Positions 1 through 64,000 of a stretch of 64,000 nucleotides of DNA are shown piece after piece. A program made the position numbers and the translations under genes. The notes beneath the pieces were generated by a model. It worked only from the letters and a program-made list of their open reading frames with translations. It was not told the DNA's origin and did not search any database. Origin of the DNA: Streptomyces ficellus (GTDB lineage: Bacteria > Actinomycetota > Actinomycetes > Streptomycetales > Streptomycetaceae); assembly GCF_009739905.1 (NCBI RefSeq), contig NZ_CP034279.1:4526001-4590000 (forward strand). The letters are read 5' to 3'. Positions within the stretch are counted from its first letter, which is position 1. Each line of letters opens with the position of its first letter.

Positions 1-465
1 GCCCGGCGCGCGGGCGTCGGCAAGACCGCCGTCTACCGGCGCTGGAAGTCCAAGCTGTCGCTCGTCCTCGACCTGCTGACGGCGTTCGCCGCCCAGGGCC
101 TGCCCGCCCCCGCGACCGGCTCCCTGTACGGGGACGTCCGCGCCCTGCTGGAGGTCGCCGCGCACGCCCTGCGCCACCCGGTCGCCTCCCAGGTCATCCC
201 GGACCTCCTCGTCGAGGCGGCCCGCCACCCCGAGATCGCCGACGCCATCAAGGCGGCCCTGCTCGACGGCCAGCAGGGCGTGGCCGCGCTCGTCGTCCGT
301 GACGCGGTCGCCCGTGGCGAACTGCCCGCGGGCGCCGACCCCGACCGGGCCCTGGACCTGATCGTCGGACCGCTCTACTGGCGCCTGGTCGTGGTCCGCA
401 CACCCCTGCCCGAGGGCTACCTCGACGACCTGGCCTCCGCCGCGGTCGCCGCGCTCAAGGCCTGA
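1..465 (+). CDS. TetR-family transcriptional regulator, C-terminal part (5' truncated)
   Basis: The window opens inside this gene; 154 residues are visible, read in frame from base 1 to TGA at 463-465. The first residues (GVGKTAVYRRWKSK) match the recognition helix of a TetR helix-turn-helix, in which a Tyr-Arg-Arg-Trp-Lys run typically closes the DNA-binding domain. The remainder is an all-helical ligand-binding domain with no DNA-binding motif. TetR proteins usually repress a neighbouring transporter or enzyme gene. Its target is not visible here; the gene may lie upstream of the window. The ligand cannot be predicted. Confidence 0.87.
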   Translation, partial: ARRAGVGKTAVYRRWKSKLSLVLDLLTAFAAQGLPAPATGSLYGDVRALLEVAAHALRHPVASQVIPDLLVEAARHPEIADAIKAALLDGQQGVAALVVRDAVARGELPAGADPDRALDLIVGPLYWRLVVVRTPLPEGYLDDLASAAVAALKA

Positions 466-557
466 CGGCCCGCCGTCACCCGGTCGGCGGCGCCCGGGGT
501 GACGCGCGGCGGGCGGGGCGGTTGAGTCCACCGACACGAAAGGACGGTGGGACTCCG

Positions 558-1205
558 TTGCGCGCACTGAGCATCGAAGGCGCCTGGGTCATGGAGCCGC
601 GGGTCTTCCGGGACGAACGCGGCAGCTTCCACGAATGGTTCAGGGCGCCCGAACTCCACGAGGCGGCGGGTTACGGGCTCGGGCTCGCCCAGGCGAACTG
701 CTCGGTCTCCGCCCGGGGCACCCTCCGGGGCGTCCACTTCGCCGACGTACCGCCGGGCCAGGCCAAGTACGTCACCTGCGTCCGCGGCGCCGTCCTCGAC
801 GTGGTCGTCGACCTGCGCACCGGCTCGCCCACCTACCGGGCCTGGGAGGCCGTCCCGCTCGACGACCGGGAGCACCGGGCGGTCCACCTCGCCGAGGGGC
901 TCGGCCACGCGTTCATGGCGCTCACCGACGACGCCACCGTCGTCTACCTCTGCTCCCGCGGCTACGCCCCCGCCCGCGAGCACGGCGTCCACCCGCTCGA
1001 CCCGGACCTCGCCATCGGCTGGCCGGCCGGACTCACCCCCGTGCTCTCCGAGAAGGACGCCGCCGCGCCCACGCTCGCCGAGGCCGAGCGCACGGGCCTG
1101 CTGCCGTCCTTCGAGGCGTGCGCCCGCTGGTACGCCGAGCTGCGCGACCGGGCGGCGGTGGACGGCGCCGGGGTCCCGCCGCGTGTCCCGGCCACCCGGC
1201 GCTGA
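558..1205 (+). CDS. rfbC: dTDP-4-dehydrorhamnose 3,5-epimerase
   Basis: RmlC-type cupin enzyme that epimerises C3 and C5 of dTDP-4-keto-6-deoxyglucose, the third step of dTDP-L-rhamnose synthesis. The start MRALSIEGAWVMEPRVF and the RGVHF segment near residue 60 (carrying the catalytic His of the family) are clear. I chose the TTG at 558 because a purine-rich AGGACGG lies just upstream and the protein then begins as the family does. An in-frame TTG at 522 would add 12 untypical residues. The product is about 215 aa, slightly longer than the usual 180-200. It stands apart from rfbA-B-D, which lie 2-5 kb downstream on the other strand. It could also act on a related dTDP-hexose. Confidence 0.9.
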   Translation: MRALSIEGAWVMEPRVFRDERGSFHEWFRAPELHEAAGYGLGLAQANCSVSARGTLRGVHFADVPPGQAKYVTCVRGAVLDVVVDLRTGSPTYRAWEAVPLDDREHRAVHLAEGLGHAFMALTDDATVVYLCSRGYAPAREHGVHPLDPDLAIGWPAGLTPVLSEKDAAAPTLAEAERTGLLPSFEACARWYAELRDRAAVDGAGVPPRVPATRR

Positions 1206-1227
1206 CCGGCGCCGGACCGCGCGCGAA

Positions 1228-1279
1228 ACCACGGATGCCGGGTACCGCCTCGGGTGAGGCGGTACCCGGCATCCGTGGT
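1228..1279. terminator. Bidirectional hairpin terminator, 23-bp perfect stem
   Basis: Bases 1228-1250 and 1257-1279 are perfect reverse complements around a 6-base loop (1251-1256). The hairpin lies between the convergent rfbC (+) and the small membrane protein gene (-), so it probably terminates both. It has no U-tract, as is common in Streptomyces. Confidence 0.85.
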
Positions 1280-1304
1280 GACGGGGTGTCAGTGTCCGTA
1301 GGTA

Positions 1305-1475
1305 CTACCAGCGGTACCAGCGGCCACGGCTGCCTCCATGACCGGCCGGGCGGACCAGGAAGCCGACCAGCCAGACGACCAGCACGATGGCCGCGATCCA
1401 CCAGAGCGCCTTGAGGGCGAAACCTGCACCGAAAAGGATGACGGCGAGAAGAAGGACGAGAAGAAGCGGGACCAT
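1305..1475 (-). CDS. Small hydrophobic membrane protein (56 aa)
   Basis: The minus-strand ATG at 1475 opens a 56-codon frame ending in TAG at 1305-1307. The protein starts MVPLLLVLLLAVILFGAGFA and has two hydrophobic stretches (about residues 2-20 and 24-42), then a short basic, Trp/Gly-rich tail ending GRWYRW. A good Shine-Dalgarno (GGAGG) lies about 9 bases upstream of the ATG. Similar one-domain hydrophobic proteins are common in Streptomyces, often near stress genes. No function is known to me. The codon bias and RBS make it a real gene despite its size. Confidence 0.8.
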   Translation of the reverse strand: MVPLLLVLLLAVILFGAGFALKALWWIAAIVLVVWLVGFLVRPAGHGGSRGRWYRW

Positions 1476-1630
1476 GTTTATCAACCTCCGAGCCCGCTTG
1501 TGCCCGGCCTAAAGAAGATCACACAATCGGAAACGGAATTTTCTTCCGGGAATTTCATGGGTTTGGCGGGCGGAGGCGCGGCAACAAGCCCCATCAATCC
1601 CGTAGTCGATTGTGTGGGAGTGTGATTCCG

Positions 1631-1804
1631 ATGGCGGCCGACGAGAAGGCCCAGGCCAAGACCGAGCAGACCAAGGGCAAGGTCAAGGAGACCCTCGGGC
1701 GTGCCCTCGGCAACGAGCGGATGGAAGCCGAAGGACGCGCCGAGCAGTCCAAGGGAGACCTGCGGCAGGCGAAGGAGAACACGAAGGACGCCTTCCGCCA
1801 CTGA
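1631..1804 (+). CDS. CsbD-family stress-response protein
   Basis: 57-residue highly charged helical protein (MAADEKAQAKTEQTKGKVKE...) with the CsbD pattern: lysine/glutamate-rich, Gly at turn positions, and a repeated K-G-K/D-x-K/R motif. CsbD proteins are small stress-induced proteins of unknown mechanism, sigma-B dependent in Bacillus. The ATG at 1631 is preferred over an upstream in-frame GTG at 1610 because GGGAGT precedes it and the family begins here. It is transcribed away from the small hydrophobic protein, with about 155 bp between them for two promoters. A strong hairpin follows. Confidence 0.9.
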   Translation: MAADEKAQAKTEQTKGKVKETLGRALGNERMEAEGRAEQSKGDLRQAKENTKDAFRH

Positions 1805-1828
1805 AACACCCTGATACACGGTTCTCTT

Positions 1829-1863
1829 CGGACGGCCCGCCCCTCCACGGGGCGGGCCGTCCG
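1829..1863. terminator. Hairpin terminator after the CsbD gene
   Basis: A 15-bp perfect stem (1829-1843 with 1849-1863) and 5-base loop lie between the convergent CsbD gene and the ATPase gene, so it can serve both strands. Confidence 0.85.
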
Positions 1864-1867
1864 CGCG

Positions 1868-2281
1868 TCAGCCGGTGACCACGGGGGTGAAGCACGCGGT
1901 GATCGTCTTGCCGTGGGCCTGGGCGTGGGCGTGCCAGTGGTCCGACACCGCGTCGACGAGGGCGAGCCCCCGGCCGCCCGGCGAGGTGGCGTCGGGCGTG
2001 CGCGGCGCGGGCACCCCGCTGCCGTCCTCGTCGTGGACGCTCACGTGCAGGCACCGGCTGTCCCAGGTCAGGACGAGCTGGGCGGAACTGTGCGCGTGGA
2101 CGTGGGCGTTGGTGATCAGCTCCGAGACCGTGAGCAGGACGTCGTCCACGGTCTCGGGGGCGTCCTCCGTCCACCCCAGTGACCGCAGGTGGTCGCGCGC
2201 CCAGCGCCGCCCCTCCCGTACGCCCCCCGACACGGGGAAGCTCCGGGCCCAGCCCACGGCCCTCATCGACGAGTCGGTCAT
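1868..2281 (-). CDS. HATPase_c-type anti-sigma / serine-kinase-like ATP-binding protein
   Basis: 137-aa GHKL-fold protein of the RsbW/SpoIIAB-like class that is expanded in Streptomyces. Visible motifs are the N-box LTVSELITNAHVHAH, the G1-type DEDGSGVP, and the G2-type GGRGLALV. Such proteins bind or phosphorylate anti-anti-sigma partners, but many Streptomyces members have no assigned partner. The start ATG at 2281 has a near-ideal RBS (AAGGAGG) upstream. No anti-anti-sigma or sigma gene lies beside it, so its partner is unknown. Confidence 0.88.
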   Translation of the reverse strand: MTDSSMRAVGWARSFPVSGGVREGRRWARDHLRSLGWTEDAPETVDDVLLTVSELITNAHVHAHSSAQLVLTWDSRCLHVSVHDEDGSGVPAPRTPDATSPGGRGLALVDAVSDHWHAHAQAHGKTITACFTPVVTG

Positions 2282-2432
2282 CGTGTCTCCTCCTTCGTCC
2301 GGGACGGGACCTGCCATCCGCGTGTACCCCCGGGACCCGCCCGGCAAGTCACGGAAACCGGCTGCCATGGCCGGCCGGTTCCGGGGCACACGTGGCCAAG
2401 TCAACCGGCGGCGGGCAAAGGGGAGTTGTGTC

Positions 2433-3032
2433 ATGAGACGTCTCAACGCGTGGCTCGGTGAACACCTGTGGGCGACGATCCTCCTCTCGGTGGTCGCCGC
2501 CACGGTGGTGATCACGCTGTTCAGTCCCGGCCGCCCCTGGTGGGAGGTGCTCCTGCGGGTCGCCGGGATCTCCGCCGCCGGCGCGGGCGTCGTCTACGCA
2601 CGGCGGCGCAAGGAGAAGCGGGTGACCGGCGGCTCGGACCGGACGGTCGTGACGCTGGAGGAGAAGCTGCGGCGCGGCGAGGTGCCCGAGGACGCCGACG
2701 AGCGGCAGGCGATGGCGCGGCTGGTGGCACACCGGCAGCACGCCACCCGGCACGGGAAGTGGGCCCTCGCCGGCATGTTCGTGCTGCTCGGCCTGGTCGC
2801 GGTGGGCGTCGCCGTCACGGCCGACCCGCCGGTGGCCGTCGGCTACGCCGTCTTCTCGGCGGTGTTCCTCGGGTGGCTCACCTGGAACGCCGTACGGCAG
2901 AAGCGGCGGCTGCGGCGCATGGCCGAGGCGGTGCCGGACCCGGCGGGCGCGGACCCGGACGCCGGGCCCGCCGGTGCTCGCCCGAGGACGCGGCCGGTGA
3001 CCCGGACGACCGCACGGGAGCGGCTGTCCTGA
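2433..3032 (+). CDS. Conserved membrane protein of unknown function
   Basis: 199-aa protein with two N-terminal hydrophobic segments (about residues 14-30 and 38-58) followed by a basic RRRKEKR stop-transfer. A charged central domain follows (TLEEKLRRGEVPEDADERQAMARLVAHRQ), then two more hydrophobic segments (about 110-150), and finally an Arg/Pro/Asp-rich tail. The ATG at 2433 has GGGGAG upstream. It is transcribed divergently from the ATPase-like gene and converges with rfbD. I do not recognise a functional family. Confidence 0.8.
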   Translation: MRRLNAWLGEHLWATILLSVVAATVVITLFSPGRPWWEVLLRVAGISAAGAGVVYARRRKEKRVTGGSDRTVVTLEEKLRRGEVPEDADERQAMARLVAHRQHATRHGKWALAGMFVLLGLVAVGVAVTADPPVAVGYAVFSAVFLGWLTWNAVRQKRRLRRMAEAVPDPAGADPDAGPAGARPRTRPVTRTTARERLS

Positions 3033-3063
3033 CGGCGAGACGATCGCGCGGTGAGCGCGGTGG

Positions 3064-3933
3064 TCAGCCGGGCGCCCCGGGGGCGGCCCGCAGCGTGGGG
3101 AGCGCCTCCGTCAGGGCCTCCCGCCAGTCGCGCGGGGGCGGCAAATCCGCCTCCCGCCAGCGGGCGTGGCCCAGCACGCTGTACGGCGGGCGCGGCGCCG
3201 GGCGCGGGTGGGCGGCGCTCGTGACCGGGCGGACGCGGCCGGGGTCGGCGCCCAGGAGGCGGAACGTCTCCCGCGCGAGGTCGTACCAGGTGCCGTCCCC
3301 GCCGCTCGTCGCGTGGTAGACGCCCGGCGGCGCGCCCACGAGCCGGACGAGCCGGGCGGCCACGTCGGCGCTCCAGGTCGGCTGGCCGCGCTGGTCGTCG
3401 ACCACGTCCACCGTGTCGCGGGACGCCTCCAGCCGGGTCATCGTCCGCACGAAGTTGCCGCCGCCCGCCCCGTACAGCCAGGCCGTCCGCACCACGTACC
3501 CGCGCTCGGGGAGGACCTCCAGGACCGCCCGTTCACCGGCCAGCTTGGTGCGCCCGTAGGCGGTGCGCGGGCGGGGCACCGCGCCCTCGGCGTACGGCAC
3601 GCGCGCGTGGCCGTCGAAGACGTAGTCGCTGGAGACGTGCACCAGGGCCGCGCCCAGCCCGGCGCACTCCTCGGCGAGGTGCCGTACGGCCGTTCCGTTG
3701 ACCGCCAGGGCGTCCGGCTCGCGCGACTCGGCGTCGTCCACCGCCGTCCAGGCGGCGCAGTTGACGACGGTGGCGGGGCGCAGCGCCCGCAGCGCGGCCC
3801 GGACCGCGTCCCGGTCGGTGATGTCCAGGTCGCGCCGGGGCAGCCCCACCGCGTCGTCGCCCAGGCGGGCCAGCACGTCCCGCGCGAGCATCCCGCCGGC
3901 GCCGGTGACGAGCCACCCGGGCCGGCCGTTCAC
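3064..3933 (-). CDS. rfbD: dTDP-4-dehydrorhamnose reductase
   Basis: RmlD short-chain dehydrogenase that reduces dTDP-4-keto-L-rhamnose to dTDP-L-rhamnose. It shows the Rossmann motif VTGAGGML at the N-terminus and the YxxxK catalytic pair in YGRTKLAGE. I chose the GTG at 3933 because it overlaps the rfbB stop codon by 4 bases (GTGA), giving translational coupling and a 289-aa protein of usual length. It is the last gene of the minus-strand operon rfbA-rfbB-rfbD. The product feeds rhamnose into the surface glycopolymers made by the neighbouring glycosyltransferases (inference). Confidence 0.93.
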   Translation of the reverse strand: MNGRPGWLVTGAGGMLARDVLARLGDDAVGLPRRDLDITDRDAVRAALRALRPATVVNCAAWTAVDDAESREPDALAVNGTAVRHLAEECAGLGAALVHVSSDYVFDGHARVPYAEGAVPRPRTAYGRTKLAGERAVLEVLPERGYVVRTAWLYGAGGGNFVRTMTRLEASRDTVDVVDDQRGQPTWSADVAARLVRLVGAPPGVYHATSGGDGTWYDLARETFRLLGADPGRVRPVTSAAHPRPAPRPPYSVLGHARWREADLPPPRDWREALTEALPTLRAAPGAPG

Positions 3934-4919
3934 AGCGCCGCCCGGGCCGCCAGGGGCTGCCACCAGGAACGGTGCTCCGCGTACCAGGCGACCGTCTCGG
4001 CCAGCCCGGTCGCGAAGTCACGGCCCGGCCGGTAGCCCAGCTCGTCGCGGATCTTCGTCCAGTCCACCGAGTAGCGCCGGTCGTGGCCCTTGCGGTCCTC
4101 GACGTGGTCCACCCGCGACCAGTCCGCGCCGCAGGCGTCGAGCAGCGCGGCGGTCAGCTCCCGGTTGGACAGCTCCGTACCGCCGCCGACGTGGTAGACC
4201 TCGCCGGCCCGGCCCCGGGTGCGCACCAGCTCCACGGCCCGCACGTGGTCGTCGACGTGCAGCCAGTCCCGGACGTGCGAGCCGTCCCCGTACAGCGGCA
4301 CCCGGCCGCCGTCCAGGAGCCGGGTGATGAACAGCGGGACGACCTTCTCGGGGAACTGGTGGTGGCCGTAGTTGTTGGAGCAGCGCGTCACCCGCACGTC
4401 CAGGCCGTGCGTGCGGTGGTGGGCCAGGGCGATCAGGTCGGCGGACGCCTTGCTGGCGGCGTAGGGGGAGTTGGGCCGCAGCGGCTGCTCCTCGGTCCAC
4501 GAGCCCGTGTCGATCGACCCGTACACCTCGTCCGTGGAGATCTGGACGACGCGGGAGACGCCGTTGCGCACGGCCGCCTCCAGCAGCGTCTGCGTACCGA
4601 GCACATTGGTGCGGACGAAGGCGTCGGCGGCGAGGATCGAGCGGTCGACGTGCGACTCGGCGGCGAAGTGGACGATCTGGTCGTGCTCGGAGACCAGCTT
4701 GTCGACCAGGGCGGGGTCGCAGACGTCGCCGTGGACGAACGCGAAGCCGGGGTGGTCGCGTACGGCGTCCAGGTTGGCGGGGTTGCCCGCGTAGGTGAGC
4801 TTGTCGAGGACGGTGACCTGCGTGTGGCCGGGGCCGTCGGGGCCCAGCAGCATGCGGACGTAGGCCGAGCCGATGAAGCCGGCTCCGCCGGTCACCAGGA
4901 CACGGGAGGCGGTGTTCAT
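3930..4919 (-). CDS. rfbB: dTDP-glucose 4,6-dehydratase
   Basis: 329-aa extended SDR enzyme that converts dTDP-glucose to dTDP-4-keto-6-deoxyglucose using bound NAD. It has the GxxGxxG motif in VTGGAGFIGSAYVR, the STDEVYGS catalytic loop (Asp-Glu pair) and the YAASKASAD Tyr-Lys pair. The start ATG overlaps the rfbA stop by 4 bases (ATGA), and its own stop overlaps the rfbD start (GTGA). The length is normal for the family. Confidence 0.95.
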   Translation of the reverse strand: MNTASRVLVTGGAGFIGSAYVRMLLGPDGPGHTQVTVLDKLTYAGNPANLDAVRDHPGFAFVHGDVCDPALVDKLVSEHDQIVHFAAESHVDRSILAADAFVRTNVLGTQTLLEAAVRNGVSRVVQISTDEVYGSIDTGSWTEEQPLRPNSPYAASKASADLIALAHHRTHGLDVRVTRCSNNYGHHQFPEKVVPLFITRLLDGGRVPLYGDGSHVRDWLHVDDHVRAVELVRTRGRAGEVYHVGGGTELSNRELTAALLDACGADWSRVDHVEDRKGHDRRYSVDWTKIRDELGYRPGRDFATGLAETVAWYAEHRSWWQPLAARAAL

Positions 4920-5986
4920 GCCGAGATCTGCACCTTGCTGTGATCGCCGAGCACCAGGCGGTGGGCGGCCGGGATGGGCGGGGCGGGGGTGATCTGGACA
5001 TTACGGCCGATCAGGGACGCCTCGACGCGCCCCACGCCGTGCAGGGACGAGCCGCTGAGCACGATGGAGTACTCGATCTCGCTGTCCGTGACGCGGCAGT
5101 CCTCCGCGATGGAGGTGGACGGGCCGATGTAGGAGTTCTCCACCACCGTGCCCGCGCCGATGATGACCGGCCCGACGATCCGCGAGCCGCGCACGGTCGC
5201 GCCGCCGCCGATGCGGACGCGGCCGATGATCTCGGTGGCGGCGTCCACCGTCCCCTCGTTGCGCGGGGTGAGCAGCTCCAGGACGGACCGGTTCACCTCC
5301 AGCATGTCCGCCACGTTGCCGGTGTCCTTCCAGTAGCCGGACACGACGGTCGAGGTGACCGGGCGCCGGTCGTCGATCAGCCACTGGAGGGCGTCCGTGA
5401 TCTCCAGCTCGCCGCGCGCGGACGGCTCGATGGAGCGCACCGCCTCGTGCACGGCGGGCGTGAACAGGTAGACCCCGACGAGCGCGAGGTCGCTGCGGGG
5501 GTTGCCGGGCTTCTCCTCCAGCCGGGCCACCCGCCCGTCGACGTCGAGCTCGGCGACGCCGAAGGCGCGCGGGTCGGGGACCTTGGTGAGCAGGATGCTC
5601 GCGGCGGGGCGGGTGGCGCGGAATTCCTCCACCAGGTCGGTGATGCCGCCGACGATGAAATTGTCCCCGAGGTACATGACGAAATCGTCGTCGCCGAGGA
5701 ACTCCCGCGCGATCAGCACGGCGTGGGCGAGCCCGAGCGGGGCGTGCTGGGGGATGTAGGTGACGACGAGCCCGAACCGCGTTCCGTCGCCGACCGCCGC
5801 CCGGATCTCGTCGGCGGTGTCGGGGGCGACGATGATGCCGACGTCGCGGATTCCGGCGGCGGCGATCGATTCGAGCCCGTAGAAGAGCACCGGTTTGTTG
5901 GCGACGGGCACGAGCTGTTTGGCGGACGTGTGCGTAATCGGGCGCAGCCGGGTGCCGGCGCCCCCGGAGAGTACGAGTGCTTTCAC
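4916..5986 (-). CDS. rfbA: Glucose-1-phosphate thymidylyltransferase, long form
   Basis: 356-aa nucleotidyltransferase making dTDP-glucose from glucose-1-phosphate and dTTP. The N-terminal signature LVLSGGAGTRLRP and KQLVPVANKP are intact. The C-terminal third carries hexapeptide-like repeats (IGRVRIGGGATVRGS...), so this is the long, left-handed-beta-helix type seen in actinobacterial antibiotic and envelope clusters rather than the 290-aa enterobacterial form. The GTG at 5986 begins the protein as VKALVLSGG; upstream in-frame codons run through a 17-bp tandem repeat that is not a multiple of three and are unlikely to be translated. First gene of the rfbA-B-D operon. Confidence 0.93.
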   Translation of the reverse strand: MKALVLSGGAGTRLRPITHTSAKQLVPVANKPVLFYGLESIAAAGIRDVGIIVAPDTADEIRAAVGDGTRFGLVVTYIPQHAPLGLAHAVLIAREFLGDDDFVMYLGDNFIVGGITDLVEEFRATRPAASILLTKVPDPRAFGVAELDVDGRVARLEEKPGNPRSDLALVGVYLFTPAVHEAVRSIEPSARGELEITDALQWLIDDRRPVTSTVVSGYWKDTGNVADMLEVNRSVLELLTPRNEGTVDAATEIIGRVRIGGGATVRGSRIVGPVIIGAGTVVENSYIGPSTSIAEDCRVTDSEIEYSIVLSGSSLHGVGRVEASLIGRNVQITPAPPIPAAHRLVLGDHSKVQISA

Positions 5987-6012
5987 TTCAGTGGCCTGCC
6001 TGTCTGCCTCGG

Positions 6013-6046
6013 CTGACGGGGACAAGGTGCTGACGGGGACAAGGTG
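6013..6046. repeat. Two tandem perfect copies of a 17-bp sequence in the rfbA upstream region
   Basis: ctgacggggacaaggtg occurs at 6013-6029 and again, with no gap, at 6030-6046, within the divergent promoter region between rfbA and the GT-C gene. It lies 27-60 bp upstream of the rfbA start. A regulator-binding direct repeat or a recent duplication are both possible. Confidence 0.8.
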
Positions 6047-6241
6047 CAGGTTGTGAACGAGAGTTGAGCGCCACGAATTACGTGTATTCATGGGCCATAC
6101 GTGTGATTCGGTGAATTCGCCCCTGTGCCGTCGCACCCACTCCACGCCCACCTGGCACCCCTGTGGCGGAACTCGGCCACGGCGTAAGTGTGTTAATCGG
6201 TGCTTCGCTTGGTGTGGTCGGTATTGCTACGTTCCATCACC

Positions 6242-7498
6242 ATGAACGTCCGAATGTCGTCTCTGTCCTGGGACGTACGGAAAGCCCGGATCGTCGTCAC
6301 CGTCGTCGCGGCCATCGCGTTCGTGTCCAAGATGGCGCTCGCGGCGAACACGCGCGGACCCGCCGACGTGCGGTTCTTCTGGGGCTTCGCACGAGCCATC
6401 GCCCGGACGGACCCGATCCGCATCTACGCCGAGCCGCTGCCGTGGTTGCCGGTCTACAACCACCCGCCGCTGGCCAGCTGGATGCTGCTGGGGATGGAGT
6501 GGCTCGCGCAGCAAGGGGTGCCGTGGCGGCCCCTGATCCGCTTCCCGGCGTGTCTCGCCGACTTCGTCACCGTCCTGCTGGTGTTCGCCCTCGTGCGCAG
6601 GCGGGCGGCCCGGCTGCGCACGGCGATGCTGTGCGCCGTCGGCGCCGCGCTGTGCCCGGTGCTCGTCGCCACCTCCGGCTACCACGGCAACACCGACTCG
6701 GTCGCCGTGATGTTCGCGTTCGCCGCCGCCTACCTGCTCGTCGACCGGGGCAGGCCGCTGGCGGCCGGGCTCGCCGCGGCCCTGTGCGTCAGCGTCAAGC
6801 TCATCCCGGTCGTCGCCGTGCCGCTGCTGTTCGCCGCCGCCTGGCGCAGCGGGAACCGGACCGCCCTGCTGCGCTTCACGGCCGGGTTCTCGGCGCTGTT
6901 CCTCACCGTGTGGGGGCCGGTCGTCGCGACCGTGCCGGGCGGACTGAAGGCGAACGTCCTGGAGTACGCGGGCGGCAACTTCAGCTTCTGGGGCATCGTC
7001 CGCTTCGCCCGCTGGGCCGGCGTGCCCGAGCCGTACGTCCAGCTGCTGCGCGGCGACGGCCACTTCCTGATCGTCGCCGCGATCATGGCCGTCGGCGTGT
7101 GGCTCGCCTGGCGGCGCCCGGCCGACACACCGCAGGCCGTCGCCACCGTGCTCGCGCTGCTGCTGTTGCTGAGCACCGCGTCGGGCGTCCAGTACCTGGC
7201 GTGGCCCGCGGCCGGACTGTTCGTCATCGGCCTGTGGCAGGGCACGGCGTACGCGGTCGTCGTCGGCTCCGTCGCCACCTCGGTCTACTCCGGGCAGCGC
7301 CCGGTGCACTGGACGGACACCGAGATGGCGTTCGGCGCCCTGGGCTGGGCCGTCCTCGCCCTGTGCGTCGCCTCCGCCCTCCGCGCGGCCCTCGCCCGGG
7401 GACGCGGGCGGGCCCCCGGCGCCGCGCTGCCGCCCGCCCGCCGGGCCCCCGTCCCCGCCACCGCCCCGGTCGCGGGGACGCCCGCCGCCGACGACTGA
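6242..7498 (+). CDS. GT-C-type polytopic membrane glycosyltransferase
   Basis: 418-aa protein with about ten hydrophobic segments and a luminal-type loop near the N-terminus carrying Asp (ADVRFFWGF) and the NHPPLASW motif. This layout is shared by lipid-phosphate-sugar-dependent GT-C enzymes (GT83/GT87/Alg6-like). Such enzymes transfer a sugar from a polyprenyl-phosphate carrier on the outer face of the membrane. The C-terminus is a 50-residue Ala/Pro/Arg-rich tail. The ATG at 6242 gives MNVRMSS; no clear RBS, and a TACGTT hexamer at 6228-6233 suggests a very short or absent leader. The next genes encode a polyprenyl-P sugar synthase-like protein and an SMR-type flippase-like protein, which supports the role. 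Confidence 0.78.
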   Translation: MNVRMSSLSWDVRKARIVVTVVAAIAFVSKMALAANTRGPADVRFFWGFARAIARTDPIRIYAEPLPWLPVYNHPPLASWMLLGMEWLAQQGVPWRPLIRFPACLADFVTVLLVFALVRRRAARLRTAMLCAVGAALCPVLVATSGYHGNTDSVAVMFAFAAAYLLVDRGRPLAAGLAAALCVSVKLIPVVAVPLLFAAAWRSGNRTALLRFTAGFSALFLTVWGPVVATVPGGLKANVLEYAGGNFSFWGIVRFARWAGVPEPYVQLLRGDGHFLIVAAIMAVGVWLAWRRPADTPQAVATVLALLLLLSTASGVQYLAWPAAGLFVIGLWQGTAYAVVVGSVATSVYSGQRPVHWTDTEMAFGALGWAVLALCVASALRAALARGRGRAPGAALPPARRAPVPATAPVAGTPAADD

Positions 7499-7532
7499 CC
7501 CGCCCCGAACCCCCGCGAGAGTGGAGAAGCCC

Positions 7533-9101
7533 GTGACGGAAGGCCAGAGCAGCAGCCGAGACGAGAGCGGCGGCGGCCGGGACGGCATCCCCAGGATCGG
7601 GATCCTGGTGGTGGCGTACAACGCGGAAGCGACGCTGGAGAAGACCCTCGACCGGATCCCCGCCGGCTTCCGGCCGAGGATCGCGGAGATCCTCATCCTC
7701 GACGACGCCAGCCACGACGCGACGTTCACCGCCGGCTGCCGCTGGTCCCAGCTCGCCGGGATGCCGCCGACCGTCGTCATGCGGCACACCAAGAACCTCG
7801 GCTACGGCGGCAACCAGAAGGCCGGGTACGCGCTCGCCGCCGAGCGCGGCCTCGACATCGTCGTCCTGCTGCACGGCGACGGGCAGTACGCGCCCGAACT
7901 GCTGCCCCAGATGGTCGAGCCCCTCGTGCGCGGCGAGTGCGAAGCGGTGTTCGGATCGCGCATGATGCGGCCCCGGGACGCCCTGCGCGGCGGCATGCCC
8001 CTCTACAAGTGGCTCGGCAACCGCGTCCTGACCCGCCTGGAGAACAGGCTCCTCGGATCGGACCTCACCGAGTTCCACTCCGGCTACCGGGCCTACAGCG
8101 TCGACGCCCTGCGCCGCCTGCCCATCGAGCGCAACACCGACGCCTTCGACTTCGACACCCAGATCATCGTGCAGATGGCCGACGCGGGCATGCGCATCCA
8201 CGAGATCCCCATCCCCACCTACTACGGCGACGAGATCTGCTACGTCAACGGCATGCGGTACGCCAAGGACGTCGTCAAGGACGTCCTCGAGTACCGGCTG
8301 GCCAAGAAGGGCTTCGGCACCTGCGGCTGGATCCCCAAGCCCGTCGAGTACCCCTTCAAGGAGGGCGACGGCTCCTCCCACGCCGTCATCCTCGAACGGA
8401 TGCGCCACCTGCCGCCCGGCCGCGTCCTCGACGTCGGCTGCTCCGGCGGGGCGTTCGCCGAACGCCTGGAGGCCCTCGGGCACACCGTCACCGGCGTCGA
8501 CTGCGTCGAGATCGAGGGCGTGACGCACAGGTGCTCCGGCGGGTTCTTCCTCGCCGACCTCGAGGAAGGGCTCCCGGAGGGCATCGGCGAAGGGTACGAC
8601 TACGTCGTCGCCGGCGACGTCATCGAACACCTCTCCCGCCCCGAACGCCTCCTCGCCGAGCTGCGCGGCGCCCTGCGCCCCGACGGGCACGTCCTGCTGT
8701 CCGTGCCGAACTTCGGCCACTGGTACTCCCGGCTGCGCGTCGCGCTCGGCGTCTTCGACTACGACCGGCGCGGCATCCTCGACGAGACGCACCTGCGGTT
8801 CTTCAGCCGCGCCAGCCTCCGCCGCACCGTGCGCGCCGCCGGGTACGACGTGCTGTCCATCGGCGCCACCGGGGCGCCCTTCTGGTCCGTGCTCGGCGGC
8901 GGCCCGCTGTCCCGGGCCCTCGGCGGCGTCTCGAAGCTGCTGACCCGCCTGCGGCCCACCCTCTTCGGCTACCAGTACGTCGCACTGCTCACCCCGCACG
9001 CGGCGCGGACGATCATCGCTGGGGAGCACATCGATGTCCAGGACATCCTCAACCGTCAGTTCGTCCCCGTGGACTCCTCCACCGACCGTGTCGGCGTGTG
9101 A
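7533..9101 (+). CDS. GT2 polyprenyl-phosphate glycosyltransferase fused to a SAM methyltransferase
   Basis: 522-aa two-domain protein. Residues about 15-255 are a DPM1/ArnC-like GT2 domain: VVAYNAEATL, LDDASHD, the NLGYGGNQKAGY motif typical of polyprenyl-P sugar synthases, then HGDGQY and FHSGYRAYS. Residues about 285-420 are a class I methyltransferase: DVGCSGGAFAERL for SAM binding and VVAGDVIEHL. No C-terminal membrane helices are evident. The GTG at 7533 has GGAG seven bases upstream; a GTG at 7521 is possible. The fusion suggests a methylated sugar on a lipid carrier or on the growing glycan (inference). It lies between the GT-C and SMR genes on the same strand. Confidence 0.88.
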   Translation: MTEGQSSSRDESGGGRDGIPRIGILVVAYNAEATLEKTLDRIPAGFRPRIAEILILDDASHDATFTAGCRWSQLAGMPPTVVMRHTKNLGYGGNQKAGYALAAERGLDIVVLLHGDGQYAPELLPQMVEPLVRGECEAVFGSRMMRPRDALRGGMPLYKWLGNRVLTRLENRLLGSDLTEFHSGYRAYSVDALRRLPIERNTDAFDFDTQIIVQMADAGMRIHEIPIPTYYGDEICYVNGMRYAKDVVKDVLEYRLAKKGFGTCGWIPKPVEYPFKEGDGSSHAVILERMRHLPPGRVLDVGCSGGAFAERLEALGHTVTGVDCVEIEGVTHRCSGGFFLADLEEGLPEGIGEGYDYVVAGDVIEHLSRPERLLAELRGALRPDGHVLLSVPNFGHWYSRLRVALGVFDYDRRGILDETHLRFFSRASLRRTVRAAGYDVLSIGATGAPFWSVLGGGPLSRALGGVSKLLTRLRPTLFGYQYVALLTPHAARTIIAGEHIDVQDILNRQFVPVDSSTDRVGV

Positions 9102-9111
9102 GAGGCGGACG

Positions 9112-9486
9112 TTGACCCTGCCCAGCCTGGCGCTGCTGCTGTTCGCGGTGTTCTCCTCGGCGGCCGGCCAGATCATGCTCAAGCACGGCATGGCGGCCGC
9201 CGCCACCACCGCCGGGAAGGCCGGCGGCTCGCTCGCCGTGCGCGCCGCGACCACCCCCTGGGTGGTGCTGGGGCTGCTGGTCTTCGCGATCTCCGCCGTC
9301 GCCTGGATGACCACCCTCGCCCGGGTCCCGCTGTCCATCGCGTACCCCTTCAACGCCCTCGGCTATCTGCTGATCGTGCTCGCCGGCTCCACGCTGCTGC
9401 ACGAGCGGACCTCGGTGTGGACCTGGGCCGGCTCGCTGCTGGTGGTCGCCGGCCTCGTGACGGTCTTCCTCGGCCAACGGAACTGA
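9112..9486 (+). CDS. EmrE/SMR-superfamily membrane protein, ArnE/F-like
   Basis: 124-aa protein with four hydrophobic helices, the size and plan of small multidrug resistance (SMR) proteins and ArnE/ArnF lipid-sugar flippase subunits. The conserved YPFNALGYLLIVLAGSTLLHE segment fits the SMR fold. TTG at 9112 is preceded by GAGG and gives a short, fully hydrophobic start; longer in-frame starts lack an RBS. It lies 10 bp after the GT2-methyltransferase gene, so a role in flipping that enzyme's lipid-linked product is more likely than drug efflux (inference). Confidence 0.78.
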   Translation: MTLPSLALLLFAVFSSAAGQIMLKHGMAAAATTAGKAGGSLAVRAATTPWVVLGLLVFAISAVAWMTTLARVPLSIAYPFNALGYLLIVLAGSTLLHERTSVWTWAGSLLVVAGLVTVFLGQRN

Positions 9487-9512
9487 TCCACCTTCGGAAG
9501 GACCGAACGCCC

Positions 9513-11741
9513 ATGCCCGCACTCAGCGTCATCGTGTCCGGCCACGCCCCGCTCAGCCGGCTCCGCACCTGCCTGGACAGCGTCACCGCCCAGACGCCGC
9601 CCGACCTCGACATCGTCGTCACCGTCCCCGCCACCGACGCCCCCGCCCGGGCGCTCGCCGCCCGCCACGAGCTGCGCGACCCCCGCGTCACCGTGGTGCC
9701 CGTCGCCCCCGGCGCCCCGCCCGCCACCGCCCGCGCCGCCGCCGCCCACGCCGCGACCGGCACCCACCTCCAGTTCCTGGACCCCGCCCTCGACCGGCTG
9801 CCCGAGGGCGCCGCCGCCGCCCTCACCGCCCGCCTCGACAGCGGTGACGACGCGCCCGACGTCCTGCTCACCGACCACCACCACGCCCACTGGTGGGACG
9901 ACGCCGCACCCGGCGGCTCCACCGAGCTGCTGGCCCAGGCCGGCACGGACGGGACCACCACGCTCGCCGCCCGCCCCGCCCTCCTCGACGTCGCGCCGCT
10001 CCTCGGCAACCGCCTCGTCAGCGCCCGGCTCCTGGCCGAACACCCCGAACTGGTCGGCACCGAGGGACACGACGAGCTGTACCTCTCGTACGCCGTGCTC
10101 CTCCTCGCCCGGCGGATCACCGCCACCGCCACCGCCGGCCTCGTCCGCCACAAGGACCGCCCCAGCCAGCGGCGCGCCGCCGGCCCCGAACAGCACTTCG
10201 CCGCCTTCGGCCAGTACGAGCGCCTCCACCAGCTCGCCCACGCCGCCTCCGCGCCCCCCGCGCTGCGCGCCCGGCTCTACGACCGCATGGTCGGCGACTA
10301 CCTCGCCACCCTCGCCCGCCGCGACGAACTGCCGCCCGCGCTGCTCACCGAGTACTTCCGGCGCGCCGCCCGCCACACCGCCCGCTTCCGCCCCGAGGGC
10401 CACCAGCGGCCCGGCGGCCTCGACGGTGTCCGCCACGCTCTCCTCGGCCGGGGTGCCCACCTCGGTTACCGCCTGCTGCGCATCGCCAACGACAAGCGCC
10501 GCACCGTCCAGGCCGTCGCCGGCGCCCGCGCCGAACAGGCCGCCGCCGCCCGCACCCGCCTGCGCTACCGCCGCCGGCTGCGCCGGCCCGTCGACCAGGA
10601 CCTCGCCGTCTTCTCCGCGTACTGGGGGCGGGGCGTGCACTGCAACCCGGCCGCCATCGCCGCCGAACTCGCCGAACTCGCCCCCGACATCCGCCAGGTG
10701 TGGATCGCCGAACCCGACCGCGTCCCGCTGCTGCCGCCCGGCACCGACCACGTCCTGCCCGGCACGCCCCGCTACTGGGACGTCCTCGCCCGCGCCAAGT
10801 ACCTCGTCAACAACGTCAACTTCCCCAACGGCGTCGTCAAACGCCCCGGCACCGTCCACCTCCAGACCCACCACGGCACGCCGCTCAAGCGCATGGGCGT
10901 CGACCAGCGCGACCACCCGGCCGCCGCCCAGGGTCTCAACCTCGAAGCCCTCCTGGAGCGCGTCGACCGCTGGGACTACAGCCTGTCCGCCAACAGCCAC
11001 TCCACCGAGACCTGGCAGCGGGCCTACCCGGCCGGCTACCGCTCCCTCGACTACGGCTACCCCCGCAACGACGTCCACTACCGGGCCACCGCCGCCGACG
11101 TCCGCACCGCCCGCGCCAGGCTCGGCATCGAACCCGGCCGCCGCGCCCTGCTGTACGCCCCCACCCACCGCGACCACCAGTCCCGGACCCGCTGGACGCC
11201 CCGCCTCGACCTGCCCCGGCTCGCCGACGCCCTCGGCGAGGACACCGTCCTGCTCGTACGCGGCCACTACTTCCACGACCGGCTGCCCGGCCCGCGCCAC
11301 GACCGGGTCCTCGACGTCACCGGCTACGACCCCGTCGAGGAACTCGCCCTGGCCGCCGACGCGCTCATCACCGACTACTCGTCGATCATGTTCGACTACG
11401 CCAACCTCGACCGGCCCATCGTCCTGCACACCGACGACTGGGAGACCTACACGGCGACCCGGGGCGTCTACTTCGATGTCACCGCCGAACCGCCCGGCCA
11501 CGTCACCCGCACCCAGGACGAGCTCACCGAGATCCTCCGCGACGGCACCTGGTGCGACGAGGCGGCCGCCAAGCAGCGCCATGACTTCCGGCTGCGGTTC
11601 TGCGAGTACGACGACGGCCGCGCCGCCGAGCGGGTCGTCCGCCGGGTCTTCCTCGGCGAGGGCGAGGAGAGTTTGCCGCCCGTGCTGCCGCTGGAGCGCC
11701 GCACCCCCGCCCCCACGCCCGAGGAGGCCACCGGCCGATGA
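9513..11741 (+). CDS. Bifunctional GT2 / CDP-glycerol glycerophosphotransferase (TagF-like)
   Basis: 742-aa teichoic-acid-type polymerase. The N-terminal about 300 residues are a divergent GT2 module (MPALSVIVSGHAPLSRLRTCLDSV) lacking a clear DxD. The C-terminal half is a TagF/TarL-like GT-B domain with HHGTPLKRMG near residue 451 and ITDYSSIMFDYA near 619. These hold the His and Ser/Asp residues conserved in CDP-glycerol and CDP-ribitol transferases. Such enzymes add polyol-phosphate units from a CDP-donor at the inner membrane face. The ATG at 9513 has GGAAGG upstream. Its stop overlaps the next gene by 4 bp (ATGA). The donor polyol cannot be told from sequence. Confidence 0.85.
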   Translation: MPALSVIVSGHAPLSRLRTCLDSVTAQTPPDLDIVVTVPATDAPARALAARHELRDPRVTVVPVAPGAPPATARAAAAHAATGTHLQFLDPALDRLPEGAAAALTARLDSGDDAPDVLLTDHHHAHWWDDAAPGGSTELLAQAGTDGTTTLAARPALLDVAPLLGNRLVSARLLAEHPELVGTEGHDELYLSYAVLLLARRITATATAGLVRHKDRPSQRRAAGPEQHFAAFGQYERLHQLAHAASAPPALRARLYDRMVGDYLATLARRDELPPALLTEYFRRAARHTARFRPEGHQRPGGLDGVRHALLGRGAHLGYRLLRIANDKRRTVQAVAGARAEQAAAARTRLRYRRRLRRPVDQDLAVFSAYWGRGVHCNPAAIAAELAELAPDIRQVWIAEPDRVPLLPPGTDHVLPGTPRYWDVLARAKYLVNNVNFPNGVVKRPGTVHLQTHHGTPLKRMGVDQRDHPAAAQGLNLEALLERVDRWDYSLSANSHSTETWQRAYPAGYRSLDYGYPRNDVHYRATAADVRTARARLGIEPGRRALLYAPTHRDHQSRTRWTPRLDLPRLADALGEDTVLLVRGHYFHDRLPGPRHDRVLDVTGYDPVEELALAADALITDYSSIMFDYANLDRPIVLHTDDWETYTATRGVYFDVTAEPPGHVTRTQDELTEILRDGTWCDEAAAKQRHDFRLRFCEYDDGRAAERVVRRVFLGEGEESLPPVLPLERRTPAPTPEEATGR

Positions 11742-13399
11742 CCGCCCTGCCCGACGTGACGGTCACCGTCATCGTCCACGACGACGCCGAACGGCTGCCC
11801 CGCGCCATCGCCTCCGTACGCGCCCAGACCCACCGCGACATCGAGATCGTCATCAGCGACGACCACTCCACCGACGCCACCCCGAAGGTCGCCGCCCAGC
11901 TCGCCGACCAGGACGACCGCATCCGCGTCATCCGGCTGGAGCGCAACAGCGGCGGCTGCGGCGCCCCCCGCAACCGGGCCCTCGAAACCGCCCGCGCACC
12001 GTTCCTGATGTTCCTCGACAGCGACGACGAACTCCCGCCGCGCGCCTGCGAACTGCTGCTCGCCGCCCACGCCGAGGCGGACGCCGACTTCACGATGGGC
12101 GCCGTCGAACGGGTGCGCACCGACACCGGTGACGTCTCGCCCTGGATGGGCCACCTGTTCGCCCGGCGCCGCACCGTGCGGGGCGTCGAGGACGAGCCGC
12201 GCATCCTCTTCGAGCCGCTGTCGACCAACAAGATGTACCGCAAGGAGTTCCTCGACCGGCACGCCCTGCGCTTCCCCGAGGGCCTCCACTACGAGGACCA
12301 GCTGTTCTCCGCCCGCGCCTACACCCTCGCCCGCGCCTTCACCGTCATCACCGAACCCGTCTACCGCTGGTACATCGCCCCGCACGCGCCCGCCGACGCG
12401 GCGACCATCTCCAACCGGCGCCACCTGCTCACCAACGTCCGCGACCGGGTCACCGTCGCCCGCCTCATCGACGACTTCCTCGCGGAGCACGGGGTGTCGC
12501 GGAGGGTGCGGGAGGAGAAGGACCACAAGTTCCTCACCCACGACCTGCGGCTGTACGCGGGCGACCTGCCCCACCGCGACCCGGCGTGGGTCGAGCGGTT
12601 CGCGGCGGAGGTCCTGCCCTACCTGGACGGGCTGTCCCCCGCCGCCTTCCGCCGGATGCGCCGCGACGAGCGGGCCGTGGTCGGGCTGCTGCGCGAGGCA
12701 CGGTACGAGGAGGCCCGGCAGGCGGCCCGGGGCCTGGCGCACCGGGTGGCGCCCCGAGAGACGGTCACCGACGACCAGGGGCGCACGTACTGGGGGAGCA
12801 CCCCGCCGGTGACGGAGGCGGGGCGGGCCGACCTCGACCTGACGGACCTGGACCTGGCGGGCTGCCCGTTCGGCTCCGCCCGGTTCCGGCACGAGATCAC
12901 GGAGGTGGAGCGGGACGGGGAGACCGCGCTGCGCCTGCGCGTGCGGACCTACGACCCGGCGCGGCGCCTCCCGCTCGCCCCGCTGGCGGCGCGGCTGCAC
13001 GTGGCGCCGGGCGGGCGGCGGCTGACCGTGCCGCTGCGGATGGACCCGGCGGGGCGGGGCGTCTTCGAGGGCGCCGTACGGCTCGACCTGGCCGCCGCCG
13101 CGCTGCCCGTGCACGGCTTCCGGGGCGTGCGGCACCCGGTGCTGGAGGTCACCGACGGGCGCACGGCCCAGGGCGCCGCCAACACCGGCATCCTGCTCGC
13201 GCCCCTGGACTTCGAACCGTTCGAGGTGGCCGGCGCGGGCCGGCACCGCGTCACGGTCGAACCGGAGGGCCGGGACGCGGGACGGCTCCAGCTGCGGTGG
13301 CGTCCCGGCGGCGTCGTGGGCCGCCTGCTGGGCCCGGTGGTGCAGCGGGGACCGGTGCGCCGGGCGGCCAAGGCGCTGATCGGCACCCGGCCGACCTAG
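11738..13399 (+). CDS. Glycosyltransferase family 2 with C-terminal beta-rich domain
   Basis: 553-aa protein. Residues 1-220 form a classic GT2 domain: VTVTVIVHDDAERLPRAI, the nucleotide-binding SDDHSTD, NSGGCGAPRN and FLDSDDE as DxD. The middle is helical. Residues about 345-540 form a beta-rich region similar in composition to non-catalytic domains found on teichoic-acid glycosyltransferases. Its start overlaps the upstream TagF-like gene by ATGA, so the two are translated together and probably build the same polymer. Its stop overlaps the stop of the convergent downstream gene by 3 bases, leaving no room for a terminator. Confidence 0.85.
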   Translation: MTALPDVTVTVIVHDDAERLPRAIASVRAQTHRDIEIVISDDHSTDATPKVAAQLADQDDRIRVIRLERNSGGCGAPRNRALETARAPFLMFLDSDDELPPRACELLLAAHAEADADFTMGAVERVRTDTGDVSPWMGHLFARRRTVRGVEDEPRILFEPLSTNKMYRKEFLDRHALRFPEGLHYEDQLFSARAYTLARAFTVITEPVYRWYIAPHAPADAATISNRRHLLTNVRDRVTVARLIDDFLAEHGVSRRVREEKDHKFLTHDLRLYAGDLPHRDPAWVERFAAEVLPYLDGLSPAAFRRMRRDERAVVGLLREARYEEARQAARGLAHRVAPRETVTDDQGRTYWGSTPPVTEAGRADLDLTDLDLAGCPFGSARFRHEITEVERDGETALRLRVRTYDPARRLPLAPLAARLHVAPGGRRLTVPLRMDPAGRGVFEGAVRLDLAAAALPVHGFRGVRHPVLEVTDGRTAQGAANTGILLAPLDFEPFEVAGAGRHRVTVEPEGRDAGRLQLRWRPGGVVGRLLGPVVQRGPVRRAAKALIGTRPT

Positions 13400-15627
13400 C
13401 GCGGCGCCGGGAAGAGGGCCGCCCCCGCCCCGCCCAGGGACGGGGCCGGACGGCGGTCCTCCAGCGGGACGACGGGCGGCAGGGCCGCCGGGTCCTCGCC
13501 CAGGAACAGGTGGCGCACCACCCGCTCGGCCGCGTGCCCGTCGTCGTACGGGCAGAAGCGCGCCCGGAACGCGGCCCGCAGCTGCGCCGAGCGCGAGCCG
13601 CGCCAGTGGCCGGTGGCGAAGATGTCGACCAGCTCGTCCTCGGTGCGGGCGACCGCGCCGGGCGGAAAGGCCCGCACGTCGAAGTAGGTGCCACGGGCCG
13701 CTTCGTACGCCCCCCAGTCCTCGGTGTGCACCACGATCGGCCGGTCGAGGCCCGCGTAGTCGAACATCAGTGACGAGTAGTCGGTGATCAGCGCGTCGGA
13801 CGCCAGGCACAGCTCCTCGATCGAGGGGTGCCCGGACACGTCGATGATCCGCGCGTTGCCGTCCGTGGCGACCGGCGAGCCGTGCGTGGGGTGGGGGCGG
13901 GCGAGGACGACGTAACGGGGGCCGAGCGCCAGCAGCAGCCGCTCCAGGTCGAGCAGGCGCGGCTGGGGGTGGACGTAGTCGCGGTGCGTGGGCGCGTACA
14001 GGATCGCCGTGTGGCCCTCCGGGATGCGCAGCGACTCGCGCAGCAGGGCCACGTCGGAGGCGGTCGCCCGCTGGAAGACGTCGTTGCGCGGCGAGCCGAA
14101 CTCCAGGGTGCGGTAGGCCGCCGGGTACACCCGCTCCCACACCAGGCTGGAGTGCCGGTTGGCCGACACCAGGGCGTCCCACTTGTCGATGTTGTGCAGC
14201 AGCCGCGCGAAGTCCATGCCCCGCCCGGCGGCCGGCCGGTACTGGAGGTCCAGCCCCATGTGCTTGAGCGGTGTGCCGTGCTGCGTCTGGATCAGCAGCT
14301 GGCCGCGCCGCTTGACCAGCCGCCGGTCGAAGTTGGCGTTGTTGACCAGGTACTTGGAGCGGGCCAGCGCTGTCCAGTAGGCGGCCGTTCCCGGGCTCAG
14401 CCTGCGGGTGCCGGTCGGCACGGTGTGCGCGTGCTCCGGCGCGCACACCCAGGCGGTGCGCACGTGCGGGGCCAGCTCCCGCACCCGCTCCTCGATGGCC
14501 GCCGGGCCGCACGCGTACCCCCGGTTCCAGTACGCGGCGAACACCGCCCGGTCCGCGCGCACCGGCAGGCACAGCTGGACGCGGTAGTGGAGCTGGAGGC
14601 AGGCGCCCCGCACGGCGCGGACCGCCACCGAGGCGTACCGCCCGGCCCGCTTCGCGAGCACCCGGGCGGTCATGATCGCGCGGTAGGCGCGGTGGCAGCC
14701 GAGCCGGACCAGGGCGTGCCGCAGCCGGGTGGTGAACTTGGGCGTGGCGCCGGGGGTGCGGAAGCGGCGGTAGTGGCGGCGGGCGCGCCGGAAGAAGTCG
14801 GCGCGGGTGCCGCGCGGGAGGCGGCCGGGCGCGGAGAACACCGACGTGAAGTGGTCGGCCATGCGCCGGAACAGCACCGGCCGCCAGCGCGCCAGCTCGG
14901 GCCGCGCGTCGATGAACGCGAAGACCCGCTCGTACTGCTCGAACAGGTCGAAGTGGCGGGGGCTGGTGGTGCGCAGGATGGAGCCGGTGCGCCGCTGCCG
15001 GTAGTGGACGCACACCCGGTCCAGGGTGGCGATCGACCCGGCGGCCATCAGCGCCGGGTAGGTCCACGGGGTGTCCTCGTAGAAGCCGGGCGGGAAGGTG
15101 AAGCCCTCGCGCTCCAGGAACTCACGCTTGTACGCCTTGTTCCACACCACCATCAGGACCTTCAGCAGCCCCGGCCGCTCGGTCAGCGGGAAGGGCGCCG
15201 GGCCCGCCTGGCCGAGGTGGCTGCGGAACTCGTGGCGCACCGCCTCGCCGGACCAGTAGACGCGGGCGTAGTCGTACACCAGGAGGTCGGGCGAACCGGT
15301 CTCTTTGAGGCGGTCGGCGACGGCCTGGAGGGCTCCCGGTACGAAGGTGTCGTCACCGTCCAGGAAGACGACGTAGTCGCCGCTCGCGCGGGCGAGACCC
15401 GCGTTGCGGGCGGGCCCCAGCCCGGCGTTCTCGGGCAGGTGGACCGCGATCACCCGGCGGTCGCGGGCGGCGAACTCGTCGATCACCGTCCCGCAGCCGT
15501 CGGGCGAGCAGTCGTCCACGGCGATCAGCTCCAGGTCCTCGAAGGACTGGGAGAGCACCGACTCCAGGCACTCGTGCAGATACGCCTGGACCTTGTACGC
15601 GGGGACGATGACGCTGAACCGGGGCAT
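13396..15627 (-). CDS. Bifunctional GT2 / CDP-glycerol glycerophosphotransferase (TagF-like), second copy
   Basis: 743-aa paralogue of the protein at 9513-11741 but with an intact N-terminal GT2 (FSVIVPAYKVQAYLHECLESVL, AVDDCSPDG, FLDGDDTF). The C-terminal TagF domain shows TQHGTPLKHMGLD near residue 446 and ITDYSSLMFDYAGLD near 614. It probably both adds a sugar and a polyol-phosphate, as expected for a diglycosyl-phosphate or glycosylated teichoic polymer (inference). It is encoded convergently with the first pair; the stop codons overlap at 13396-13399. Length and motifs are complete. Confidence 0.87.
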   Translation of the reverse strand: MPRFSVIVPAYKVQAYLHECLESVLSQSFEDLELIAVDDCSPDGCGTVIDEFAARDRRVIAVHLPENAGLGPARNAGLARASGDYVVFLDGDDTFVPGALQAVADRLKETGSPDLLVYDYARVYWSGEAVRHEFRSHLGQAGPAPFPLTERPGLLKVLMVVWNKAYKREFLEREGFTFPPGFYEDTPWTYPALMAAGSIATLDRVCVHYRQRRTGSILRTTSPRHFDLFEQYERVFAFIDARPELARWRPVLFRRMADHFTSVFSAPGRLPRGTRADFFRRARRHYRRFRTPGATPKFTTRLRHALVRLGCHRAYRAIMTARVLAKRAGRYASVAVRAVRGACLQLHYRVQLCLPVRADRAVFAAYWNRGYACGPAAIEERVRELAPHVRTAWVCAPEHAHTVPTGTRRLSPGTAAYWTALARSKYLVNNANFDRRLVKRRGQLLIQTQHGTPLKHMGLDLQYRPAAGRGMDFARLLHNIDKWDALVSANRHSSLVWERVYPAAYRTLEFGSPRNDVFQRATASDVALLRESLRIPEGHTAILYAPTHRDYVHPQPRLLDLERLLLALGPRYVVLARPHPTHGSPVATDGNARIIDVSGHPSIEELCLASDALITDYSSLMFDYAGLDRPIVVHTEDWGAYEAARGTYFDVRAFPPGAVARTEDELVDIFATGHWRGSRSAQLRAAFRARFCPYDDGHAAERVVRHLFLGEDPAALPPVVPLEDRRPAPSLGGAGAALFPAPR

Positions 15628-15695
15628 GGCCCGGGAACGTCGGATGAACCGACCGGGTTACGCCCGCCGTGGCATACGGGGGACGCTCGCGGACC

Positions 15696-16604
15696 CTACT
15701 TGACCGCACCCGCCATCACACCGGAGACAAACTGCCGCTGGAAGGCGAAGAAGACGGCGAGCGGTATCACCATGGAGACGAACGCGCCCGGCGCCAGGAT
15801 GTCGATGTTGTTGCCGAACTGCCGTACCTGCTGCTGGAGCGCGACGGTGATCGGCGGGGACTCGGAGTCGGCGAAGATCAGCGCGACGAGCATGTCGTTC
15901 CACACCCACAGGAACTGGAAGATGCCGAGCGAGGCGATCGCGGGCCCGCCCAGCGGCATGACCACCCGGGTGAACAGCCGGATCTCGCCCGCCCCGTCGA
16001 GCCGGGCCGCCTCCAGCAGCTCCCGCGGGATCTCCGCGAAGAAGTTCCGCAGCAGGAAGATCGCGAACGGCAGGCCGAACGCGACGTGGAACAGCACGAC
16101 CCCGAGCGTCGTCTCGAAGATCCCCACCGCGCCGAACAGCTTCGACACCGGAACCAGCGCCACCTGCACCGGCACCACCAGCAGCCCCACCACCAGCAGG
16201 AACCACCAGTCCCGGCCGGGGAACTCCATCCACGCGAACGCGTACCCGGCGAGCGAACCGATGACGACGACCAGGACGGTCGCGGGCACGGTGATCAGCA
16301 CGGTGGACAGCAGCGAACCGGTGAGGGTCTCGTTGTCGAGGATGGCCGCGTAGTTGGCGGTGGTCAGCTCGGCGGGGGCGGTGAGCACCGTCCACCAGCC
16401 GCTGTCGCTGATGTCGGCGGGGTCGCGCAGCGAGGACAGCAGCAGGCCGACCGTCGGCATCAGCCAGAACAGCGCGACCAGGACGAGGAAGACCCGCATC
16501 ACCCCGCCTCCGGCCCGGGCCGCCACCCGCGCGGCGAAGCCCTGCCGGGCCCTCACGGTCGTCGTCCCTGGGCCGGTCGGTGCGTGCGGGAGCCGTCCGC
16601 TCAT
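15696..16604 (-). CDS. Carbohydrate ABC transporter permease (MalG-type)
   Basis: 302-aa inner-membrane permease with six predicted helices and the EAA loop EIPRELLEAARLDGAGEIRLFTRVVMPL that docks the ATPase. The ATG at 16604 overlaps the stop of the MalF-type gene (ATGA); this start gives an N-terminal cytoplasmic tail before the first helix (MRVFLVLVALFWLMPTVGLL). Last gene of the minus-strand operon binding protein - MalF - MalG. No ATPase gene is present; Streptomyces often shares one MsiK-type ATPase among such systems. The sugar is unknown. Confidence 0.9.
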   Translation of the reverse strand: MSGRLPHAPTGPGTTTVRARQGFAARVAARAGGGVMRVFLVLVALFWLMPTVGLLLSSLRDPADISDSGWWTVLTAPAELTTANYAAILDNETLTGSLLSTVLITVPATVLVVVIGSLAGYAFAWMEFPGRDWWFLLVVGLLVVPVQVALVPVSKLFGAVGIFETTLGVVLFHVAFGLPFAIFLLRNFFAEIPRELLEAARLDGAGEIRLFTRVVMPLGGPAIASLGIFQFLWVWNDMLVALIFADSESPPITVALQQQVRQFGNNIDILAPGAFVSMVIPLAVFFAFQRQFVSGVMAGAVK

Positions 16605-17950
16605 CGCCGGCCCTCCTTCCGGATGCGGCGGATGTTGAAGAACATCACCGGGATCACCAGCAACAGCAGCAGCACCGAGATCGCGCTCCCCACCCCGAGG
16701 TGCGCGTCCGTGCCGAACGACGAGCGGTAGAGCTGGAGCGCCAGCACGTTCGCGTCGTCCTGGACCGACCCCGGCGCGATGATGAACACCAGGTCGAAGA
16801 TCTTCAGCACGTTGATCATCAGGGTGACCAGGACGACCGCCAGGACCGGCGCCAGCAGCGGGACCGTCACCCGGCGGAACACCTGCCACTCGTTGGCGCC
16901 GTCCACCCGGGCCGCCTCCAGCAGTTCACGCGGCAGGCTCGCCAGACCGGCCGCGATCAGCACCATCGCGAAGCCCGCCCACATCCAGACGTAGCTGCCG
17001 ATGATCGCCGGCGTGACGAGCGACGGGCCGAGCCAGTCCACCCCGTTGTACTGCTCCCGGAAATTGCTCTCCGGCAGCCGCAGCAGCGCACCGTCCGCCT
17101 CCCGGGGCAGGGTGAACGTGCCGTCGGCGCCCGCCGTCGCCGTGGCGACGACCCGGCCGTCCCGCACCGCTTCCACCTTCAGGCCCTTCAGGCCCAGCTC
17201 CTCGGCGTCGATGGTGTTGGGCCTGCCGCCGCCGCCCCGGGTGAAGTCCAGCCACGCCGTGCCCGCCACCCCGTCACCGCCCGGCGCCGGGGGCTTCGCC
17301 GGCCTCGCGTCCTCCGGCATGTCGGGCGCGGCCACCCCGATCAGCGGCAGCTGTACGGGCGTTCCCGCCCTGACCGGCTCCTTGGTGACGAACGCCCCGC
17401 CGCCGGCCGCCTCCAGCGGGTGCACGGGCAGCGGCCGCGCCTTCGGATAGCCCGCCGACTCGGCGAACGTGTCGTGCACGCCCACCCAGACCGCGTTGGC
17501 GACTCCCCGGTCCGGGTCCTGCTCGTACACCAGCCGGAAGATGATCCCCGCGGCCAGCATCGAGATCGCCATCGGCATGAAGACGAGCAGCTTGAACGCC
17601 GTGCCCCACCGCACGCGTTCCGTGAGGACCGCGAAGATCAGCCCGAGGGCGGTGGCGACGGTCGGCGCGACCACGACCCACACCGCGTTGTTCTTGACCG
17701 CCGTGAGGATCGTGTCGTCGGTGAAGATCTCGACGTAGTTGTCCAGGCCGGCGAAACCGCTGCCCGCCTGGTCGAAGAACGACCGGTAGACCGAGTACCC
17801 GATGGGGTAGACCACGAGCGCGCCCAGCAGCACCAGCGCGGGCAGCAGGAAACCCGCCGCCACGAGCCTGCGGGTGCCGGTCACGCTCTTGCGCGAAGCC
17901 GGGGGCGCCGGCGGCACGGCCGCCGCGCCCCCCGTTGCCGGCGCCGTCAT
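16601..17950 (-). CDS. Carbohydrate ABC transporter permease (MalF-type) with a large internal insert
   Basis: 449 aa, about 150 longer than a usual 290-310-aa MalF-type permease. Helices lie near residues 33-55, 90-110 and 120-145. An insert of roughly 160-180 residues follows (about 150-315), then the EAA loop SLPRELLEAARVDGANEWQVFRRVTVPLL and the last helices. The insert is hydrophilic and beta-rich, with a carboxypeptidase-regulatory-like stretch (LKVEAVRDGRVVATATAGADGTFTLP), and probably sits outside the membrane. Alpha-glucoside AglF-type permeases carry a comparable loop (family knowledge). It starts 4 bp after the binding-protein stop and overlaps the MalG-type gene. Confidence 0.9.
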   Translation of the reverse strand: MTAPATGGAAAVPPAPPASRKSVTGTRRLVAAGFLLPALVLLGALVVYPIGYSVYRSFFDQAGSGFAGLDNYVEIFTDDTILTAVKNNAVWVVVAPTVATALGLIFAVLTERVRWGTAFKLLVFMPMAISMLAAGIIFRLVYEQDPDRGVANAVWVGVHDTFAESAGYPKARPLPVHPLEAAGGGAFVTKEPVRAGTPVQLPLIGVAAPDMPEDARPAKPPAPGGDGVAGTAWLDFTRGGGGRPNTIDAEELGLKGLKVEAVRDGRVVATATAGADGTFTLPREADGALLRLPESNFREQYNGVDWLGPSLVTPAIIGSYVWMWAGFAMVLIAAGLASLPRELLEAARVDGANEWQVFRRVTVPLLAPVLAVVLVTLMINVLKIFDLVFIIAPGSVQDDANVLALQLYRSSFGTDAHLGVGSAISVLLLLLVIPVMFFNIRRIRKEGRR

Positions 17951-17954
17951 GGCG

Positions 17955-19337
17955 TCAGCTCTGGCCCTTGTAGGCCTTGGCCGCGTCGGCCTCCAGCCTC
18001 GCCTGCGTACCCGCGACGTCCTTCGGGTTCTTCAGGAAGTCCTGGAGCGCCTTCCACTCGCCCTTGCCGGGCGTCCCGCCGAACGACTGCGGCATCTGGT
18101 CCGACATGTCGAAGCGGAAGTCGTCGCCCGCCGCGATGAGCGCCCTGCCGATCTCGCGCTGCACGTCGTTCGGGTACGCCGCCGCGTCCAGCGACTTGTT
18201 GGGCGAGATGAACCCGCCCTCGCCCGCCCAGATCCGGGCCGCGTCCGGCGAGGCGAGGAACGTCAGCAGCGCCTGGGTGGCGGGCTTGTCGGTCAGCGCG
18301 ACCGCCACGTCCCCGCCGGTCACCACCGGCGCCTCGGCACCCACCGCGGGGAACGGGAACGCCTTCGCGTCCGTACCGATCTTCGCCTCGGTCTGGGCGA
18401 TGTTGATGGACACGAAGTCGCCCTCGAAGACCATCGCGGCCTTGGGGGTGTCACCGCCGGTGAAGGTCTGCGTCACCGACGCCGGGAACTCCGTCTGGAG
18501 GGCGCCCGCCGCGCCGCCCGCGATCAGGTTCGGCCTGCCGAACACCTCCCCGAGGGTCGTCAGCGCCTGCTTCACGGACGGGTCGGTCCACGGGATCTCG
18601 TGCTTCGCCAGCCGGTCGTACTTCTCCGGCCCGGCCTGCGAGAGGTAGATGTTCTCGAACCAGTCCGTCAGCGTCCAGCCGTCCGCGCCGCCGATCGAGA
18701 AGGGCGTCACCCCGGAGGCCGAGACCGTGTCGGCCGTGGTGAGCAGCTCCTTCCAGGTCTTCGGCTCGGACACCCCCGCGTTCTCGAACGCCGCCGTGTT
18801 GTACCAGATCAGCGACTTGTTGGCGGCCTTGAAGTACACGCCGTACTGGGTGCCGTCCACCGCCCCGAGGTCCTGCCAGCCCTTGGAGTAGTTCTTGGCC
18901 AGCTGCTCCTTGGCCGCCGCCCCGGCCGGCTTGGCCCACTTGCGCTCCACCGCCTGCTGGAGCGCGCCGACCTGCTGGAGCATGGCCACGTCCGGCGGCG
19001 CACCGCCCGCGATCTTCGTACCGATGTAGTTGAGCATCGCGTCCTGCGTCGGGACGTACGCCACCTCCGCCCCGGTGCGCTTCTCGAACTCGTCGAGGAC
19101 CTTGCTGAACGCCTGCTGCTCCGGCCCCGTCCACACGGCCACGACCTGGACCTTCTGGCCGTCCAGCTTCGGCAGTTCGACGCTCGCCGCCCCGGTGCCC
19201 GGGTCCTTGCCCGGCCCGGAGCCGCCGTCCTTGCCGCCGTCGTCCCCGTCGCCGCACCCGGCGAGGGCGAGCGCGCCCACCGCCGCCATCACCACCGCGG
19301 CCCTGCGTGCTCTGCGTGTCCGAAGAGTTGTGCGCAT
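17955..19337 (-). CDS. Sugar-binding lipoprotein of an ABC transporter
   Basis: 460-aa extracellular solute-binding protein of family 1. The N-terminus has twin arginines (RTRRARRAA), a hydrophobic stretch, and the lipobox ALAGC with the lipidated Cys at about residue 27, then a Gly/Asp-rich tether. Mid-protein features (GGAPPDVAMLQQVG, YNTAAFENAGV, FEGDFVSINIA) are typical. Start ATG at 19337 places the signal peptide at the N-terminus. First gene of the operon with the two permeases. The ligand is probably an oligosaccharide such as an alpha-glucoside, by the AglF-like partner (inference). Confidence 0.9.
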   Translation of the reverse strand: MRTTLRTRRARRAAVVMAAVGALALAGCGDGDDGGKDGGSGPGKDPGTGAASVELPKLDGQKVQVVAVWTGPEQQAFSKVLDEFEKRTGAEVAYVPTQDAMLNYIGTKIAGGAPPDVAMLQQVGALQQAVERKWAKPAGAAAKEQLAKNYSKGWQDLGAVDGTQYGVYFKAANKSLIWYNTAAFENAGVSEPKTWKELLTTADTVSASGVTPFSIGGADGWTLTDWFENIYLSQAGPEKYDRLAKHEIPWTDPSVKQALTTLGEVFGRPNLIAGGAAGALQTEFPASVTQTFTGGDTPKAAMVFEGDFVSINIAQTEAKIGTDAKAFPFPAVGAEAPVVTGGDVAVALTDKPATQALLTFLASPDAARIWAGEGGFISPNKSLDAAAYPNDVQREIGRALIAAGDDFRFDMSDQMPQSFGGTPGKGEWKALQDFLKNPKDVAGTQARLEADAAKAYKGQS

Positions 19338-19470
19338 CACTGCCCCGTCTCTTCCGTGCGCGTACGCGTCCCGTCCGTCAGGTCTACGCCCGGCCCACGG
19401 GTGCCGCAATACCGCCCTCGGTGTCCGGCGGGGGATCGTGATGGTGTCGTGACGTGGCGTCAATCCCTCC

Positions 19471-22400
19471 TCAGGCCTGCCGAGTTGGTACGAGCCGGGG
19501 CAGCGGGGCCGCCTCCACGGAACGGGCCGCCCGCTCCAGCGCACTCGCCAGCAGCGCCAGGTCCGTCGGGCCGTTGCCCAGCTCCCGCACCGGCCGCCGG
19601 GCCGGCGGGTCGCCCATGCGCTCCCACTCCAGCGGCACCACCGTGGGCCGCTGCGTCGCCGTACGCGGGATGCGGCCGGTGACCCGGCCGCCCTGGAACG
19701 GGGTCACCCGGCCGTCCGGGTGCCCCAGCCGGCCGCGCCCCGGCGCCGGGACCTCCGGCCCGGGCGCCGCGGGCGGGGCGTCCAGCACCACCCGAAGCCG
19801 CGCCCGGTGCGCCAGCTCCGTGTCGGCCGTGCGCTCCGGCCGGGCGGACGCCGCCACCAGGTGCACGCCCAGCCGGTGACCGTCCCGGGCCACGGCCTCC
19901 AGCGCCCGCACGACCGACCCGGCCGCGGGGCGCCCCGGACTGCCGAGCGCGGGCGCGATCAGCGCGTCGTAGTCGTCGACCAGGACGACCAGCCGGGGCA
20001 GGGGAGGCGGGACCTCGTCGATGGGGCGGGCGGGCACGGAGGGCGGGGTGCCGTCCGCGGGCCGGGCCTGGCCCGGGTGGTCCGCCGGGCGGCTCTGCTC
20101 CAGGGGTCGGCGCGGGCCGACCATGCGGTCCGCGACCTCCCGCCGGGTGTGCCACTCGGTGAACTCCAGGCCGCCCAGCACCTCGGCACGGCGCTTCAGC
20201 TCCGACGCGAGCGCCTGGGCGAACTCCCGCATCCGCACCGGGTCGCTGGCCACCAGGTGCTCGGTGGTGTGCGGCAACTCCGTGCAGGGCGCGAGCCCGT
20301 CGCCGCGCTCACCCCCGGCGCCGTCGACCAGCAGCAGGCCCAGCCGGTCGGGGCGCGACGCGGCGGCCAGGGACGCGGCAACGGTACGCAGCAGCTCGGT
20401 GCGGCCGCTGCCGGCGGGGCCCTCGACCAGCAGGTGGGGGCCCTCCGTGGTCAGGTCCACCACCAGGGGCCCGCGCGGGCCGGCGCCCAGCACCGCGGTG
20501 CCGTCCGGGGCCGAGGCCCACCGGGCCATCAGGGACGCGGGCGTCGCCCGGGCAAGGCCCAGCTCGTCCAGCAGCCGGGAGGACGGGGGCAGCGGTACGG
20601 AGGCGGACCGGGCGCGCGGGCCGGTGCCCGGGGGCCAGGCGCCGGCGGTGGCCGTGCCGGGCTCGTCCCGCTCGGCCCGCAGCGGGGCGAGCGCCCGCGC
20701 GAACCGCTCGGCCCAGGCGGCGGACACCGCGTCCACCGTGCCGACCGTGCCGTGCCCGGCGGGCTGCCCGCCGGCCGTCCGCATCAGGCGCAGCGCGGTC
20801 GCCACGTCACCGGACAGCAGCGCGGCGGCACCGCACTCCCGGAACGCCAGCGACGCGGCGCACGCCGTCTCGTACGTGTCGATGACGGGGGAGAGCGGTG
20901 AGGCCGCCGGGGTCTCGGCCAGGCAGACGAGGTGGATGCCCGCCGCCGCGCCCGCACCCGCGAGCCGCGCGGTCGTCTCGCGCAGCGCTGCCGAGCCGGG
21001 GTCGCCGTCGACGATCACGACCGTGTACGTCCCGTACTCCGCGGCGTGCCGCCCGGCGGCGTCCTCGACGGCCCTGCGGTCGGCGCTCGCCCAGCCCGGC
21101 CCGAGCGGCCCGTCGTCCAGCCGGCGGGTCAGCTCGGCGGTCCGGGCGGTGGCCTGCTCCCGGTCGTACGCGAGCAGCAGCCGGCAGTCCTGCCCGTGGG
21201 CCGGGCGCACGTGCGGCAGCCAGCCGAGCCAGCTCCACTCGCGCTTCCGGCCCGCGCCGCTGATCAGCACGATCTCCAGGTCCGAAGGCGCGTGCAGCGC
21301 GGCGAGCTGCGCCACGACGGAACGGGTCAGCCCGAGCAGCCGCGCCCGCGGCCCGGCGAGCCCGAGCGACCCGGCCTCACGGAGCCCCACCGTGACGGGC
21401 ACGGCGGCGAGGTCGGCCCGGTCGGCGGTGCCGAGGCGCACGGCCAGGGCCTCCGGGTGTCCGGGGCCCCGCTCCCACAGGCGCGGTCCCGGGCCGAGCG
21501 CGGTGAGCAGCACGGCGGCCGGGTCGGGCCACGTCTCAGGGGCGGCGCCGCCCGCGAGGGCCGCGGGAAGGGGCCCCTCCGGTACGCCGGCCGCCCCCTC
21601 GCCCCGCCCGCCCGCGAGCCGCCGCGCCCACGCGCCTATGCCCCGCTTGCGGCCGGACGCGGAGGAGGTGGGGGAGGCGGAGGAGGCCGGGCCCACGGGC
21701 GTCTGTGTGGGGCGGTCGGCGGCCCTACCGGGGGCCACCCCCACGGTCACCCCTGAGGGCGGCCCCGGCGGCGAGCCGCTCACGGTCCGCCCCACGGGGG
21801 TCCCGCGCGCCGGAGTCGCCTGCCGCGAACCGCCTGCCGGGGCGGTGCCGGGGGTGGGGCTTGTGTCGAAGGGGTCGCCGGGGTGAGCGGCGCCGTGGCC
21901 GGTACCCGGCGCCTGGGGGCCTGTGACGCGGGCGGTGCCCTCCGGGCCGGCCCCGCCCGGCCCGGTGCCGGGAACCCCGCCGGGGGCGGACGGGCCGGGG
22001 GAGCCGGGTGTCGTCGTCGTGGTGCCGGACGGTGCGGCGGCTCCCCGAGCCGGGCCGCCGGTCGCCTGGCGGGGCAGCCGGGGGTCGCCGGGTCCGGCCG
22101 CCGGGCCGTCCTGCGCCGGGGGCGCCCCGCCCGTACGGGTGACCCGGAGGTGGCCCTCGCCGTCGGGGGCGGTCGGCAGAGGCGCGCCGTCCGAGGGAGG
22201 CGGGCCCGCGGTCAGCCGCAGGGACGACTCGCCCAGCCGCAGCAGCGCGCCCGGGGTGAGGCGGACGGGGCGGGTGCCGACCTCGGAGCCGTCCAGGGTG
22301 GTGCCGTTGGTCGAGCCCAGGTCGGCGACCGTGACCCGGCCGCCGTCCGAGACGGTCACCGCGCAGTGCAGGCGGGACACGTCCGGGTCGTCGAGCGGGA

Positions 22401-22782
22401 CGTCGGCGTCGGCGGAGCGCCCGATGCGGATCTGGCCCGCGTGCAGCAGGTGGACCCCTCCCGCGTCCGGCCCGGCCACCACGTGCAGCCGCGCCGCCCC
22501 GGCGTCCAGGGGCGCGTGGTCCTCGCCGGGGACCTGGAGCGACAGGACCGCCCCGTCCACCAGCGGCGGCTCGCCGAGGACACGGCGCTGGGCGTCCAGC
22601 CGCTCGCCGCCCGCGTGAAGCACGACGGTGCCCGAGTGGTCGGCGCCCGACACGGCGGCCGCCAGCCCGGAGGCGACGGCGGCCAGCGCGGTCCCCGCCG
22701 GGGCGGTGACGAGCACGTCACAGGCACGCCCGGCGGCCTGGCCACCGGTCGGCGCCGCGAGGACGGTCAGCCGGATCTGCAT
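19471..22782 (-). CDS. FHA-domain FtsK/SpoIIIE-like ATPase
   Basis: 1103-aa soluble protein. The N-terminus (1-85) has a ubiquitin-like/EccC-type fold appearance. An FHA domain at about 95-195 (IRIGRSADADVPLDDPDVSRLHC, LGSTNGT) binds phosphothreonine. Residues 200-400 are a disordered Pro/Gly/Thr linker. The rest holds degenerate and intact FtsK-type P-loop modules: Walker A GPAGSGRTELL near 787 and Walker B RLVVLVDDYDAL near 928. There are no membrane helices, unlike FtsK or EccC. It is divergent from two Ser/Thr kinases, which makes it a likely phospho-reader for them (inference). No EsxA/EsxB-type gene is in the window. Confidence 0.85.
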   Translation of the reverse strand: MQIRLTVLAAPTGGQAAGRACDVLVTAPAGTALAAVASGLAAAVSGADHSGTVVLHAGGERLDAQRRVLGEPPLVDGAVLSLQVPGEDHAPLDAGAARLHVVAGPDAGGVHLLHAGQIRIGRSADADVPLDDPDVSRLHCAVTVSDGGRVTVADLGSTNGTTLDGSEVGTRPVRLTPGALLRLGESSLRLTAGPPPSDGAPLPTAPDGEGHLRVTRTGGAPPAQDGPAAGPGDPRLPRQATGGPARGAAAPSGTTTTTPGSPGPSAPGGVPGTGPGGAGPEGTARVTGPQAPGTGHGAAHPGDPFDTSPTPGTAPAGGSRQATPARGTPVGRTVSGSPPGPPSGVTVGVAPGRAADRPTQTPVGPASSASPTSSASGRKRGIGAWARRLAGGRGEGAAGVPEGPLPAALAGGAAPETWPDPAAVLLTALGPGPRLWERGPGHPEALAVRLGTADRADLAAVPVTVGLREAGSLGLAGPRARLLGLTRSVVAQLAALHAPSDLEIVLISGAGRKREWSWLGWLPHVRPAHGQDCRLLLAYDREQATARTAELTRRLDDGPLGPGWASADRRAVEDAAGRHAAEYGTYTVVIVDGDPGSAALRETTARLAGAGAAAGIHLVCLAETPAASPLSPVIDTYETACAASLAFRECGAAALLSGDVATALRLMRTAGGQPAGHGTVGTVDAVSAAWAERFARALAPLRAERDEPGTATAGAWPPGTGPRARSASVPLPPSSRLLDELGLARATPASLMARWASAPDGTAVLGAGPRGPLVVDLTTEGPHLLVEGPAGSGRTELLRTVAASLAAASRPDRLGLLLVDGAGGERGDGLAPCTELPHTTEHLVASDPVRMREFAQALASELKRRAEVLGGLEFTEWHTRREVADRMVGPRRPLEQSRPADHPGQARPADGTPPSVPARPIDEVPPPLPRLVVLVDDYDALIAPALGSPGRPAAGSVVRALEAVARDGHRLGVHLVAASARPERTADTELAHRARLRVVLDAPPAAPGPEVPAPGRGRLGHPDGRVTPFQGGRVTGRIPRTATQRPTVVPLEWERMGDPPARRPVRELGNGPTDLALLASALERAARSVEAAPLPRLVPTRQA

Positions 22783-23223
22783 CGCCGTCAGCGGTCCCTT
22801 CTGCGCGGCGCGCCCGGCAGGGGAGGGAATGGCCCGACTCGATCTCCCCCCACCCGCGACGGACGCGTCGTCCGGTCAGGTCGGCACGGACCACGGGGCT
22901 CCCGACCCCGCGATGCGCCGTGCTGGAGGCATCCTCCCACCTGGGACCGACAACAGGTCCCCGGACCACCAAAAAATGATCTTGAGTGGTCGAACGTGAT
23001 CACGAAAACGCCTGCTTGCGCCCGCCTTGGGATCATGTGCGGCGGCGCGAGTCGTGTCACTCTGGCAACCGTGTCCCCTTCGCGCGCGTCTTAGCGGGGC
23101 GAAGGGAGCGGAAGACGACCCGCCGGTGCGGCACCGTCCGGCACTACAGTGGGTCGGACACCCGGGCGGACCGCGGAGGCGGGCCCGGGCAGGCAAGGAC
23201 CACGATCGCAGGGAGCGCATGAC
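22783..23223. other. Divergent intergenic region between the FHA-ATPase and kinase genes
   Basis: 441 bp without a gene. It is locally A/T-richer at 22970-23010 than its surroundings and holds a perfect 10-bp palindrome CGTGATCACG (22995-23004). A TACAGT hexamer at 23145-23150 could be the -10 of the kinase operon, about 74 bp before its start; I see no good -35. A 7-bp stem CCCTTCG/CGAAGGG lies around 23079-23106. Confidence 0.5.
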
Positions 23224-24939
23224 GTGCGGCCGGTAGGCAGCAAGTACCTGCTCGAGGAGCCGCTCGGACGCGGCGCCACGGGCACCGTCTGGCGAGCCCG
23301 CCAGCGGGAGACCGCGGGCGCCGAGGCGGCCGTGCCGGGGCAGCCCGGCGAGACCGTCGCGATCAAGGTCCTCAAGGAGGAGCTCGCGAACGACGCGGAC
23401 GTGGTGATGCGGTTCCTGAGGGAACGCTCCGTCCTCCTCCGCCTCACCCACCCGAACATCGTGCGCACGCGCGACCTCGTCGTCGAGGGTGACCTGCTCG
23501 CCCTCGTCATGGACCTGGTCGACGGCCCGGACCTGCACCGCTACCTCCGGGAGAACGGCCCCCTCAGCCCGGTCGCCGCCTCCCTCCTGACCGCCCAGAT
23601 CGCCGACGCGCTCGCCGCCAGTCACGCCGACGGCGTCGTCCACCGCGACCTGAAGCCCGCCAACGTGCTGCTCGCCGAGCGCGACGGCCAGATGCACCCG
23701 ATGCTCACCGACTTCGGCATCGCGCGCCTCGCGGACAGCCCCGGCCTCACCCGTACGCACGAATTCGTCGGCACCCCCGCCTATGTGGCGCCCGAGTCCG
23801 CCGAGGGCCGCCCGCAGACCTCCGCCGTGGACGTCTACGGCGCGGGCATCCTGCTGTACGAGCTGGTCACCGGCCGCCCGCCGTTCGCCGGCGGCACCGC
23901 GCTCGAGGTGCTGCACCGCCACCTCAGCGAGGAGCCGCGCCGCCCCTCGACGGTCCCCGGCCCGCTGTGGACGGTCATCGAGCGCTGCCTCAGCAAGGAC
24001 CCCGACCGCCGGCCCAGCGCCGAGAACCTCGCCCGCGGCCTGCGCACCGTCGCGTCGGGCATCGGCGTGCACGCCACGCCCGCCCAGATCGAGGCGGCCG
24101 AGGGCGTGGGCGCCCTGCTGGCGCCCGACCCCGCGCCGGCGCCCGTCCCCGAGGCGCCGGGCGCGGCCGACCCGACCCAGGTGCTGCCCAGCGGCGCCGC
24201 GCAGTACGACCCGTCCGCCGCCACCAGCGTGATGCCCACCAGCGGCCCGGGCGGAGGCCCCGCGGGCGCCGCCGACCCGACCGCGGTCATGCCGCCCGTA
24301 CCGCCGCGTCCGGACGGGCAGCCGCAGCCGGAGGAGCCGCACCCGTGGCAGAGCCAGCTGCGCGCCGCCCGGGACCGCAACGAGCAGACACAGGTCCAGT
24401 ACCTCGACCCGAGCCAGGACCCCTTGCGCCGCCGCCCGCAGCGCCAGGCGCCCCAGCAGCCGCCCCGGCACCAGCAGCAGCCCTACCCCCCGCAGGCCCA
24501 GCAGCCGCGGCAGCAGCGGCCGCCGCAGCGTCAGCAGTACGCGCCGCCGCCTCCGCAGGCGCAGTACCCGCCGCAGCACCACCAGCCCTACCCGCCGCAG
24601 CACCAGCAGCCGCAGCAGCAGCCGCAGCAGCGTCAGCAGCCGCAGGCGCCCCAGCCGCCGGCCCCGCGGCCGCCGCGCGAGCCGCGCCAGCCCCGGCAGC
24701 GCAGCGCCAACCCGATGCGCATCCCGGGCCTGGGCTGCCTCAAGGGCTGCCTGTTCACGATCGTGCTGTTCGTCGTCGCGGGCTGGCTCATCTGGGAGCT
24801 GACCCCGCTCCAGAGCTGGGTCGCCGAGGGCAAGAGCTACTGGCAGGCCATCAGCGACGGCGTGTCGACGGTGTCCGACTGGATCTCGAACCTCGGCAGC
24901 AGCTCCGGCGGCTCCGGCAACACCCCCGCCGGGCAGTAA
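23224..24939 (+). CDS. pkaA: Membrane Ser/Thr protein kinase (PkaA-type)
   Basis: 571-aa Hanks-type kinase. Residues 8-280 hold a complete catalytic domain: the Gly loop LGRGATGTVW, VAIKVLKEE with the ATP-binding Lys near 48, HRDLKPANVLL near 140, DFGIARL and the GTPAYVAPE activation segment. Residues 300-500 are a Pro/Gln-rich disordered juxtamembrane region, followed by one helix (LFTIVLFVVAGWLIWEL, about 510-528) and a 45-residue outer tail without PASTA repeats. GTG at 23224 with GGGAGCG upstream fixes the start. The symbol follows synteny with S. coelicolor pkaA-pkaB-prfB as I recall it. The FHA-ATPase encoded next door is a plausible target. Confidence 0.9.
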   Translation: MRPVGSKYLLEEPLGRGATGTVWRARQRETAGAEAAVPGQPGETVAIKVLKEELANDADVVMRFLRERSVLLRLTHPNIVRTRDLVVEGDLLALVMDLVDGPDLHRYLRENGPLSPVAASLLTAQIADALAASHADGVVHRDLKPANVLLAERDGQMHPMLTDFGIARLADSPGLTRTHEFVGTPAYVAPESAEGRPQTSAVDVYGAGILLYELVTGRPPFAGGTALEVLHRHLSEEPRRPSTVPGPLWTVIERCLSKDPDRRPSAENLARGLRTVASGIGVHATPAQIEAAEGVGALLAPDPAPAPVPEAPGAADPTQVLPSGAAQYDPSAATSVMPTSGPGGGPAGAADPTAVMPPVPPRPDGQPQPEEPHPWQSQLRAARDRNEQTQVQYLDPSQDPLRRRPQRQAPQQPPRHQQQPYPPQAQQPRQQRPPQRQQYAPPPPQAQYPPQHHQPYPPQHQQPQQQPQQRQQPQAPQPPAPRPPREPRQPRQRSANPMRIPGLGCLKGCLFTIVLFVVAGWLIWELTPLQSWVAEGKSYWQAISDGVSTVSDWISNLGSSSGGSGNTPAGQ

Positions 24940-24957
24940 CTCTGCCGATTTGTCGAC

Positions 24958-24983
24958 TTCCGGAGGGTGATTTCCCTCCGGAG
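24958..24983 (+). terminator. Short hairpin between the two kinase genes
   Basis: A stem of CCGGAGGG (24960-24967) and CCCTCCGG (24974-24981), extended by one more pair, with a 6-base loop. It lies 20 bp after pkaA and 65 bp before pkaB. It may attenuate readthrough rather than fully terminate, as no T-tract follows. Confidence 0.55.
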
Positions 24984-25046
24984 GTGAATACCGGCGCCTG
25001 AGCCCGCGTAACTTTGTCGGGAACGCCAGCCGCTGAGGGAGCAGTC

Positions 25047-26282
25047 TTGGCACGGAAAATCGGCAGCCGGTACACGGCCCACCAGATCCTGGGGCGGGGC
25101 AGTGCGGGAACGGTGTGGCTCGGTGACGGCCCGGAGGGCCCGGTCGCCATCAAGCTGTTGCGCGAGGACCTGGCGTCCGACCAGGAACTCGTCGGACGCT
25201 TCGTCCAGGAGCGCACCGCCCTGCTCGGGCTGGACCACGCGCGCGTGGTGTCCGTCCGCGACCTGGTCGTCGACGGCAACGACCTCGCCCTGGTCATGGA
25301 CCTGGTGCGCGGCACCGACCTGCGCACCAGGCTGGACCGGGAACGCCGGCTCGCCCCCGCGGCGGCCGTCTCGATCGTCGCCGACGTCGCCGACGCCCTG
25401 GCCGCCGCGCACGCCGCCGGAGTCGTCCACCGGGACGTCAAGCCGGAGAACATCCTGCTCGACATGGAGGGCCCGCTCGGCCCCGGCGGCGCCCACCCCG
25501 CCCTCCTGACCGACTTCGGCGTCGCCAAGCTGATCGACACCCCCGGCCGCACCAAGTCCACCCGCGTCATCGGCACGCCCGACTACGTGGCCCCGGAGAT
25601 CGTCGAGGGGCTCCCGCCCCGCGCGGCCGTCGACATCTACGCGCTGGCCACGGTGCTGTACGAGCTGCTGGCGGGCTTCACGCCGTTCGGCGGCGGCCAC
25701 CCGGGCGCCGTCCTGCGCCGGCACGTCACCGAGACGGTCGTTCCGCTGCCCGGCATCCCGGACGAGCTGTGGCAGCTGATCGTGCAGTGCCTCGCCAAGG
25801 CCCCGGCGTCCCGCCTGCGCGCCTCCGAGCTGGCCGCCCGCCTGCACGACCTGCTGCCGCTCGTCGCCGGCATGCCGCCGCTCGACGTCGACGAGCCGGA
25901 CGCCGAGTCCGCCCCGGAGCCGTACGAGGAGGACCCGTACCCCACGGCCCCGAGCGCCCCGCGCCGGGCCGCCGTGCCGCTCGTCCCGGGCTCGTCCACC
26001 GACTCCAACCGGGACACCCACACCTCGATGCGCGTCCCGGCGCCCGACGAGCTCTCCGGCGGCCCCCACGGCACCGCCCGGGCCCCCCGCCCCGCCGGCG
26101 GGCGCCGCCCCGGTTCCGCCCGCCACAAGTCCGGAGCGGTCCGCAAGCGCCGCATCACCCTCGGTATCGCGGCCCTCGCCCTGGTGACCGCCGCCGGCGT
26201 CGGCGGCTACATGGCGACCAGCGAGGACGACCCCGGCGCCCCGCCCCAGGACTCCAAGCAGTCGGCCCCCTCCCAGCCGTAG
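25047..26282 (+). CDS. pkaB: Membrane Ser/Thr protein kinase (PkaB-type)
   Basis: 411-aa Hanks-type kinase, second of a tandem pair. It has [31 protein letters not shown] near residue 128, DFGVAKL and GTPDYVAPE. After the kinase domain (to about 275) there is an acidic, then Pro/Arg-rich linker. One helix follows ([20 protein letters not shown], about 370-389), with only about 20 residues outside. TTG at 25047 has GAGGGAG seven bases upstream; an in-frame TTG at 25014 lacks one. It shares domain order with the upstream kinase but has no Pro/Gln-rich block. A gene duplication is likely. Confidence 0.9.
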
Positions 26283-26343
26283 GTGCGGCCCCGGGCCCCT
26301 CCTGGGGGGCCGGGCTGTCGCACACAGCCGTTACGCTGGTGTC

Positions 26344-27450
26344 GTGGCAGTCGTCGATGTATCCGAAGAGCTGAAGTCCCTCTCCACGACCATGGGGTCG
26401 ATCGAGGCCGTCCTCGACCTCGACAGGTTGAGGGCAGACATCGCCGTGCTCGAGGAGCAGGCCGCGGCCCCGTCCCTGTGGGACGACCCGGAGGCGGCGC
26501 AGAAGATCACGAGCAAGCTTTCGCACCTCCAGGCGGAGGTCCGGAAGACCGAGGCGCTCCGCGGTCGCATCGACGACCTCGCCGTCCTCTTCGAGCTCGC
26601 CGAGGAGATGGACGACTCGGACACCCGCGCCGAGGCCGAGGCGGAGCTCGTCTCCGTCCGCAAGGCGCTGGACGAGATGGAGGTCCGCACCCTCCTCTCC
26701 GGCGAGTACGACGAGCGCGAGGCGCTGGTCAACATCCGCGCGGAGGCCGGTGGCGTCGACGCCTCCGACTTCGCCGAGCGCCTCCAGCGCATGTACCTGC
26801 GCTGGGCCGAGCGCCACGGGTACTCGACGGAGGTCTACGAGACGTCGTACGCGGAGGAGGCCGGCATCAAGTCGACCACCTTCGTCGTCAAGGCCCCGTA
26901 CGCCTACGGCACGCTCTCCGTCGAGCAGGGCACGCACCGGCTGGTGCGCATCTCCCCGTTCGACAACCAGGGCCGCCGCCAGACGTCCTTCGCCGGCGTC
27001 GAGGTGCTGCCCGTCGTCGAGCAGTCCGACCACGTCGAGATCGACGAGTCGGAGCTGCGCGTGGACGTCTACCGCGCCTCCGGCCCCGGCGGCCAGGGTG
27101 TCAACACCACCGACTCGGCCGTGCGCATCACGCACGTGCCCACCGGCATCGTCGTCTCCTGCCAGAACGAGCGCTCCCAGATCCAGAACAAGGCGAGCGC
27201 GATGAACGTCCTCCAGGCGAAGCTGCTGGAGCGCCGCCGCCAGGAGGAGCAGGCCAAGATGGACGCCCTCAAGGGCGACGGCGGCAACTCCTGGGGCAAC
27301 CAGATGCGTTCCTACGTCCTGCACCCCTACCAGATGGTCAAGGACCTCCGTACGGAGTTCGAGGTCGGCAATCCGCAGTCCGTGCTCGACGGCGAGATCG
27401 ACGGCTTCCTGGAGGCGGGCATCCGCTGGCGGAAGCAGCAGGAGAAGTAG
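26344..27450 (+). CDS. prfB: Peptide chain release factor 2
   Basis: RF2 of 368 aa, which recognises UGA and UAA and triggers peptide release. It has the stop-codon-reading tripeptide SPF (in RISPFDNQG, about residue 204) and the catalytic GGQ in [13 protein letters not shown] near 250. The reading frame is continuous from GTG at 26344, so the programmed frameshift that autoregulates E. coli prfB is absent. A TACGCT hexamer (26332-26337) ends only 6 bp before the GTG and there is no RBS, so the mRNA is probably leaderless. Confidence 0.95.
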
Positions 27451-27490
27451 CGGGCGAAGCACTCCTCGCGGCACCCCGGAACACGCGGGT

Positions 27491-27533
27491 AACGGCGCCG
27501 GACAGCCCCTGAAGCGGGCGGTCCGGCGCCGTT
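27491..27533 (+). terminator. Terminator of prfB
   Basis: Perfect 13-bp stem (27491-27503 with 27521-27533) around a 17-base loop, 40 bp after the prfB stop codon. Confidence 0.8.
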
Positions 27534-27850
27534 CGCTTCACGGGTGGTCAATTCGCTGGCGCAAGCGACTGGTTGGCCTTCGGCTCGCTTTGTCGACAAG
27601 GAAACTGGCCTTTCCTGAACCAGTGTTCGCCTTTTACGTCACAGTTGCATCGTTGCTTCCCCGGCAAGCCCGATCATTTCGGGCATCGCACGCGCAACCG
27701 CCTTGACGCTTGTACGAAAACTGGGAAAGCTGACGCGCGGCATGCGCATGACTGGGGCGCGTGTGATCGGGGGCACGTGAGCACGTCCCCAGCGTCCGCT
27801 GCCCCGAGCGCTGCTCCACTGACGAAACAGCTACTGGGGGTAGCAGGCAG
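27534..27850 (+). promoter_or_regulatory. Long upstream region of the LAETG protein gene
   Basis: 317 bp without a gene, relatively A/T-rich for this genome. It holds a 10-bp palindrome TTGTCGACAA (27590-27599) that runs into a small hairpin aggaaa/tttcct (27599-27616). A promoter candidate is TTGACG (27703-27708), 17 bp, AAAGCT (27726-27731). That would give a leader of about 110 nt before the ATG at 27851. The length suggests complex, perhaps developmental, regulation (inference). Confidence 0.5.
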
Positions 27851-28807
27851 ATGACCAAGAAGACGCGGGTCCGCGTAGCGCGGATCGCAGCCGGTGCGGT
27901 GATCGCAGCCGGAGCGTCCCTGACGGCGGCGGGCGCCGCCTCGGCGGTCGGCATAGACGTCAACGTCGCCGGCATCGGCGTGCAGGCCGATGTGAACGAG
28001 GGCGGCATCGAGGCCGGCCTCGGTATCGGCGGCGACGGCGACCCGGGTGGTGTCGACAGCGGCGGTACCACTGGTGAGCCGGGCACCACGGGTGCCACCA
28101 CGGGCGAGCCCGGTACGACCGGCGCCACCACGGGCGAGCCGGGCACGACCGGCGCCACCACGGGTGAGCCCGGTACCACGGGTGCCACCACGGGCGAGCC
28201 GGGCACCACCGGCGCCACCACGGGTGAGCCCGGTACGACCGGCGCCACCACCGGTGAGCCGGGCACCACGGGTGCCACCACGGGCGAGCCGGGCACGACC
28301 GGTGCCACCACGGGTGAGCCCGGTACCACGGGTGCCACCACGGGTGAGCCCGGTACGACCGGCGCCACCACCGGCGAGCCCGGCACCACCGGCGCCACCA
28401 CCGGCGAGCCGGGCACCACGGGCGGCAGCAACGGCACCTCCGGCGGCGGCAACGGGTCCACCGGCGGCAACGGTGGCGCCACGGGCGGCAACGGCGGCTC
28501 CACCGCGACCGGTGGCAGCACCGGTGGCGACCAGGGCGGCTCCTCGGCGACCGGTGGCTCCACCACCGGTGGCGAGAACGCCGGCGGCTGCACCGTCGAC
28601 CTCGACGGTGCCGAGTGCGCCGACAACACCGACACCGACTCCGCCGGCTCCAAGCCGGTCGAGCAGGGCAAGGCCAAGGAGGAACTCGCCGAGACCGGCG
28701 CCGCCGAGACCTCGTTCCTGCTCATCGGCGCCGCGACGATGATCGCCGGCGGCATCGGCTTCCGCATGCTGCCGCGCCTCGTCGGCGGTGGCCGTACGGT
28801 CGCCTAA
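27851..28807 (+). CDS. Secreted repeat protein with C-terminal LAETG sorting signal
   Basis: 318-aa surface protein. A Sec signal peptide ends at AASA (about residue 32). A small conserved segment ([20 protein letters not shown]) is followed by twelve near-perfect 10-residue repeats of [10 protein letters not shown] (about residues 76-190), a Gly/Asn/Thr-rich stretch, a short Cys-containing segment ([14 protein letters not shown]), and LAETG at 279-283. A hydrophobic helix and a basic tail follow. LAXTG is the motif used by Streptomyces class E sortases, for example on long chaplins. It should therefore be covalently attached to peptidoglycan as a flexible, Pro/Thr-rich stalk. No sortase gene is in the window. 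The role in surface coating or adhesion is unknown. Confidence 0.88.
28076..28423 (+). repeat. Twelve tandem copies of a 30-bp coding repeat
   Basis: The unit encodes [10 protein letters not shown] and recurs at exactly 30-bp spacing from 28076 to 28406; the last copy ends in GG. Copies differ only at synonymous third positions (GAGCC followed by GGGCACC or CGGTACC), so the array is under protein-level selection but can still expand or contract by slippage or recombination. Confidence 0.95.
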
Positions 28808-28825
28808 GACGGCGTAGAACGACGG

Positions 28826-28864
28826 AAGGGCCCGGGCGGGCCGAGATCGGCCGCCCGGGCCCTT
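28826..28864. terminator. Terminator after the LAETG gene
   Basis: 14-bp perfect stem (28826-28839 with 28851-28864) ending in a short T run, between this gene and the convergent zinc-ribbon gene; it can act in both directions. Confidence 0.85.
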
Positions 28865-28900
28865 TCCGGCGTCACGGCGGGGGTCCGGGAGTCCGGGGCT

Positions 28901-29092
28901 CTACGCGGTCTGGTGCGCCAGCAGGGCCAGCGCCGCGACCAGGATCGCCAGGAGCGCCAGCAGGGCCACCGGGTTCAGCCCGTTGAAGGGGCCCTCCTGC
29001 TGGAGGCGCTCACGATTGGCCCGGCAGACGGGGCAGCGACCCTCGTTGACGGGCGCCGCGCAGTTGGCGCACACCAGTCGGTCATAGGTCAT
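28901..29092 (-). CDS. Small zinc-ribbon membrane protein (63 aa)
   Basis: [20 protein letters not shown] starts a zinc ribbon with two CxxC knuckles (CANC and CPVC), followed by a basic linker and one C-terminal hydrophobic helix ([20 protein letters not shown]). The ATG at 29092 has an excellent RBS (GGAGGAGAG). Small proteins of this plan sit near ftsE in Streptomyces; the function is unknown to me. It is tail-anchored with the zinc ribbon probably in the cytoplasm. Confidence 0.8.
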
Positions 29093-29370
29093 GCGCTCTC
29101 CTCCTCCCGCGCGGCGGAGCCGCAGACACGGACCGTGCACCGACGCGGAGTGTGCACACAGTTCTCTCCGCACAACGCTCAGGGAAACGCATCCGTTCCC
29201 CCTACCACTGTGCCAGCTTCGCGGAGTTTAGGCGCGGCCCGCCGGATTCCGCCCCCTGCCGGCCGCCACCCCACCCGGACAAAAGGCGCAAGGCCGGACG
29301 GCGACTGCACGCGGCATGCCCAGTCGCGTATGGTCACGCACACCTACTCCCTGCCGACCGTGGTGCACCC

Positions 29371-30060
29371 GTGATCCGATTCGACAACGTCTCCAAGACC
29401 TACCCGAAGCAGAACCGCCCCGCGCTGAGGGACGTCTCGCTCGAGATCGAGAAGGGCGAGTTCGTCTTCCTGGTCGGGTCCTCCGGCTCCGGAAAGTCCA
29501 CCTTCCTGCGGCTGGTCCTGCGCGAGGAGCGCACCAGCCACGGCACGGTGCACGTCCTGGGCAAGGACCTCGCCCGGCTGTCCAACTGGAAGGTGCCGCA
29601 CATGCGCCGCCAGCTCGGGACCGTCTTCCAGGACTTCCGCCTCCTGCCCAACAAGACCGTCGCGCAGAACGTGGCGTTCGCGCAGGAGGTCATCGGCAAG
29701 CCGCGCGGCGAGATCCGCAAGGCCGTGCCCCAGGTCCTCGACCTCGTCGGCCTCGGCGGCAAGGAGGACCGGATGCCCGGCGAGCTGTCCGGCGGTGAGC
29801 AGCAGCGCGTCGCCATCGCCCGCGCGTTCGTCAACCGCCCGATGCTGCTGATCGCCGACGAACCGACCGGCAACCTGGACCCGCAGACCTCCGTCGGCAT
29901 CATGAAGCTCCTGGACCGGATCAACCGCACCGGCACCACCGTCATCATGGCGACGCACGACCAGAACATCGTCGACCAGATGCGCAAGCGGGTCATCGAG
30001 CTGGAGAAGGGCCGTCTCGTACGCGACCAGGCGCGCGGCGTCTACGGCTACCAGCACTGA
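29371..30060 (+). CDS. ftsE: Cell-division ATP-binding protein FtsE
   Basis: 229-aa ABC ATPase that pairs with FtsX to control peptidoglycan hydrolases at division sites. It has Walker [10 protein letters not shown], the signature LSGGEQQR, Walker B LLIADEP and the H-loop MATHD. The GTG at 29371 begins [13 protein letters not shown], the standard FtsE start; no strong RBS precedes it. ftsX follows after 52 bp. In Streptomyces, FtsEX is thought to act in growth and sporulation septation (family knowledge). Confidence 0.95.
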
Positions 30061-30112
30061 GCAGCAGCACCAGCAGCACCCCGCAGCAGCAAGGAAAGGC
30101 TGAACGCACGCG

Positions 30113-31033
30113 ATGCGCGCCCAGTTCGTACTGTCGGAGATCGGTGTCGGCCTCCGTCGCAACCTCACGATGACCTTCGCCGTCATCGTCTCCGTGGCCC
30201 TGTCCCTCGCCCTCTTCGGCGGCGCGCTGCTCATGCGCGAGCAGGTCAGCGTGATGAAGGACTTCTGGTACGACAAGGTCAACGTCACGATCTACCTCTG
30301 CAACAAGAACGACGCCGCCGCGGGCGGAACGTGCGACAAGGGCGCGGTCACCGCCCAGCAGAAGAAGGAGATCGAGGCCGACCTCGCCAAGCTGGACACC
30401 ATCGTCGAGAAGGTCCACCACGAGACGGCGGACGAGGCGTACAAGCACTACAAGGAGCAGTACGGCGACACCGCCATCGCCAGCATCATCACGCCGGACC
30501 AGATGCAGGAGTCGTACCGGGTCAAGCTGAAGGACCCGGAGAAGTACAAGGTCGTGGCGACCGCGTTCGCCGGGCGGGCCGGTGTGCACTCCGTGCAGGA
30601 CCAGCGGCAGACGCTGGAGAACCTCTTCCAGATGATGCGCGGCATGAACGTGGCGGCACTGTGCGTCATGGCCCTGATGCTCGTCATCGCGCTGATGCTG
30701 ATCGTCAACACCGTGCGCGTGTCCGCGTTCAGCCGGCGCCGGGAGACCGGCATCATGCGGCTGGTCGGCGCGTCCAGCTTCTACATCCAGATGCCGTTCA
30801 TCATGGAAGCCGCGGTCGCCGGCCTGCTGGGCGGCGTCGTGGCCTGCGGAATGCTGCTGGTCGGGCGGTACTTCATGATCGACGCCGGGCTGAACCTCGC
30901 CCAGAGCATGCCGTTGGTCAACTTCATCGGCTGGGACGCGGTGATCACGGTCCTGCCGCTCGTCGTGGTCATCGGCCTGCTGATGCCCTCCCTGGCGGCC
31001 GCCATCGCGCTGCGCAAGTACCTGAAGGTGTGA
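30113..31033 (+). CDS. ftsX: Cell-division permease-like protein FtsX
   Basis: 306-aa membrane protein with four helices: one after the N-terminal MRAQFVLSEIGVGLRRN, a large outer domain of about 120 residues, and three near the C-terminus (about residues 180-205, 230-250, 280-300). The outer domain has two Cys (LCNKNDAAAGGTCDKG), suggesting a disulfide. It works with FtsE to gate NlpC/P60-type hydrolases such as RipC in mycobacteria. The ATG at 30113 has AAGGAAAGG upstream. Co-transcribed with ftsE. Confidence 0.94.
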   Translation: MRAQFVLSEIGVGLRRNLTMTFAVIVSVALSLALFGGALLMREQVSVMKDFWYDKVNVTIYLCNKNDAAAGGTCDKGAVTAQQKKEIEADLAKLDTIVEKVHHETADEAYKHYKEQYGDTAIASIITPDQMQESYRVKLKDPEKYKVVATAFAGRAGVHSVQDQRQTLENLFQMMRGMNVAALCVMALMLVIALMLIVNTVRVSAFSRRRETGIMRLVGASSFYIQMPFIMEAAVAGLLGGVVACGMLLVGRYFMIDAGLNLAQSMPLVNFIGWDAVITVLPLVVVIGLLMPSLAAAIALRKYLKV

Positions 31034-31100
31034 CGATCGCCCTTGGCGCCGCGCCGCCAACAACCGTACGGCGCCATTTCCTTGTCCTAGAGTGGGCGCC

Positions 31101-32291
31101 ATGCTGGGCCCCGAGTTCTGTACCCGGCCCCGCGGTGCTCGCAGCCGCGGGGCGGCCCTGACATTCGTCTTCGCCTCCGTCCTCGTGGCCGCCGCGGTGA
31201 CCAACTGCCTTCCGCAGGACGAGCGGAAGCCGCCCGGGCCGGGCGGCTCCCCGGCCGCCGCGCACCAGGCAGGTGAGGGACGCGGCCGGGTCGACCAGCG
31301 GGAGCTGGCCCGCGCGGCGGCCGAGGCCGTGGCGGACGGCAAGTCCGGCACCAAGGCGGCCCGGGAGGTCGTCAGCCGCAGCGGCGACCGCTGGGGCGCC
31401 GTCTACGACCGGCGTGAGTACGAGGAGTTCGAGCAGGCCCTCGACGGGCGGTACACGGGCGTCGGCCTGTCCGCCCGCCGTGCCGCCGGCGGCCGGATCG
31501 AGGTGGCGCGCGTCCAGGACGGCGGCCCGGCGGACCGGGCGGGTCTCAGGGCCGGCGACCGGATCCGCACCGTCGACGGCCGCCCGGTGGACGGCCGTTC
31601 CGCCGCGGAGGTCGTCGCCCTGCTGCGGGGGGACGGCGCGCCGGCCGGCTCACCGGTCGCCGTCGGCGTGCAGCGCGGCACGCGCGCGTGGAACGAGACG
31701 CTGCGCCGGGCCAGGCTCGCCACGGAGGATGTGACCGTGCAGCGGCTGGCCGACGGTTCCTTGCGGATCACGGTCGCGGCGTTCACCAAGGGCACCGGGC
31801 AGCGGGTGCGGGACGCGGTCCGCGCCGCCCCCCGGGACGCGGGCGTCCTGCTCGACCTGCGGGGCAACAGCGGCGGCCTGGTCACCGAGGCCGTCACCGC
31901 GGCCTCCGCGTTCCTGGACGGCGGCCTCGTCGCCACCTACGACGTGCACGGCGAGGAACGGGCGCTGCACGCGCGGCCGGGCGGCGACACCGGCAGGCCG
32001 CTGGTGGCGCTGGTGGACGGCGGCACGATGAGCGCGGCCGAGCTGCTCGCCGGGGCCCTGAAGGACCGCGGCCGGGCGGTGACCGTCGGCAGCAGGACCT
32101 TCGGCAAGGGCTCCGTGCAGATGCCGAGCCGGCTGCCCGACGGATCGGTCGCCGAGCTGACCGTGGGCCACTACCGCACCCCCGCCGGGCACGGCGTCGA
32201 CGGCCGGGGCATCACCCCCGACCTGGTGGCCGCCGACCGTGCCGAGGAGCGGGCCCGCACGGTATTGAGTGGCCTCGGGGGCGGTTCGTAG
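31101..32291 (+). CDS. S41-family carboxy-terminal processing protease with PDZ domain
   Basis: 396-aa exported protease. An N-terminal hydrophobic helix (GAALTFVFASVLVAAAVTNC) acts as a signal anchor. A PDZ domain covers about 130-195 (GVGLSARRAAGG, GPADRAGLRAGDRIRTVDG). The S41 peptidase domain follows, with nucleophile Ser in GGTMSAAELLAGAL and Lys in FGKGSVQ forming the Ser/Lys dyad. ATG at 31101 sits 7 bp after a TAGAGT hexamer (31088-31093), so it may be leaderless. Its place between ftsX and smpB/ssrA invites a role in envelope turnover or degradation of exported, mis-tagged proteins (inference). Confidence 0.9.
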   Translation: MLGPEFCTRPRGARSRGAALTFVFASVLVAAAVTNCLPQDERKPPGPGGSPAAAHQAGEGRGRVDQRELARAAAEAVADGKSGTKAAREVVSRSGDRWGAVYDRREYEEFEQALDGRYTGVGLSARRAAGGRIEVARVQDGGPADRAGLRAGDRIRTVDGRPVDGRSAAEVVALLRGDGAPAGSPVAVGVQRGTRAWNETLRRARLATEDVTVQRLADGSLRITVAAFTKGTGQRVRDAVRAAPRDAGVLLDLRGNSGGLVTEAVTAASAFLDGGLVATYDVHGEERALHARPGGDTGRPLVALVDGGTMSAAELLAGALKDRGRAVTVGSRTFGKGSVQMPSRLPDGSVAELTVGHYRTPAGHGVDGRGITPDLVAADRAEERARTVLSGLGGGS

Positions 32292-32309
32292 TGCGAAAAT
32301 GGCGGCACT

Positions 32310-32795
32310 ATGGCTAAGGAAAAGAACACCGGGCGCAAACTGATCGCGCAGAACAAGAAGGCGCGGCACGACTACACCATCATCGACACCTACGAGTGCG
32401 GGCTGGTGCTGACCGGTACCGAGGTGAAGTCGCTGCGCCAGGGGCGGGCCTCCCTGGTGGACGGGTTCGTCCAGATCGACGGCAACGAGGCCTGGCTCCA
32501 CAACGTGCACGTGCCGGAGTACGCGCAGGGGACGTGGACCAACCACAGCGCCCGGCGCAAGCGGAAGCTGCTGATGCACCGGGTCGAGATCGACAAGCTG
32601 GAGTCGAAGTCCCAGGAGACGGGTCACACCATCGTGCCCCTGTCCCTGTACTTCAAGGACGGCCGGGCGAAGGTCGAGATCGCGCTGGCGAAGGGCAAGA
32701 AGGAGTACGACAAGCGGCAGACGCTGCGGGAGAAGCAGGACCGCCGTGAGGCGGAGCGGGTGATCTCGGCGGTCAAGCGCCGGGAACGGGCCTGA
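32310..32795 (+). CDS. smpB: tmRNA-binding protein SmpB
   Basis: 161-aa OB-fold protein that brings tmRNA to stalled ribosomes. It shows [32 protein letters not shown] and the basic C-terminal tail [16 protein letters not shown] that reads the empty mRNA channel. It starts 18 bp after the protease gene and is followed 120 bp later by ssrA, its RNA partner. Length and motifs are normal. Confidence 0.97.
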
Positions 32796-32915
32796 CGGGA
32801 CCGGGTCCGCCGCCGGGAATAGGCTGGCACCCTCGGGCGTTGGTCACGTACGATGGCACCTGCCCCTCACAGCGGGGGCACGCCCCCTCGGGGGCACGGT
32901 TTGAAAAATCAACAT

Positions 32916-33283
32916 GGGGATGATCGGTTTCGACAGCGGATGTCGAAGCAGGGGAAGCGTGTCGAGGAAGCGGCAATGATCTCGTAAACCATATGTCGCA
33001 AAAAATAATCGCCAATACCAAGCGCGATTCCTTCGCCCTCGCTGCCTAAGTAGCGAGCTTGCGAAGTGTCAGCCCGGGGCTGTTCCCGACCCGGATCCTG
33101 GCATCAGCTAGGGAACTAAACCTCTAGGCCCGGTCACGGGGTGTAGAGGGAAATCAAACAGTGACTGAGCCCGTCGGAGACTTGTCCGCGTGATCTCCGG
33201 GGCCGAGAAAATCGCAGCGGACTGCACACGGAGAAGCCCTGATTCTGCACCGTTGGACGCGGGTTCGATTCCCGCCATCTCCA
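32916..33283 (+). ncRNA. ssrA: Transfer-messenger RNA (tmRNA)
   Basis: About 368 nt. The 5' end GGGGATGATCGG pairs with CATCTCC near the 3' end to make the 7-bp tRNA-like acceptor stem, and a T-arm GGGTTCGATTCCC is visible. The mRNA-like frame at 33012-33047 encodes ANTKRDSFALAA before TAA (33048-33050); the final LAA is the usual protease degron. The discriminator A (33283) is followed by CGA, so CCA must be added after transcription. A weak promoter, CTGGCA-N19-TACGAT, lies at 32824-32854. Together with SmpB it rescues stalled ribosomes. Confidence 0.96.
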
Positions 33284-33331
33284 CGAGCGGTACCTCCGGG
33301 GGCGTGCCCCCGGACCCGTCACCCCATGTAG

Positions 33332-33371
33332 CCCCTGACCTGCGTCGAAAGTCGCAGGTCAGGGGTTTTTT
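33332..33371 (+). terminator. Rho-independent terminator of ssrA
   Basis: 13-bp perfect stem (33332-33344 with 33353-33365), 8-base loop, then six T (33366-33371). This is the only textbook U-tailed terminator in the window. Confidence 0.93.
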
Positions 33372-33388
33372 CATGCCTCTCTCCGGCC

Positions 33389-33898
33389 TCAGGAGGACTC
33401 GGAGATGGCCTGGCAGTCGGCCAGGGTGGTGTCGTCGTTCTCCATGCACTCGTCGTACGTCATGCCGGAGGTGTCGACCCCGCTGTCACTGCTGCCGTCA
33501 CTGCTGTCGCTCTCGTCGGAGGAGTCGCCGGAGGAGTCGTCGGAGGGGCGGTTGCTGGGGTGGTTCACCCCGTAAGTGTCGTCCCACGCCTTCTTCGGCA
33601 TGTCGTAGAGCTTGTGGCAGTCCAGGCCGTCGGTGTCCTCGCCCCACGTCTTGGGATCCGTGTGGGCGCTCGCGCAGGTGAGGAGCCGGCGCTGCTCCTC
33701 GTACTCGCCGACGGTGTCCGGGTGCTGGGCCCATATGAGGACGGTGAAGACCGCCGTGGTGACGAGCGAGGCCACCGCGAGGGCGCCGGCGGCCACCTTC
33801 AGGGCGGAAAGGCTCCGCTTCCTGCGGCCGGCGGGGTCCGGTGGGGCGGGTGGCATGGCCGGGGCGGGCGGAGGGACGGGTGCGGTGGTGTCGGACAC
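33389..33898 (-). CDS. Single-pass membrane protein with acidic Ser/Asp-rich outer region
   Basis: 169-aa protein starting at GTG 33898 with AGGAG upstream. A Pro/Ala-rich N-terminus and RRKR lead into one helix (VAAGALAVASLVTTAVFTVLIWAQ, about 36-58). The outer part has four Cys (LLTCASAHT, LDCHKLYD, DECMENDD, ADCQAISES) flanking a Ser/Asp-rich run (about 118-140), which suggests two disulfides. I do not recognise a family. It converges with ssrA. Confidence 0.75.
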   Translation of the reverse strand: MSDTTAPVPPPAPAMPPAPPDPAGRRKRSLSALKVAAGALAVASLVTTAVFTVLIWAQHPDTVGEYEEQRRLLTCASAHTDPKTWGEDTDGLDCHKLYDMPKKAWDDTYGVNHPSNRPSDDSSGDSSDESDSSDGSSDSGVDTSGMTYDECMENDDTTLADCQAISESS

Positions 33899-33947
33899 GG
33901 TTCTCCTGTTCGGGCGGGCGTCGGGGCAGGCGATCGCCAGGCCGGAA

Positions 33948-35297
33948 TCATCCCGCGTGCCCGGTCCCGCGCGGGGCCGTTCGGGGGAATTGCCCGACCA
34001 CGCCCACGAGGGCCAGCAGCAGGGCGGCGGCCGCCGCGGCGACCGGCACGCCGTACCCCGCGACGGAGCCGATGTGCTCAGCCGCCCAGCCGCCGGTCGC
34101 CGAACCCGCCGCGATGCCGCCCAGCAGGGCGGTGACCGCGAGCGTCATGCCCTCGTTCAGTTGCCCCGGCGGGGTCAGGCGCTGGACCAGCGTCATCCCC
34201 GTCACCATCGTCGGCGCGGTCGCCATCCCGGCCAGCAGCAGGCCGCCCCCCAGCGCGAGGAGCGAACCGGTACCGCCCGCCGCGAGCAGCGGCAGCGACA
34301 TCAGGGCGGCCATCGCGGCGAGGCAGCCCAGCAGCCGGCGCCCCACGTCCCGGGCCGGCCGCACCGAGCCGTACACCAGGCCCGCCGCGCACGACCCGGC
34401 CGCCTGGAGCGCCAGCAGCGCCCCGGCCGCGGGGCCGTCCACGTACGCGAGGGTGACGACCTCCATCGAGCCGAAGACCGCGCCGGTCGCCAGGAAGACC
34501 GCCAGCAGGGCGGGCACCCCGGCCGTGCGCAGCGGTGAGCGCGCCCGGCCGGTGCGCGGCGAGACGGGCGGCTCGGTGGCGCGCTGCGCGGCGAGGACGA
34601 GCACCCCGGCGAGCAGCAGGACCGCGCCGGCCAGGGTGCCGGCCTCCGGGAACAGGGCGGCGCACAGGAACGCGGCGAGCACCGGGCCGAGCATGAAGCA
34701 CAGCTCGTCGACGGCCTGCTCGAAGGCGTTGGCGGTGTGGACGGCGGCTGGGTCGTGCCGGTACAGGTGCGCCCAGCGCGCGCGGGACATGCCGCCCGTG
34801 TTGGGGGTGGTCGCGGTCGCGGCGTACGCGGCGAACAGGGTCCACGCGGGCGCGTGGTGGTGGACGCACAGCAGCAGGGCGAGCGAGCCGAGGACGGCGA
34901 TCACGGTGGCGGGCACGGCGACGCGCGCCTGCCCGTACCGGTCGACCAGCCGTGCCGTGAACGGTGCCACCAGCGCGGTGGCGGCGAGCCCGGTGGCCGT
35001 GACGGCCCCGGCGAGGGCGTAGGAACCGTACCCGCCGGCGATCATGACGACCGCGCTCACGCTGAACATGCCCATGGGGAGCCGGGCGATCAGGTTCCCG
35101 GCGGTGAAGGCGCGGGTGCCGGGCACCGTGAACAGGCGGCGGTAGGAGGCGAACGCCCGCGGGCCCCGGCCGGGTGGCCGGCGTCCGGGCGGCCTCGTGC
35201 GGCGTTCCGTGCCCCGGCCCGGCTCCCGGTAGGAGGGGGCCAGGACCAGGGCCTCGGGGGTCAGGGCGAGCAGCGGGGCGTTCTTCGTCTGCGGCAT
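33948..35297 (-). CDS. MFS transporter
   Basis: 449-aa major facilitator protein with 12 hydrophobic helices after a 60-residue Arg/Pro-rich cytoplasmic tail. The loop between helices 2 and 3 carries the MFS motif A-like ARLVDRYGQARV. It resembles efflux-type MFS proteins (DHA family); the substrate is unknown. ATG at 35297 is chosen because the next gene starts divergently at 35381, leaving an 83-bp shared promoter region. The divergent LysR regulator probably controls it. Confidence 0.87.
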   Translation of the reverse strand: MPQTKNAPLLALTPEALVLAPSYREPGRGTERRTRPPGRRPPGRGPRAFASYRRLFTVPGTRAFTAGNLIARLPMGMFSVSAVVMIAGGYGSYALAGAVTATGLAATALVAPFTARLVDRYGQARVAVPATVIAVLGSLALLLCVHHHAPAWTLFAAYAATATTPNTGGMSRARWAHLYRHDPAAVHTANAFEQAVDELCFMLGPVLAAFLCAALFPEAGTLAGAVLLLAGVLVLAAQRATEPPVSPRTGRARSPLRTAGVPALLAVFLATGAVFGSMEVVTLAYVDGPAAGALLALQAAGSCAAGLVYGSVRPARDVGRRLLGCLAAMAALMSLPLLAAGGTGSLLALGGGLLLAGMATAPTMVTGMTLVQRLTPPGQLNEGMTLAVTALLGGIAAGSATGGWAAEHIGSVAGYGVPVAAAAAALLLALVGVVGQFPRTAPRGTGHAG

Positions 35298-35380
35298 GCC
35301 CCCAGCCTGGTCGGGCGGTCCGCCGCCGGTCCAACACCTGTCGGGAGCCCATTGACGCACCCGCGTTGTAAATTCGGCGG

Positions 35381-36346
35381 GTGGTCCCCGACATAGAACC
35401 GCGGCTTCTCCGCGCCTTCGTGGCCGTCGCCGGCGAACTGCACTTCACCCGCGCGGCCGCCCGGCTGTACGTCGCCCAGCAGGCGCTCAGCCGGGACATC
35501 CGCCGCCTGGAGCGGGAGCTGGGCGCCGAGCTGTTCACCCGCACCACGCGGCAGGTGGCGCTGACGGCGGACGGGGAGCGGCTGCTGCCGTACGCGCACG
35601 GCGTGCTGGCGGCGTACGACGAGCTGGGCGCCGCCTTCGCCGACGGCGCGCGGCCGTTGCTGGTGGACCTCAACACCGACGGCATGATCAGCGGCCGGGT
35701 GCTGGCGCGGGCGCGCGAACTGGCTCCCGAGTGCGAGCTGATGGCCCGCTACGAGCGCGGGCTGACCGGCGCGGCCGCCGAGATCGCCGCCGGACGGCTC
35801 GACGTGTCCTTCGGGCGGTTCGCCGGGCTCGCGCCCGCCGAGCGCGCCCGGCTGTCTGCGCAGCCCGTGCGGTACGAGCCGATGGCGGTGCTCCTGCCGG
35901 ACGACCACCCGCTGGCGGACCGGCCCGTGGTGGAGCTGGCCGCGCTCGCCGGGGAGTCCGTGTACGCGGGTGCGGGGAACCCGGCCACCCGGGAGTGGAC
36001 CGACCTGGCCGAGCGGCTCTTCGCCGGGCGCGGCATCAGGATCGCCCCGCCGGCGCCGGTGGCGATCGGGGCGGAGGAGTTCCGGCGGGTGATGGCCCGG
36101 ACCCGTACGCCCGTCCTGGCCGCCGTGGACTTCCCGGTCATGCCCGGGTGCGTGCTGCGGCCCCTCGTCGACCCGGTGCCGCTCTCGCCGGTCTCGCTGG
36201 TGTGGCGCAAAGGGCTGACCCATCCGGGCGTCACCGCGCTGCGCCGGGCGGCGGCTGAAATGTCCCGTTGTGAGGGATGGCTGGAGCGGCCTGCCGGAGC
36301 GTGGCTTCCCGAGGGTGATTTGACGCACATGTGCCCGAATCAATGA
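35381..36346 (+). CDS. LysR-family transcriptional regulator
   Basis: 321-aa LysR protein: N-terminal winged HTH (RLLRAFVAVAGELHFTRAAARLYVAQQALSRDIRRLE, residues 7-45) and a C-terminal periplasmic-binding-like effector domain (LLPDDHPLADR). GTG at 35381. A TTGACG sits at 35352-35357 in the 83-bp divergent promoter. By the usual LysR pattern it senses a small molecule and activates the divergent MFS gene (inference). Confidence 0.9.
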   Translation: MVPDIEPRLLRAFVAVAGELHFTRAAARLYVAQQALSRDIRRLERELGAELFTRTTRQVALTADGERLLPYAHGVLAAYDELGAAFADGARPLLVDLNTDGMISGRVLARARELAPECELMARYERGLTGAAAEIAAGRLDVSFGRFAGLAPAERARLSAQPVRYEPMAVLLPDDHPLADRPVVELAALAGESVYAGAGNPATREWTDLAERLFAGRGIRIAPPAPVAIGAEEFRRVMARTRTPVLAAVDFPVMPGCVLRPLVDPVPLSPVSLVWRKGLTHPGVTALRRAAAEMSRCEGWLERPAGAWLPEGDLTHMCPNQ

Positions 36347-36491
36347 ACGATAAGCCCTCTTGTCACAGCCGTGCGCTACATTCATGGTCCGGGTGCAGTG
36401 TGGTGGGGGCGCTCCGGCAGGGTGGGGGCCCGGTCCGGTGCGAGTACCCAGATGGTCCGTGTGCGCACCCTTGGTCCGTTCAGTGGGGGAT

Positions 36492-37616
36492 GTGCGTACA
36501 ACAGTGGACAATTGGCGTGGAAGTGCCTGGGATGGGCACCAGAACGAGCCACTCGACAGCACCGTTCAGGTGGACAGTCTGACCGCGTTCGACGCGTTCG
36601 GGCGCCGCACCGACGGCGGCGCCGGACTTTCGCCGGACGACGGTTTCGGTCACCAGAGCGGTACCGCCGGGCACCCGGCCGGCACCTCCGCCTACGCGGC
36701 GGACGGTCACGGCTACCCGACCCACGACGGCTACCAGCCCGACGGCCACGGCTACCTCGCCGACGGCACCGGGTACCCGGCCGACGCCACCGGCCACGGC
36801 TACGCGAGCGACGGCGACGCCGCCATGGACGAGACGATCGCCTACCGGCCCGAGGGCCACGCCCCGGACCTCGCCGCCCCGGACCTCGCCGACCCGCACG
36901 CCGCGGGCCCGGACTTCGGGACCGCCGAGCTCCCCGCCGTGGCGGCGTCCGTCCCGGCGGACGGCACCGCGCCCGCGTCGCCCGCAGCCCCGGTGGACGC
37001 GGAGCCCTCCGACGGCCCCGTGTTCGTCGACGAGAGCGGCCGCCGCAGCAAGAAGTTCCGCCGGCTCGGCTGGGTGCTGGCGACCGCGTGCGCGGTGTAC
37101 GCCATCACGCTCGTCGTCTCCGTGATCGGCGGCAACTCCGCCGCCCCCTGGCTGCTCATACCCGGGCCCGCCGACGAGAAGAAGACCGAGACCGTCCAGG
37201 TCGAGCCCGCGCCCAGCACCAGCGAGGCGCCCAAGAACGACACCCCCGGCGCCGTACCCGGCGCCCCCGCGCCCACCGACTCGACGGGCGCGGTGATCCC
37301 GCGGCCCGCCGACGGCGGCCCGGAAGGCGTGCCCGCCACCCCCCGCCCCGGCACCTCGTCGGCGCCGGGCGCCACGCCCCCCGGCACGGGCACCGACGGC
37401 GGCACGGTCGTCGACGACGACAAGCCCGACGTCAAGCCCACCCCCGGCCGGCCCACCGACGGCGGCACCACCCCGCAGCCGCCGCCCGTCGTCCCGCCGG
37501 ACCCCGTGGACCCGGACCCCACGGACACGGCCCCGACGACACCGACGGACGAACCCACCGACCCGCAGGTCGGAGACAGCGGCGGCCAGCAGATGGCCGC
37601 GGAAGGCGCACAGTAA
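36492..37616 (+). CDS. matA: MatA-like membrane protein of the aggregation-exopolysaccharide operon
   Basis: About 374 aa with one helix near residue 195-215 (GWVLATACAVYAITLVVSVIGG). The cytoplasmic half has Tyr/Gly/Asp repeats (GYxADGxGY) and the outer half is Pro/Thr-rich. The stop is immediately followed by the ATG of the deacetylase-synthase gene (no gap). In S. coelicolor/S. lividans, matA and matB make a poly-beta-1,6-GlcNAc-like polymer needed for pellet formation. I assign matA by position and layout, not by a recognisable domain. The start is uncertain: GTG at 36492 has a purine run too close, and GTG at 36504 or 36483 are alternatives. Confidence 0.75.
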   Translation: MRTTVDNWRGSAWDGHQNEPLDSTVQVDSLTAFDAFGRRTDGGAGLSPDDGFGHQSGTAGHPAGTSAYAADGHGYPTHDGYQPDGHGYLADGTGYPADATGHGYASDGDAAMDETIAYRPEGHAPDLAAPDLADPHAAGPDFGTAELPAVAASVPADGTAPASPAAPVDAEPSDGPVFVDESGRRSKKFRRLGWVLATACAVYAITLVVSVIGGNSAAPWLLIPGPADEKKTETVQVEPAPSTSEAPKNDTPGAVPGAPAPTDSTGAVIPRPADGGPEGVPATPRPGTSSAPGATPPGTGTDGGTVVDDDKPDVKPTPGRPTDGGTTPQPPPVVPPDPVDPDPTDTAPTTPTDEPTDPQVGDSGGQQMAAEGAQ

Positions 37617-39803
37617 ATGAGTTCCCCCGGCAAGCGGCGCGCCCAGAAGCAGAGGCGCAGCCGCAGACGCAGGCTGCCCATGCGCTATCTGCTGCCGTCC
37701 CTCTTCCTGGTCGCGCTCCTCGCGATGCTGATGCTGCGCGGCTACGTCCACAGCGAGATCCTCGCCGACCACCGCGTACGCCCCCCGGTCTCCTACGACC
37801 AGGTCCCCGAGCACATCCTCAAGGGCGGACCGGTCATCGACGCCCGTGACAAGAACGCCCCCAAGGCCCTCAGCGTCCCGGACAAGAAGCTCGTCCTGAC
37901 CTTCGACGACGGCCCGGACCCGGTCTGGACGCCCCGCGTCCTGGACAAGCTGAAGGAGTACGACGCCCACGGCGTCTTCTTCGTCACCGGCACCATGGCC
38001 TCGCGCCACCCCGACCTGGTCGAGCGGATGGTGAAGGAGGGCCACGAGGTCGGCCTGCACACCTTCAACCACCCCGACCTGTCCTTCCAGACCAAGAACC
38101 GCATCGACTGGGAGCTGTCGCAGAACCAGCTCGCCATCGCCGGTGCCGCCGGCGTGCGCACCTCGCTCTTCCGCCCGCCGTACTCCTCCTTCTCCAGCGC
38201 CCTGGACAACGAGGCGTGGCCGGTCACGCAGTACATCGGCGAGCGCGGCTACATCACCGCCTTCAACAACACCGACTCCGAGGACTGGAAGCGCCCCGGC
38301 GCCGACGCGATCATCAAGCGCTCCACGCCCAAGGGCACCCAGGGCGCGATCGTGCTGATGCACGACTCCGGTGGCGACCGCTCCCAGACCGTCGAGGCCC
38401 TCGACCGCTTCCTGCCGCAGATGCAGAAGCGGGGGTACGACTTCACGGTCCTCACCGAGGCGCTCGGCGCGCCCAGCGCCCACACCCCGGTCACCGGCCT
38501 GGAGCTGTGGAAGGGCAGGGCCTGGGTCGGCGCGGTCGCCGTGTCCGAGAGCACCACCTCGGTCCTGGTCGGCGGCCTCGCCATCATCGGTGTCCTGGTC
38601 ATCGGCCGCTTCGGCCTGATGCTGCTCCTGTCGTTCGCGCACGCCCGCAAGGTCCGCCGGCGCGGCTTCCGCTGGGGCCCGACCGTCACCGAACCGGTGA
38701 CGGTGCTGGTCCCGGCGTACAACGAGAAGGAGTGCATCGAGAACACGGTGCGCTCGCTGATGGCCAGCGACCATCCCATCGAGGTCATCGTCATCGACGA
38801 CGGCTCCTCGGACGGGACCGCCGACATCGTCGAGAACATGTGGCTGCCCAACGTCCGCGTGGTGCGCCAGGTCAACTCCGGCAAGCCCGAGGCGCTCAAC
38901 AACGGCATCCGCAACGCCCGCTACGACATCATCGTGATGATGGACGGCGACACGGTCTTCGAGCCGTCCACCGTCCGCGAGCTGGTCCAGCCGTTCGGCG
39001 ACCCGCGCGTCGGCGCGGTCGCGGGCAACGCCAAGGTCGGCAACCGCGACTCGCTCATCGGGGCCTGGCAGCACATCGAGTACGTGATGGGCTTCAACCT
39101 CGACCGCCGCATGTACGACCTGCTGGGCTGCATGCCCACCATCCCGGGCGCCGTCGGCGCGTTCCGCCGCGAGGCCCTGGACCGGGTCGGCGGCATGAGC
39201 GAGGACACCCTCGCCGAGGACACCGACATCACCATGGCCATGCACCGCGACGGCTGGCGCGTGGTCTACGCCGAGAAGGCCCGCGCCTGGACCGAGGCGC
39301 CGGAGTCCGTGCAGCAGCTGTGGTCCCAGCGCTACCGCTGGTCCTACGGCACGATGCAGGCCATCTGGAAGCACCGCCGCGCGATCATCGAGCGCGGCCC
39401 GTCCGGCCGCTTCGGCCGGGTCGGCCTGCCGCTGGTGTCGCTGTTCATGGTGCTGTTCCCGCTGCTGGCGCCGCTCATCGACGTGTTCCTGCTGTACGGC
39501 CTGATCTTCGGCCCCACCGGCCAGACGGTCGTGGCCTGGCTCGGCGTGCTCGCCATCCAGGCGGTGTGCGCCGCGTACGCCTTCCGGCTCGACCGGGAGC
39601 GGATGGTCCACCTCATATCCCTGCCGCTCCAGCAACTGCTGTACCGGCAGTTGATGTACGTGGTGCTGCTCCAGTCCTGGATCACCGCCCTCACCGGCGG
39701 CCGGCTGCGCTGGCAGAAGCTGCGCCGGACGGGTGTCGTCGAGGCGCCCGGCTCCATACCGACCCAGCGGCGCAGCGGTGAGGATCGGAGGCCCGTCGCA
39801 TGA
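37617..39803 (+). CDS. matB: MatB-like polysaccharide deacetylase / GT2 synthase fusion
   Basis: 728-aa membrane protein. After a basic tail and one helix comes an extracellular NodB-type deacetylase (about 85-290): TFDDGPDP with the metal-binding Asp pair, HTFNHPDL and RPPYSSFS. After a helix (about 315-345) lies a GT2 processive synthase (about 360-590): VPAYNEKECIE, DDGSSDG, MMDGDTVFEP, the catalytic LAEDTD and the QRYRW motif. C-terminal helices then form the export channel. This plan combines PgaB- and PgaC-like activities and matches MatB of Streptomyces. It probably makes and partly N-deacetylates a beta-1,6-GlcNAc polymer (family knowledge). Confidence 0.9.
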   Translation: MSSPGKRRAQKQRRSRRRRLPMRYLLPSLFLVALLAMLMLRGYVHSEILADHRVRPPVSYDQVPEHILKGGPVIDARDKNAPKALSVPDKKLVLTFDDGPDPVWTPRVLDKLKEYDAHGVFFVTGTMASRHPDLVERMVKEGHEVGLHTFNHPDLSFQTKNRIDWELSQNQLAIAGAAGVRTSLFRPPYSSFSSALDNEAWPVTQYIGERGYITAFNNTDSEDWKRPGADAIIKRSTPKGTQGAIVLMHDSGGDRSQTVEALDRFLPQMQKRGYDFTVLTEALGAPSAHTPVTGLELWKGRAWVGAVAVSESTTSVLVGGLAIIGVLVIGRFGLMLLLSFAHARKVRRRGFRWGPTVTEPVTVLVPAYNEKECIENTVRSLMASDHPIEVIVIDDGSSDGTADIVENMWLPNVRVVRQVNSGKPEALNNGIRNARYDIIVMMDGDTVFEPSTVRELVQPFGDPRVGAVAGNAKVGNRDSLIGAWQHIEYVMGFNLDRRMYDLLGCMPTIPGAVGAFRREALDRVGGMSEDTLAEDTDITMAMHRDGWRVVYAEKARAWTEAPESVQQLWSQRYRWSYGTMQAIWKHRRAIIERGPSGRFGRVGLPLVSLFMVLFPLLAPLIDVFLLYGLIFGPTGQTVVAWLGVLAIQAVCAAYAFRLDRERMVHLISLPLQQLLYRQLMYVVLLQSWITALTGGRLRWQKLRRTGVVEAPGSIPTQRRSGEDRRPVA

Positions 39804-41482
39804 CGACCCCGACCGGCCGCCCCGGCGGCGAGGGCTCCGACTGGTTCGGCACCCCGCCGCCGGCCGGCGACGCGCCCCGCCCGGGCGACTTCCCGGCCAC
39901 CGGCCCGCAGTCCCAGGACGCGGCCCCCTACGGCCAGGACACCCCCTACGGCCAGGACCCGTACGGTCAGGACTCCTCCTACGGGCGGGACCCGTACGGC
40001 CAGGCCCCCTCCAGCCACGACTCCTACGGCCAGGGGGGCTCCGGCCCGTACGGCGGTCACGGCCGCGGCCCCGCCCCGGCGGCGTACGAGCCGGACCCGC
40101 CCGGCGCCCGCCCCGCCGACCGGGCGCCCGGCGGCACCGACCCGTTCGACGGCGCCTTCGCCGACCCGTTCGACCGCCCCTTCGACGCCCCCGCCGCGCA
40201 CGCCCCCGCCCCGCGCGGCAACGGCGGCGACGGCGGCGGCACCGGCACCCTCACCGCCCCCGGCGACACCGGCACGACGACCGCGCTGGAGACCACCGGC
40301 GGAGTGCCGCGCGCACGGCACAAGGCGGAGGTGGCGGGCGGTCCCGCCCCGGCGGCCTCGCGGCCCGGCCGCGACCGCTACCTGGACCTGCTGCGCGCCA
40401 TCGCCCTGCTCCGCGTGATCGTCTATCACATCTTCGGCTGGGCCTGGCTCACGGTCCTGTTCCCGTCCATGGGCGTGATGTTCGCGCTCGCCGGGTCACT
40501 GATGGCGCGCTCGCTGTCGCGGCCCGCGTGGGGCGTGATCCGGGGGCGTGTCCGACGGCTGCTGCCGCCCATGTGGGCGTTCTCGCTCACCGTCGTACCG
40601 ATCATGTTCTACTTCGGCTGGAAGCCGCTGAAGGAAGAAGGCCTGTGGTGGTTCGCCAAGCTGGCCACCTACATCTTCCCGATCGGCGCCCCGCCCTACC
40701 CCTGGCACAGCGGCAGCCAGTCCGGGCTGCTGGAGGACACCTGGGCGGTGCAGGCCGCGGGCCCGCTCTGGTACATCCGCGCCTACCTCTGGTTCGTGAT
40801 CGCCTCGCCGCTGCTGCTGTGGGCGTTCCGCAAGGTGCCGTGGGTGACGCTGCTCGCGCCGCTCGGCCTCACCGCGATCGTCGGCTCCGGCCTGATCAAG
40901 ATCCCCGGTGAGACCGGCAACGCGATCACCGACTTCGCCTGCTACGGCTCCTGCTGGGTGCTGGGCTTCGCGCACAACGAGGGCCTGTTCCAGAAGGTGC
41001 CCCGCTACATCACGGTCTCCGTGTCCGCGCTGATCATGTCCTTCGGGCTGTGGTGGGCGTCCGGGCACCTCGGCCCGGACGGCTGGGACCTCAACGACAT
41101 CCCGCTCGCCCAGGCCACCTGGTCGTTCGGCTTCTGCGTGATCCTGCTCCAGTACTCGCCGTCCTGGAAGGAACTGCCGGGGAAGCTGGCCGCCTGGGAC
41201 ACGGTGGTCACCCTGGCCAACAACCGGGCCGTGACCATCTACCTCTGGCACAACCTGCTGATCATGGCCACCATCCCGATCATCGACCTGCTGTGGAAGA
41301 TCCCGGGTGTCTGGCCGACCTACGCGGGCGCCCTGGAGAGCGCGTACACCGTGCTCATGCTGATCGCGGTCTTCCCGCTCATCGGCCTGATGATCATGTC
41401 CGTGGGCTGGCTGGAGGACGTCGCCGCCAAGCGGAAGCCCAGGCTCTGGCCGAACGGAGCCAAGAAGAAGGCCCGCGGCTAG
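39800..41482 (+). CDS. Acyltransferase family 3 membrane protein with disordered N-terminus
   Basis: 560 aa. The first 190 residues are disordered and contain YGQD repeats (YGQDTPYGQDPYGQDSSYGRD). Ten or so membrane helices follow: an OafA/Acyl_transf_3 domain starting RDRYLDLLRAIALLRVIVYH, with the catalytic-type Arg and His of the family. Such proteins O-acylate sugars. The start overlaps the matB stop by ATGA, so it is the third gene of the mat operon and may acetylate or succinylate the same exopolysaccharide (inference). Confidence 0.88.
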   Translation: MTTPTGRPGGEGSDWFGTPPPAGDAPRPGDFPATGPQSQDAAPYGQDTPYGQDPYGQDSSYGRDPYGQAPSSHDSYGQGGSGPYGGHGRGPAPAAYEPDPPGARPADRAPGGTDPFDGAFADPFDRPFDAPAAHAPAPRGNGGDGGGTGTLTAPGDTGTTTALETTGGVPRARHKAEVAGGPAPAASRPGRDRYLDLLRAIALLRVIVYHIFGWAWLTVLFPSMGVMFALAGSLMARSLSRPAWGVIRGRVRRLLPPMWAFSLTVVPIMFYFGWKPLKEEGLWWFAKLATYIFPIGAPPYPWHSGSQSGLLEDTWAVQAAGPLWYIRAYLWFVIASPLLLWAFRKVPWVTLLAPLGLTAIVGSGLIKIPGETGNAITDFACYGSCWVLGFAHNEGLFQKVPRYITVSVSALIMSFGLWWASGHLGPDGWDLNDIPLAQATWSFGFCVILLQYSPSWKELPGKLAAWDTVVTLANNRAVTIYLWHNLLIMATIPIIDLLWKIPGVWPTYAGALESAYTVLMLIAVFPLIGLMIMSVGWLEDVAAKRKPRLWPNGAKKKARG

Positions 41483-41523
41483 CCGCGTGCTCACAGCACG
41501 CCCGCCCGGCGGGTGAGAGCAAG

Positions 41524-41560
41524 GTTTCAGCCCGGTCATGTCCCATGACCGGGCTGAAAC
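41524..41560. promoter_or_regulatory. Perfect 17-bp inverted repeat containing two GlnR-like half sites, upstream of narK
   Basis: Bases 41524-41540 and 41544-41560 are exact reverse complements around TCC. The right arm reads ATGAC-N6-GAAAC and the left arm its complement, close to the GlnR box gTnAC-N6-GaAAC. A TAGCGT hexamer (41571-41576) follows by 10 bp, so the repeat sits at about -60 to -20 of a narK promoter. It could equally be a terminator of the upstream operon, although no T-tract follows. Confidence 0.6.
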
Positions 41561-41633
41561 GCATCCTCCCTAGCGTCGGTCATGACGGGATTTCGGCTAC
41601 GTCAGGACCTGACAGCAGCAGTGGAGGTACGCC

Positions 41634-42965
41634 GTGAGCGGCCGGTGGATCGAGCAGTGGGAACCCGAGAACGAGACCTTCTGGCGGGAGAAGGGGGAAC
41701 GGATCGCCAGGCGCAACCTGCTCTTCTCCGTCCTCTCCGAGCACATCGGCTTCTCCATCTGGTCCCTGTGGTCCGTGATGGTCCTGTTCATGGGACCGGA
41801 GTACGGCATCGACCCGGCCGGCAAGTTCTCCCTCATCGCCGTGGCGACGGTGGTCGGCGCCGTGATCCGCGTGCCGTACACCTTCGCCGTCGCCCGCTTC
41901 GGCGGCCGCAACTGGACGGTGTTCAGCGCGCTGTTGCTGCTGCTGCCCACGGGCGCCGCGTACACCGTGATGGAGCCGGGCACGTCGTACGGCACCTTCC
42001 TGCTGGTCGCCGCGCTCACCGGCGTCGGCGGTGGCAACTTCGCCTCGTCGATGACCAACATCAACGCCTTCTTCCCCCTCCACAAGAAGGGCTGGGCCCT
42101 CGGCCTCAACGCGGGCGGCGGCAACATCGGCGTCCCCGTCGTCCAGCTCGTGGGCCTGCTCGTCATCGGCACGGCCGGCGCCGCCCACCCACGGCTCGTC
42201 CTCGGCCTCTACCTCCCGCTGATCGTCGTCGCCGCCCTGTGCGCCGCGCTGTACATGGACAACCTGGCACCCGTGCGGAACGACACCGGCGCCGTCCGGG
42301 AAGCCGTCAAGGACGCCCACACCTGGGTCATGGCGTTCCTCTACATCGGCACCTTCGGCTCGTTCATCGGCTACAGCTTCGCCTTCGGCCTCGTCCTCCA
42401 GACCCAGTTCGGCCGCACCCCGCTCCAGGCCGCCTCCCTCACCTTCATCGGCCCGCTGCTCGGCTCCCTGATCCGGCCGCTCGGCGGCTCGCTGGCCGAC
42501 CGGCACGGCGGCGCCCGCATCACGCTGGGCACCTTCGCCGCCATGGCCGCCGCGACCGGCGTGGTCCTCTACGCCTCGCTCGTCGAGTCCCTGGCCGTCT
42601 TCCTCACCGGCTTCGTCGCCCTGTTCGTCCTGAGCGGCCTCGGCAACGGCTCCACGTTCAAGATGATCCCGGCCATCTTCCGCGCCAAGGCCCACGCCTC
42701 CGGGCTCGAGGGCGAGGAGGCCGAGGCGTACGGCAGGCGGCTCTCGGGCGCCGCGATCGGACTGATCGGCGCGGTCGGCGCCATCGGCGGACTCGCCATC
42801 AACCTGGCCTTCCGCCAGTCCTTCGCGACCGCCGGCACCGGCACCGCCGCCTTCGTGGCCTTCCTGCTCTTCTACGCCGCCTGTCTGACCGTCACCTGGG
42901 CGGTATACCTTCGCCGCCCGGTGGAGGTCCCCACGAGGCGACGGCTCGGCTACTCCGAGGTGTGA
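41634..42965 (+). CDS. narK: Nitrate/nitrite transporter, NarK/NNP type (MFS)
   Basis: 443-aa MFS protein with 12 helices and the nitrate-nitrite-porter signatures: GGNFASSMTNINAFFP and the Gly-rich GLNAGGGNIGVPVVQL of helix 5, and NGSTFKMIPAIF in the C-terminal half. GTG at 41634 has GGAGG upstream. It imports nitrate or exports nitrite. nnaR, the nitrate-assimilation regulator, starts 89 bp downstream, so assimilation is the probable context. No nitrate or nitrite reductase gene is in the window. Confidence 0.92.
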   Translation: MSGRWIEQWEPENETFWREKGERIARRNLLFSVLSEHIGFSIWSLWSVMVLFMGPEYGIDPAGKFSLIAVATVVGAVIRVPYTFAVARFGGRNWTVFSALLLLLPTGAAYTVMEPGTSYGTFLLVAALTGVGGGNFASSMTNINAFFPLHKKGWALGLNAGGGNIGVPVVQLVGLLVIGTAGAAHPRLVLGLYLPLIVVAALCAALYMDNLAPVRNDTGAVREAVKDAHTWVMAFLYIGTFGSFIGYSFAFGLVLQTQFGRTPLQAASLTFIGPLLGSLIRPLGGSLADRHGGARITLGTFAAMAAATGVVLYASLVESLAVFLTGFVALFVLSGLGNGSTFKMIPAIFRAKAHASGLEGEEAEAYGRRLSGAAIGLIGAVGAIGGLAINLAFRQSFATAGTGTAAFVAFLLFYAACLTVTWAVYLRRPVEVPTRRRLGYSEV

Positions 42966-42992
42966 CGGAGGTGGCACTCCACGGCGCCGTAC

Positions 42993-43030
42993 GTAACGGG
43001 GGAGAAACCCCGGCGAACCGAGACCGACAC
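42993..43030 (+). promoter_or_regulatory. GlnR box upstream of nnaR
   Basis: GTAAC (42993-42997), six bases, GAAAC (43004-43008) matches the GlnR a-site consensus gTnAC-N6-GaAAC exactly. Six bases on there is a weaker second unit, GAACC-N6-GACAC (43015-43030), at the b-site spacing. The site ends 24 bp before the nnaR ATG. Confidence 0.75.
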
Positions 43031-43054
43031 GGAGCCTTGCGAGTCTCTGGTGTC

Positions 43055-44203
43055 ATGCACGAGCAACAGGATGGTTCCCACGGCCCGCTGGCCGGCTTCA
43101 CCGTCGGCGTCACCGCCGCCCGCCGCGCCGACGAGCTGGGCGCGCTGCTGGAACGCCGCGGGGGAGCGGTCCAGCACGCCCCGGCACTGCGCATCGTGCC
43201 GCTCGCCGACGACACCGAGCTCCTCCACGCCACCAAGGCCCTCGTGGGCCACGCCCCGGACATCGTGGTCGCCACCACCGCGATCGGCTTCCGCGGCTGG
43301 CTGGAGGCGGCCGACGGCTGGGGGTACGGGGAGGAGCTCCGGAGCCGGCTGCGCGGCGCCCAGGTCCTCGCCCGGGGCCCCAAGGTCAAGGGCGCGGTAC
43401 GGGCCGCCGGGCTCACCGAGGAGTGGTCGCCCGCCTCCGACTCCATGGCCGAAGTCCTCGACCGGCTCCTCGGGCAGGACGTGACGGGGCGCCGCATCGC
43501 GCTCCAGCTGCACGGCGAGCCGCTGCCGGGGTTCGTGGAGGCCCTGCGGGCGGCGGGCGCCGAGGTGGTGGTCGTTCCCGTCTACCGGTGGATGCCGCCC
43601 GAGGACCTCGCGCCCCTGGACCGGCTCATCGACGCGACGGTCGCCCGGTCGCTGGACGCGGTGACCTTCACCAGCGCCCCGGCCGGCGCCTCGCTGCTGT
43701 CCCGCGCCCAGGACCGGGGCCTGCTGCCCGGACTGCTCGACGCGCTGCGCGGCGACGTGCTGGCCGCCTGCGTCGGGCCGGTCACCGCCCTGCCGCTCCA
43801 GGCGCACGGCATCGAGACCGTCCAGCCGGCCCGGTTCCGGCTCGGCCCGCTGGTCCAGCTGTTGTGCCAGGAGCTGCCCGCGCGGGCCCGTACGCTCCCG
43901 GTCGCGGGGCGCCGCATCGAGATCCGGGGCCACGCCGTCCTGGTCGACGGCGACCTGCGGCCCGTGCCGCCCGCGGGCATGTCCCTGCTCCACTCTCTGG
44001 CCCGCCGCCCCGGCTGGGTCGTCTCCCGCGCCGACCTGCTGCGCGCCCTGCCCGGCGCGGGCCGCGACGAGCACGCCGTGGAGACCGCGATGGCCCGCCT
44101 CCGCTCGGCCCTGGGCGCGCCCAAGCTCATCCAGACCGTCGTCAAGCGCGGCTACCGTCTCGCCCTGGACCCGGGCGCCGACGCCAAGTACGCGGACGGG
44201 TGA
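43055..44203 (+). CDS. nnaR: HemD-like transcriptional regulator NnaR (nitrate/nitrite assimilation)
   Basis: 382-aa protein joining a uroporphyrinogen-III synthase-like fold (about 12-270, GPLAGFTVGVTAARRADELGALLERRG; SMAEVLDRLL) to an OmpR-type winged helix (about 285-372, ending IQTVVKRGYRLALD). In S. coelicolor, NnaR has this architecture and activates nitrate/nitrite genes together with GlnR. The HemD part is probably a sensor, not an enzyme. The ATG at 43055 lacks a clear RBS; TTG at 43037 is an alternative. It lies downstream of narK on the same strand behind its own GlnR box. Confidence 0.88.
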   Translation: MHEQQDGSHGPLAGFTVGVTAARRADELGALLERRGGAVQHAPALRIVPLADDTELLHATKALVGHAPDIVVATTAIGFRGWLEAADGWGYGEELRSRLRGAQVLARGPKVKGAVRAAGLTEEWSPASDSMAEVLDRLLGQDVTGRRIALQLHGEPLPGFVEALRAAGAEVVVVPVYRWMPPEDLAPLDRLIDATVARSLDAVTFTSAPAGASLLSRAQDRGLLPGLLDALRGDVLAACVGPVTALPLQAHGIETVQPARFRLGPLVQLLCQELPARARTLPVAGRRIEIRGHAVLVDGDLRPVPPAGMSLLHSLARRPGWVVSRADLLRALPGAGRDEHAVETAMARLRSALGAPKLIQTVVKRGYRLALDPGADAKYADG

Positions 44204-44373
44204 CCGCAGGCGCTGCACGCGGCGGACGGCACGCGGTACGCGGCGGACGTCGCGCCGCGCCCGGCCCGCCCGTACGTGGCCGGCCCGTACCCGACGGGCC
44301 CGGCCCGACCCGCCTCCCGCCGCCCCGGCAGGCGGGGTTCCGCGGCCGCTCCTGGGCGGGCACTCTGGGGCGC

Positions 44374-44919
44374 ATGGTGGCATGGCGGTTCCACTCCGGG
44401 CGGCTCTGCCTGGACCTGATGGCCGAGCCGCCGTCCGACGCAGGGCGGCTCGCGTGCTGGCTGGTCACCGCCGGGCTCGTACCGGCGGGCACCCCGCTCG
44501 ACGGGGTCGACGGTCGGTGGGCGGAACGGTTCGGCGAACTCGCGCGGGACATCGACCACTTGGTGCGGGAGCAGCTCGCGGGCCGAGAGCGGTGCGCGGG
44601 CCCCCGTCTCGACCACCTCAACGCGCTCGCCGCGGCCCCGCCGCCCGCGCCCCGGGCCGTCCCCGGTGCGGAGGGCCGGCTCGTCCGGGCGCTGGCCGGC
44701 CCGCCCGGCTGCGCCGCCCTCCTCGCCGCCGTGGCCCGCGACGCCGTCGACCTGCTCACCGACCCCGTCACCCGCGCCGCCCTGCGCCAGTGCTCCGGAG
44801 AGGGCTGCCGGCGTGTGTATCTCGACACATCCCGGGGGCGCCGGCGCCGCTGGTGCTCCAGCGAGATCTGCGGCAACCGGGAGCGCGTGGCACGCCACCG
44901 GGCGCGCACGCACGGCTAG
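44374..44919 (+). CDS. CGNR zinc-finger (ABATE-domain) protein
   Basis: 181 aa. The N-terminal ABATE domain (WRFHSGRLCLDLMAEPPSD) is followed by a C-terminal CGNR zinc finger: CSGEGCRRVYLDTSRGRRRRWCSSEICGNRERVARHR, with four Cys spaced for zinc and a basic helix. These proteins are presumed DNA-binding stress regulators; few are characterised. ATG at 44374. It lies alone between nnaR and sigU, about 170 bp and 110 bp from each. Confidence 0.87.
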   Translation: MVAWRFHSGRLCLDLMAEPPSDAGRLACWLVTAGLVPAGTPLDGVDGRWAERFGELARDIDHLVREQLAGRERCAGPRLDHLNALAAAPPPAPRAVPGAEGRLVRALAGPPGCAALLAAVARDAVDLLTDPVTRAALRQCSGEGCRRVYLDTSRGRRRRWCSSEICGNRERVARHRARTHG

Positions 44920-45030
44920 TTCCGAAACTTCCTGAGAAAAAAATCTCCGCGCGTTGAGACAACCCCCACCCGCCCCACGTAGTGATGGGGGACAACGAGT
45001 CAGATCAAGGTCTCGACCGGGAGGTTCCAG

Positions 45031-45624
45031 GTGCGCAAGGATGCCGCCGTGGCCGATGACCGTCGGGGGACGCATCGCGCCCGGCATCGAGCGGTGCCTG
45101 CCCGCACCCAACCGGACGTCCCGGACGAAGAGTTGATGCGGGCCCTCTACCGTGAACATGCCGGGCCCCTGCTCGCCTATGTACTCCGCCTCGTCGCCGG
45201 TGACCGCCAGCGCGCCGAGGACGTCGTACAGGAGACGCTCATCCGTGCCTGGAAGAACGCCGGTCAGCTCAATCGGGCTACCGGCTCTGTCCGACCCTGG
45301 CTGGTGACGGTCGCCCGGCGCATCGTCATCGACGGCCACCGAAGCCGGCAGGCCCGGCCGCAGGAGGTCGATCCGTCGCCGCTCGAGGTCATGCCCGCGG
45401 AGGACGAGATCGACAAGGCGTTGTGGCTGATGACGCTCTCTGATGCGCTCGACGATTTGACCCCGGCTCACCGGGAAGTCTTGGTCGAGACCTATTTCAA
45501 GGGGCGTACGGTCAACGAGGCTGCCGAAATCCTCGGCATACCCAGCGGGACCGTGCGGTCCCGGGTTTTCTACGCACTGCGTTCCATGAAGCTCGCGCTC
45601 GAGGAGAGGGGGATCTCGGCATGA
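45031..45624 (+). CDS. sigU: ECF sigma factor (SigU-type)
   Basis: 197 aa. Region 2 is LYREHAGPLLAYVLRLVAGDRQRAEDVVQETLIRAWKN, with the -10-melting helix. Region 4 is LTPAHREVLVETYFKGRTVNEAAEILGIPSGTVRSRVFYALRSM, with its HTH. GTG at 45031 has GGGAGGTT upstream. The anti-sigma gene overlaps its stop by ATGA. Its neighbours (anti-sigma, helicase, malic enzyme, hupA) match sigU of S. coelicolor as I recall. A TAGTGA at 44980-44985 lies 45 bp upstream of the start. Confidence 0.88.
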   Translation: MRKDAAVADDRRGTHRARHRAVPARTQPDVPDEELMRALYREHAGPLLAYVLRLVAGDRQRAEDVVQETLIRAWKNAGQLNRATGSVRPWLVTVARRIVIDGHRSRQARPQEVDPSPLEVMPAEDEIDKALWLMTLSDALDDLTPAHREVLVETYFKGRTVNEAAEILGIPSGTVRSRVFYALRSMKLALEERGISA

Positions 45625-46442
45625 CGTCGCACCACGCTCCACAGGGGAACGAGTCGGTGCACGACACAGTCGGCGCGTACGTGCTCGGCATTCTGGACGA
45701 TGCCGAAGCCACCGCCTTCGAGGCGCATCTGGCGGGCTGCGACCTGTGCGCCCACCACCTGGAGGAGTTCTCCGGGATGGAGCCGATGCTGGCCATGCTC
45801 GCCGAGGCCCCGGGCCCGGCGGCGCGGCCGGTCGTGCTCCCGATGCCCGAGCGGCCGGGGGCGCGCGGCGGCGGACCACCGGCGCCGATGCTCGACCGCC
45901 TCGTCGACGAGGTGGCCGTGAAACGAGCCCAGCGCCGCCGCCGCAGCCGATTCCTGGTCGCGGCGGCTGCCGCGCTGATCATCGCCGGTCCGGCGGCCGC
46001 GTTCGTCGCCACCTCCGGCGACGACCCCGCCAACCGGACCAACCAGGCCATCGACCCGCACCCGACCAGCCCCGCCGAGGACGCCTTCTTCAACCACATG
46101 GAGGAGAAGGTCCAGCACACCGACGCGGGCACCAAGGTGAGCGCGACCGTCGGCATGGAGAAGAAGGCCTGGGGCACCCACACGGTCCTGGAGCTCAAGA
46201 ACGTCAAGGGGCCGCTCAAGTGCAACCTGATCGCCGTCTCCAAGAGCGGCGAGGAGGAGGTCGTCACGTCCTGGGCCGTCCCGAAGTGGGGCTACGGCAT
46301 CCCGGACAGCACGCACGAGACGGGCAAGAACCCGCTGTACGTCCACGGAGGCGCCGCCATGAACCGGAAGGACATCGACCACTTCGAGGTCCGGACGTTC
46401 GACGGGGAGCGCCTGGTGGAGGTCCCCGCGGCCACCGCCTGA
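45621..46442 (+). CDS. rsuA: Anti-sigma factor with zinc-binding domain (RsuA-type)
   Basis: 273-aa membrane protein. The N-terminal ASD domain has the zinc motif HLAGCDLC (H-x3-C-x2-C, about residues 36-43). A Pro-rich linker is followed by one helix (FLVAAAAALIIAGPAAAFVA, about 114-133) and a beta-rich outer domain of about 140 residues containing a single Cys. It sequesters the sigma factor at the membrane until a signal releases it. The start overlaps the sigU stop (ATGA). The outer domain may sense envelope state (inference). Confidence 0.87.
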   Translation: MTSHHAPQGNESVHDTVGAYVLGILDDAEATAFEAHLAGCDLCAHHLEEFSGMEPMLAMLAEAPGPAARPVVLPMPERPGARGGGPPAPMLDRLVDEVAVKRAQRRRRSRFLVAAAAALIIAGPAAAFVATSGDDPANRTNQAIDPHPTSPAEDAFFNHMEEKVQHTDAGTKVSATVGMEKKAWGTHTVLELKNVKGPLKCNLIAVSKSGEEEVVTSWAVPKWGYGIPDSTHETGKNPLYVHGGAAMNRKDIDHFEVRTFDGERLVEVPAATA

Positions 46443-46468
46443 CACCTCCCCCTTCCGTGGCGTAGGCT
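46439..46468 (+). promoter_or_regulatory. Promoter of the HelD-like gene, overlapping the anti-sigma stop codon
   Basis: CTGACA (46439-46444), 18 bp, TAGGCT (46463-46468) is close to the vegetative consensus. The -35 overlaps the rsuA TGA (46440-46442). The helicase GTG at 46503 follows by 34 bp with an AAGGGGG RBS. Confidence 0.6.
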
Positions 46469-46502
46469 CGACGGCTGCCCAGCACGTCAGAAGGGGGCCT
46501 CG

Positions 46503-48851
46503 GTGGCCGCGCAGGAAGCCGACCGTGGTGTCGATACGCTCCAGGAACCGCTCCCGGAGCCGATCCCGGCATCCGCCCGGGAGCCGGCCCGGGACTCGGT
46601 CTGGGACCGGGAGATCGGTATCGAGCAGGACCACCTCGACCAGGTGTACCGCCGCCTCGAGGAGAAGATCCACGAGGCGGAGTTCCTGATGAACGACGCC
46701 GCCCAGCGCGGCCAGGTCGGCACGCCCGGCGCGCTCGCCGAGCGGGACGCCCAGGTCTTCCGCGCCGGCGTCCACCTCAACCGGCTCAACAACGAGTACG
46801 AGGACTTCCTCTTCGGCCGCATCGACCTGCTGTACGGCAAGGACGGCAAGAAGGGCCCCGACGGCGCGTACACCTCCGTGGAGCCCGCCGACGACGCCGT
46901 ACGGCCGGACGGCACGGCCGACATCGGCGAGACCCTCCACATCGGCCGCATCGGCGTCCTCGACTCCGACTACGCGCCGCTCGTCATCGACTGGCGCGCC
47001 CCGGCCGCCGCGCCGTTCTACCGCTCCACGCCGGTCGAGCCCGGCCGGGTGGTGCGCCGCCGGGTCATCCGCTCCCGCGGCCGCAAGGTGCTGGGCGTCG
47101 AGGACGACCTGATGCGCCCCGAGCTGACCGTCCGGCTAGGCGGCGAGGACCTGGCCGTGATCGGCGACGGCGCCCTGATGGCCGCGCTCGGGCAGGCGCG
47201 CAGCCACAGCATGCGCGACATCGTCTCCTCCATCCAGGCCGAGCAGGACCTGGTCATCCGCGCGCCCGCCGCCTCCGTGACGTACGTCGAGGGCGGCCCC
47301 GGCACCGGGAAGACCGCCGTCGCGCTGCACCGCGCCGCCTACCTGCTCTACCAGGACCGGCGCAGATACGCGGGCGGGATCCTGATCGTCTCGCCGACCC
47401 CGCTGCTCGTCGCCTACACCGAGGGCGTCCTGCCGTCCCTGGGCGAGGAGGGCCAGGTCGCGATCCGCGCGGTCGGCAGCCTCGTCGACGGGGCGGAGGC
47501 CACGGCGTACGACGAGCCGGCGGTGGCCCGTGTCAAGGGCTCCTCCCGGATGCTGAAGGTGCTGCGCAAGGCGGTGCGGGGCGCGCTGGAGGGCCGGGAC
47601 ACGCCCGAGCGGCTGCGGGTGGTGGCCTTCGGGCGGCGCCTGGAGCTGGAGGGCCAGGAGCTGGCCCGGGTCCGCAACGCCGCACTCGGCGGCACGGCGC
47701 CGGTCAACCTGCTGCGCCCGAGGGCGCGCAAACTGCTGCTGGACGCCCTGTACGCCAAGTCCGGCGCGGCCTCCCGCCACCCCGGCGACCCGGAGCTGGC
47801 CGCCGAGCTGCGCTCCTCCTTCGACGAGGACGTCACCACCGAGGACAGCTTCATCGAGTTCCTGAACGCCTGGTGGCCCGAGCTCACGCCGCGCCAGGTG
47901 CTCACCGCCATGGCCGACGAGAAGCGGCTGGGCCGCTGGGCGCGCCGGGTGCTCAACCCGGGCGAGGTGCGGCGGCTGGCCCGCTCGCTGCGGCGCGAGG
48001 AGCTGTCCGTGCACGACGTGGCCCTGCTGGACGAGCTCCAGACCCTCCTCGGCGCCCCGGCGCGCCCGCGCCGGAAGCGGGAGCTCGACCCGCTGGACCA
48101 GCTGACCGGGCTGGAGGAGCTGATGCCGGTACGGGAGGAGTCGCAGCGCGAGCGGGCGGAGCGGCTGGCGCAGGAGCGCACCGAGTACGCCCACGTCATC
48201 GTCGACGAGGCGCAGGACCTGACGCCCATGCAGTGGCGGATGGTCGGCCGGCGCGGGCGGCACGCCACCTGGACGGTGGTGGGCGACCCGGCCCAGTCGT
48301 CCTGGTCGGTGCCGGACGAGGCGGCCGAGGCGCGGGACGAGGCGCTGGGCACCCGGCCGCGCCGGCGCTTCGAGCTGACGGTGAACTACCGCAACCCGGC
48401 CGAGATCGCCGAACTCGCCGCCAAGGTGCTGGCCCTGGCCATGCCCGGCATGGAGGCGCCCCGGGCGGTCCGCTCCACGGGCGTGGAGCCGCGCTTCACG
48501 GCCGTCGGCGAGAAGGACCTGTTCGAGGTCGTACGGGAGGAGGTGCGGCGCCTGCTCGACCGGGTGGACGGCACGGTCGGCGTGGTCGTCGCGATGAACC
48601 GGCGCGAGCAGGCGGCGCGCCGGCTGTCGGACCTGGGCGACCGGGTGGTGGCCCTGGGCAGCCTGGAGGCGAAGGGGCTGGAGTACGACGCGACGGTCGT
48701 GGTCTCCCCGGCCGAGATCGCCGACGAGTCCCCGGCCGGCCTGCGGGTGCTGTACGTGGCCCTCACCCGTGCGACGCAGGCGCTGACGGTGGTGTCGGGC
48801 CGCCGTGACGATCCGGACGCGCAGGGCGTCCCGGACCTGCTCCGGGACTGA
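46503..48851 (+). CDS. HelD-family RNA-polymerase-associated / UvrD-like helicase
   Basis: 782 aa. The N-terminal coiled coil (residues 30-100, EQDHLDQVYRRLEEKIHEAEFLMND) fits the arm that HelD inserts into the RNAP secondary channel. Domain 1A has Walker A GGPGTGKTAVALH near 264, then an inserted helical region, Walker B VIVDEAQDLTP near 565 and the C-terminal motif LYVALTRATQALTVV near 745. HelD recycles stalled RNAP; the HelR subgroup in Streptomyces protects RNAP from rifamycin. I saw no rifamycin-associated element upstream, so I do not call it HelR. It follows the sigU operon with its own promoter. Confidence 0.85.
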   Translation: MAAQEADRGVDTLQEPLPEPIPASAREPARDSVWDREIGIEQDHLDQVYRRLEEKIHEAEFLMNDAAQRGQVGTPGALAERDAQVFRAGVHLNRLNNEYEDFLFGRIDLLYGKDGKKGPDGAYTSVEPADDAVRPDGTADIGETLHIGRIGVLDSDYAPLVIDWRAPAAAPFYRSTPVEPGRVVRRRVIRSRGRKVLGVEDDLMRPELTVRLGGEDLAVIGDGALMAALGQARSHSMRDIVSSIQAEQDLVIRAPAASVTYVEGGPGTGKTAVALHRAAYLLYQDRRRYAGGILIVSPTPLLVAYTEGVLPSLGEEGQVAIRAVGSLVDGAEATAYDEPAVARVKGSSRMLKVLRKAVRGALEGRDTPERLRVVAFGRRLELEGQELARVRNAALGGTAPVNLLRPRARKLLLDALYAKSGAASRHPGDPELAAELRSSFDEDVTTEDSFIEFLNAWWPELTPRQVLTAMADEKRLGRWARRVLNPGEVRRLARSLRREELSVHDVALLDELQTLLGAPARPRRKRELDPLDQLTGLEELMPVREESQRERAERLAQERTEYAHVIVDEAQDLTPMQWRMVGRRGRHATWTVVGDPAQSSWSVPDEAAEARDEALGTRPRRRFELTVNYRNPAEIAELAAKVLALAMPGMEAPRAVRSTGVEPRFTAVGEKDLFEVVREEVRRLLDRVDGTVGVVVAMNRREQAARRLSDLGDRVVALGSLEAKGLEYDATVVVSPAEIADESPAGLRVLYVALTRATQALTVVSGRRDDPDAQGVPDLLRD

Positions 48852-49261
48852 TCGGGGAACGGATCGGCGAGGGGGGAATCACTTACCGGGGCTCTTTGTT
48901 AGCCTGGGTGTGGCACCGGCCCGATCCAAGCCCCCGGGCCCAACCTTCGTCGCTACGAGCGACCACTTGCCGCGAGGCGAGCATGGCGGGTCGGTGCCAC
49001 TCAAGCCCTACACAGCAGGTCCGTGTCATCGTCCGATGGCGCGGGCCTGCTGTCGTTTGTCCGTTGGGGCTTCCGCCGAGCCCCCGCTCTCTCGTATGGT
49101 GGGCTCTCTCGCATGGTGGAAAACAGTTTCCGAAAACTGTGCGACCGAAACGACCGCTATTACCTGCTACTCGCAGGTAGGTGCGACCATCGGAGGGCTC
49201 CGCCCCGGCCACCCGCCGGGCGCGAGCGGCAACGAACCAGGGAAAGCAGAGGAACACGGCC
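48852..49261 (+). promoter_or_regulatory. Long leader region of the malic enzyme gene with repeats and hairpins
   Basis: 410 bp without a gene. It holds a TAGCCT hexamer (48900-48905), a nine-of-ten-bp inverted repeat cagcaggtcc/gggcctgctg (about 49014-49054), two 17-bp direct repeats (49086-49119), and a small hairpin acagttt/aaactgt (49133-49150). The density of symmetric elements suggests regulator sites or a structured leader; I cannot say which. Confidence 0.55.
49086..49119. repeat. Two adjacent 17-bp direct repeats
   Basis: gctctctcgtatggtgg (49086-49102) and gctctctcgcatggtgg (49103-49119) differ at one base and abut, 143 bp before the malic enzyme start. Confidence 0.8.
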
Positions 49262-50695
49262 ATGGCAACGGCGCCCAGCGTCTCGTACTCGATGACGGTC
49301 AGGCTGGAGGTGCCCGCGAGCGGAACCGCGGTCTCCCAGCTCACCACGGCTGTGGAATCCTCCGGCGGCTCGGTCACCGGTCTCGACGTGACCGCCTCCG
49401 GTCACGAGAAGCTGCGGATCGACGTCACCATCGCCGCCAGCTCCACCGCGCACGCCGACGAGATCGTCGGCAAACTGCGCGGCATCGAGGGTGTCACCCT
49501 GGGCAAGGTCTCCGACCGTACGTTCCTGATGCACCTCGGCGGCAAGATCGAGATGGCGTCCAAGCACCCCATCCGCAACCGTGACGACCTGTCCATGGTC
49601 TACACGCCCGGCGTGGCGCGGGTCTGCATGGCCATCGCCGAGAACCCCGAGGACGCCCGCCGCCTCACCATCAAGCGCAACTCCGTCGCAGTCGTGACGG
49701 ACGGCTCCGCCGTCCTGGGCCTCGGCAACATCGGCCCCAAGGCCGCGCTGCCCGTCATGGAGGGCAAGGCCGCCCTGTTCAAGCGGTTCGCCGGCATCGA
49801 CGCCTGGCCGATCTGCCTGGACACCCAGGACACCGACGCCATCGTCGAGATCGTCAAGGCGATCGCCCCCGGCTTCGCCGGCATCAACCTGGAGGACATC
49901 TCCGCGCCCCGCTGCTTCGAGATCGAGGCACGGCTGCGCGAGGCCCTCGACATCCCGGTCTTCCACGACGACCAGCACGGCACCGCGATCGTCGTCCTGG
50001 CCGCCCTGACCAACGCGCTCCGCGTGGTGGGCAAGGCCGTCGGAGACGTACGGGTCGTCATGTCCGGCGCGGGAGCCGCCGGTACGGCCATCCTCAAGCT
50101 CCTCATCGCCGCGGGCGTCAAGCACGCCGTGGTCGCCGACATCCACGGCGTCGTCCACGCGGGCCGCGAGGACCTGGTCTCCGCCGACCCCGGGTCGCCG
50201 CTGCGCTGGATCGCCGACAACACCAACCCGGAGGGCGTCACCGGCACCCTCAAGGAGGCCGTCCGGGACGCCGACGTCTTCATCGGCGTCTCCGCCCCGA
50301 ACGTGCTCTCCGGCGAGGACGTCGCGGCCATGGCGGAGGGCGCGATCGTGTTCGCGCTCGCGAACCCCGACCCCGAGGTCGAGCCGGCAATCGCCCGCCA
50401 GACGGCGGCAGTTGTGGCCACCGGACGATCCGACTTCCCCAACCAGATCAACAACGTGCTGGTCTTCCCGGGCGTCTTCCGCGGCCTGCTCGACGCGCAG
50501 TCCCGCACCGTCAACACGGAGATGATGCTGGCGGCGGCCAGCGCCCTCGCGGACGTCGTCACCGAGGACGAGCTGAACCCGAACTACATCATCCCGTCGG
50601 TCTTCAACGACAAGGTCGCGGGCGCCGTCGCGGGCGCGGTGCGGGACGCCGCCAAGGCCGCGGGCGCCGGTGTGACAGCGCCCACGTCCGCCTGA
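49262..50695 (+). CDS. NAD-type malic enzyme with N-terminal ACT domain
   Basis: 477 aa. Residues 8-85 are an ACT-like regulatory domain ([22 protein letters not shown]). The malic domain has [12 protein letters not shown] (catalytic Tyr), [22 protein letters not shown] (catalytic Lys), DDQHGTAIV (metal site) and the Rossmann [11 protein letters not shown]. It oxidatively decarboxylates malate to pyruvate. The ACT domain suggests allosteric control by an amino acid or other small ligand. ATG at 49262 has AGAGGAA upstream. Confidence 0.93.
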
Positions 50696-51010
50696 TCTCC
50701 GGCGCGTCGCGGGTCCCGGAGCCGTAAACCCGCCTTTAGGGTGGCGGTTCGGCTCCGGGGAGTCCCGGCCCAGTCGACTCAACGTCACCACGGCGGGGCT
50801 GTGGCGCTTTTCGTGTGACTCCGGAGGGTGCCGGATTGGCTTTCCCGCCGCTGGTGGGGGCAGGATGCGTATTCGGGCGCGAGGGTCTGACAGCAGACCC
50901 GGGTCCGGGGACTGTCCGAGGGCCCTGGCAGCATCGGCTTCGCTGTGCCCAATATGCGGCTCCGCGCCGCGTGGCACGCCTCAACAGCAAGAAGAACACG
51001 GGAGTACAAC
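50696..51010 (+). other. Intergenic region upstream of hupA
   Basis: 315 bp without a gene. It holds a small hairpin gggtct/agaccc (about 50883-50900) and an AATATGC segment near 50950 that could be part of the hupA -10 region. I see no clear terminator for the malic enzyme gene. Confidence 0.45.
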
Positions 51011-51292
51011 ATGAACCGCAGTGAGCTGGTGGCCGCCCTGGCCGACCGCGCCGAGGTGACCCGCAAGGACGCCGACGCCGTGCTGGCCGCGCTCGCCGAG
51101 ACCGTCGGCGAGGTCGTCGCCAAGGGCGACGAGAAGGTCACCATCCCCGGCTTCCTGACCTTCGAGCGCACCCACCGTGCCGCTCGCACCGCTCGTAACC
51201 CGCAGACCGGCGACCCGATCAACATCCCGGCCGGCTACAGCGTGAAGGTCTCCGCGGGCTCCAAGCTCAAGGAAGCCGCCAAGGGCAAGTAA
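51011..51292 (+). CDS. hupA: Nucleoid-associated protein HU
   Basis: 93-aa HU of the short type, without the Lys/Ala-rich histone-like tail of HupS. The DNA-bending arm NPQTGDPINIPA with the intercalating Pro is clear. ATG at 51011 follows GGGAG. It compacts and bends DNA during vegetative growth. A strong terminator follows. Confidence 0.96.
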   Translation: MNRSELVAALADRAEVTRKDADAVLAALAETVGEVVAKGDEKVTIPGFLTFERTHRAARTARNPQTGDPINIPAGYSVKVSAGSKLKEAAKGK

Positions 51293-51305
51293 GTCCTCAA
51301 GGCGC

Positions 51306-51345
51306 CGACAGGGCGGTCACCCCAGGTGGGGTGACCGCCCTGTCG
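51306..51345. terminator. Terminator after hupA
   Basis: 18-bp perfect stem (51306-51323 with 51328-51345) with a 4-base loop, 13 bp after the hupA stop. murA converges from downstream, so it may serve both. Confidence 0.9.
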
Positions 51346-51518
51346 CGTCCAGCGGCCGTGCGCCGCCGTACGGGCGGCTGCGGGCCCGTACGCGGCCCGC
51401 CGCCGCCCCTGGGGCCCCCGGGCGGCCCGGGACCGGCCCGCGAGCGCCCTGTACGGGCCCGGAGACGGCCGGCGGCCCCCCGCGTGGAGCGAGGGGCCGC
51501 CGGAGGGGCTACGGGGCG

Positions 51519-52859
51519 TCAGACGATCGCGCTGCCCGGCAGTTCGACCTTGGCGCCGAGCTCCACGAGCTTCTCCATGAAGTTCTCGTAGCCGCGGTTG
51601 ATCAGGTCGATGCCGTGCACGCGCGACGTGCCCTGCGCCGCCAGGGCGGCGATCAGGTACGAGAAACCGCCGCGGAGGTCGGGGATGACCAGGTCCGCGC
51701 CCTGCAGCTTCGTCGGGCCGGACACGACCGCCGAGTGCAGGAAGTTGCGCTGGCCGAAACGGCAGTCCGAGCCGCCCAGGCACTCCCGGTACAGCTGGAT
51801 GTGCGCACCCATCTGGTTGAGCGCGGAGGTGAAGCCGAGCCGCGACTCGTACACCGTCTCGTGGACGATGGACAGGCCCGCGGCCTGCGTCAGGGCCACC
51901 ACCAGCGGCTGCTGCCAGTCGGTCTGGAAACCGGGGTGCACGTCCGTCTCCAGGGCGATCGCGTTGAGCGCGCCGCCCGGGTGCCAGAAGCGGATGCCCT
52001 CGTCGTCGATCTCGAAGGCGCCACCCACCTTCCGGAAGGTGTTGAGGAACGTCATCATCGAACGCTGCTGCGCGCCGCGCACGTAGATGTTGCCTTCGGT
52101 CGCCAGCGCCGCGCTCGCCCAGGAGGCCGCCTCCAGGCGGTCCGGGAGGGCGCGGTGGGTGTAGCCGCCGAGCTTGTCGACACCGGTGATCCGGATCGTC
52201 CGGTCGGTGTCCATGGAGATGATCGCGCCCATCTTCTGCAGGACGCAGATCAGGTCCTCGATCTCCGGCTCCACCGCCGCGTTCGACAGCTCCGTGACGC
52301 CCTCCGCCAGCACGGCCGTCAGCAGCACCTGCTCCGTCGAGCCGACCGAGGGGTACGGCAGCCGGATCTTCGTGCCGCGCAGCCGCTGCGGGGCCTCCAG
52401 GTACTGGCCGTCCGCGCGCTTCTCGATCGTCGCGCCGAACTGGCGCAGCACGTCGAAGTGGAAGTCGATCGGCCGGCCGCCGATGTCGCAGCCGCCCAGG
52501 CCCGGGATGAAGGCGTGGCCGAGGCGGTGCAGCAGCGGACCGCAGAACAGGATCGGGATGCGCGACGAGCCCGCGTGGGCGTCGATGTCGGCGACGTTGG
52601 CGGACTCGACGTGCGTCGGGTCCAGGACCAGCTCGCCCGGCTCCTCGCCGGGCCGGACGGTCACACCGTGCAGCTGGAGCAGTCCGCGCACGACGCGGAC
52701 GTCACGGATGTCGGGCACATTGCGCAGTCGGCTCGGCTCGCTGCCGAGCAGGGCGGCGACCATGGCCTTGGGCACGAGGTTCTTCGCGCCGCGGACGCGG
52801 ATCTCGCCCTCCAGCGGGGTTCCGCCGTGGACAAGCAGTACATCGTCTGTGCCGGTCAT
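51519..52859 (-). CDS. murA: UDP-N-acetylglucosamine 1-carboxyvinyltransferase
   Basis: 446-aa EPSP-synthase-fold enzyme that starts peptidoglycan synthesis by adding enolpyruvate to UDP-GlcNAc. It has the N-terminal GAKNLVPKAMVAALL, and the active-site loop GGCDIGGRPIDFH holds the catalytic Cys that fosfomycin alkylates, so the Asp variant of mycobacteria is absent. Length is slightly above average (about 420). It is divergent from the yqgE-like gene with 286 bp between. Confidence 0.95.
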   Translation of the reverse strand: MTGTDDVLLVHGGTPLEGEIRVRGAKNLVPKAMVAALLGSEPSRLRNVPDIRDVRVVRGLLQLHGVTVRPGEEPGELVLDPTHVESANVADIDAHAGSSRIPILFCGPLLHRLGHAFIPGLGGCDIGGRPIDFHFDVLRQFGATIEKRADGQYLEAPQRLRGTKIRLPYPSVGSTEQVLLTAVLAEGVTELSNAAVEPEIEDLICVLQKMGAIISMDTDRTIRITGVDKLGGYTHRALPDRLEAASWASAALATEGNIYVRGAQQRSMMTFLNTFRKVGGAFEIDDEGIRFWHPGGALNAIALETDVHPGFQTDWQQPLVVALTQAAGLSIVHETVYESRLGFTSALNQMGAHIQLYRECLGGSDCRFGQRNFLHSAVVSGPTKLQGADLVIPDLRGGFSYLIAALAAQGTSRVHGIDLINRGYENFMEKLVELGAKVELPGSAIV

Positions 52860-53145
52860 GAATCTCGCGTTCCGGTGGTCCCCCCGGCGGAGCTAGGGGG
52901 AGATCGGGCAGGGGGCCAGGGAAAAGGGTAAGGGGGTGGAGTGGCCTTCTTGGTAGCCCGAGGACGCCAGTCAGATGTAATGAATTCGGCACAACACCCT
53001 CCGTCCTCCACTCCTTGCGGACGGTTACGGTCCGCTTTCGGCCAGGAGGGACTTTCCGGGCCGTGTGAGCTGCGGCTCGGCGCCGGTGGCCGTGAGTCGT
53101 CCGCCGACCGCCCGCGGACGGCCCGGATGCGGGATCATGTCTGGC

Positions 53146-53706
53146 ATGACGGAGGTGTCCTCGCTCACAGGGCGGCTGCTGGTGGCCACCCCCGCGCTGG
53201 CGGACCCGAACTTCGACCGCGCGGTGGTGCTGCTGCTCGACCACGACGACGAGGGTTCCCTCGGCGTGGTCCTCAACCGCCCGACGCCGGTCGGTGTCGG
53301 TGACGTCCTCGAGGGGTGGGCCCCGCTGGCCGGGGAGCCCGGCGTGGTGTTCCAGGGCGGTCCCGTGTCGCTCGACGCGGCGCTGGGGCTGGCCGTGATC
53401 CCGGGTGACGAGGGGCCGCTGGGCTGGCGGCGGGTGTACGGCGCGATCGGGCTGGTGGACCTGGAGACGCCGCCGGAGCTGCTGGCCGCGGCGCTGGGCA
53501 GCCTGCGGATCTTCGCCGGGTACGCGGGGTGGGGGCCCGGGCAGCTGGAGGACGAGCTCGCCGAGGGCGCCTGGTTCGTCGTCGACTCCGAGCCGGGGGA
53601 CGTCTCGTCGCCGCGGCCGGAGAGCCTGTGGCGCGAGGTGCTCCGGCGCCAGCGCAGTGAGCTCGCGATGATCGCCACGTACCCGGACGACCCCTCCCTC
53701 AACTGA
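53146..53706 (+). CDS. YqgE/AlgH (DUF179) family protein
   Basis: 186 aa with the family signatures SLTGRLLVATPALADPNFDRAVVLLLDHDDEGSLGVVLNRP and GGPVS. The biochemical role is unproven; AlgH-like proteins have been tied to regulation in Pseudomonas. ATG at 53146 begins MTEVSSLTG, as the actinobacterial members do. An upstream in-frame start at 53065 would add untypical residues. Confidence 0.9.
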   Translation: MTEVSSLTGRLLVATPALADPNFDRAVVLLLDHDDEGSLGVVLNRPTPVGVGDVLEGWAPLAGEPGVVFQGGPVSLDAALGLAVIPGDEGPLGWRRVYGAIGLVDLETPPELLAAALGSLRIFAGYAGWGPGQLEDELAEGAWFVVDSEPGDVSSPRPESLWREVLRRQRSELAMIATYPDDPSLN

Positions 53707-53871
53707 GCCGGGGCGGTACGGGCGTGATGCGGCGACTTTCGGCCAGGAGCCCGGCCGGCGCGCCGCCGGCGCCGCGGGTGACGCGCTTCACAGCCGGGGG
53801 CGCGCGGACGGCGCCACGGGCCGTGGGGCCTCGCTCCCGGGACGGCGCCGACGTGAGTACCCTTGGAGCTC

Positions 53872-54159
53872 ATGAGCACTCTTGAGCCCGAGCGCGGGGC
53901 AGGTACGGGGACCCTCGTAGAGCCGACGCCGCAGGTGTCGCACGGCGACGGCGACCACGAGCGCTACGCCCACTACGTCCAGAAGGACAAGATCATGGCG
54001 AGCGCCCTCGACGGCACTCCCGTGGTGGCGCTGTGCGGGAAGGTCTGGGTGCCGGGCCGTGACCCGAAGAAGTACCCGGTCTGCCCGATGTGCAAGGAGA
54101 TCTACGAGTCCATGGGCGCCGGTGGCGACAAGGGCAAGGGCGGCAAGGACAAGAAGTAG
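53872..54159 (+). CDS. DUF3039 protein with two Cys (zinc-binding type)
   Basis: 95 aa: acidic N-terminus, core RYAHYVQKDKIMASALDGTPVVALCGKVWVPGRDPKKYPVCPMCKEIY with CxxC plus an upstream Cys and His, then a Lys/Gly-rich tail (GGDKGKGGKDKK). The core is the actinobacterial DUF3039 domain of unknown function. ATG at 53872 follows GGAG closely; a TACCCT hexamer just upstream suggests a very short leader. Confidence 0.85.
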   Translation: MSTLEPERGAGTGTLVEPTPQVSHGDGDHERYAHYVQKDKIMASALDGTPVVALCGKVWVPGRDPKKYPVCPMCKEIYESMGAGGDKGKGGKDKK

Positions 54160-54175
54160 GGTCCGGCCCCGCCGG

Positions 54176-54225
54176 ACGGAGGCCCCCGGGGTGCGTACAC
54201 GCGTACGCACCCCGGGGGCCTCCGT
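54176..54225. terminator. 23-bp perfect hairpin terminator
   Basis: 54176-54198 pairs exactly with 54203-54225 around a 4-base loop, followed by a short T run, 16 bp after the DUF3039 gene. It separates that gene from the sugar-uptake operon. Confidence 0.92.
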
Positions 54226-54238
54226 CGTTTGATCACGG

Positions 54239-54254
54239 AGTGGTTGAGACCTCT
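54239..54254 (+). promoter_or_regulatory. DasR-like operator (dre) upstream of the sugar-ABC/hexosaminidase operon
   Basis: AGTGGTTGAGACCTCT matches 13 of 16 positions of the dre consensus A(C/G)TGGTCTAGACCA(C/G)T, including both GG/CC cores. It lies 95 bp before the binding-protein ATG. DasR is the GlcNAc-responsive repressor of Streptomyces. Confidence 0.65.
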
Positions 54255-54348
54255 TGTGGCCGCCCCGGGTCGGCTCTAGCCTCCTGCGTGTTGTGCAGCA
54301 CGAAACGACCGTTGCGCATGCTGCAACACCATCGGAGGGGAACCCGCC

Positions 54349-55656
54349 ATGAAGCTTCCTGCCCGACTCGTCGCCCCCGTCGCCGCCCTCCTCGTGACGG
54401 TCGCGGCCGCGTGCGCCCCGCAGACCTCCGGCGGCGGCGCCACGGAGGACGAGAAGACCGGCACGCTGCGCGTCTGGCTCTTCCAGGAGGTCAACAACGC
54501 GCCCAAGCAGCGGACGGTCGACGCCGCCGTCGCCGCCTTCGAGAAGCGGCACCCCGGCGCCGGCGTCCAGGTCGAGTACATCCCCGTCGACACCCGAGCC
54601 CAGCGCGTCAAGGCCGCCTTCAACGACCCCGCGAGCGCCCCCGACGTCATCGAGTACGGCAACACCGACACCGCCGGATACGTCAGGGACGGCGGACTCG
54701 CCGACATCACCGCCGAGTTCGGCGCCTGGCCCGAGGCCCGGGACACCGACCCCACCGCCCGCGCCTCCGTCACGGTCGACGGCAAGGTGTACGGCGCGCC
54801 GCTCTTCGTCGGCGTACGGGCGCTGTACTACCGCACCGACGTCTTCCGGGAGCTGGGCCTCACGCCACCCCGGTCCCAGGCCGAACTGATCGCGACCGCG
54901 AAGAAGATCCGCAAGGCGAAGCCGGAGCTGTACGGCATCGCGGTCGGCGGCGCCTACACCTACGGGGCCCTGCCCTTCGTCTGGGCGAACGGCGGCGACC
55001 TCGCGACCGAGCGGGACGGCGCGTACACCTCCGCCATCGACAGCCCGGCCGCCCGCAGGGGCATCGCCGCGTACACCTCGCTCTTCGGCGACGACAACTG
55101 CCCGGCCGCCAAGTGCGCCTCCATGGGCGGCAACGCGACGGTCACCGCGTTCGCCTCGGGCAGGGCGGCGATGGCGATCGGCGGCGACTTCAGCCACGCG
55201 GCGGTCGAGGCGGGTGCGGTGAAGGGCGCCTACGGGGTCGTCCCGCTGCCCGGCGTGACGGCCGGTTCCATCGCACCGGCGTTCGCGGGCGGCAACAACG
55301 TGGGCGTACTGAAGAGCAGTTCGCACCGCACCCTGGCGGTGGACCTGGTGAAGTCCCTGGCGGGCAAGGACGGGCAGCGGCGGCTGTTCGACGCGATGGG
55401 CTTCCTGCCCACGTACCCGGACGTGCGGGCGGAGGTGGCGAGGAAGCAGCCGTTCGTGAAGCCGTTCATCGACACGCTCGCGGCCGGTACGAAGTTCGTC
55501 CCCGCCTCCCCGGCCTGGGGCGGCATCGACGCCTCGCAGGTGCTGCCCACGATGTTCCAGGAGATCGTCAGCGGCCGGAAGGACGTGGCGGCGGCGTCCG
55601 GCGACGCGGCGCGGAAGATGGACGCCGCGTTCGCCTCGGCGGCGGGCCGGCCGTGA
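54349..55656 (+). CDS. Sugar-binding lipoprotein of ABC transporter (probably amino-sugar)
   Basis: 435-aa family-1 solute-binding protein. Signal peptide with lipobox VAAAC places the lipidated Cys at about residue 22. Typical motifs include GTLRVWLFQEVNN, PDVIEYGNTD, YYRTDVFRELG and GGNNVGVLKSS. ATG at 54349 has GGAGGGG upstream. It is the first gene of a four-gene operon with two permeases and a GH20 hexosaminidase, which suggests chitobiose or another GlcNAc-containing oligosaccharide as ligand (inference). Confidence 0.92.
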   Translation: MKLPARLVAPVAALLVTVAAACAPQTSGGGATEDEKTGTLRVWLFQEVNNAPKQRTVDAAVAAFEKRHPGAGVQVEYIPVDTRAQRVKAAFNDPASAPDVIEYGNTDTAGYVRDGGLADITAEFGAWPEARDTDPTARASVTVDGKVYGAPLFVGVRALYYRTDVFRELGLTPPRSQAELIATAKKIRKAKPELYGIAVGGAYTYGALPFVWANGGDLATERDGAYTSAIDSPAARRGIAAYTSLFGDDNCPAAKCASMGGNATVTAFASGRAAMAIGGDFSHAAVEAGAVKGAYGVVPLPGVTAGSIAPAFAGGNNVGVLKSSSHRTLAVDLVKSLAGKDGQRRLFDAMGFLPTYPDVRAEVARKQPFVKPFIDTLAAGTKFVPASPAWGGIDASQVLPTMFQEIVSGRKDVAAASGDAARKMDAAFASAAGRP

Positions 55657-56579
55657 CCCGGGACGCGACCGGACCGGCGCCCGCGCCCGCGCCGCCCCGG
55701 CGGTCCCACGGGGGCCGGACCCCGTGGCTCTACCTCGCCCCCGCGCTCGCCGTCCTCGGCGCCCTCCTGGTCTACCCCGTCTACCAGCTCGGCCTCATCT
55801 CGTTCCTGGAGTACACCCAGGCCCAGGTCAGCGGCGGCGAACCGACCTCCTTCCAGGGCCTCGGCAACTACCGGGCCCTCTTCCGCGACCCGCAGTTCTG
55901 GCAGGTCCTGCTCGCCACGGTGCTGTTCGCCGCCGCGTGCGTCATCGCCACCCTGGCCGTCGGGTGCGCCCTCGCGGTGCTCCTCACCCGCGTACGGGCC
56001 GTGCCGCGCCTGGCGCTCATGCTGGCCGCGCTCGGCGCGTGGGCGACGCCCGCCGTCACCGGGTCCACCGTCTGGGTGTTCCTCTTCGACCCGGACTCCG
56101 GGCCCGTCAACAAGCTGTTCGGACTGGGCGACTTCTCCTGGACGTACGGGCGCTACAGCGCCTTCGCGCTCGTCCTGTTCGAGGTCGTCTGGTGCTCGTT
56201 CCCCTTCGTGATGGTCACCGTCTACGCGGGCGTGCGCGCCATCCCCTCCGAGGTCCTGGAGGCCGCCGCCCTCGACGGCGCGTCCACCTGGCGCACCTGG
56301 CGCTCCGTCACCGCGCCGATGCTGCGGCCGATCCTCGTCGTCGTCACCATCCAGTCGATCATCTGGGACTTCAAGGTCTTCACCCAGATCTACGTGATGA
56401 CGAACGGCGGCGGCATCGCCGGCCAGAACCTCGTGCTGAACGTGTACGCCTACCAGAAGGCCTTCGCGTCCTCCGAGTACAGCCTGGGCTCGGCGATCGG
56501 CGTCGTCATGCTGCTGATCCTGCTCGCGGTCACGCTGGTGTACCTCCGCCTGCTGCGACGCCAGGGAGAAGAACTGTGA
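55653..56579 (+). CDS. Sugar ABC transporter permease (MalF-type)
   Basis: 308-aa permease with six helices and EAA loop AIPSEVLEAAALDGASTWRTWRSVTAPML. The length is normal, without the insert of the 16.6-kb paralogue. GTG at 55653 overlaps the binding-protein stop (GTGA). No ATPase gene in the operon. Confidence 0.93.
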   Translation: MTRDATGPAPAPAPPRRSHGGRTPWLYLAPALAVLGALLVYPVYQLGLISFLEYTQAQVSGGEPTSFQGLGNYRALFRDPQFWQVLLATVLFAAACVIATLAVGCALAVLLTRVRAVPRLALMLAALGAWATPAVTGSTVWVFLFDPDSGPVNKLFGLGDFSWTYGRYSAFALVLFEVVWCSFPFVMVTVYAGVRAIPSEVLEAAALDGASTWRTWRSVTAPMLRPILVVVTIQSIIWDFKVFTQIYVMTNGGGIAGQNLVLNVYAYQKAFASSEYSLGSAIGVVMLLILLAVTLVYLRLLRRQGEEL

Positions 56580-57418
56580 ACCGTACGCTCCGGGTGCGCC
56601 GCCCCTGGCGGCTCGCCGCCGAGGCCACCGCCCTCACCGTCGCGGCCGTCGTCGCCTTCCCGCTGTACTGGATGGTCCTCTCCGCCCTGAAACCGGCCGG
56701 CGAGGTCCAGTCCACCGACGCCCGCCCCTGGACCCTGTCCCCGTCCCTGGACTCCTTCCGCCGCGTCTTCGAACAGCAGGACTTCGGGCGCTACTTCCTC
56801 AACAGCCTGCTGGTCGCGGGGGCCGTCGTGCTGGCCTCGGCCCTCATCGCCTTCCTCGCGGCCACGGCCGTCACACGGTTCCGCTTCCGGTTCCGCACCA
56901 CGCTGCTGGTGATGTTCCTGGTCGCCCAGATGGTCCCGATCGAGGCGCTGACCATCCCGCTGTTCTTCCTCATGCGGGACCTCGGGCAACTCAACACGCT
57001 GGGCTCGCTGATCCTGCCGCACCTCGCGTTCTCCCTGCCGTTCGCCATCTGGATGCTGCGCGGCTTCGTCAGGGCCGTCCCCGAGGCGCTGGAGGAGGCC
57101 GCGTACCTCGACGGCGCGAGCCGGAGCCGCTTCCTGTGGCAGATCCTCTTCCCGCTGGTCTTCCCCGGCCTCGTCGCCACCAGCGTCTTCTCGTTCATCT
57201 CGACCTGGAACGACTTCCTGTTCGCCAAGTCGTTCATCATCAGCGACACCTCCCAGTCGACCCTCCCCATGGCCCTGCTCGTCTTCTTCAAGCCGGACGA
57301 GAACGACTGGGGCGGCATCATGGCCGCGTCGACGGTGATGACCGTCCCGGTACTGGTCTTCTTCGTACTCGTACAGCGCCGCCTGGTGTCCGGGCTCGGC
57401 GGCGCGGTGAAGGACTGA
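56576..57418 (+). CDS. Sugar ABC transporter permease (MalG-type)
   Basis: 280-aa permease with six helices and EAA loop AVPEALEEAAYLDGASRSRFLWQILFPLV. GTG at 56576 overlaps the previous stop (GTGA). Partner of the MalF-type protein; energised by an ATPase encoded elsewhere. Confidence 0.93.
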   Translation: MNRTLRVRRPWRLAAEATALTVAAVVAFPLYWMVLSALKPAGEVQSTDARPWTLSPSLDSFRRVFEQQDFGRYFLNSLLVAGAVVLASALIAFLAATAVTRFRFRFRTTLLVMFLVAQMVPIEALTIPLFFLMRDLGQLNTLGSLILPHLAFSLPFAIWMLRGFVRAVPEALEEAAYLDGASRSRFLWQILFPLVFPGLVATSVFSFISTWNDFLFAKSFIISDTSQSTLPMALLVFFKPDENDWGGIMAASTVMTVPVLVFFVLVQRRLVSGLGGAVKD

Positions 57419-57425
57419 CGACCCG

Positions 57426-59096
57426 ATGGATGACCACCCGATGGATCCCATGGACCTGATCCCCGCCCCGTCCGCCTCCCGGTGGGTACGGCCCGCCGGG
57501 TACGACGTCCTCGACACGGACACCCGACTGGAGGCCGGCCCGGGCACGGAGGGCGTCGCCCGCTGGTTCCGCGCCACGATCGGGGCCGCCACGGGCCTGC
57601 CCTTCCCGGACGGGAACGACACCGACGGCCGGATCGTGCTGGGCCTCGACCCCGCGCTGCCGCCCGAGGGCTACCGCATCGTCGTCGACGGGTACGCCCA
57701 GCGCATCGAGGGCGGCAGCGCCGCCGGAGTGTTCCGGGCCGTCCAGACGTACCGTCAACTCCTCGGACCCGACGCCTACCGCAGGGCGCCCGTCGGACCG
57801 CCCGGCCGTGAGTGGCGCGTCCCCACCGTCGTCGTCGAGGACGCGCCCCGCTTCCCCTGGCGCGGCCTCATGCTCGACGTCGCCCGGCACTTCCTCCCCA
57901 AGGACGACGTCCTGCGCTACCTCGACCTCATGGCCGCCCACCAGCTCAACGTCCTGCACCTGCACCTCACCGACGACCAGGGCTGGCGCATCGAGATCAA
58001 GCGGTACCCACGGCTCACCGAGGTCGGCTCCTGGCGGGCGCGCACCAAGCGGGGACACCGGGCCTCCCAGCTGTGGGACGACACCCCGCACGGCGGCCAC
58101 TACACGCAGGACGACATCCGCGAGATCGTCGCCTACGCCGCCGAGCGGCACATCCGCGTCGTCCCCGAGATCGACGTCCCCGGCCACTCGCAGGCCGCCA
58201 TCGCCGCGTACCCGGAACTCGGCAACACCGACGTCGTCGACACCACCACCCTCACCGTCTGGGACACCTGGGGCGTCAGCCCGAACGTGCTCGCCCCCAC
58301 CGACGGCACGCTCCGCTTCTACGAGGGCGTCCTGGAGGAGGTCCTCGACCTGTTCCCGGCACAGACGTCGCCCTTCGTCCACCTCGGCGGCGACGAGTGC
58401 CCCAAGGACCAGTGGAGGGCCTCACCGGCCGCCCAGGCGCGCATCCGGGAGCTGGGCCTCGCCGACGAGGACGGGCTCCAGGCGTGGTTCGTCCGGCACT
58501 TCGGCCGGTGGCTCGCGGACCGGGGCCGCCGCCTGATCGGGTGGGACGAGATCCTGGAGGGCGGGACGGCGGCGGACCTCCCGCCGGGCGCCGTCGTGTC
58601 CTCGTGGCGCGGATACGCCGGCGGGATCGCCGCCGCCGAGGCGGGCCACGACGTCGTCATGTGCCCCGAACAGCACGTCTACCTCGACCACCGGCAGGAC
58701 GGCGGCCCCGCCGAGCCGGTCCCCATCGGCTACGTCCGCACCCTGGAGGACGTCTACCGCTTCGAACCCGTACCGCCGGGGCTCGCCCCGGACGCCGCCG
58801 CGCACGTCGTCGGAACCCAGGCGAACGTCTGGACCGAGGTCATGGACTCCCGTTCCCGCGTCGACTACCAGGTCTTCCCGCGCCTCGCCGCGTTCGCCGA
58901 GGTCGCCTGGTCCACCCGGCTCCCGGCCGACCCCGCCGCGCGGGACTTCGCGGACTTCGAGCGCCGGATGACGGCCCACTACCGGCGCCTCGACGCCCTC
59001 GGCGTCGACTACCGGCCACCCGGCGGCCCGCTGCCCCGGCAGACCCGCCCGGGAGTGGCCGGCCGCCCGATCGAGGGGGCGCCCCCAAACGTGTGA
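57426..59096 (+). CDS. Beta-N-acetylhexosaminidase (GH20), cytoplasmic
   Basis: 556 aa. A non-catalytic N-terminal domain (about 20-140) is followed by the GH20 barrel. Catalytic pair Asp323-Glu324 lies in HLGGDECPKDQW; other markers are LMLDVARHFLPKDDVLRYLDLMAAHQLN, HLHLTDDQGWRIE and PEIDVPGHSQAAIAAYPEL. There is no signal peptide, so it acts on imported chitobiose or similar sugars brought in by the ABC transporter just upstream (7 bp away). The start may be ATG 57426, 57441 or 57450. The upstream dre-like site suggests GlcNAc control. Confidence 0.92.
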   Translation: MDDHPMDPMDLIPAPSASRWVRPAGYDVLDTDTRLEAGPGTEGVARWFRATIGAATGLPFPDGNDTDGRIVLGLDPALPPEGYRIVVDGYAQRIEGGSAAGVFRAVQTYRQLLGPDAYRRAPVGPPGREWRVPTVVVEDAPRFPWRGLMLDVARHFLPKDDVLRYLDLMAAHQLNVLHLHLTDDQGWRIEIKRYPRLTEVGSWRARTKRGHRASQLWDDTPHGGHYTQDDIREIVAYAAERHIRVVPEIDVPGHSQAAIAAYPELGNTDVVDTTTLTVWDTWGVSPNVLAPTDGTLRFYEGVLEEVLDLFPAQTSPFVHLGGDECPKDQWRASPAAQARIRELGLADEDGLQAWFVRHFGRWLADRGRRLIGWDEILEGGTAADLPPGAVVSSWRGYAGGIAAAEAGHDVVMCPEQHVYLDHRQDGGPAEPVPIGYVRTLEDVYRFEPVPPGLAPDAAAHVVGTQANVWTEVMDSRSRVDYQVFPRLAAFAEVAWSTRLPADPAARDFADFERRMTAHYRRLDALGVDYRPPGGPLPRQTRPGVAGRPIEGAPPNV

Positions 59097-59400
59097 GCGC
59101 GCGCAAAGGCGCGCCGCGCCCGTACCCGGCGCCCGGAACCGGAAGGCCGCCGGGACAAGTCGTACAAGGTTGCCGATGTCGCCGAGAAGTGGCAATCCGC
59201 GCGTGCCGCCGATGGCATGCCAAACCGGTTCATCTCGCAGGTCACGGGATGTCCGGGGCGGATGTGTGCTTCGCGGACCCTCGCGTCGCCCGGCGCCGAA
59301 GATGTGCCAGAGTTGCCACGTCGGGGCTGTGAGCACGTACGGTACGGCAACACAGGCGGGACAGCCGGGACAGCCGGGAGACCGGGAAGGGGCAGCTGGG
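59097..59400 (+). other. Intergenic region between hexosaminidase and XDH-like genes
   Basis: 304 bp without a gene. It holds a short tandem repeat of cgggacagc near 59360-59390 and no clear -35/-10 pair or terminator. An in-frame GTG at 59329 could extend the next gene by 24 residues. Confidence 0.4.
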
Positions 59401-60276
59401 TTGACCACGCACGCACCGCAGGCGGCGCAGTCCGTGACGCTGCCGGCCACGCTCGGCGAGGCAGTGGCGGCGCTCAGCGCCATGCCCGCCGCCGTGCCCG
59501 TGGCGGGCGGTACGGACTTGATGGCCGCCGTCAACAAGGGCCAGTTGCGACCCGCCGGGCTCGTCGGCCTCGGCCGCATCAACGAGATCCGGGGCTGGCA
59601 GTACCAGGACGGCCACGCCCTGCTGGGCGCCGGCCTCACCCACGCGCGCATGGGCCGCCCCGACTTCGCGGCGCTCATCCCCGCCCTCGCCGCCGCCGCC
59701 CGCGCGGCCGGCCCGCCCCAGATCCGCAACGCGGGCACCCTGGGCGGCAACATCGTCACCGCCGCCCCCACCGGCGACTCCCTGCCCGTGCTGGCCGCCC
59801 TGGAGGCGGACCTGGTCGTCGCGGGCCCCGGCGGGACGCGCGAGGTCCCGGTGACGCACCTGCTGGCGGGCCGCGAACTGCTCGGCCCCGCCGAACTGAT
59901 CGGCTTCGTGCGCGTACCGCTCCTGCACGCCCCGCAGGTGTTCCTGAAGGCCACCGGCCGGACCGGCCCCGGGCGGGCCACCGCGTCCGTCGCGGTCGTC
60001 CTGGACCCGGCGCGGCGCGGCGTGCGCTGCGCGGTCGGGGCGATCGCCCCCATGCCGCTGCGGCCGCTGGAGGCGGAGCGCTGGATCGCCTCGCTGATCG
60101 ACTGGGACGGCGACCGCGGGCTGGCGCCCGAGGCGCTGACGGCGTTCGGCGAGTACGTCGCGGCCGCCTGCATCCCGGACCCGCCGGGCGAGGAGCCGCT
60201 GCCGCCCGCCGTACTGCACCTGCGGCGCACGGTCGCCGCGCTGGCCCGACGGGCACTGGGGAGGGCGCTGTCGTGA
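59401..60276 (+). CDS. Xanthine dehydrogenase-like FAD subunit
   Basis: 291-aa member of the CoxM/FAD_binding_5 family. FAD-binding motifs are PVAGGTDLMAAVNKG (about 32-45) and NAGTLGGNIVTAAPTGDSLP (about 103-122), with a C-terminal CO_deh_flav_C region. In XDH-type enzymes this subunit passes electrons from the 2Fe-2S clusters to NAD or another acceptor. TTG at 59401 is preferred (THAPQAAQSVTLPATL); GTG at 59329 is possible. Its stop overlaps the next start (GTGA). Confidence 0.85.
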   Translation: MTTHAPQAAQSVTLPATLGEAVAALSAMPAAVPVAGGTDLMAAVNKGQLRPAGLVGLGRINEIRGWQYQDGHALLGAGLTHARMGRPDFAALIPALAAAARAAGPPQIRNAGTLGGNIVTAAPTGDSLPVLAALEADLVVAGPGGTREVPVTHLLAGRELLGPAELIGFVRVPLLHAPQVFLKATGRTGPGRATASVAVVLDPARRGVRCAVGAIAPMPLRPLEAERWIASLIDWDGDRGLAPEALTAFGEYVAAACIPDPPGEEPLPPAVLHLRRTVAALARRALGRALS

Positions 60277-61466
60277 CCACCGACGAGAACGGCAACGGGC
60301 AGGAGCGGGGCGGCGGCTGGCAGCCGACGCCCCAGGGCGAGTACGACAGCGACGCCACCGCCTTCGTCCAGCTGCCGCCCGACATGTCGACGACCGGTGC
60401 CCCGCTGGAGGCCCCCGGCCACGGCTACGTGCCGCCGGAGGCCTGGGCGGCGCACGACCCGAACGCCACGGCGCAGTGGACCTTCCAGGCGGCGGCGCCC
60501 GCGCCCTCGGAGCTGACCGGACAGTGGACGATTCCGGTCGCCCAGGGGGATCTCCCGGACGAATCGGGCGAGTTCACCACGTCGTCGCTCGCCTCGCAGT
60601 GGACGAGCGGCAACCCGCCCGCCACCCTCCCGGGCGGCGCCCCCGCGCCCTGGGCGACGCCGCAGCCGCAGCCCGCCGCCCCGGAGCCGGACGAGGCCCC
60701 GGAGCCGGAGGCCCCCGCCCACGACCCCGCCTTCCAGGGCCCCGCCCCCGAAGGCCCCCAGGACGCGCCCGCTCCCGACGCGCCCGCTCCGGACGCCCCC
60801 GTTCCCGACGCGCCCGCTCCGGACGCCGCCGCGCAGCCCACGCACGTCACGGACAGCGACGAGCACCCGCACATCTCGTACGTGCTGCGCGTCAACGGCA
60901 CCGACCGGCCCGTCACCGACGCGTGGATCGGCGAGTCCCTGCTGTACGTGCTGCGCGAGCGGCTCGGCCTCGCCGGCGCCAAGGACGGCTGCTCGCAGGG
61001 CGAGTGCGGGGCGTGCAACGTCCAGGTCGACGGCCGGCTCGTCGCCTCCTGCCTGGTGCCCGCGGCCACCGCGGCCGGCAGCGAGGTGCGGACGGTCGAG
61101 GGGCTGGCCACCGACGGCGAACCCTCCGACGTCCAGCGCGCCCTCGCCGCCTGCGGAGCCGTCCAGTGCGGCTTCTGCATCCCCGGCATGGCCATGACGG
61201 TCCACGACCTCCTCGAGGGCAACCACGCCCCGAGCGAGCTGGAGACCCGCCAGGCACTCTGCGGCAACCTCTGCCGCTGCACCGGCTACCGCGGCGTCCT
61301 CGACGCCGTCCGCGAGGTCGTCGCCGAACGCGCCGCCTCGGCGGCCGCCGCCGCGGAGGCCGCCGAGGCCGCGGGCGCGGCCGGGCGCGCCGACGGGACC
61401 GACGGCACAGGACAGGCCCGCATCCCGCACCAGATCCCCCACCCGCACGACGGAGGCATGGCGTGA
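60273..61466 (+). CDS. XDH-like 2Fe-2S subunit with a long disordered N-terminal extension
   Basis: 397 aa, more than twice the usual 160. The C-terminal half is a normal two-cluster ferredoxin-type subunit: plant-type cluster Cys240, 245, 248, 260 (CSQGECGAC...C) and second cluster Cys299, 302, 334, 336 (CGFC, CRC). The first about 195 residues are Pro/Ala/Glu-rich with WTxP-like repeats and a DAPAPDAP run, and are probably unstructured. A tail after the clusters is Ala-rich. It overlaps both neighbours by GTGA. The extension may act as a tether to a partner; nothing else in the window tells. Confidence 0.87.
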   Translation: MTTDENGNGQERGGGWQPTPQGEYDSDATAFVQLPPDMSTTGAPLEAPGHGYVPPEAWAAHDPNATAQWTFQAAAPAPSELTGQWTIPVAQGDLPDESGEFTTSSLASQWTSGNPPATLPGGAPAPWATPQPQPAAPEPDEAPEPEAPAHDPAFQGPAPEGPQDAPAPDAPAPDAPVPDAPAPDAAAQPTHVTDSDEHPHISYVLRVNGTDRPVTDAWIGESLLYVLRERLGLAGAKDGCSQGECGACNVQVDGRLVASCLVPAATAAGSEVRTVEGLATDGEPSDVQRALAACGAVQCGFCIPGMAMTVHDLLEGNHAPSELETRQALCGNLCRCTGYRGVLDAVREVVAERAASAAAAAEAAEAAGAAGRADGTDGTGQARIPHQIPHPHDGGMA

Positions 61467-63775
61467 GCAACGACGCGGCCACCGCCATCCCGGCGGTCGA
61501 CGGCCCCCAAGGGCCCGCGCAGGAGCAGCCGGTCCACGGGCTCGGCGCGTCCCTCCCGCCCGCCGACGCCCGCGCCAAGACGGAGGGCACCTTCCCGTAC
61601 GCCTCCGACCTGTGGGCCGAGGGCCTGCTGTGGGCGGCCGTCCTGCGCTCCCCACACGCGCACGCGCGCGTGCTCTCGATCGACACCACGGCCGCGGCCG
61701 AGATGCCCGGCGTGCGGGTCGTGGTGACCCACGCGGACGTGCCCGGCGAGGCGACGTACGGCCGCACGGTCGCCGACCGTCCCGTCTTCGCCTCCGACCT
61801 CGTGCGCCACCACGGCGAGGCCATCGCCGCGGTCGCGGCCGACCACCCGGACACCGCCCGCCTGGCCGCCGCCGCCATCGCCGTCGAGTACGAACTCCTC
61901 GACCCCGTCACCGACCCCGAGAAGGCCTTCGCCGCCCCGCCGCTCCACCCGGACGGCAACCTGATCCGCCACATCCCGCTGCGCTACGGCGACCCCGACG
62001 CGGCCGGCGAGGTCGTCGTGGAGGGCCTCTACCGCATCGGCCGGCAGGACCCCGCGCCGATCGGCGCCGAGGCCGGGCTCGCCGTGCCCCGCCCGGACGG
62101 CGGCGTCGACATCTACACCGCCTCCACCGACCCGCACACCGACCGCGACCTGGCCGCCGCGTGCTTCGGGCTCAGCCCCGAACAGGTCAAGGTCGTCGTC
62201 ACCGGTGTCCCCGGCGCCACCGGCGACCGCGAGGACCCCGGCTTCCAGATCCCGCTCGGCCTCCTCGCCCTGCGCACCGGCTGCCCCGTCAAACTGGCCG
62301 CCACCCGCGAGGAGTCCTTCCTCGGCCACCCGCACCGCCACCCCACCCTCCTGCGCTACCGCCACCACGCGGACGCGGAGGGCCGCCTGGTCAAGGTCGA
62401 GGCGCAGATCCTGCTGGACGCCGGCGCCTACGCCGAGGCGTCCTCCGAGTCGCTCGCCGCCGCCGTCGCCTTCGCCTGCGGCCCGTACGTCGTCCCGCAC
62501 GCGTTCGTCGAGGGCTGGGCGGTACGCACCAACAACCCGCCCTCGGGGCACGTCCGCGGCGAGGGCGCCATGCAGGTCTGCGCCGCCTACGAGGCCCAGA
62601 TGGACAAGCTCGCCGCGCGGCTGGGCGTCGACCCCGCCGAGCTGCGCCTGCGCAACGCGCTCGCCACCGGCGACATCCTGCCCACCGGTCAGACGGTCAC
62701 CTGCCCGGCGCCCGTCGCGGAACTCCTCCAGGCCGTCCGCGACTTCCCCCTCCCCGCCCTGCCCAAGGACGCCCCGGAGGACGACTGGCTGCTCCCCGGC
62801 GGCCCGGAGGGCGCGGGCGAGCCCGGCGCCGTACGCCGGGGCGTGGGGTACGCGCTGGGCATGGTCCACATGCTGGGGGCGGAGGGCACCGACGAGGTCT
62901 CCACGGCCACCGTCAAGGTCCACGACGGCATCGCCACCGTCATCTGCGCGGCCGTCGAGACCGGCCAGGGCTTCTCCACCCTGGCCCGCCAGATCGTCCA
63001 GGACACCCTGGGCATCGACGAGGTCCACGTCGCCTCCGTCGACACCGACCAGCCCCCGGCCGGCCCGGCGACCCACGGCCGGCACACCTGGGTGTCGGGC
63101 GGGGCGGTGGAACGCGCGGCGAAGATGGTGCGCACCCAGCTCCTCCAGCCGCTGGCGCACAAGTTCGGCATGTCCACCGAGCTGCTCCAGATCACCGACG
63201 GCAAGATCACGTCGTACGACGGGGTGCTGTCCACCACCGTCATGGAGGCCCTGGAGGGCAAGGAACTCTGGGCGACCGCCCAGTGCCGCCCCCACCCCAC
63301 CGAGCCCCTCGACGAGGCGGGCCAGGGCGACGCGTTCGTCGGCCTCGCCTTCTGCGCCATCCGCGCGGTCGTCGACGTCGACATCGAACTCGGATCGGTC
63401 CGCGTCGTGGAGATGGCCGTGGCACAGGACGTCGGGCGCGTCCTGAACCCCGCCCAGCTCGCCACCCGCATCGAGGCGGGCGTCACCCAGGGCGTCGGCG
63501 CGGCCCTCACCGAGAACCTCCGCACCGCCCGCGGCCTGGTCCGCCACCCCGACCTCACCGGCTACGCGCTCCCCACCTCGCTGGACGCGCCGGACATCCG
63601 CATCGTCAAGCTGGTCGAGGAACGCGACGTGGTCGCCCCCTTCGGCGCCAAGGCCGCGAGCGCCGTCCCGGTGGTCACCTCCCCGGCCGCGGTCGCCTCC
63701 GCCGTCCGCTCCGCCACCGGCCGCCCCGTCAACCGCCTCCCCATCCGCCCCCAGGCGGCGGTCGCGGCGCCGTAG
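61463..63775 (+). CDS. Xanthine dehydrogenase-like molybdopterin subunit lacking the catalytic Glu
   Basis: 770-aa protein of the XDH large-subunit (Ald_Xan_dh_C) family. The overall fold is preserved (FPYASDLWAEGLLWAAVLRSPHAHARV; VVEMAVAQDVGRVLNPAQL). Three signatures are changed. The GGxFGGK loop reads PGATGDRED near 249-256. The RGFGxxQ loop reads RGEGAMQ at 365-371. The GVGE segment with the catalytic Glu reads FGAKAASAVP at 727-736, with Ala at the Glu position. It may be inactive, or bind the cofactor differently, or have other chemistry. GTG at 61463 overlaps the previous gene (GTGA). Confidence 0.87.
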   Translation: MSNDAATAIPAVDGPQGPAQEQPVHGLGASLPPADARAKTEGTFPYASDLWAEGLLWAAVLRSPHAHARVLSIDTTAAAEMPGVRVVVTHADVPGEATYGRTVADRPVFASDLVRHHGEAIAAVAADHPDTARLAAAAIAVEYELLDPVTDPEKAFAAPPLHPDGNLIRHIPLRYGDPDAAGEVVVEGLYRIGRQDPAPIGAEAGLAVPRPDGGVDIYTASTDPHTDRDLAAACFGLSPEQVKVVVTGVPGATGDREDPGFQIPLGLLALRTGCPVKLAATREESFLGHPHRHPTLLRYRHHADAEGRLVKVEAQILLDAGAYAEASSESLAAAVAFACGPYVVPHAFVEGWAVRTNNPPSGHVRGEGAMQVCAAYEAQMDKLAARLGVDPAELRLRNALATGDILPTGQTVTCPAPVAELLQAVRDFPLPALPKDAPEDDWLLPGGPEGAGEPGAVRRGVGYALGMVHMLGAEGTDEVSTATVKVHDGIATVICAAVETGQGFSTLARQIVQDTLGIDEVHVASVDTDQPPAGPATHGRHTWVSGGAVERAAKMVRTQLLQPLAHKFGMSTELLQITDGKITSYDGVLSTTVMEALEGKELWATAQCRPHPTEPLDEAGQGDAFVGLAFCAIRAVVDVDIELGSVRVVEMAVAQDVGRVLNPAQLATRIEAGVTQGVGAALTENLRTARGLVRHPDLTGYALPTSLDAPDIRIVKLVEERDVVAPFGAKAASAVPVVTSPAAVASAVRSATGRPVNRLPIRPQAAVAAP

Positions 63776-63814
63776 GACCCCTCGCGCGGCGCCCATGCGG
63801 CGGCGACGACCCGG

Positions 63815-63847
63815 TGGTACTACTTTGACCCCATCAAAGTAGTACCA
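63815..63847. promoter_or_regulatory. Perfect 14-bp inverted repeat, probable operator of the RHH gene
   Basis: 63815-63828 (tggtactactttga) and 63834-63847 are exact reverse complements with a 5-base spacer. The repeat contains TTTGACC and ends 7 bp before the ATG at 63855, so a bound dimer pair would block the promoter. Autoregulation by the RHH product is the obvious model. Confidence 0.75.
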
Positions 63848-63854
63848 TTCTGGT

Positions 63855-64000
63855 ATGGCCATGAACCTGCGTCTCCGCGACGACCAGACCGATGCCCTGA
63901 AGCAGCGCGCCGAGGAGGAGGGCCTCAGCATGCACGCCATAGTCCTCCGGGCGGTCGACGACTACCTGTCGCGCACCGCTCAGGAAGCCCTGGTGCGCAA
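63855..64000 (+). CDS. Ribbon-helix-helix (CopG/antitoxin-like) protein, 3' truncated
   Basis: The first 48 codons are visible: MAMNLRLRDDQTDALKQRAE, then EGLSMHAIVLRAVDDYLSRTAQEAL. This is a beta-strand followed by two helices, as in MetJ/Arc/CopG-type DNA-binding antitoxins. The ATG could be 63855 or 63861. The upstream perfect inverted repeat fits self-repression. A toxin gene would be expected next, beyond the window; without it a toxin-antitoxin pair is only a guess. Confidence 0.8.
   Translation, partial: MAMNLRLRDDQTDALKQRAEEEGLSMHAIVLRAVDDYLSRTAQEALVR

Follow-up and report, generated by a model that had tools for sequence, protein, structure and literature searches.

A perfect palindrome over the GlnR-type array before narK in one group of Streptomyces

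A composite NnaR-GlnR site is said to have been described for Streptomyces coelicolor by Amin et al. in 2012. The genes narK, nirB and nasA have been named as targets in which an NnaR motif lies near a GlnR motif (PMC6277429, PMC11162112, PMC10704036), and PMC10704036 counts narK among these targets after Amin et al. 2012. In the GlnR activation complex, four DNA-binding domains are arranged head-to-tail (Shi et al. 2023, as presented in PMC10704036). For S. venezuelae, the published table of GlnR ChIP-chip targets contains nnaR (Sven_2720) and does not contain narK, and GlnR alone was reported to give no shift of the Sven_2720 promoter. The single GlnR boxes published for this species follow the consensus GTnAC-n6-GTnAC, which reads identically on both strands and leaves the strand of such a box ambiguous.

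We analysed the region before narK in S. ficellus, within a window that comprises the whole stretch of 64,000 nucleotides. The genes upstream of narK encode a polysaccharide deacetylase/GT2 protein and an Acyl_transf_3 protein (Pfam), the latter being an open reading frame in the direction of narK (39800-41482, + strand; PF01757). The narK gene has a GTG start (41634-42965, + strand); its product matches Pfam MFS_1 and scores 295.7 bits against the NCBIfam NarK model TIGR00886, slightly below the cut-off of 311.7. In front of narK lies an NnaR-type dyad, CTCAC-N18-GTGAG (41490-41517; pattern match G000:C1:4567490-4567517), which corresponds to the published motif (PMC6277429, PMC11162112) and was not part of the preliminary description of this DNA. 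The dyad is followed by six bases and then by four GlnR-like units on the + strand at steps of 11, 10 and 11 bp: GTTTC (unit 1, a1; 41524-41528), GTCAT (unit 2, b1; 41535-41539), ATGAC (unit 3, a2; 41545-41549) and GAAAC (unit 4, b2; 41556-41560). Relative to gTnAc/GaAAc, unit 4 fits exactly, unit 3 is one base off and units 1 and 2 fit in part. The right half of the dyad, GTGAG at 41513, stands in the same 11-bp step as the units, and ten bases separate unit 4 from TAGCGT (41571-41576, + strand), the -10 element of narK. The four units lie within a perfect inverted repeat at 41524-41560, GTTTCAGCCCGGTCATG-TCC-CATGACCGGGCTGAAAC, whose 17-bp arms flank a loop of 3 nt. The preliminary description had reported a perfect 17-bp palindrome before narK, TGAC-N6-GAAAC in each of its arms, and an end 10 bp before a TAGCGT hexamer; we confirmed all three, with 17 perfect pairs and ATGAC-CGGGCT-GAAAC read in each arm on its own strand.

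The palindrome is probably the GlnR-binding part of a composite NnaR-GlnR activator site in the narK promoter. Judging from published motifs and homology, NnaR would bind the CTCAC-N18-GTGAG dyad, and GlnR would occupy the four half-sites that follow, head-to-tail and in a register of 10-11 bp, the last of them 10 bp from the -10 element. GlnR would then recruit RNA polymerase under nitrogen limitation. In one Streptomyces group, this array, which is loosely symmetric in all the others too, would have become a perfect palindrome with its four units in place. The location of nnaR supports an NnaR-GlnR site: this gene, with a HemD domain and an OmpR-type DNA-binding domain (Pfam HEM4 and Trans_reg_C), lies downstream of narK (43055-44203, + strand) and has a GlnR-type box of its own, GTAAC-N6-GAAAC (42993-43008, + strand; pattern match), which sits in the narK-nnaR gap, 46 bp ahead of the nnaR start. 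The S. venezuelae results on GlnR given above count against this reading, as do three observations described below: the nine narK regions in which the frame was not recognised, the poor fit of unit 3 in the 45-bp class, and the different right dyad half and -10-like hexamer of nirB.

The layout is conserved across the genus. We compiled 194 narK upstream regions from 30 loci, the best 80 of 546 relatives and 84 further stretches, a set in which some species are present twice (L002 and L032 are identical in narK). A narK match was found in 136 of 150 genomes, and 22 of these 136 were left out for having distant copies only (15), contig edges (5) or partial matches (2), which biases the sample towards close orthologues. 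CTCAC and GTGAG separated by 12 to 26 bases were found in 169 of the 194 regions, with a spacer of exactly 18 in 153, and in these regions, as in the window, the dyad adjoins the GlnR motif. The frame GTGA[GA]...G[AC]AA[CT] was recognised in 185 of the 194 regions and not in the other nine, its step being 43 bp in 141 elements, 44 bp in six and 45 bp in 38. Recognition used only the first and last anchors, whose own counts are therefore partly circular, and made no use of units 1 to 3 or of the -10 element. GTTnC occurs at the step of unit 1 in 177 of the 185 elements and GTnA[CT] at that of unit 2 in 182; GAAA[CT] occurs at unit 4 in 184, a partly circular count as unit 4 is a recognition anchor. 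The pattern of unit 3 depends on the length class: with a 43-bp step it is present in 138 of 141 elements, with 44 bp in one of six, and with 45 bp in four of 38, leaving 34 that miss it. Where the window has ATGAC, most other species of the 43-bp class have GnCAC. Finally, TANNNT begins exactly 10 bp past unit 4 in 184 of the 185 elements. Units of a- and b-type at the 11-bp spacing on one strand (steps of 11, 10 and 11 bp in the window) are thus a feature of 185 of 194 regions. The GlnR-like sites of the preliminary description stand as a GlnR-type region at a fixed distance from the -10 element in nearly all narK regions, not as an isolated inverted pair.

Some further features of these regions were observed. 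Elements of the 45-bp class (38 of 185; L069, L074, L077, L079 and others) carry two extra bases within the GlnR-type array, and in L030 and L074 of this class the inner part of the array can form another hairpin. The window also contains a small palindrome, GTCAGG-A-CCTGAC (41601-41613), between the narK -10 element and the ribosome-binding site, and other species present different short palindromes in this interval. At least six bases complementary to the -10/start stretch were found in 46 of 158 distinct leaders, compared with 9.5 in shuffles; we set this pairing aside, as it would begin inside the -10 element.

Searches of the S. ficellus genome indicate how specific the arms are. The arm pattern with up to two mismatches has 57 matches, against 19 for the reversed pattern, and the only exact ones are the two arms of the palindrome itself. 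The RTNAC-N6-GAAAC core has 29 matches, against two for its reversed control; a TANNNT lies 8-13 bp downstream of one of the 29, the right arm of the palindrome, and the reversed box of the left arm has none at that distance. By itself, this core is weak evidence for a GlnR site. A chance GlnR-like match was nevertheless rejected: the two-box core is unspecific, yet conservation extends over the complete register in 185 of the 194 regions before narK. A dispersed or mobile repeat was also ruled out, the palindrome being single-copy in its own genome and its perfect form occurring once each in five of 392 genomes.

Perfect symmetry is restricted to one group. Within the 43-bp class (n = 141), eight loci pair at 15 of 15 positions, L099 pairs at 12, and the remaining 132 pair at 5-11. 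The eight palindrome loci form one clade (support 100/99) in a tree of 110 narK rows. Across the 392 genomes, the strict inverted box pair was found in seven: the five with the perfect form, G386 (locus L307), and G123, where it lies in one unrelated place. L307 carries the same element with its four units kept and two mispairs, and is likely a ninth member of the palindrome group; it was recovered by a pattern that required the four units, the other eight loci by narK similarity. When L307 was added, the best tree placed it within the group. Neither a tree that holds the eight together (AU p 0.36) nor one that unites all ten, L099 and L307 included (p 0.43), was rejected; in a smaller, unresolved tree of 26 rows, the group stood as two separate halves and L307 lay outside. 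A base-paired structure across the genus was ruled out, as pairing outside the palindrome group rests on fixed symmetric bases. The excess of pairing over shuffles at variable positions was mixed (z -2.8 to 3.7, palindrome rows included).

A serious possibility, though one that we doubt on balance, is that a second function overlays the NnaR-GlnR site. The palindrome would also form a U-less hairpin that terminates the transcript of the acyltransferase gene or stabilises its 3′ end, and selection on this hairpin would have perfected the symmetry. The strength of the stem and its place fit what is expected of U-less terminators: the palindrome begins 41 bases after the stop codon of the acyltransferase gene, and RNA of 41510-41580 folds at -39.3 kcal/mol (z -6.6 relative to 200 shuffles). 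However, no T-run follows the stem, and we detected no classical intrinsic terminator in 41300-41800. In S. clavuligerus, the U-tract is missing from 353 of 535 highly structured 3′ ends (PMC8269248). A scan for perfect hairpins with arms of at least 14 and loops of 3-10 identified six in the window (arms of 24, 24, 18, 17, 15 and 14) and none in five first-order Markov resamples of it; the palindrome therefore exceeds what chance would give, although the window has several long hairpins. Three of the other five start 13-39 bp after a called gene on the + strand, which favours a role at 3′ ends, and the remaining two lie at least 468 bp from the nearest called upstream gene. No T-run of five or more follows any of these five, unlike a shorter hairpin behind the tmRNA.

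Several of these structures are of note in themselves. Two perfect hairpins, each with arms of 24 bp around a 4-nt loop, occupy 54175-54226 and 1228-1279. At 63815-63847, 39 bp past a called gene, lies a perfect inverted repeat (TGGTACTACTTTGA) whose 14-bp arms are AT-rich, which is odd for this GC-rich window. Among the long perfect hairpins of the window, the one that follows the tmRNA gene (32916-33365) is alone in having a T-run.

The genes upstream of narK bear on the same possibility. We checked 11 loci of the palindrome group and L307, three of them repeats of others. Each has a codirectional upstream gene, as expected if the hairpin serves the upstream transcript; by a codon-bias caller, this gene ends 8 to 449 bp before the palindrome. 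The upstream genes of the eight palindrome loci fall in four BLAST clusters, which argues that the palindrome belongs to narK and not to the acyltransferase gene. A property of the acyltransferase operon was accordingly ruled out, since the upstream gene clusters vary while the element stays. Across all 194 narK loci, the upstream gene is codirectional in 172 and divergent in 14, and eight have none. Hairpin strength did not depend on this orientation (153 codirectional versus 13 divergent loci, p 0.12), the median z being about -1 for both, which does not support hairpins being needed only after codirectional genes and stands against the overlay. Perfect hairpins of at least 11 pairs were found in 30 of 153 codirectional and one of 13 divergent loci. 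Overall, such hairpins are present in 32 of 185 loci, the GlnR axis accounting for eight, the NnaR axis for 20 and positions further upstream for four; 28 of the 32 thus have their centre exactly at one of the two dyads. On the 110-row tree, these three states need one, five and three changes, respectively. Hairpins in these regions grow from operator axes, as expected either from a shared operator-terminator or from arm copying. Two loci are harder to reconcile with selection for a terminator: L222 has a perfect NnaR-axis hairpin beside a divergent neighbour, and L307 retains its units despite two mispairs.

NnaR-axis hairpins merit separate mention. In the griseus group (L016, L017, L044, L065, L067 and others) the NnaR dyad itself is a perfect hairpin, TCTCACCGGGCCG...CGGCCCGGTGAGA, located about 95-125 bp before narK, and hairpins on this axis are also found in L179 and L222.

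The double role as regulator and terminator that had been suggested for this element is therefore plausible from the stem and its place, and is not borne out by a T-run or by the genus-wide comparison of orientations. A rather doubtful extension, which we put forward tentatively, is that two codes share these 37 bp: in the DNA, a GlnR activator array, arranged head-to-tail, that acts on narK, and in read-through RNA, a perfect hairpin of terminator type; the operator dyads of narK, whether of NnaR or of GlnR, would then be repeated seeds of such hairpins, linking activator occupancy to upstream read-through.

It is also possible, but unlikely, that the symmetry is a mutational by-product that adds nothing. 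Template switching during replication is a known process at quasi-palindromes, and at this element it may have copied one arm onto the other. The gap in the distribution of pairing and the presence of the perfect form in a single group are what such copying would leave. The same is true of the substitutions in the arms: among six changes, four are complementary swaps at pair 9/31 and two are the mispairs of L307. The number of these changes is lower than a by-product would lead us to expect. Across nine loci, six changes occurred at the 13 arm positions that vary freely in other clades, whereas 23.1 changes are expected from the sister-clade rate (P 2.6e-5), 15.0 from the rate of all loci (P 0.008) and 10.5 from the griseus-clade rate (P 0.10). 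In the palindrome group, the loop (2.07 changes per position and unit of tree length) and the NnaR spacer (4.7) evolve as elsewhere or faster. This moderately suggests that the arm positions are under extra constraint, to a degree that depends on the reference. In addition, L099 and L307 share the inner half of the palindrome and have unpaired outer positions, a pattern that hints at a stepwise gain rather than a single event. Both the route to symmetry and any effect that it may add are inferred.

Returning to the GlnR array of the composite site, the preliminary description had proposed two GlnR boxes in inverted orientation as the working unit, a reading that we do not favour and regard as quite improbable. 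Both arms match RTNAC-N6-GAAAC, the strand of a single S. venezuelae box is ambiguous, and six of the seven genomes with the strict form have it at the narK element. Nevertheless, the inverted arrangement is not conserved beyond one group (15/15 pairing in 8 of 141 loci); across the genus, four units share one register, the left box elsewhere retains few fixed bases, with unit 3 as GnCAC, and the -10 element lies at the right distance for the right arm only. The nirB promoters point the same way. A scan of 30 nirB loci detected the frame in 24, the exceptions being L248, L249, L254, L256, L259 and L277. The strict frame CTCAC-N18-C[TG]GAG-N6-unit-n6-GAAAC-n6-unit-n6-G[TA]AAC, which leaves units 1 and 3 free, again matched 24 of the 30. 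In these 24 loci, the right half of the dyad is CTGAG (22) or CGGAG (2) and not GTGAG; unit 1 is GTTCC (21), TTTCC (2: the S. ficellus genome and G006) or GTTGC (1); the free unit 3 is GATGC in 22; unit 4 is GTAAC (21) or GAAAC (3); and a -10-like CANNNT stands 10 bp further on in all 24. The nirB regions thus share the dyad-N6 start with narK and continue with four direct 11-bp units, which favours the direct, head-to-tail reading, in agreement with the head-to-tail GlnR complex (PMC10704036). In the same genome, nirB lacks the palindrome, which shows that it is not required for co-activation as such. Lastly, a plain terminator of the upstream operon that merely resembles GlnR sites can hardly be the explanation: it would account for the hairpin form and its place, but the units, the register and the distance to the -10 element are conserved where such a hairpin is absent, and the upstream genes differ.

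In the palindrome, the nitrogen-control switch before narK has truly been remodelled in one lineage, and the composite NnaR-GlnR site itself is of a known kind. We found no description of a palindromic GlnR array at narK in the titles and abstract openings that we searched. As far as this search goes, two things are new: that one group has a perfect palindrome superimposed on an intact array, and the precise geometry of the site in many species. These results provide the exact geometry of the Streptomyces NnaR-GlnR site (dyad, 6 bp, four units, 10 bp, -10 element) together with natural variants of each part. They also document a natural instance in which a perfect palindrome has been written over an activator array whose half-sites were kept. 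Such an instance can help to address the question of whether, in crowded high-GC genomes, the same bases can serve both operators and terminators.

Compared with the NnaR-GlnR co-activated narK, nirB and nasA promoters reported for Streptomyces and Mycobacterium, this locus has the same CTCAC...GTGAG dyad and GlnR motif with nnaR nearby, but here, and only in one small group, a perfect 17-bp palindrome makes up the GlnR part. The spacer of the NnaR dyad is printed as 13-16 bp plus flanking letters, whereas our N18 is counted from CTCAC to GTGAG. Like the GlnR box a1-b1-a2-b2 (gTnAc-n6-GaAAc twice), the array has four 5-bp units in an 11-bp register with the last near the -10 element; it differs in its middle step of 10 bp and in GTTTC and GTCAT, which in the direct reading fit the consensus only in part. 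With the U-less (I-shaped) hairpin 3′ ends of high-GC bacteria, the palindrome shares a long GC-rich stem, a short loop, a position shortly past a stop codon and the lack of a T-run, but here the bases are fixed by the operator of the next gene, upstream of its presumed transcription start.
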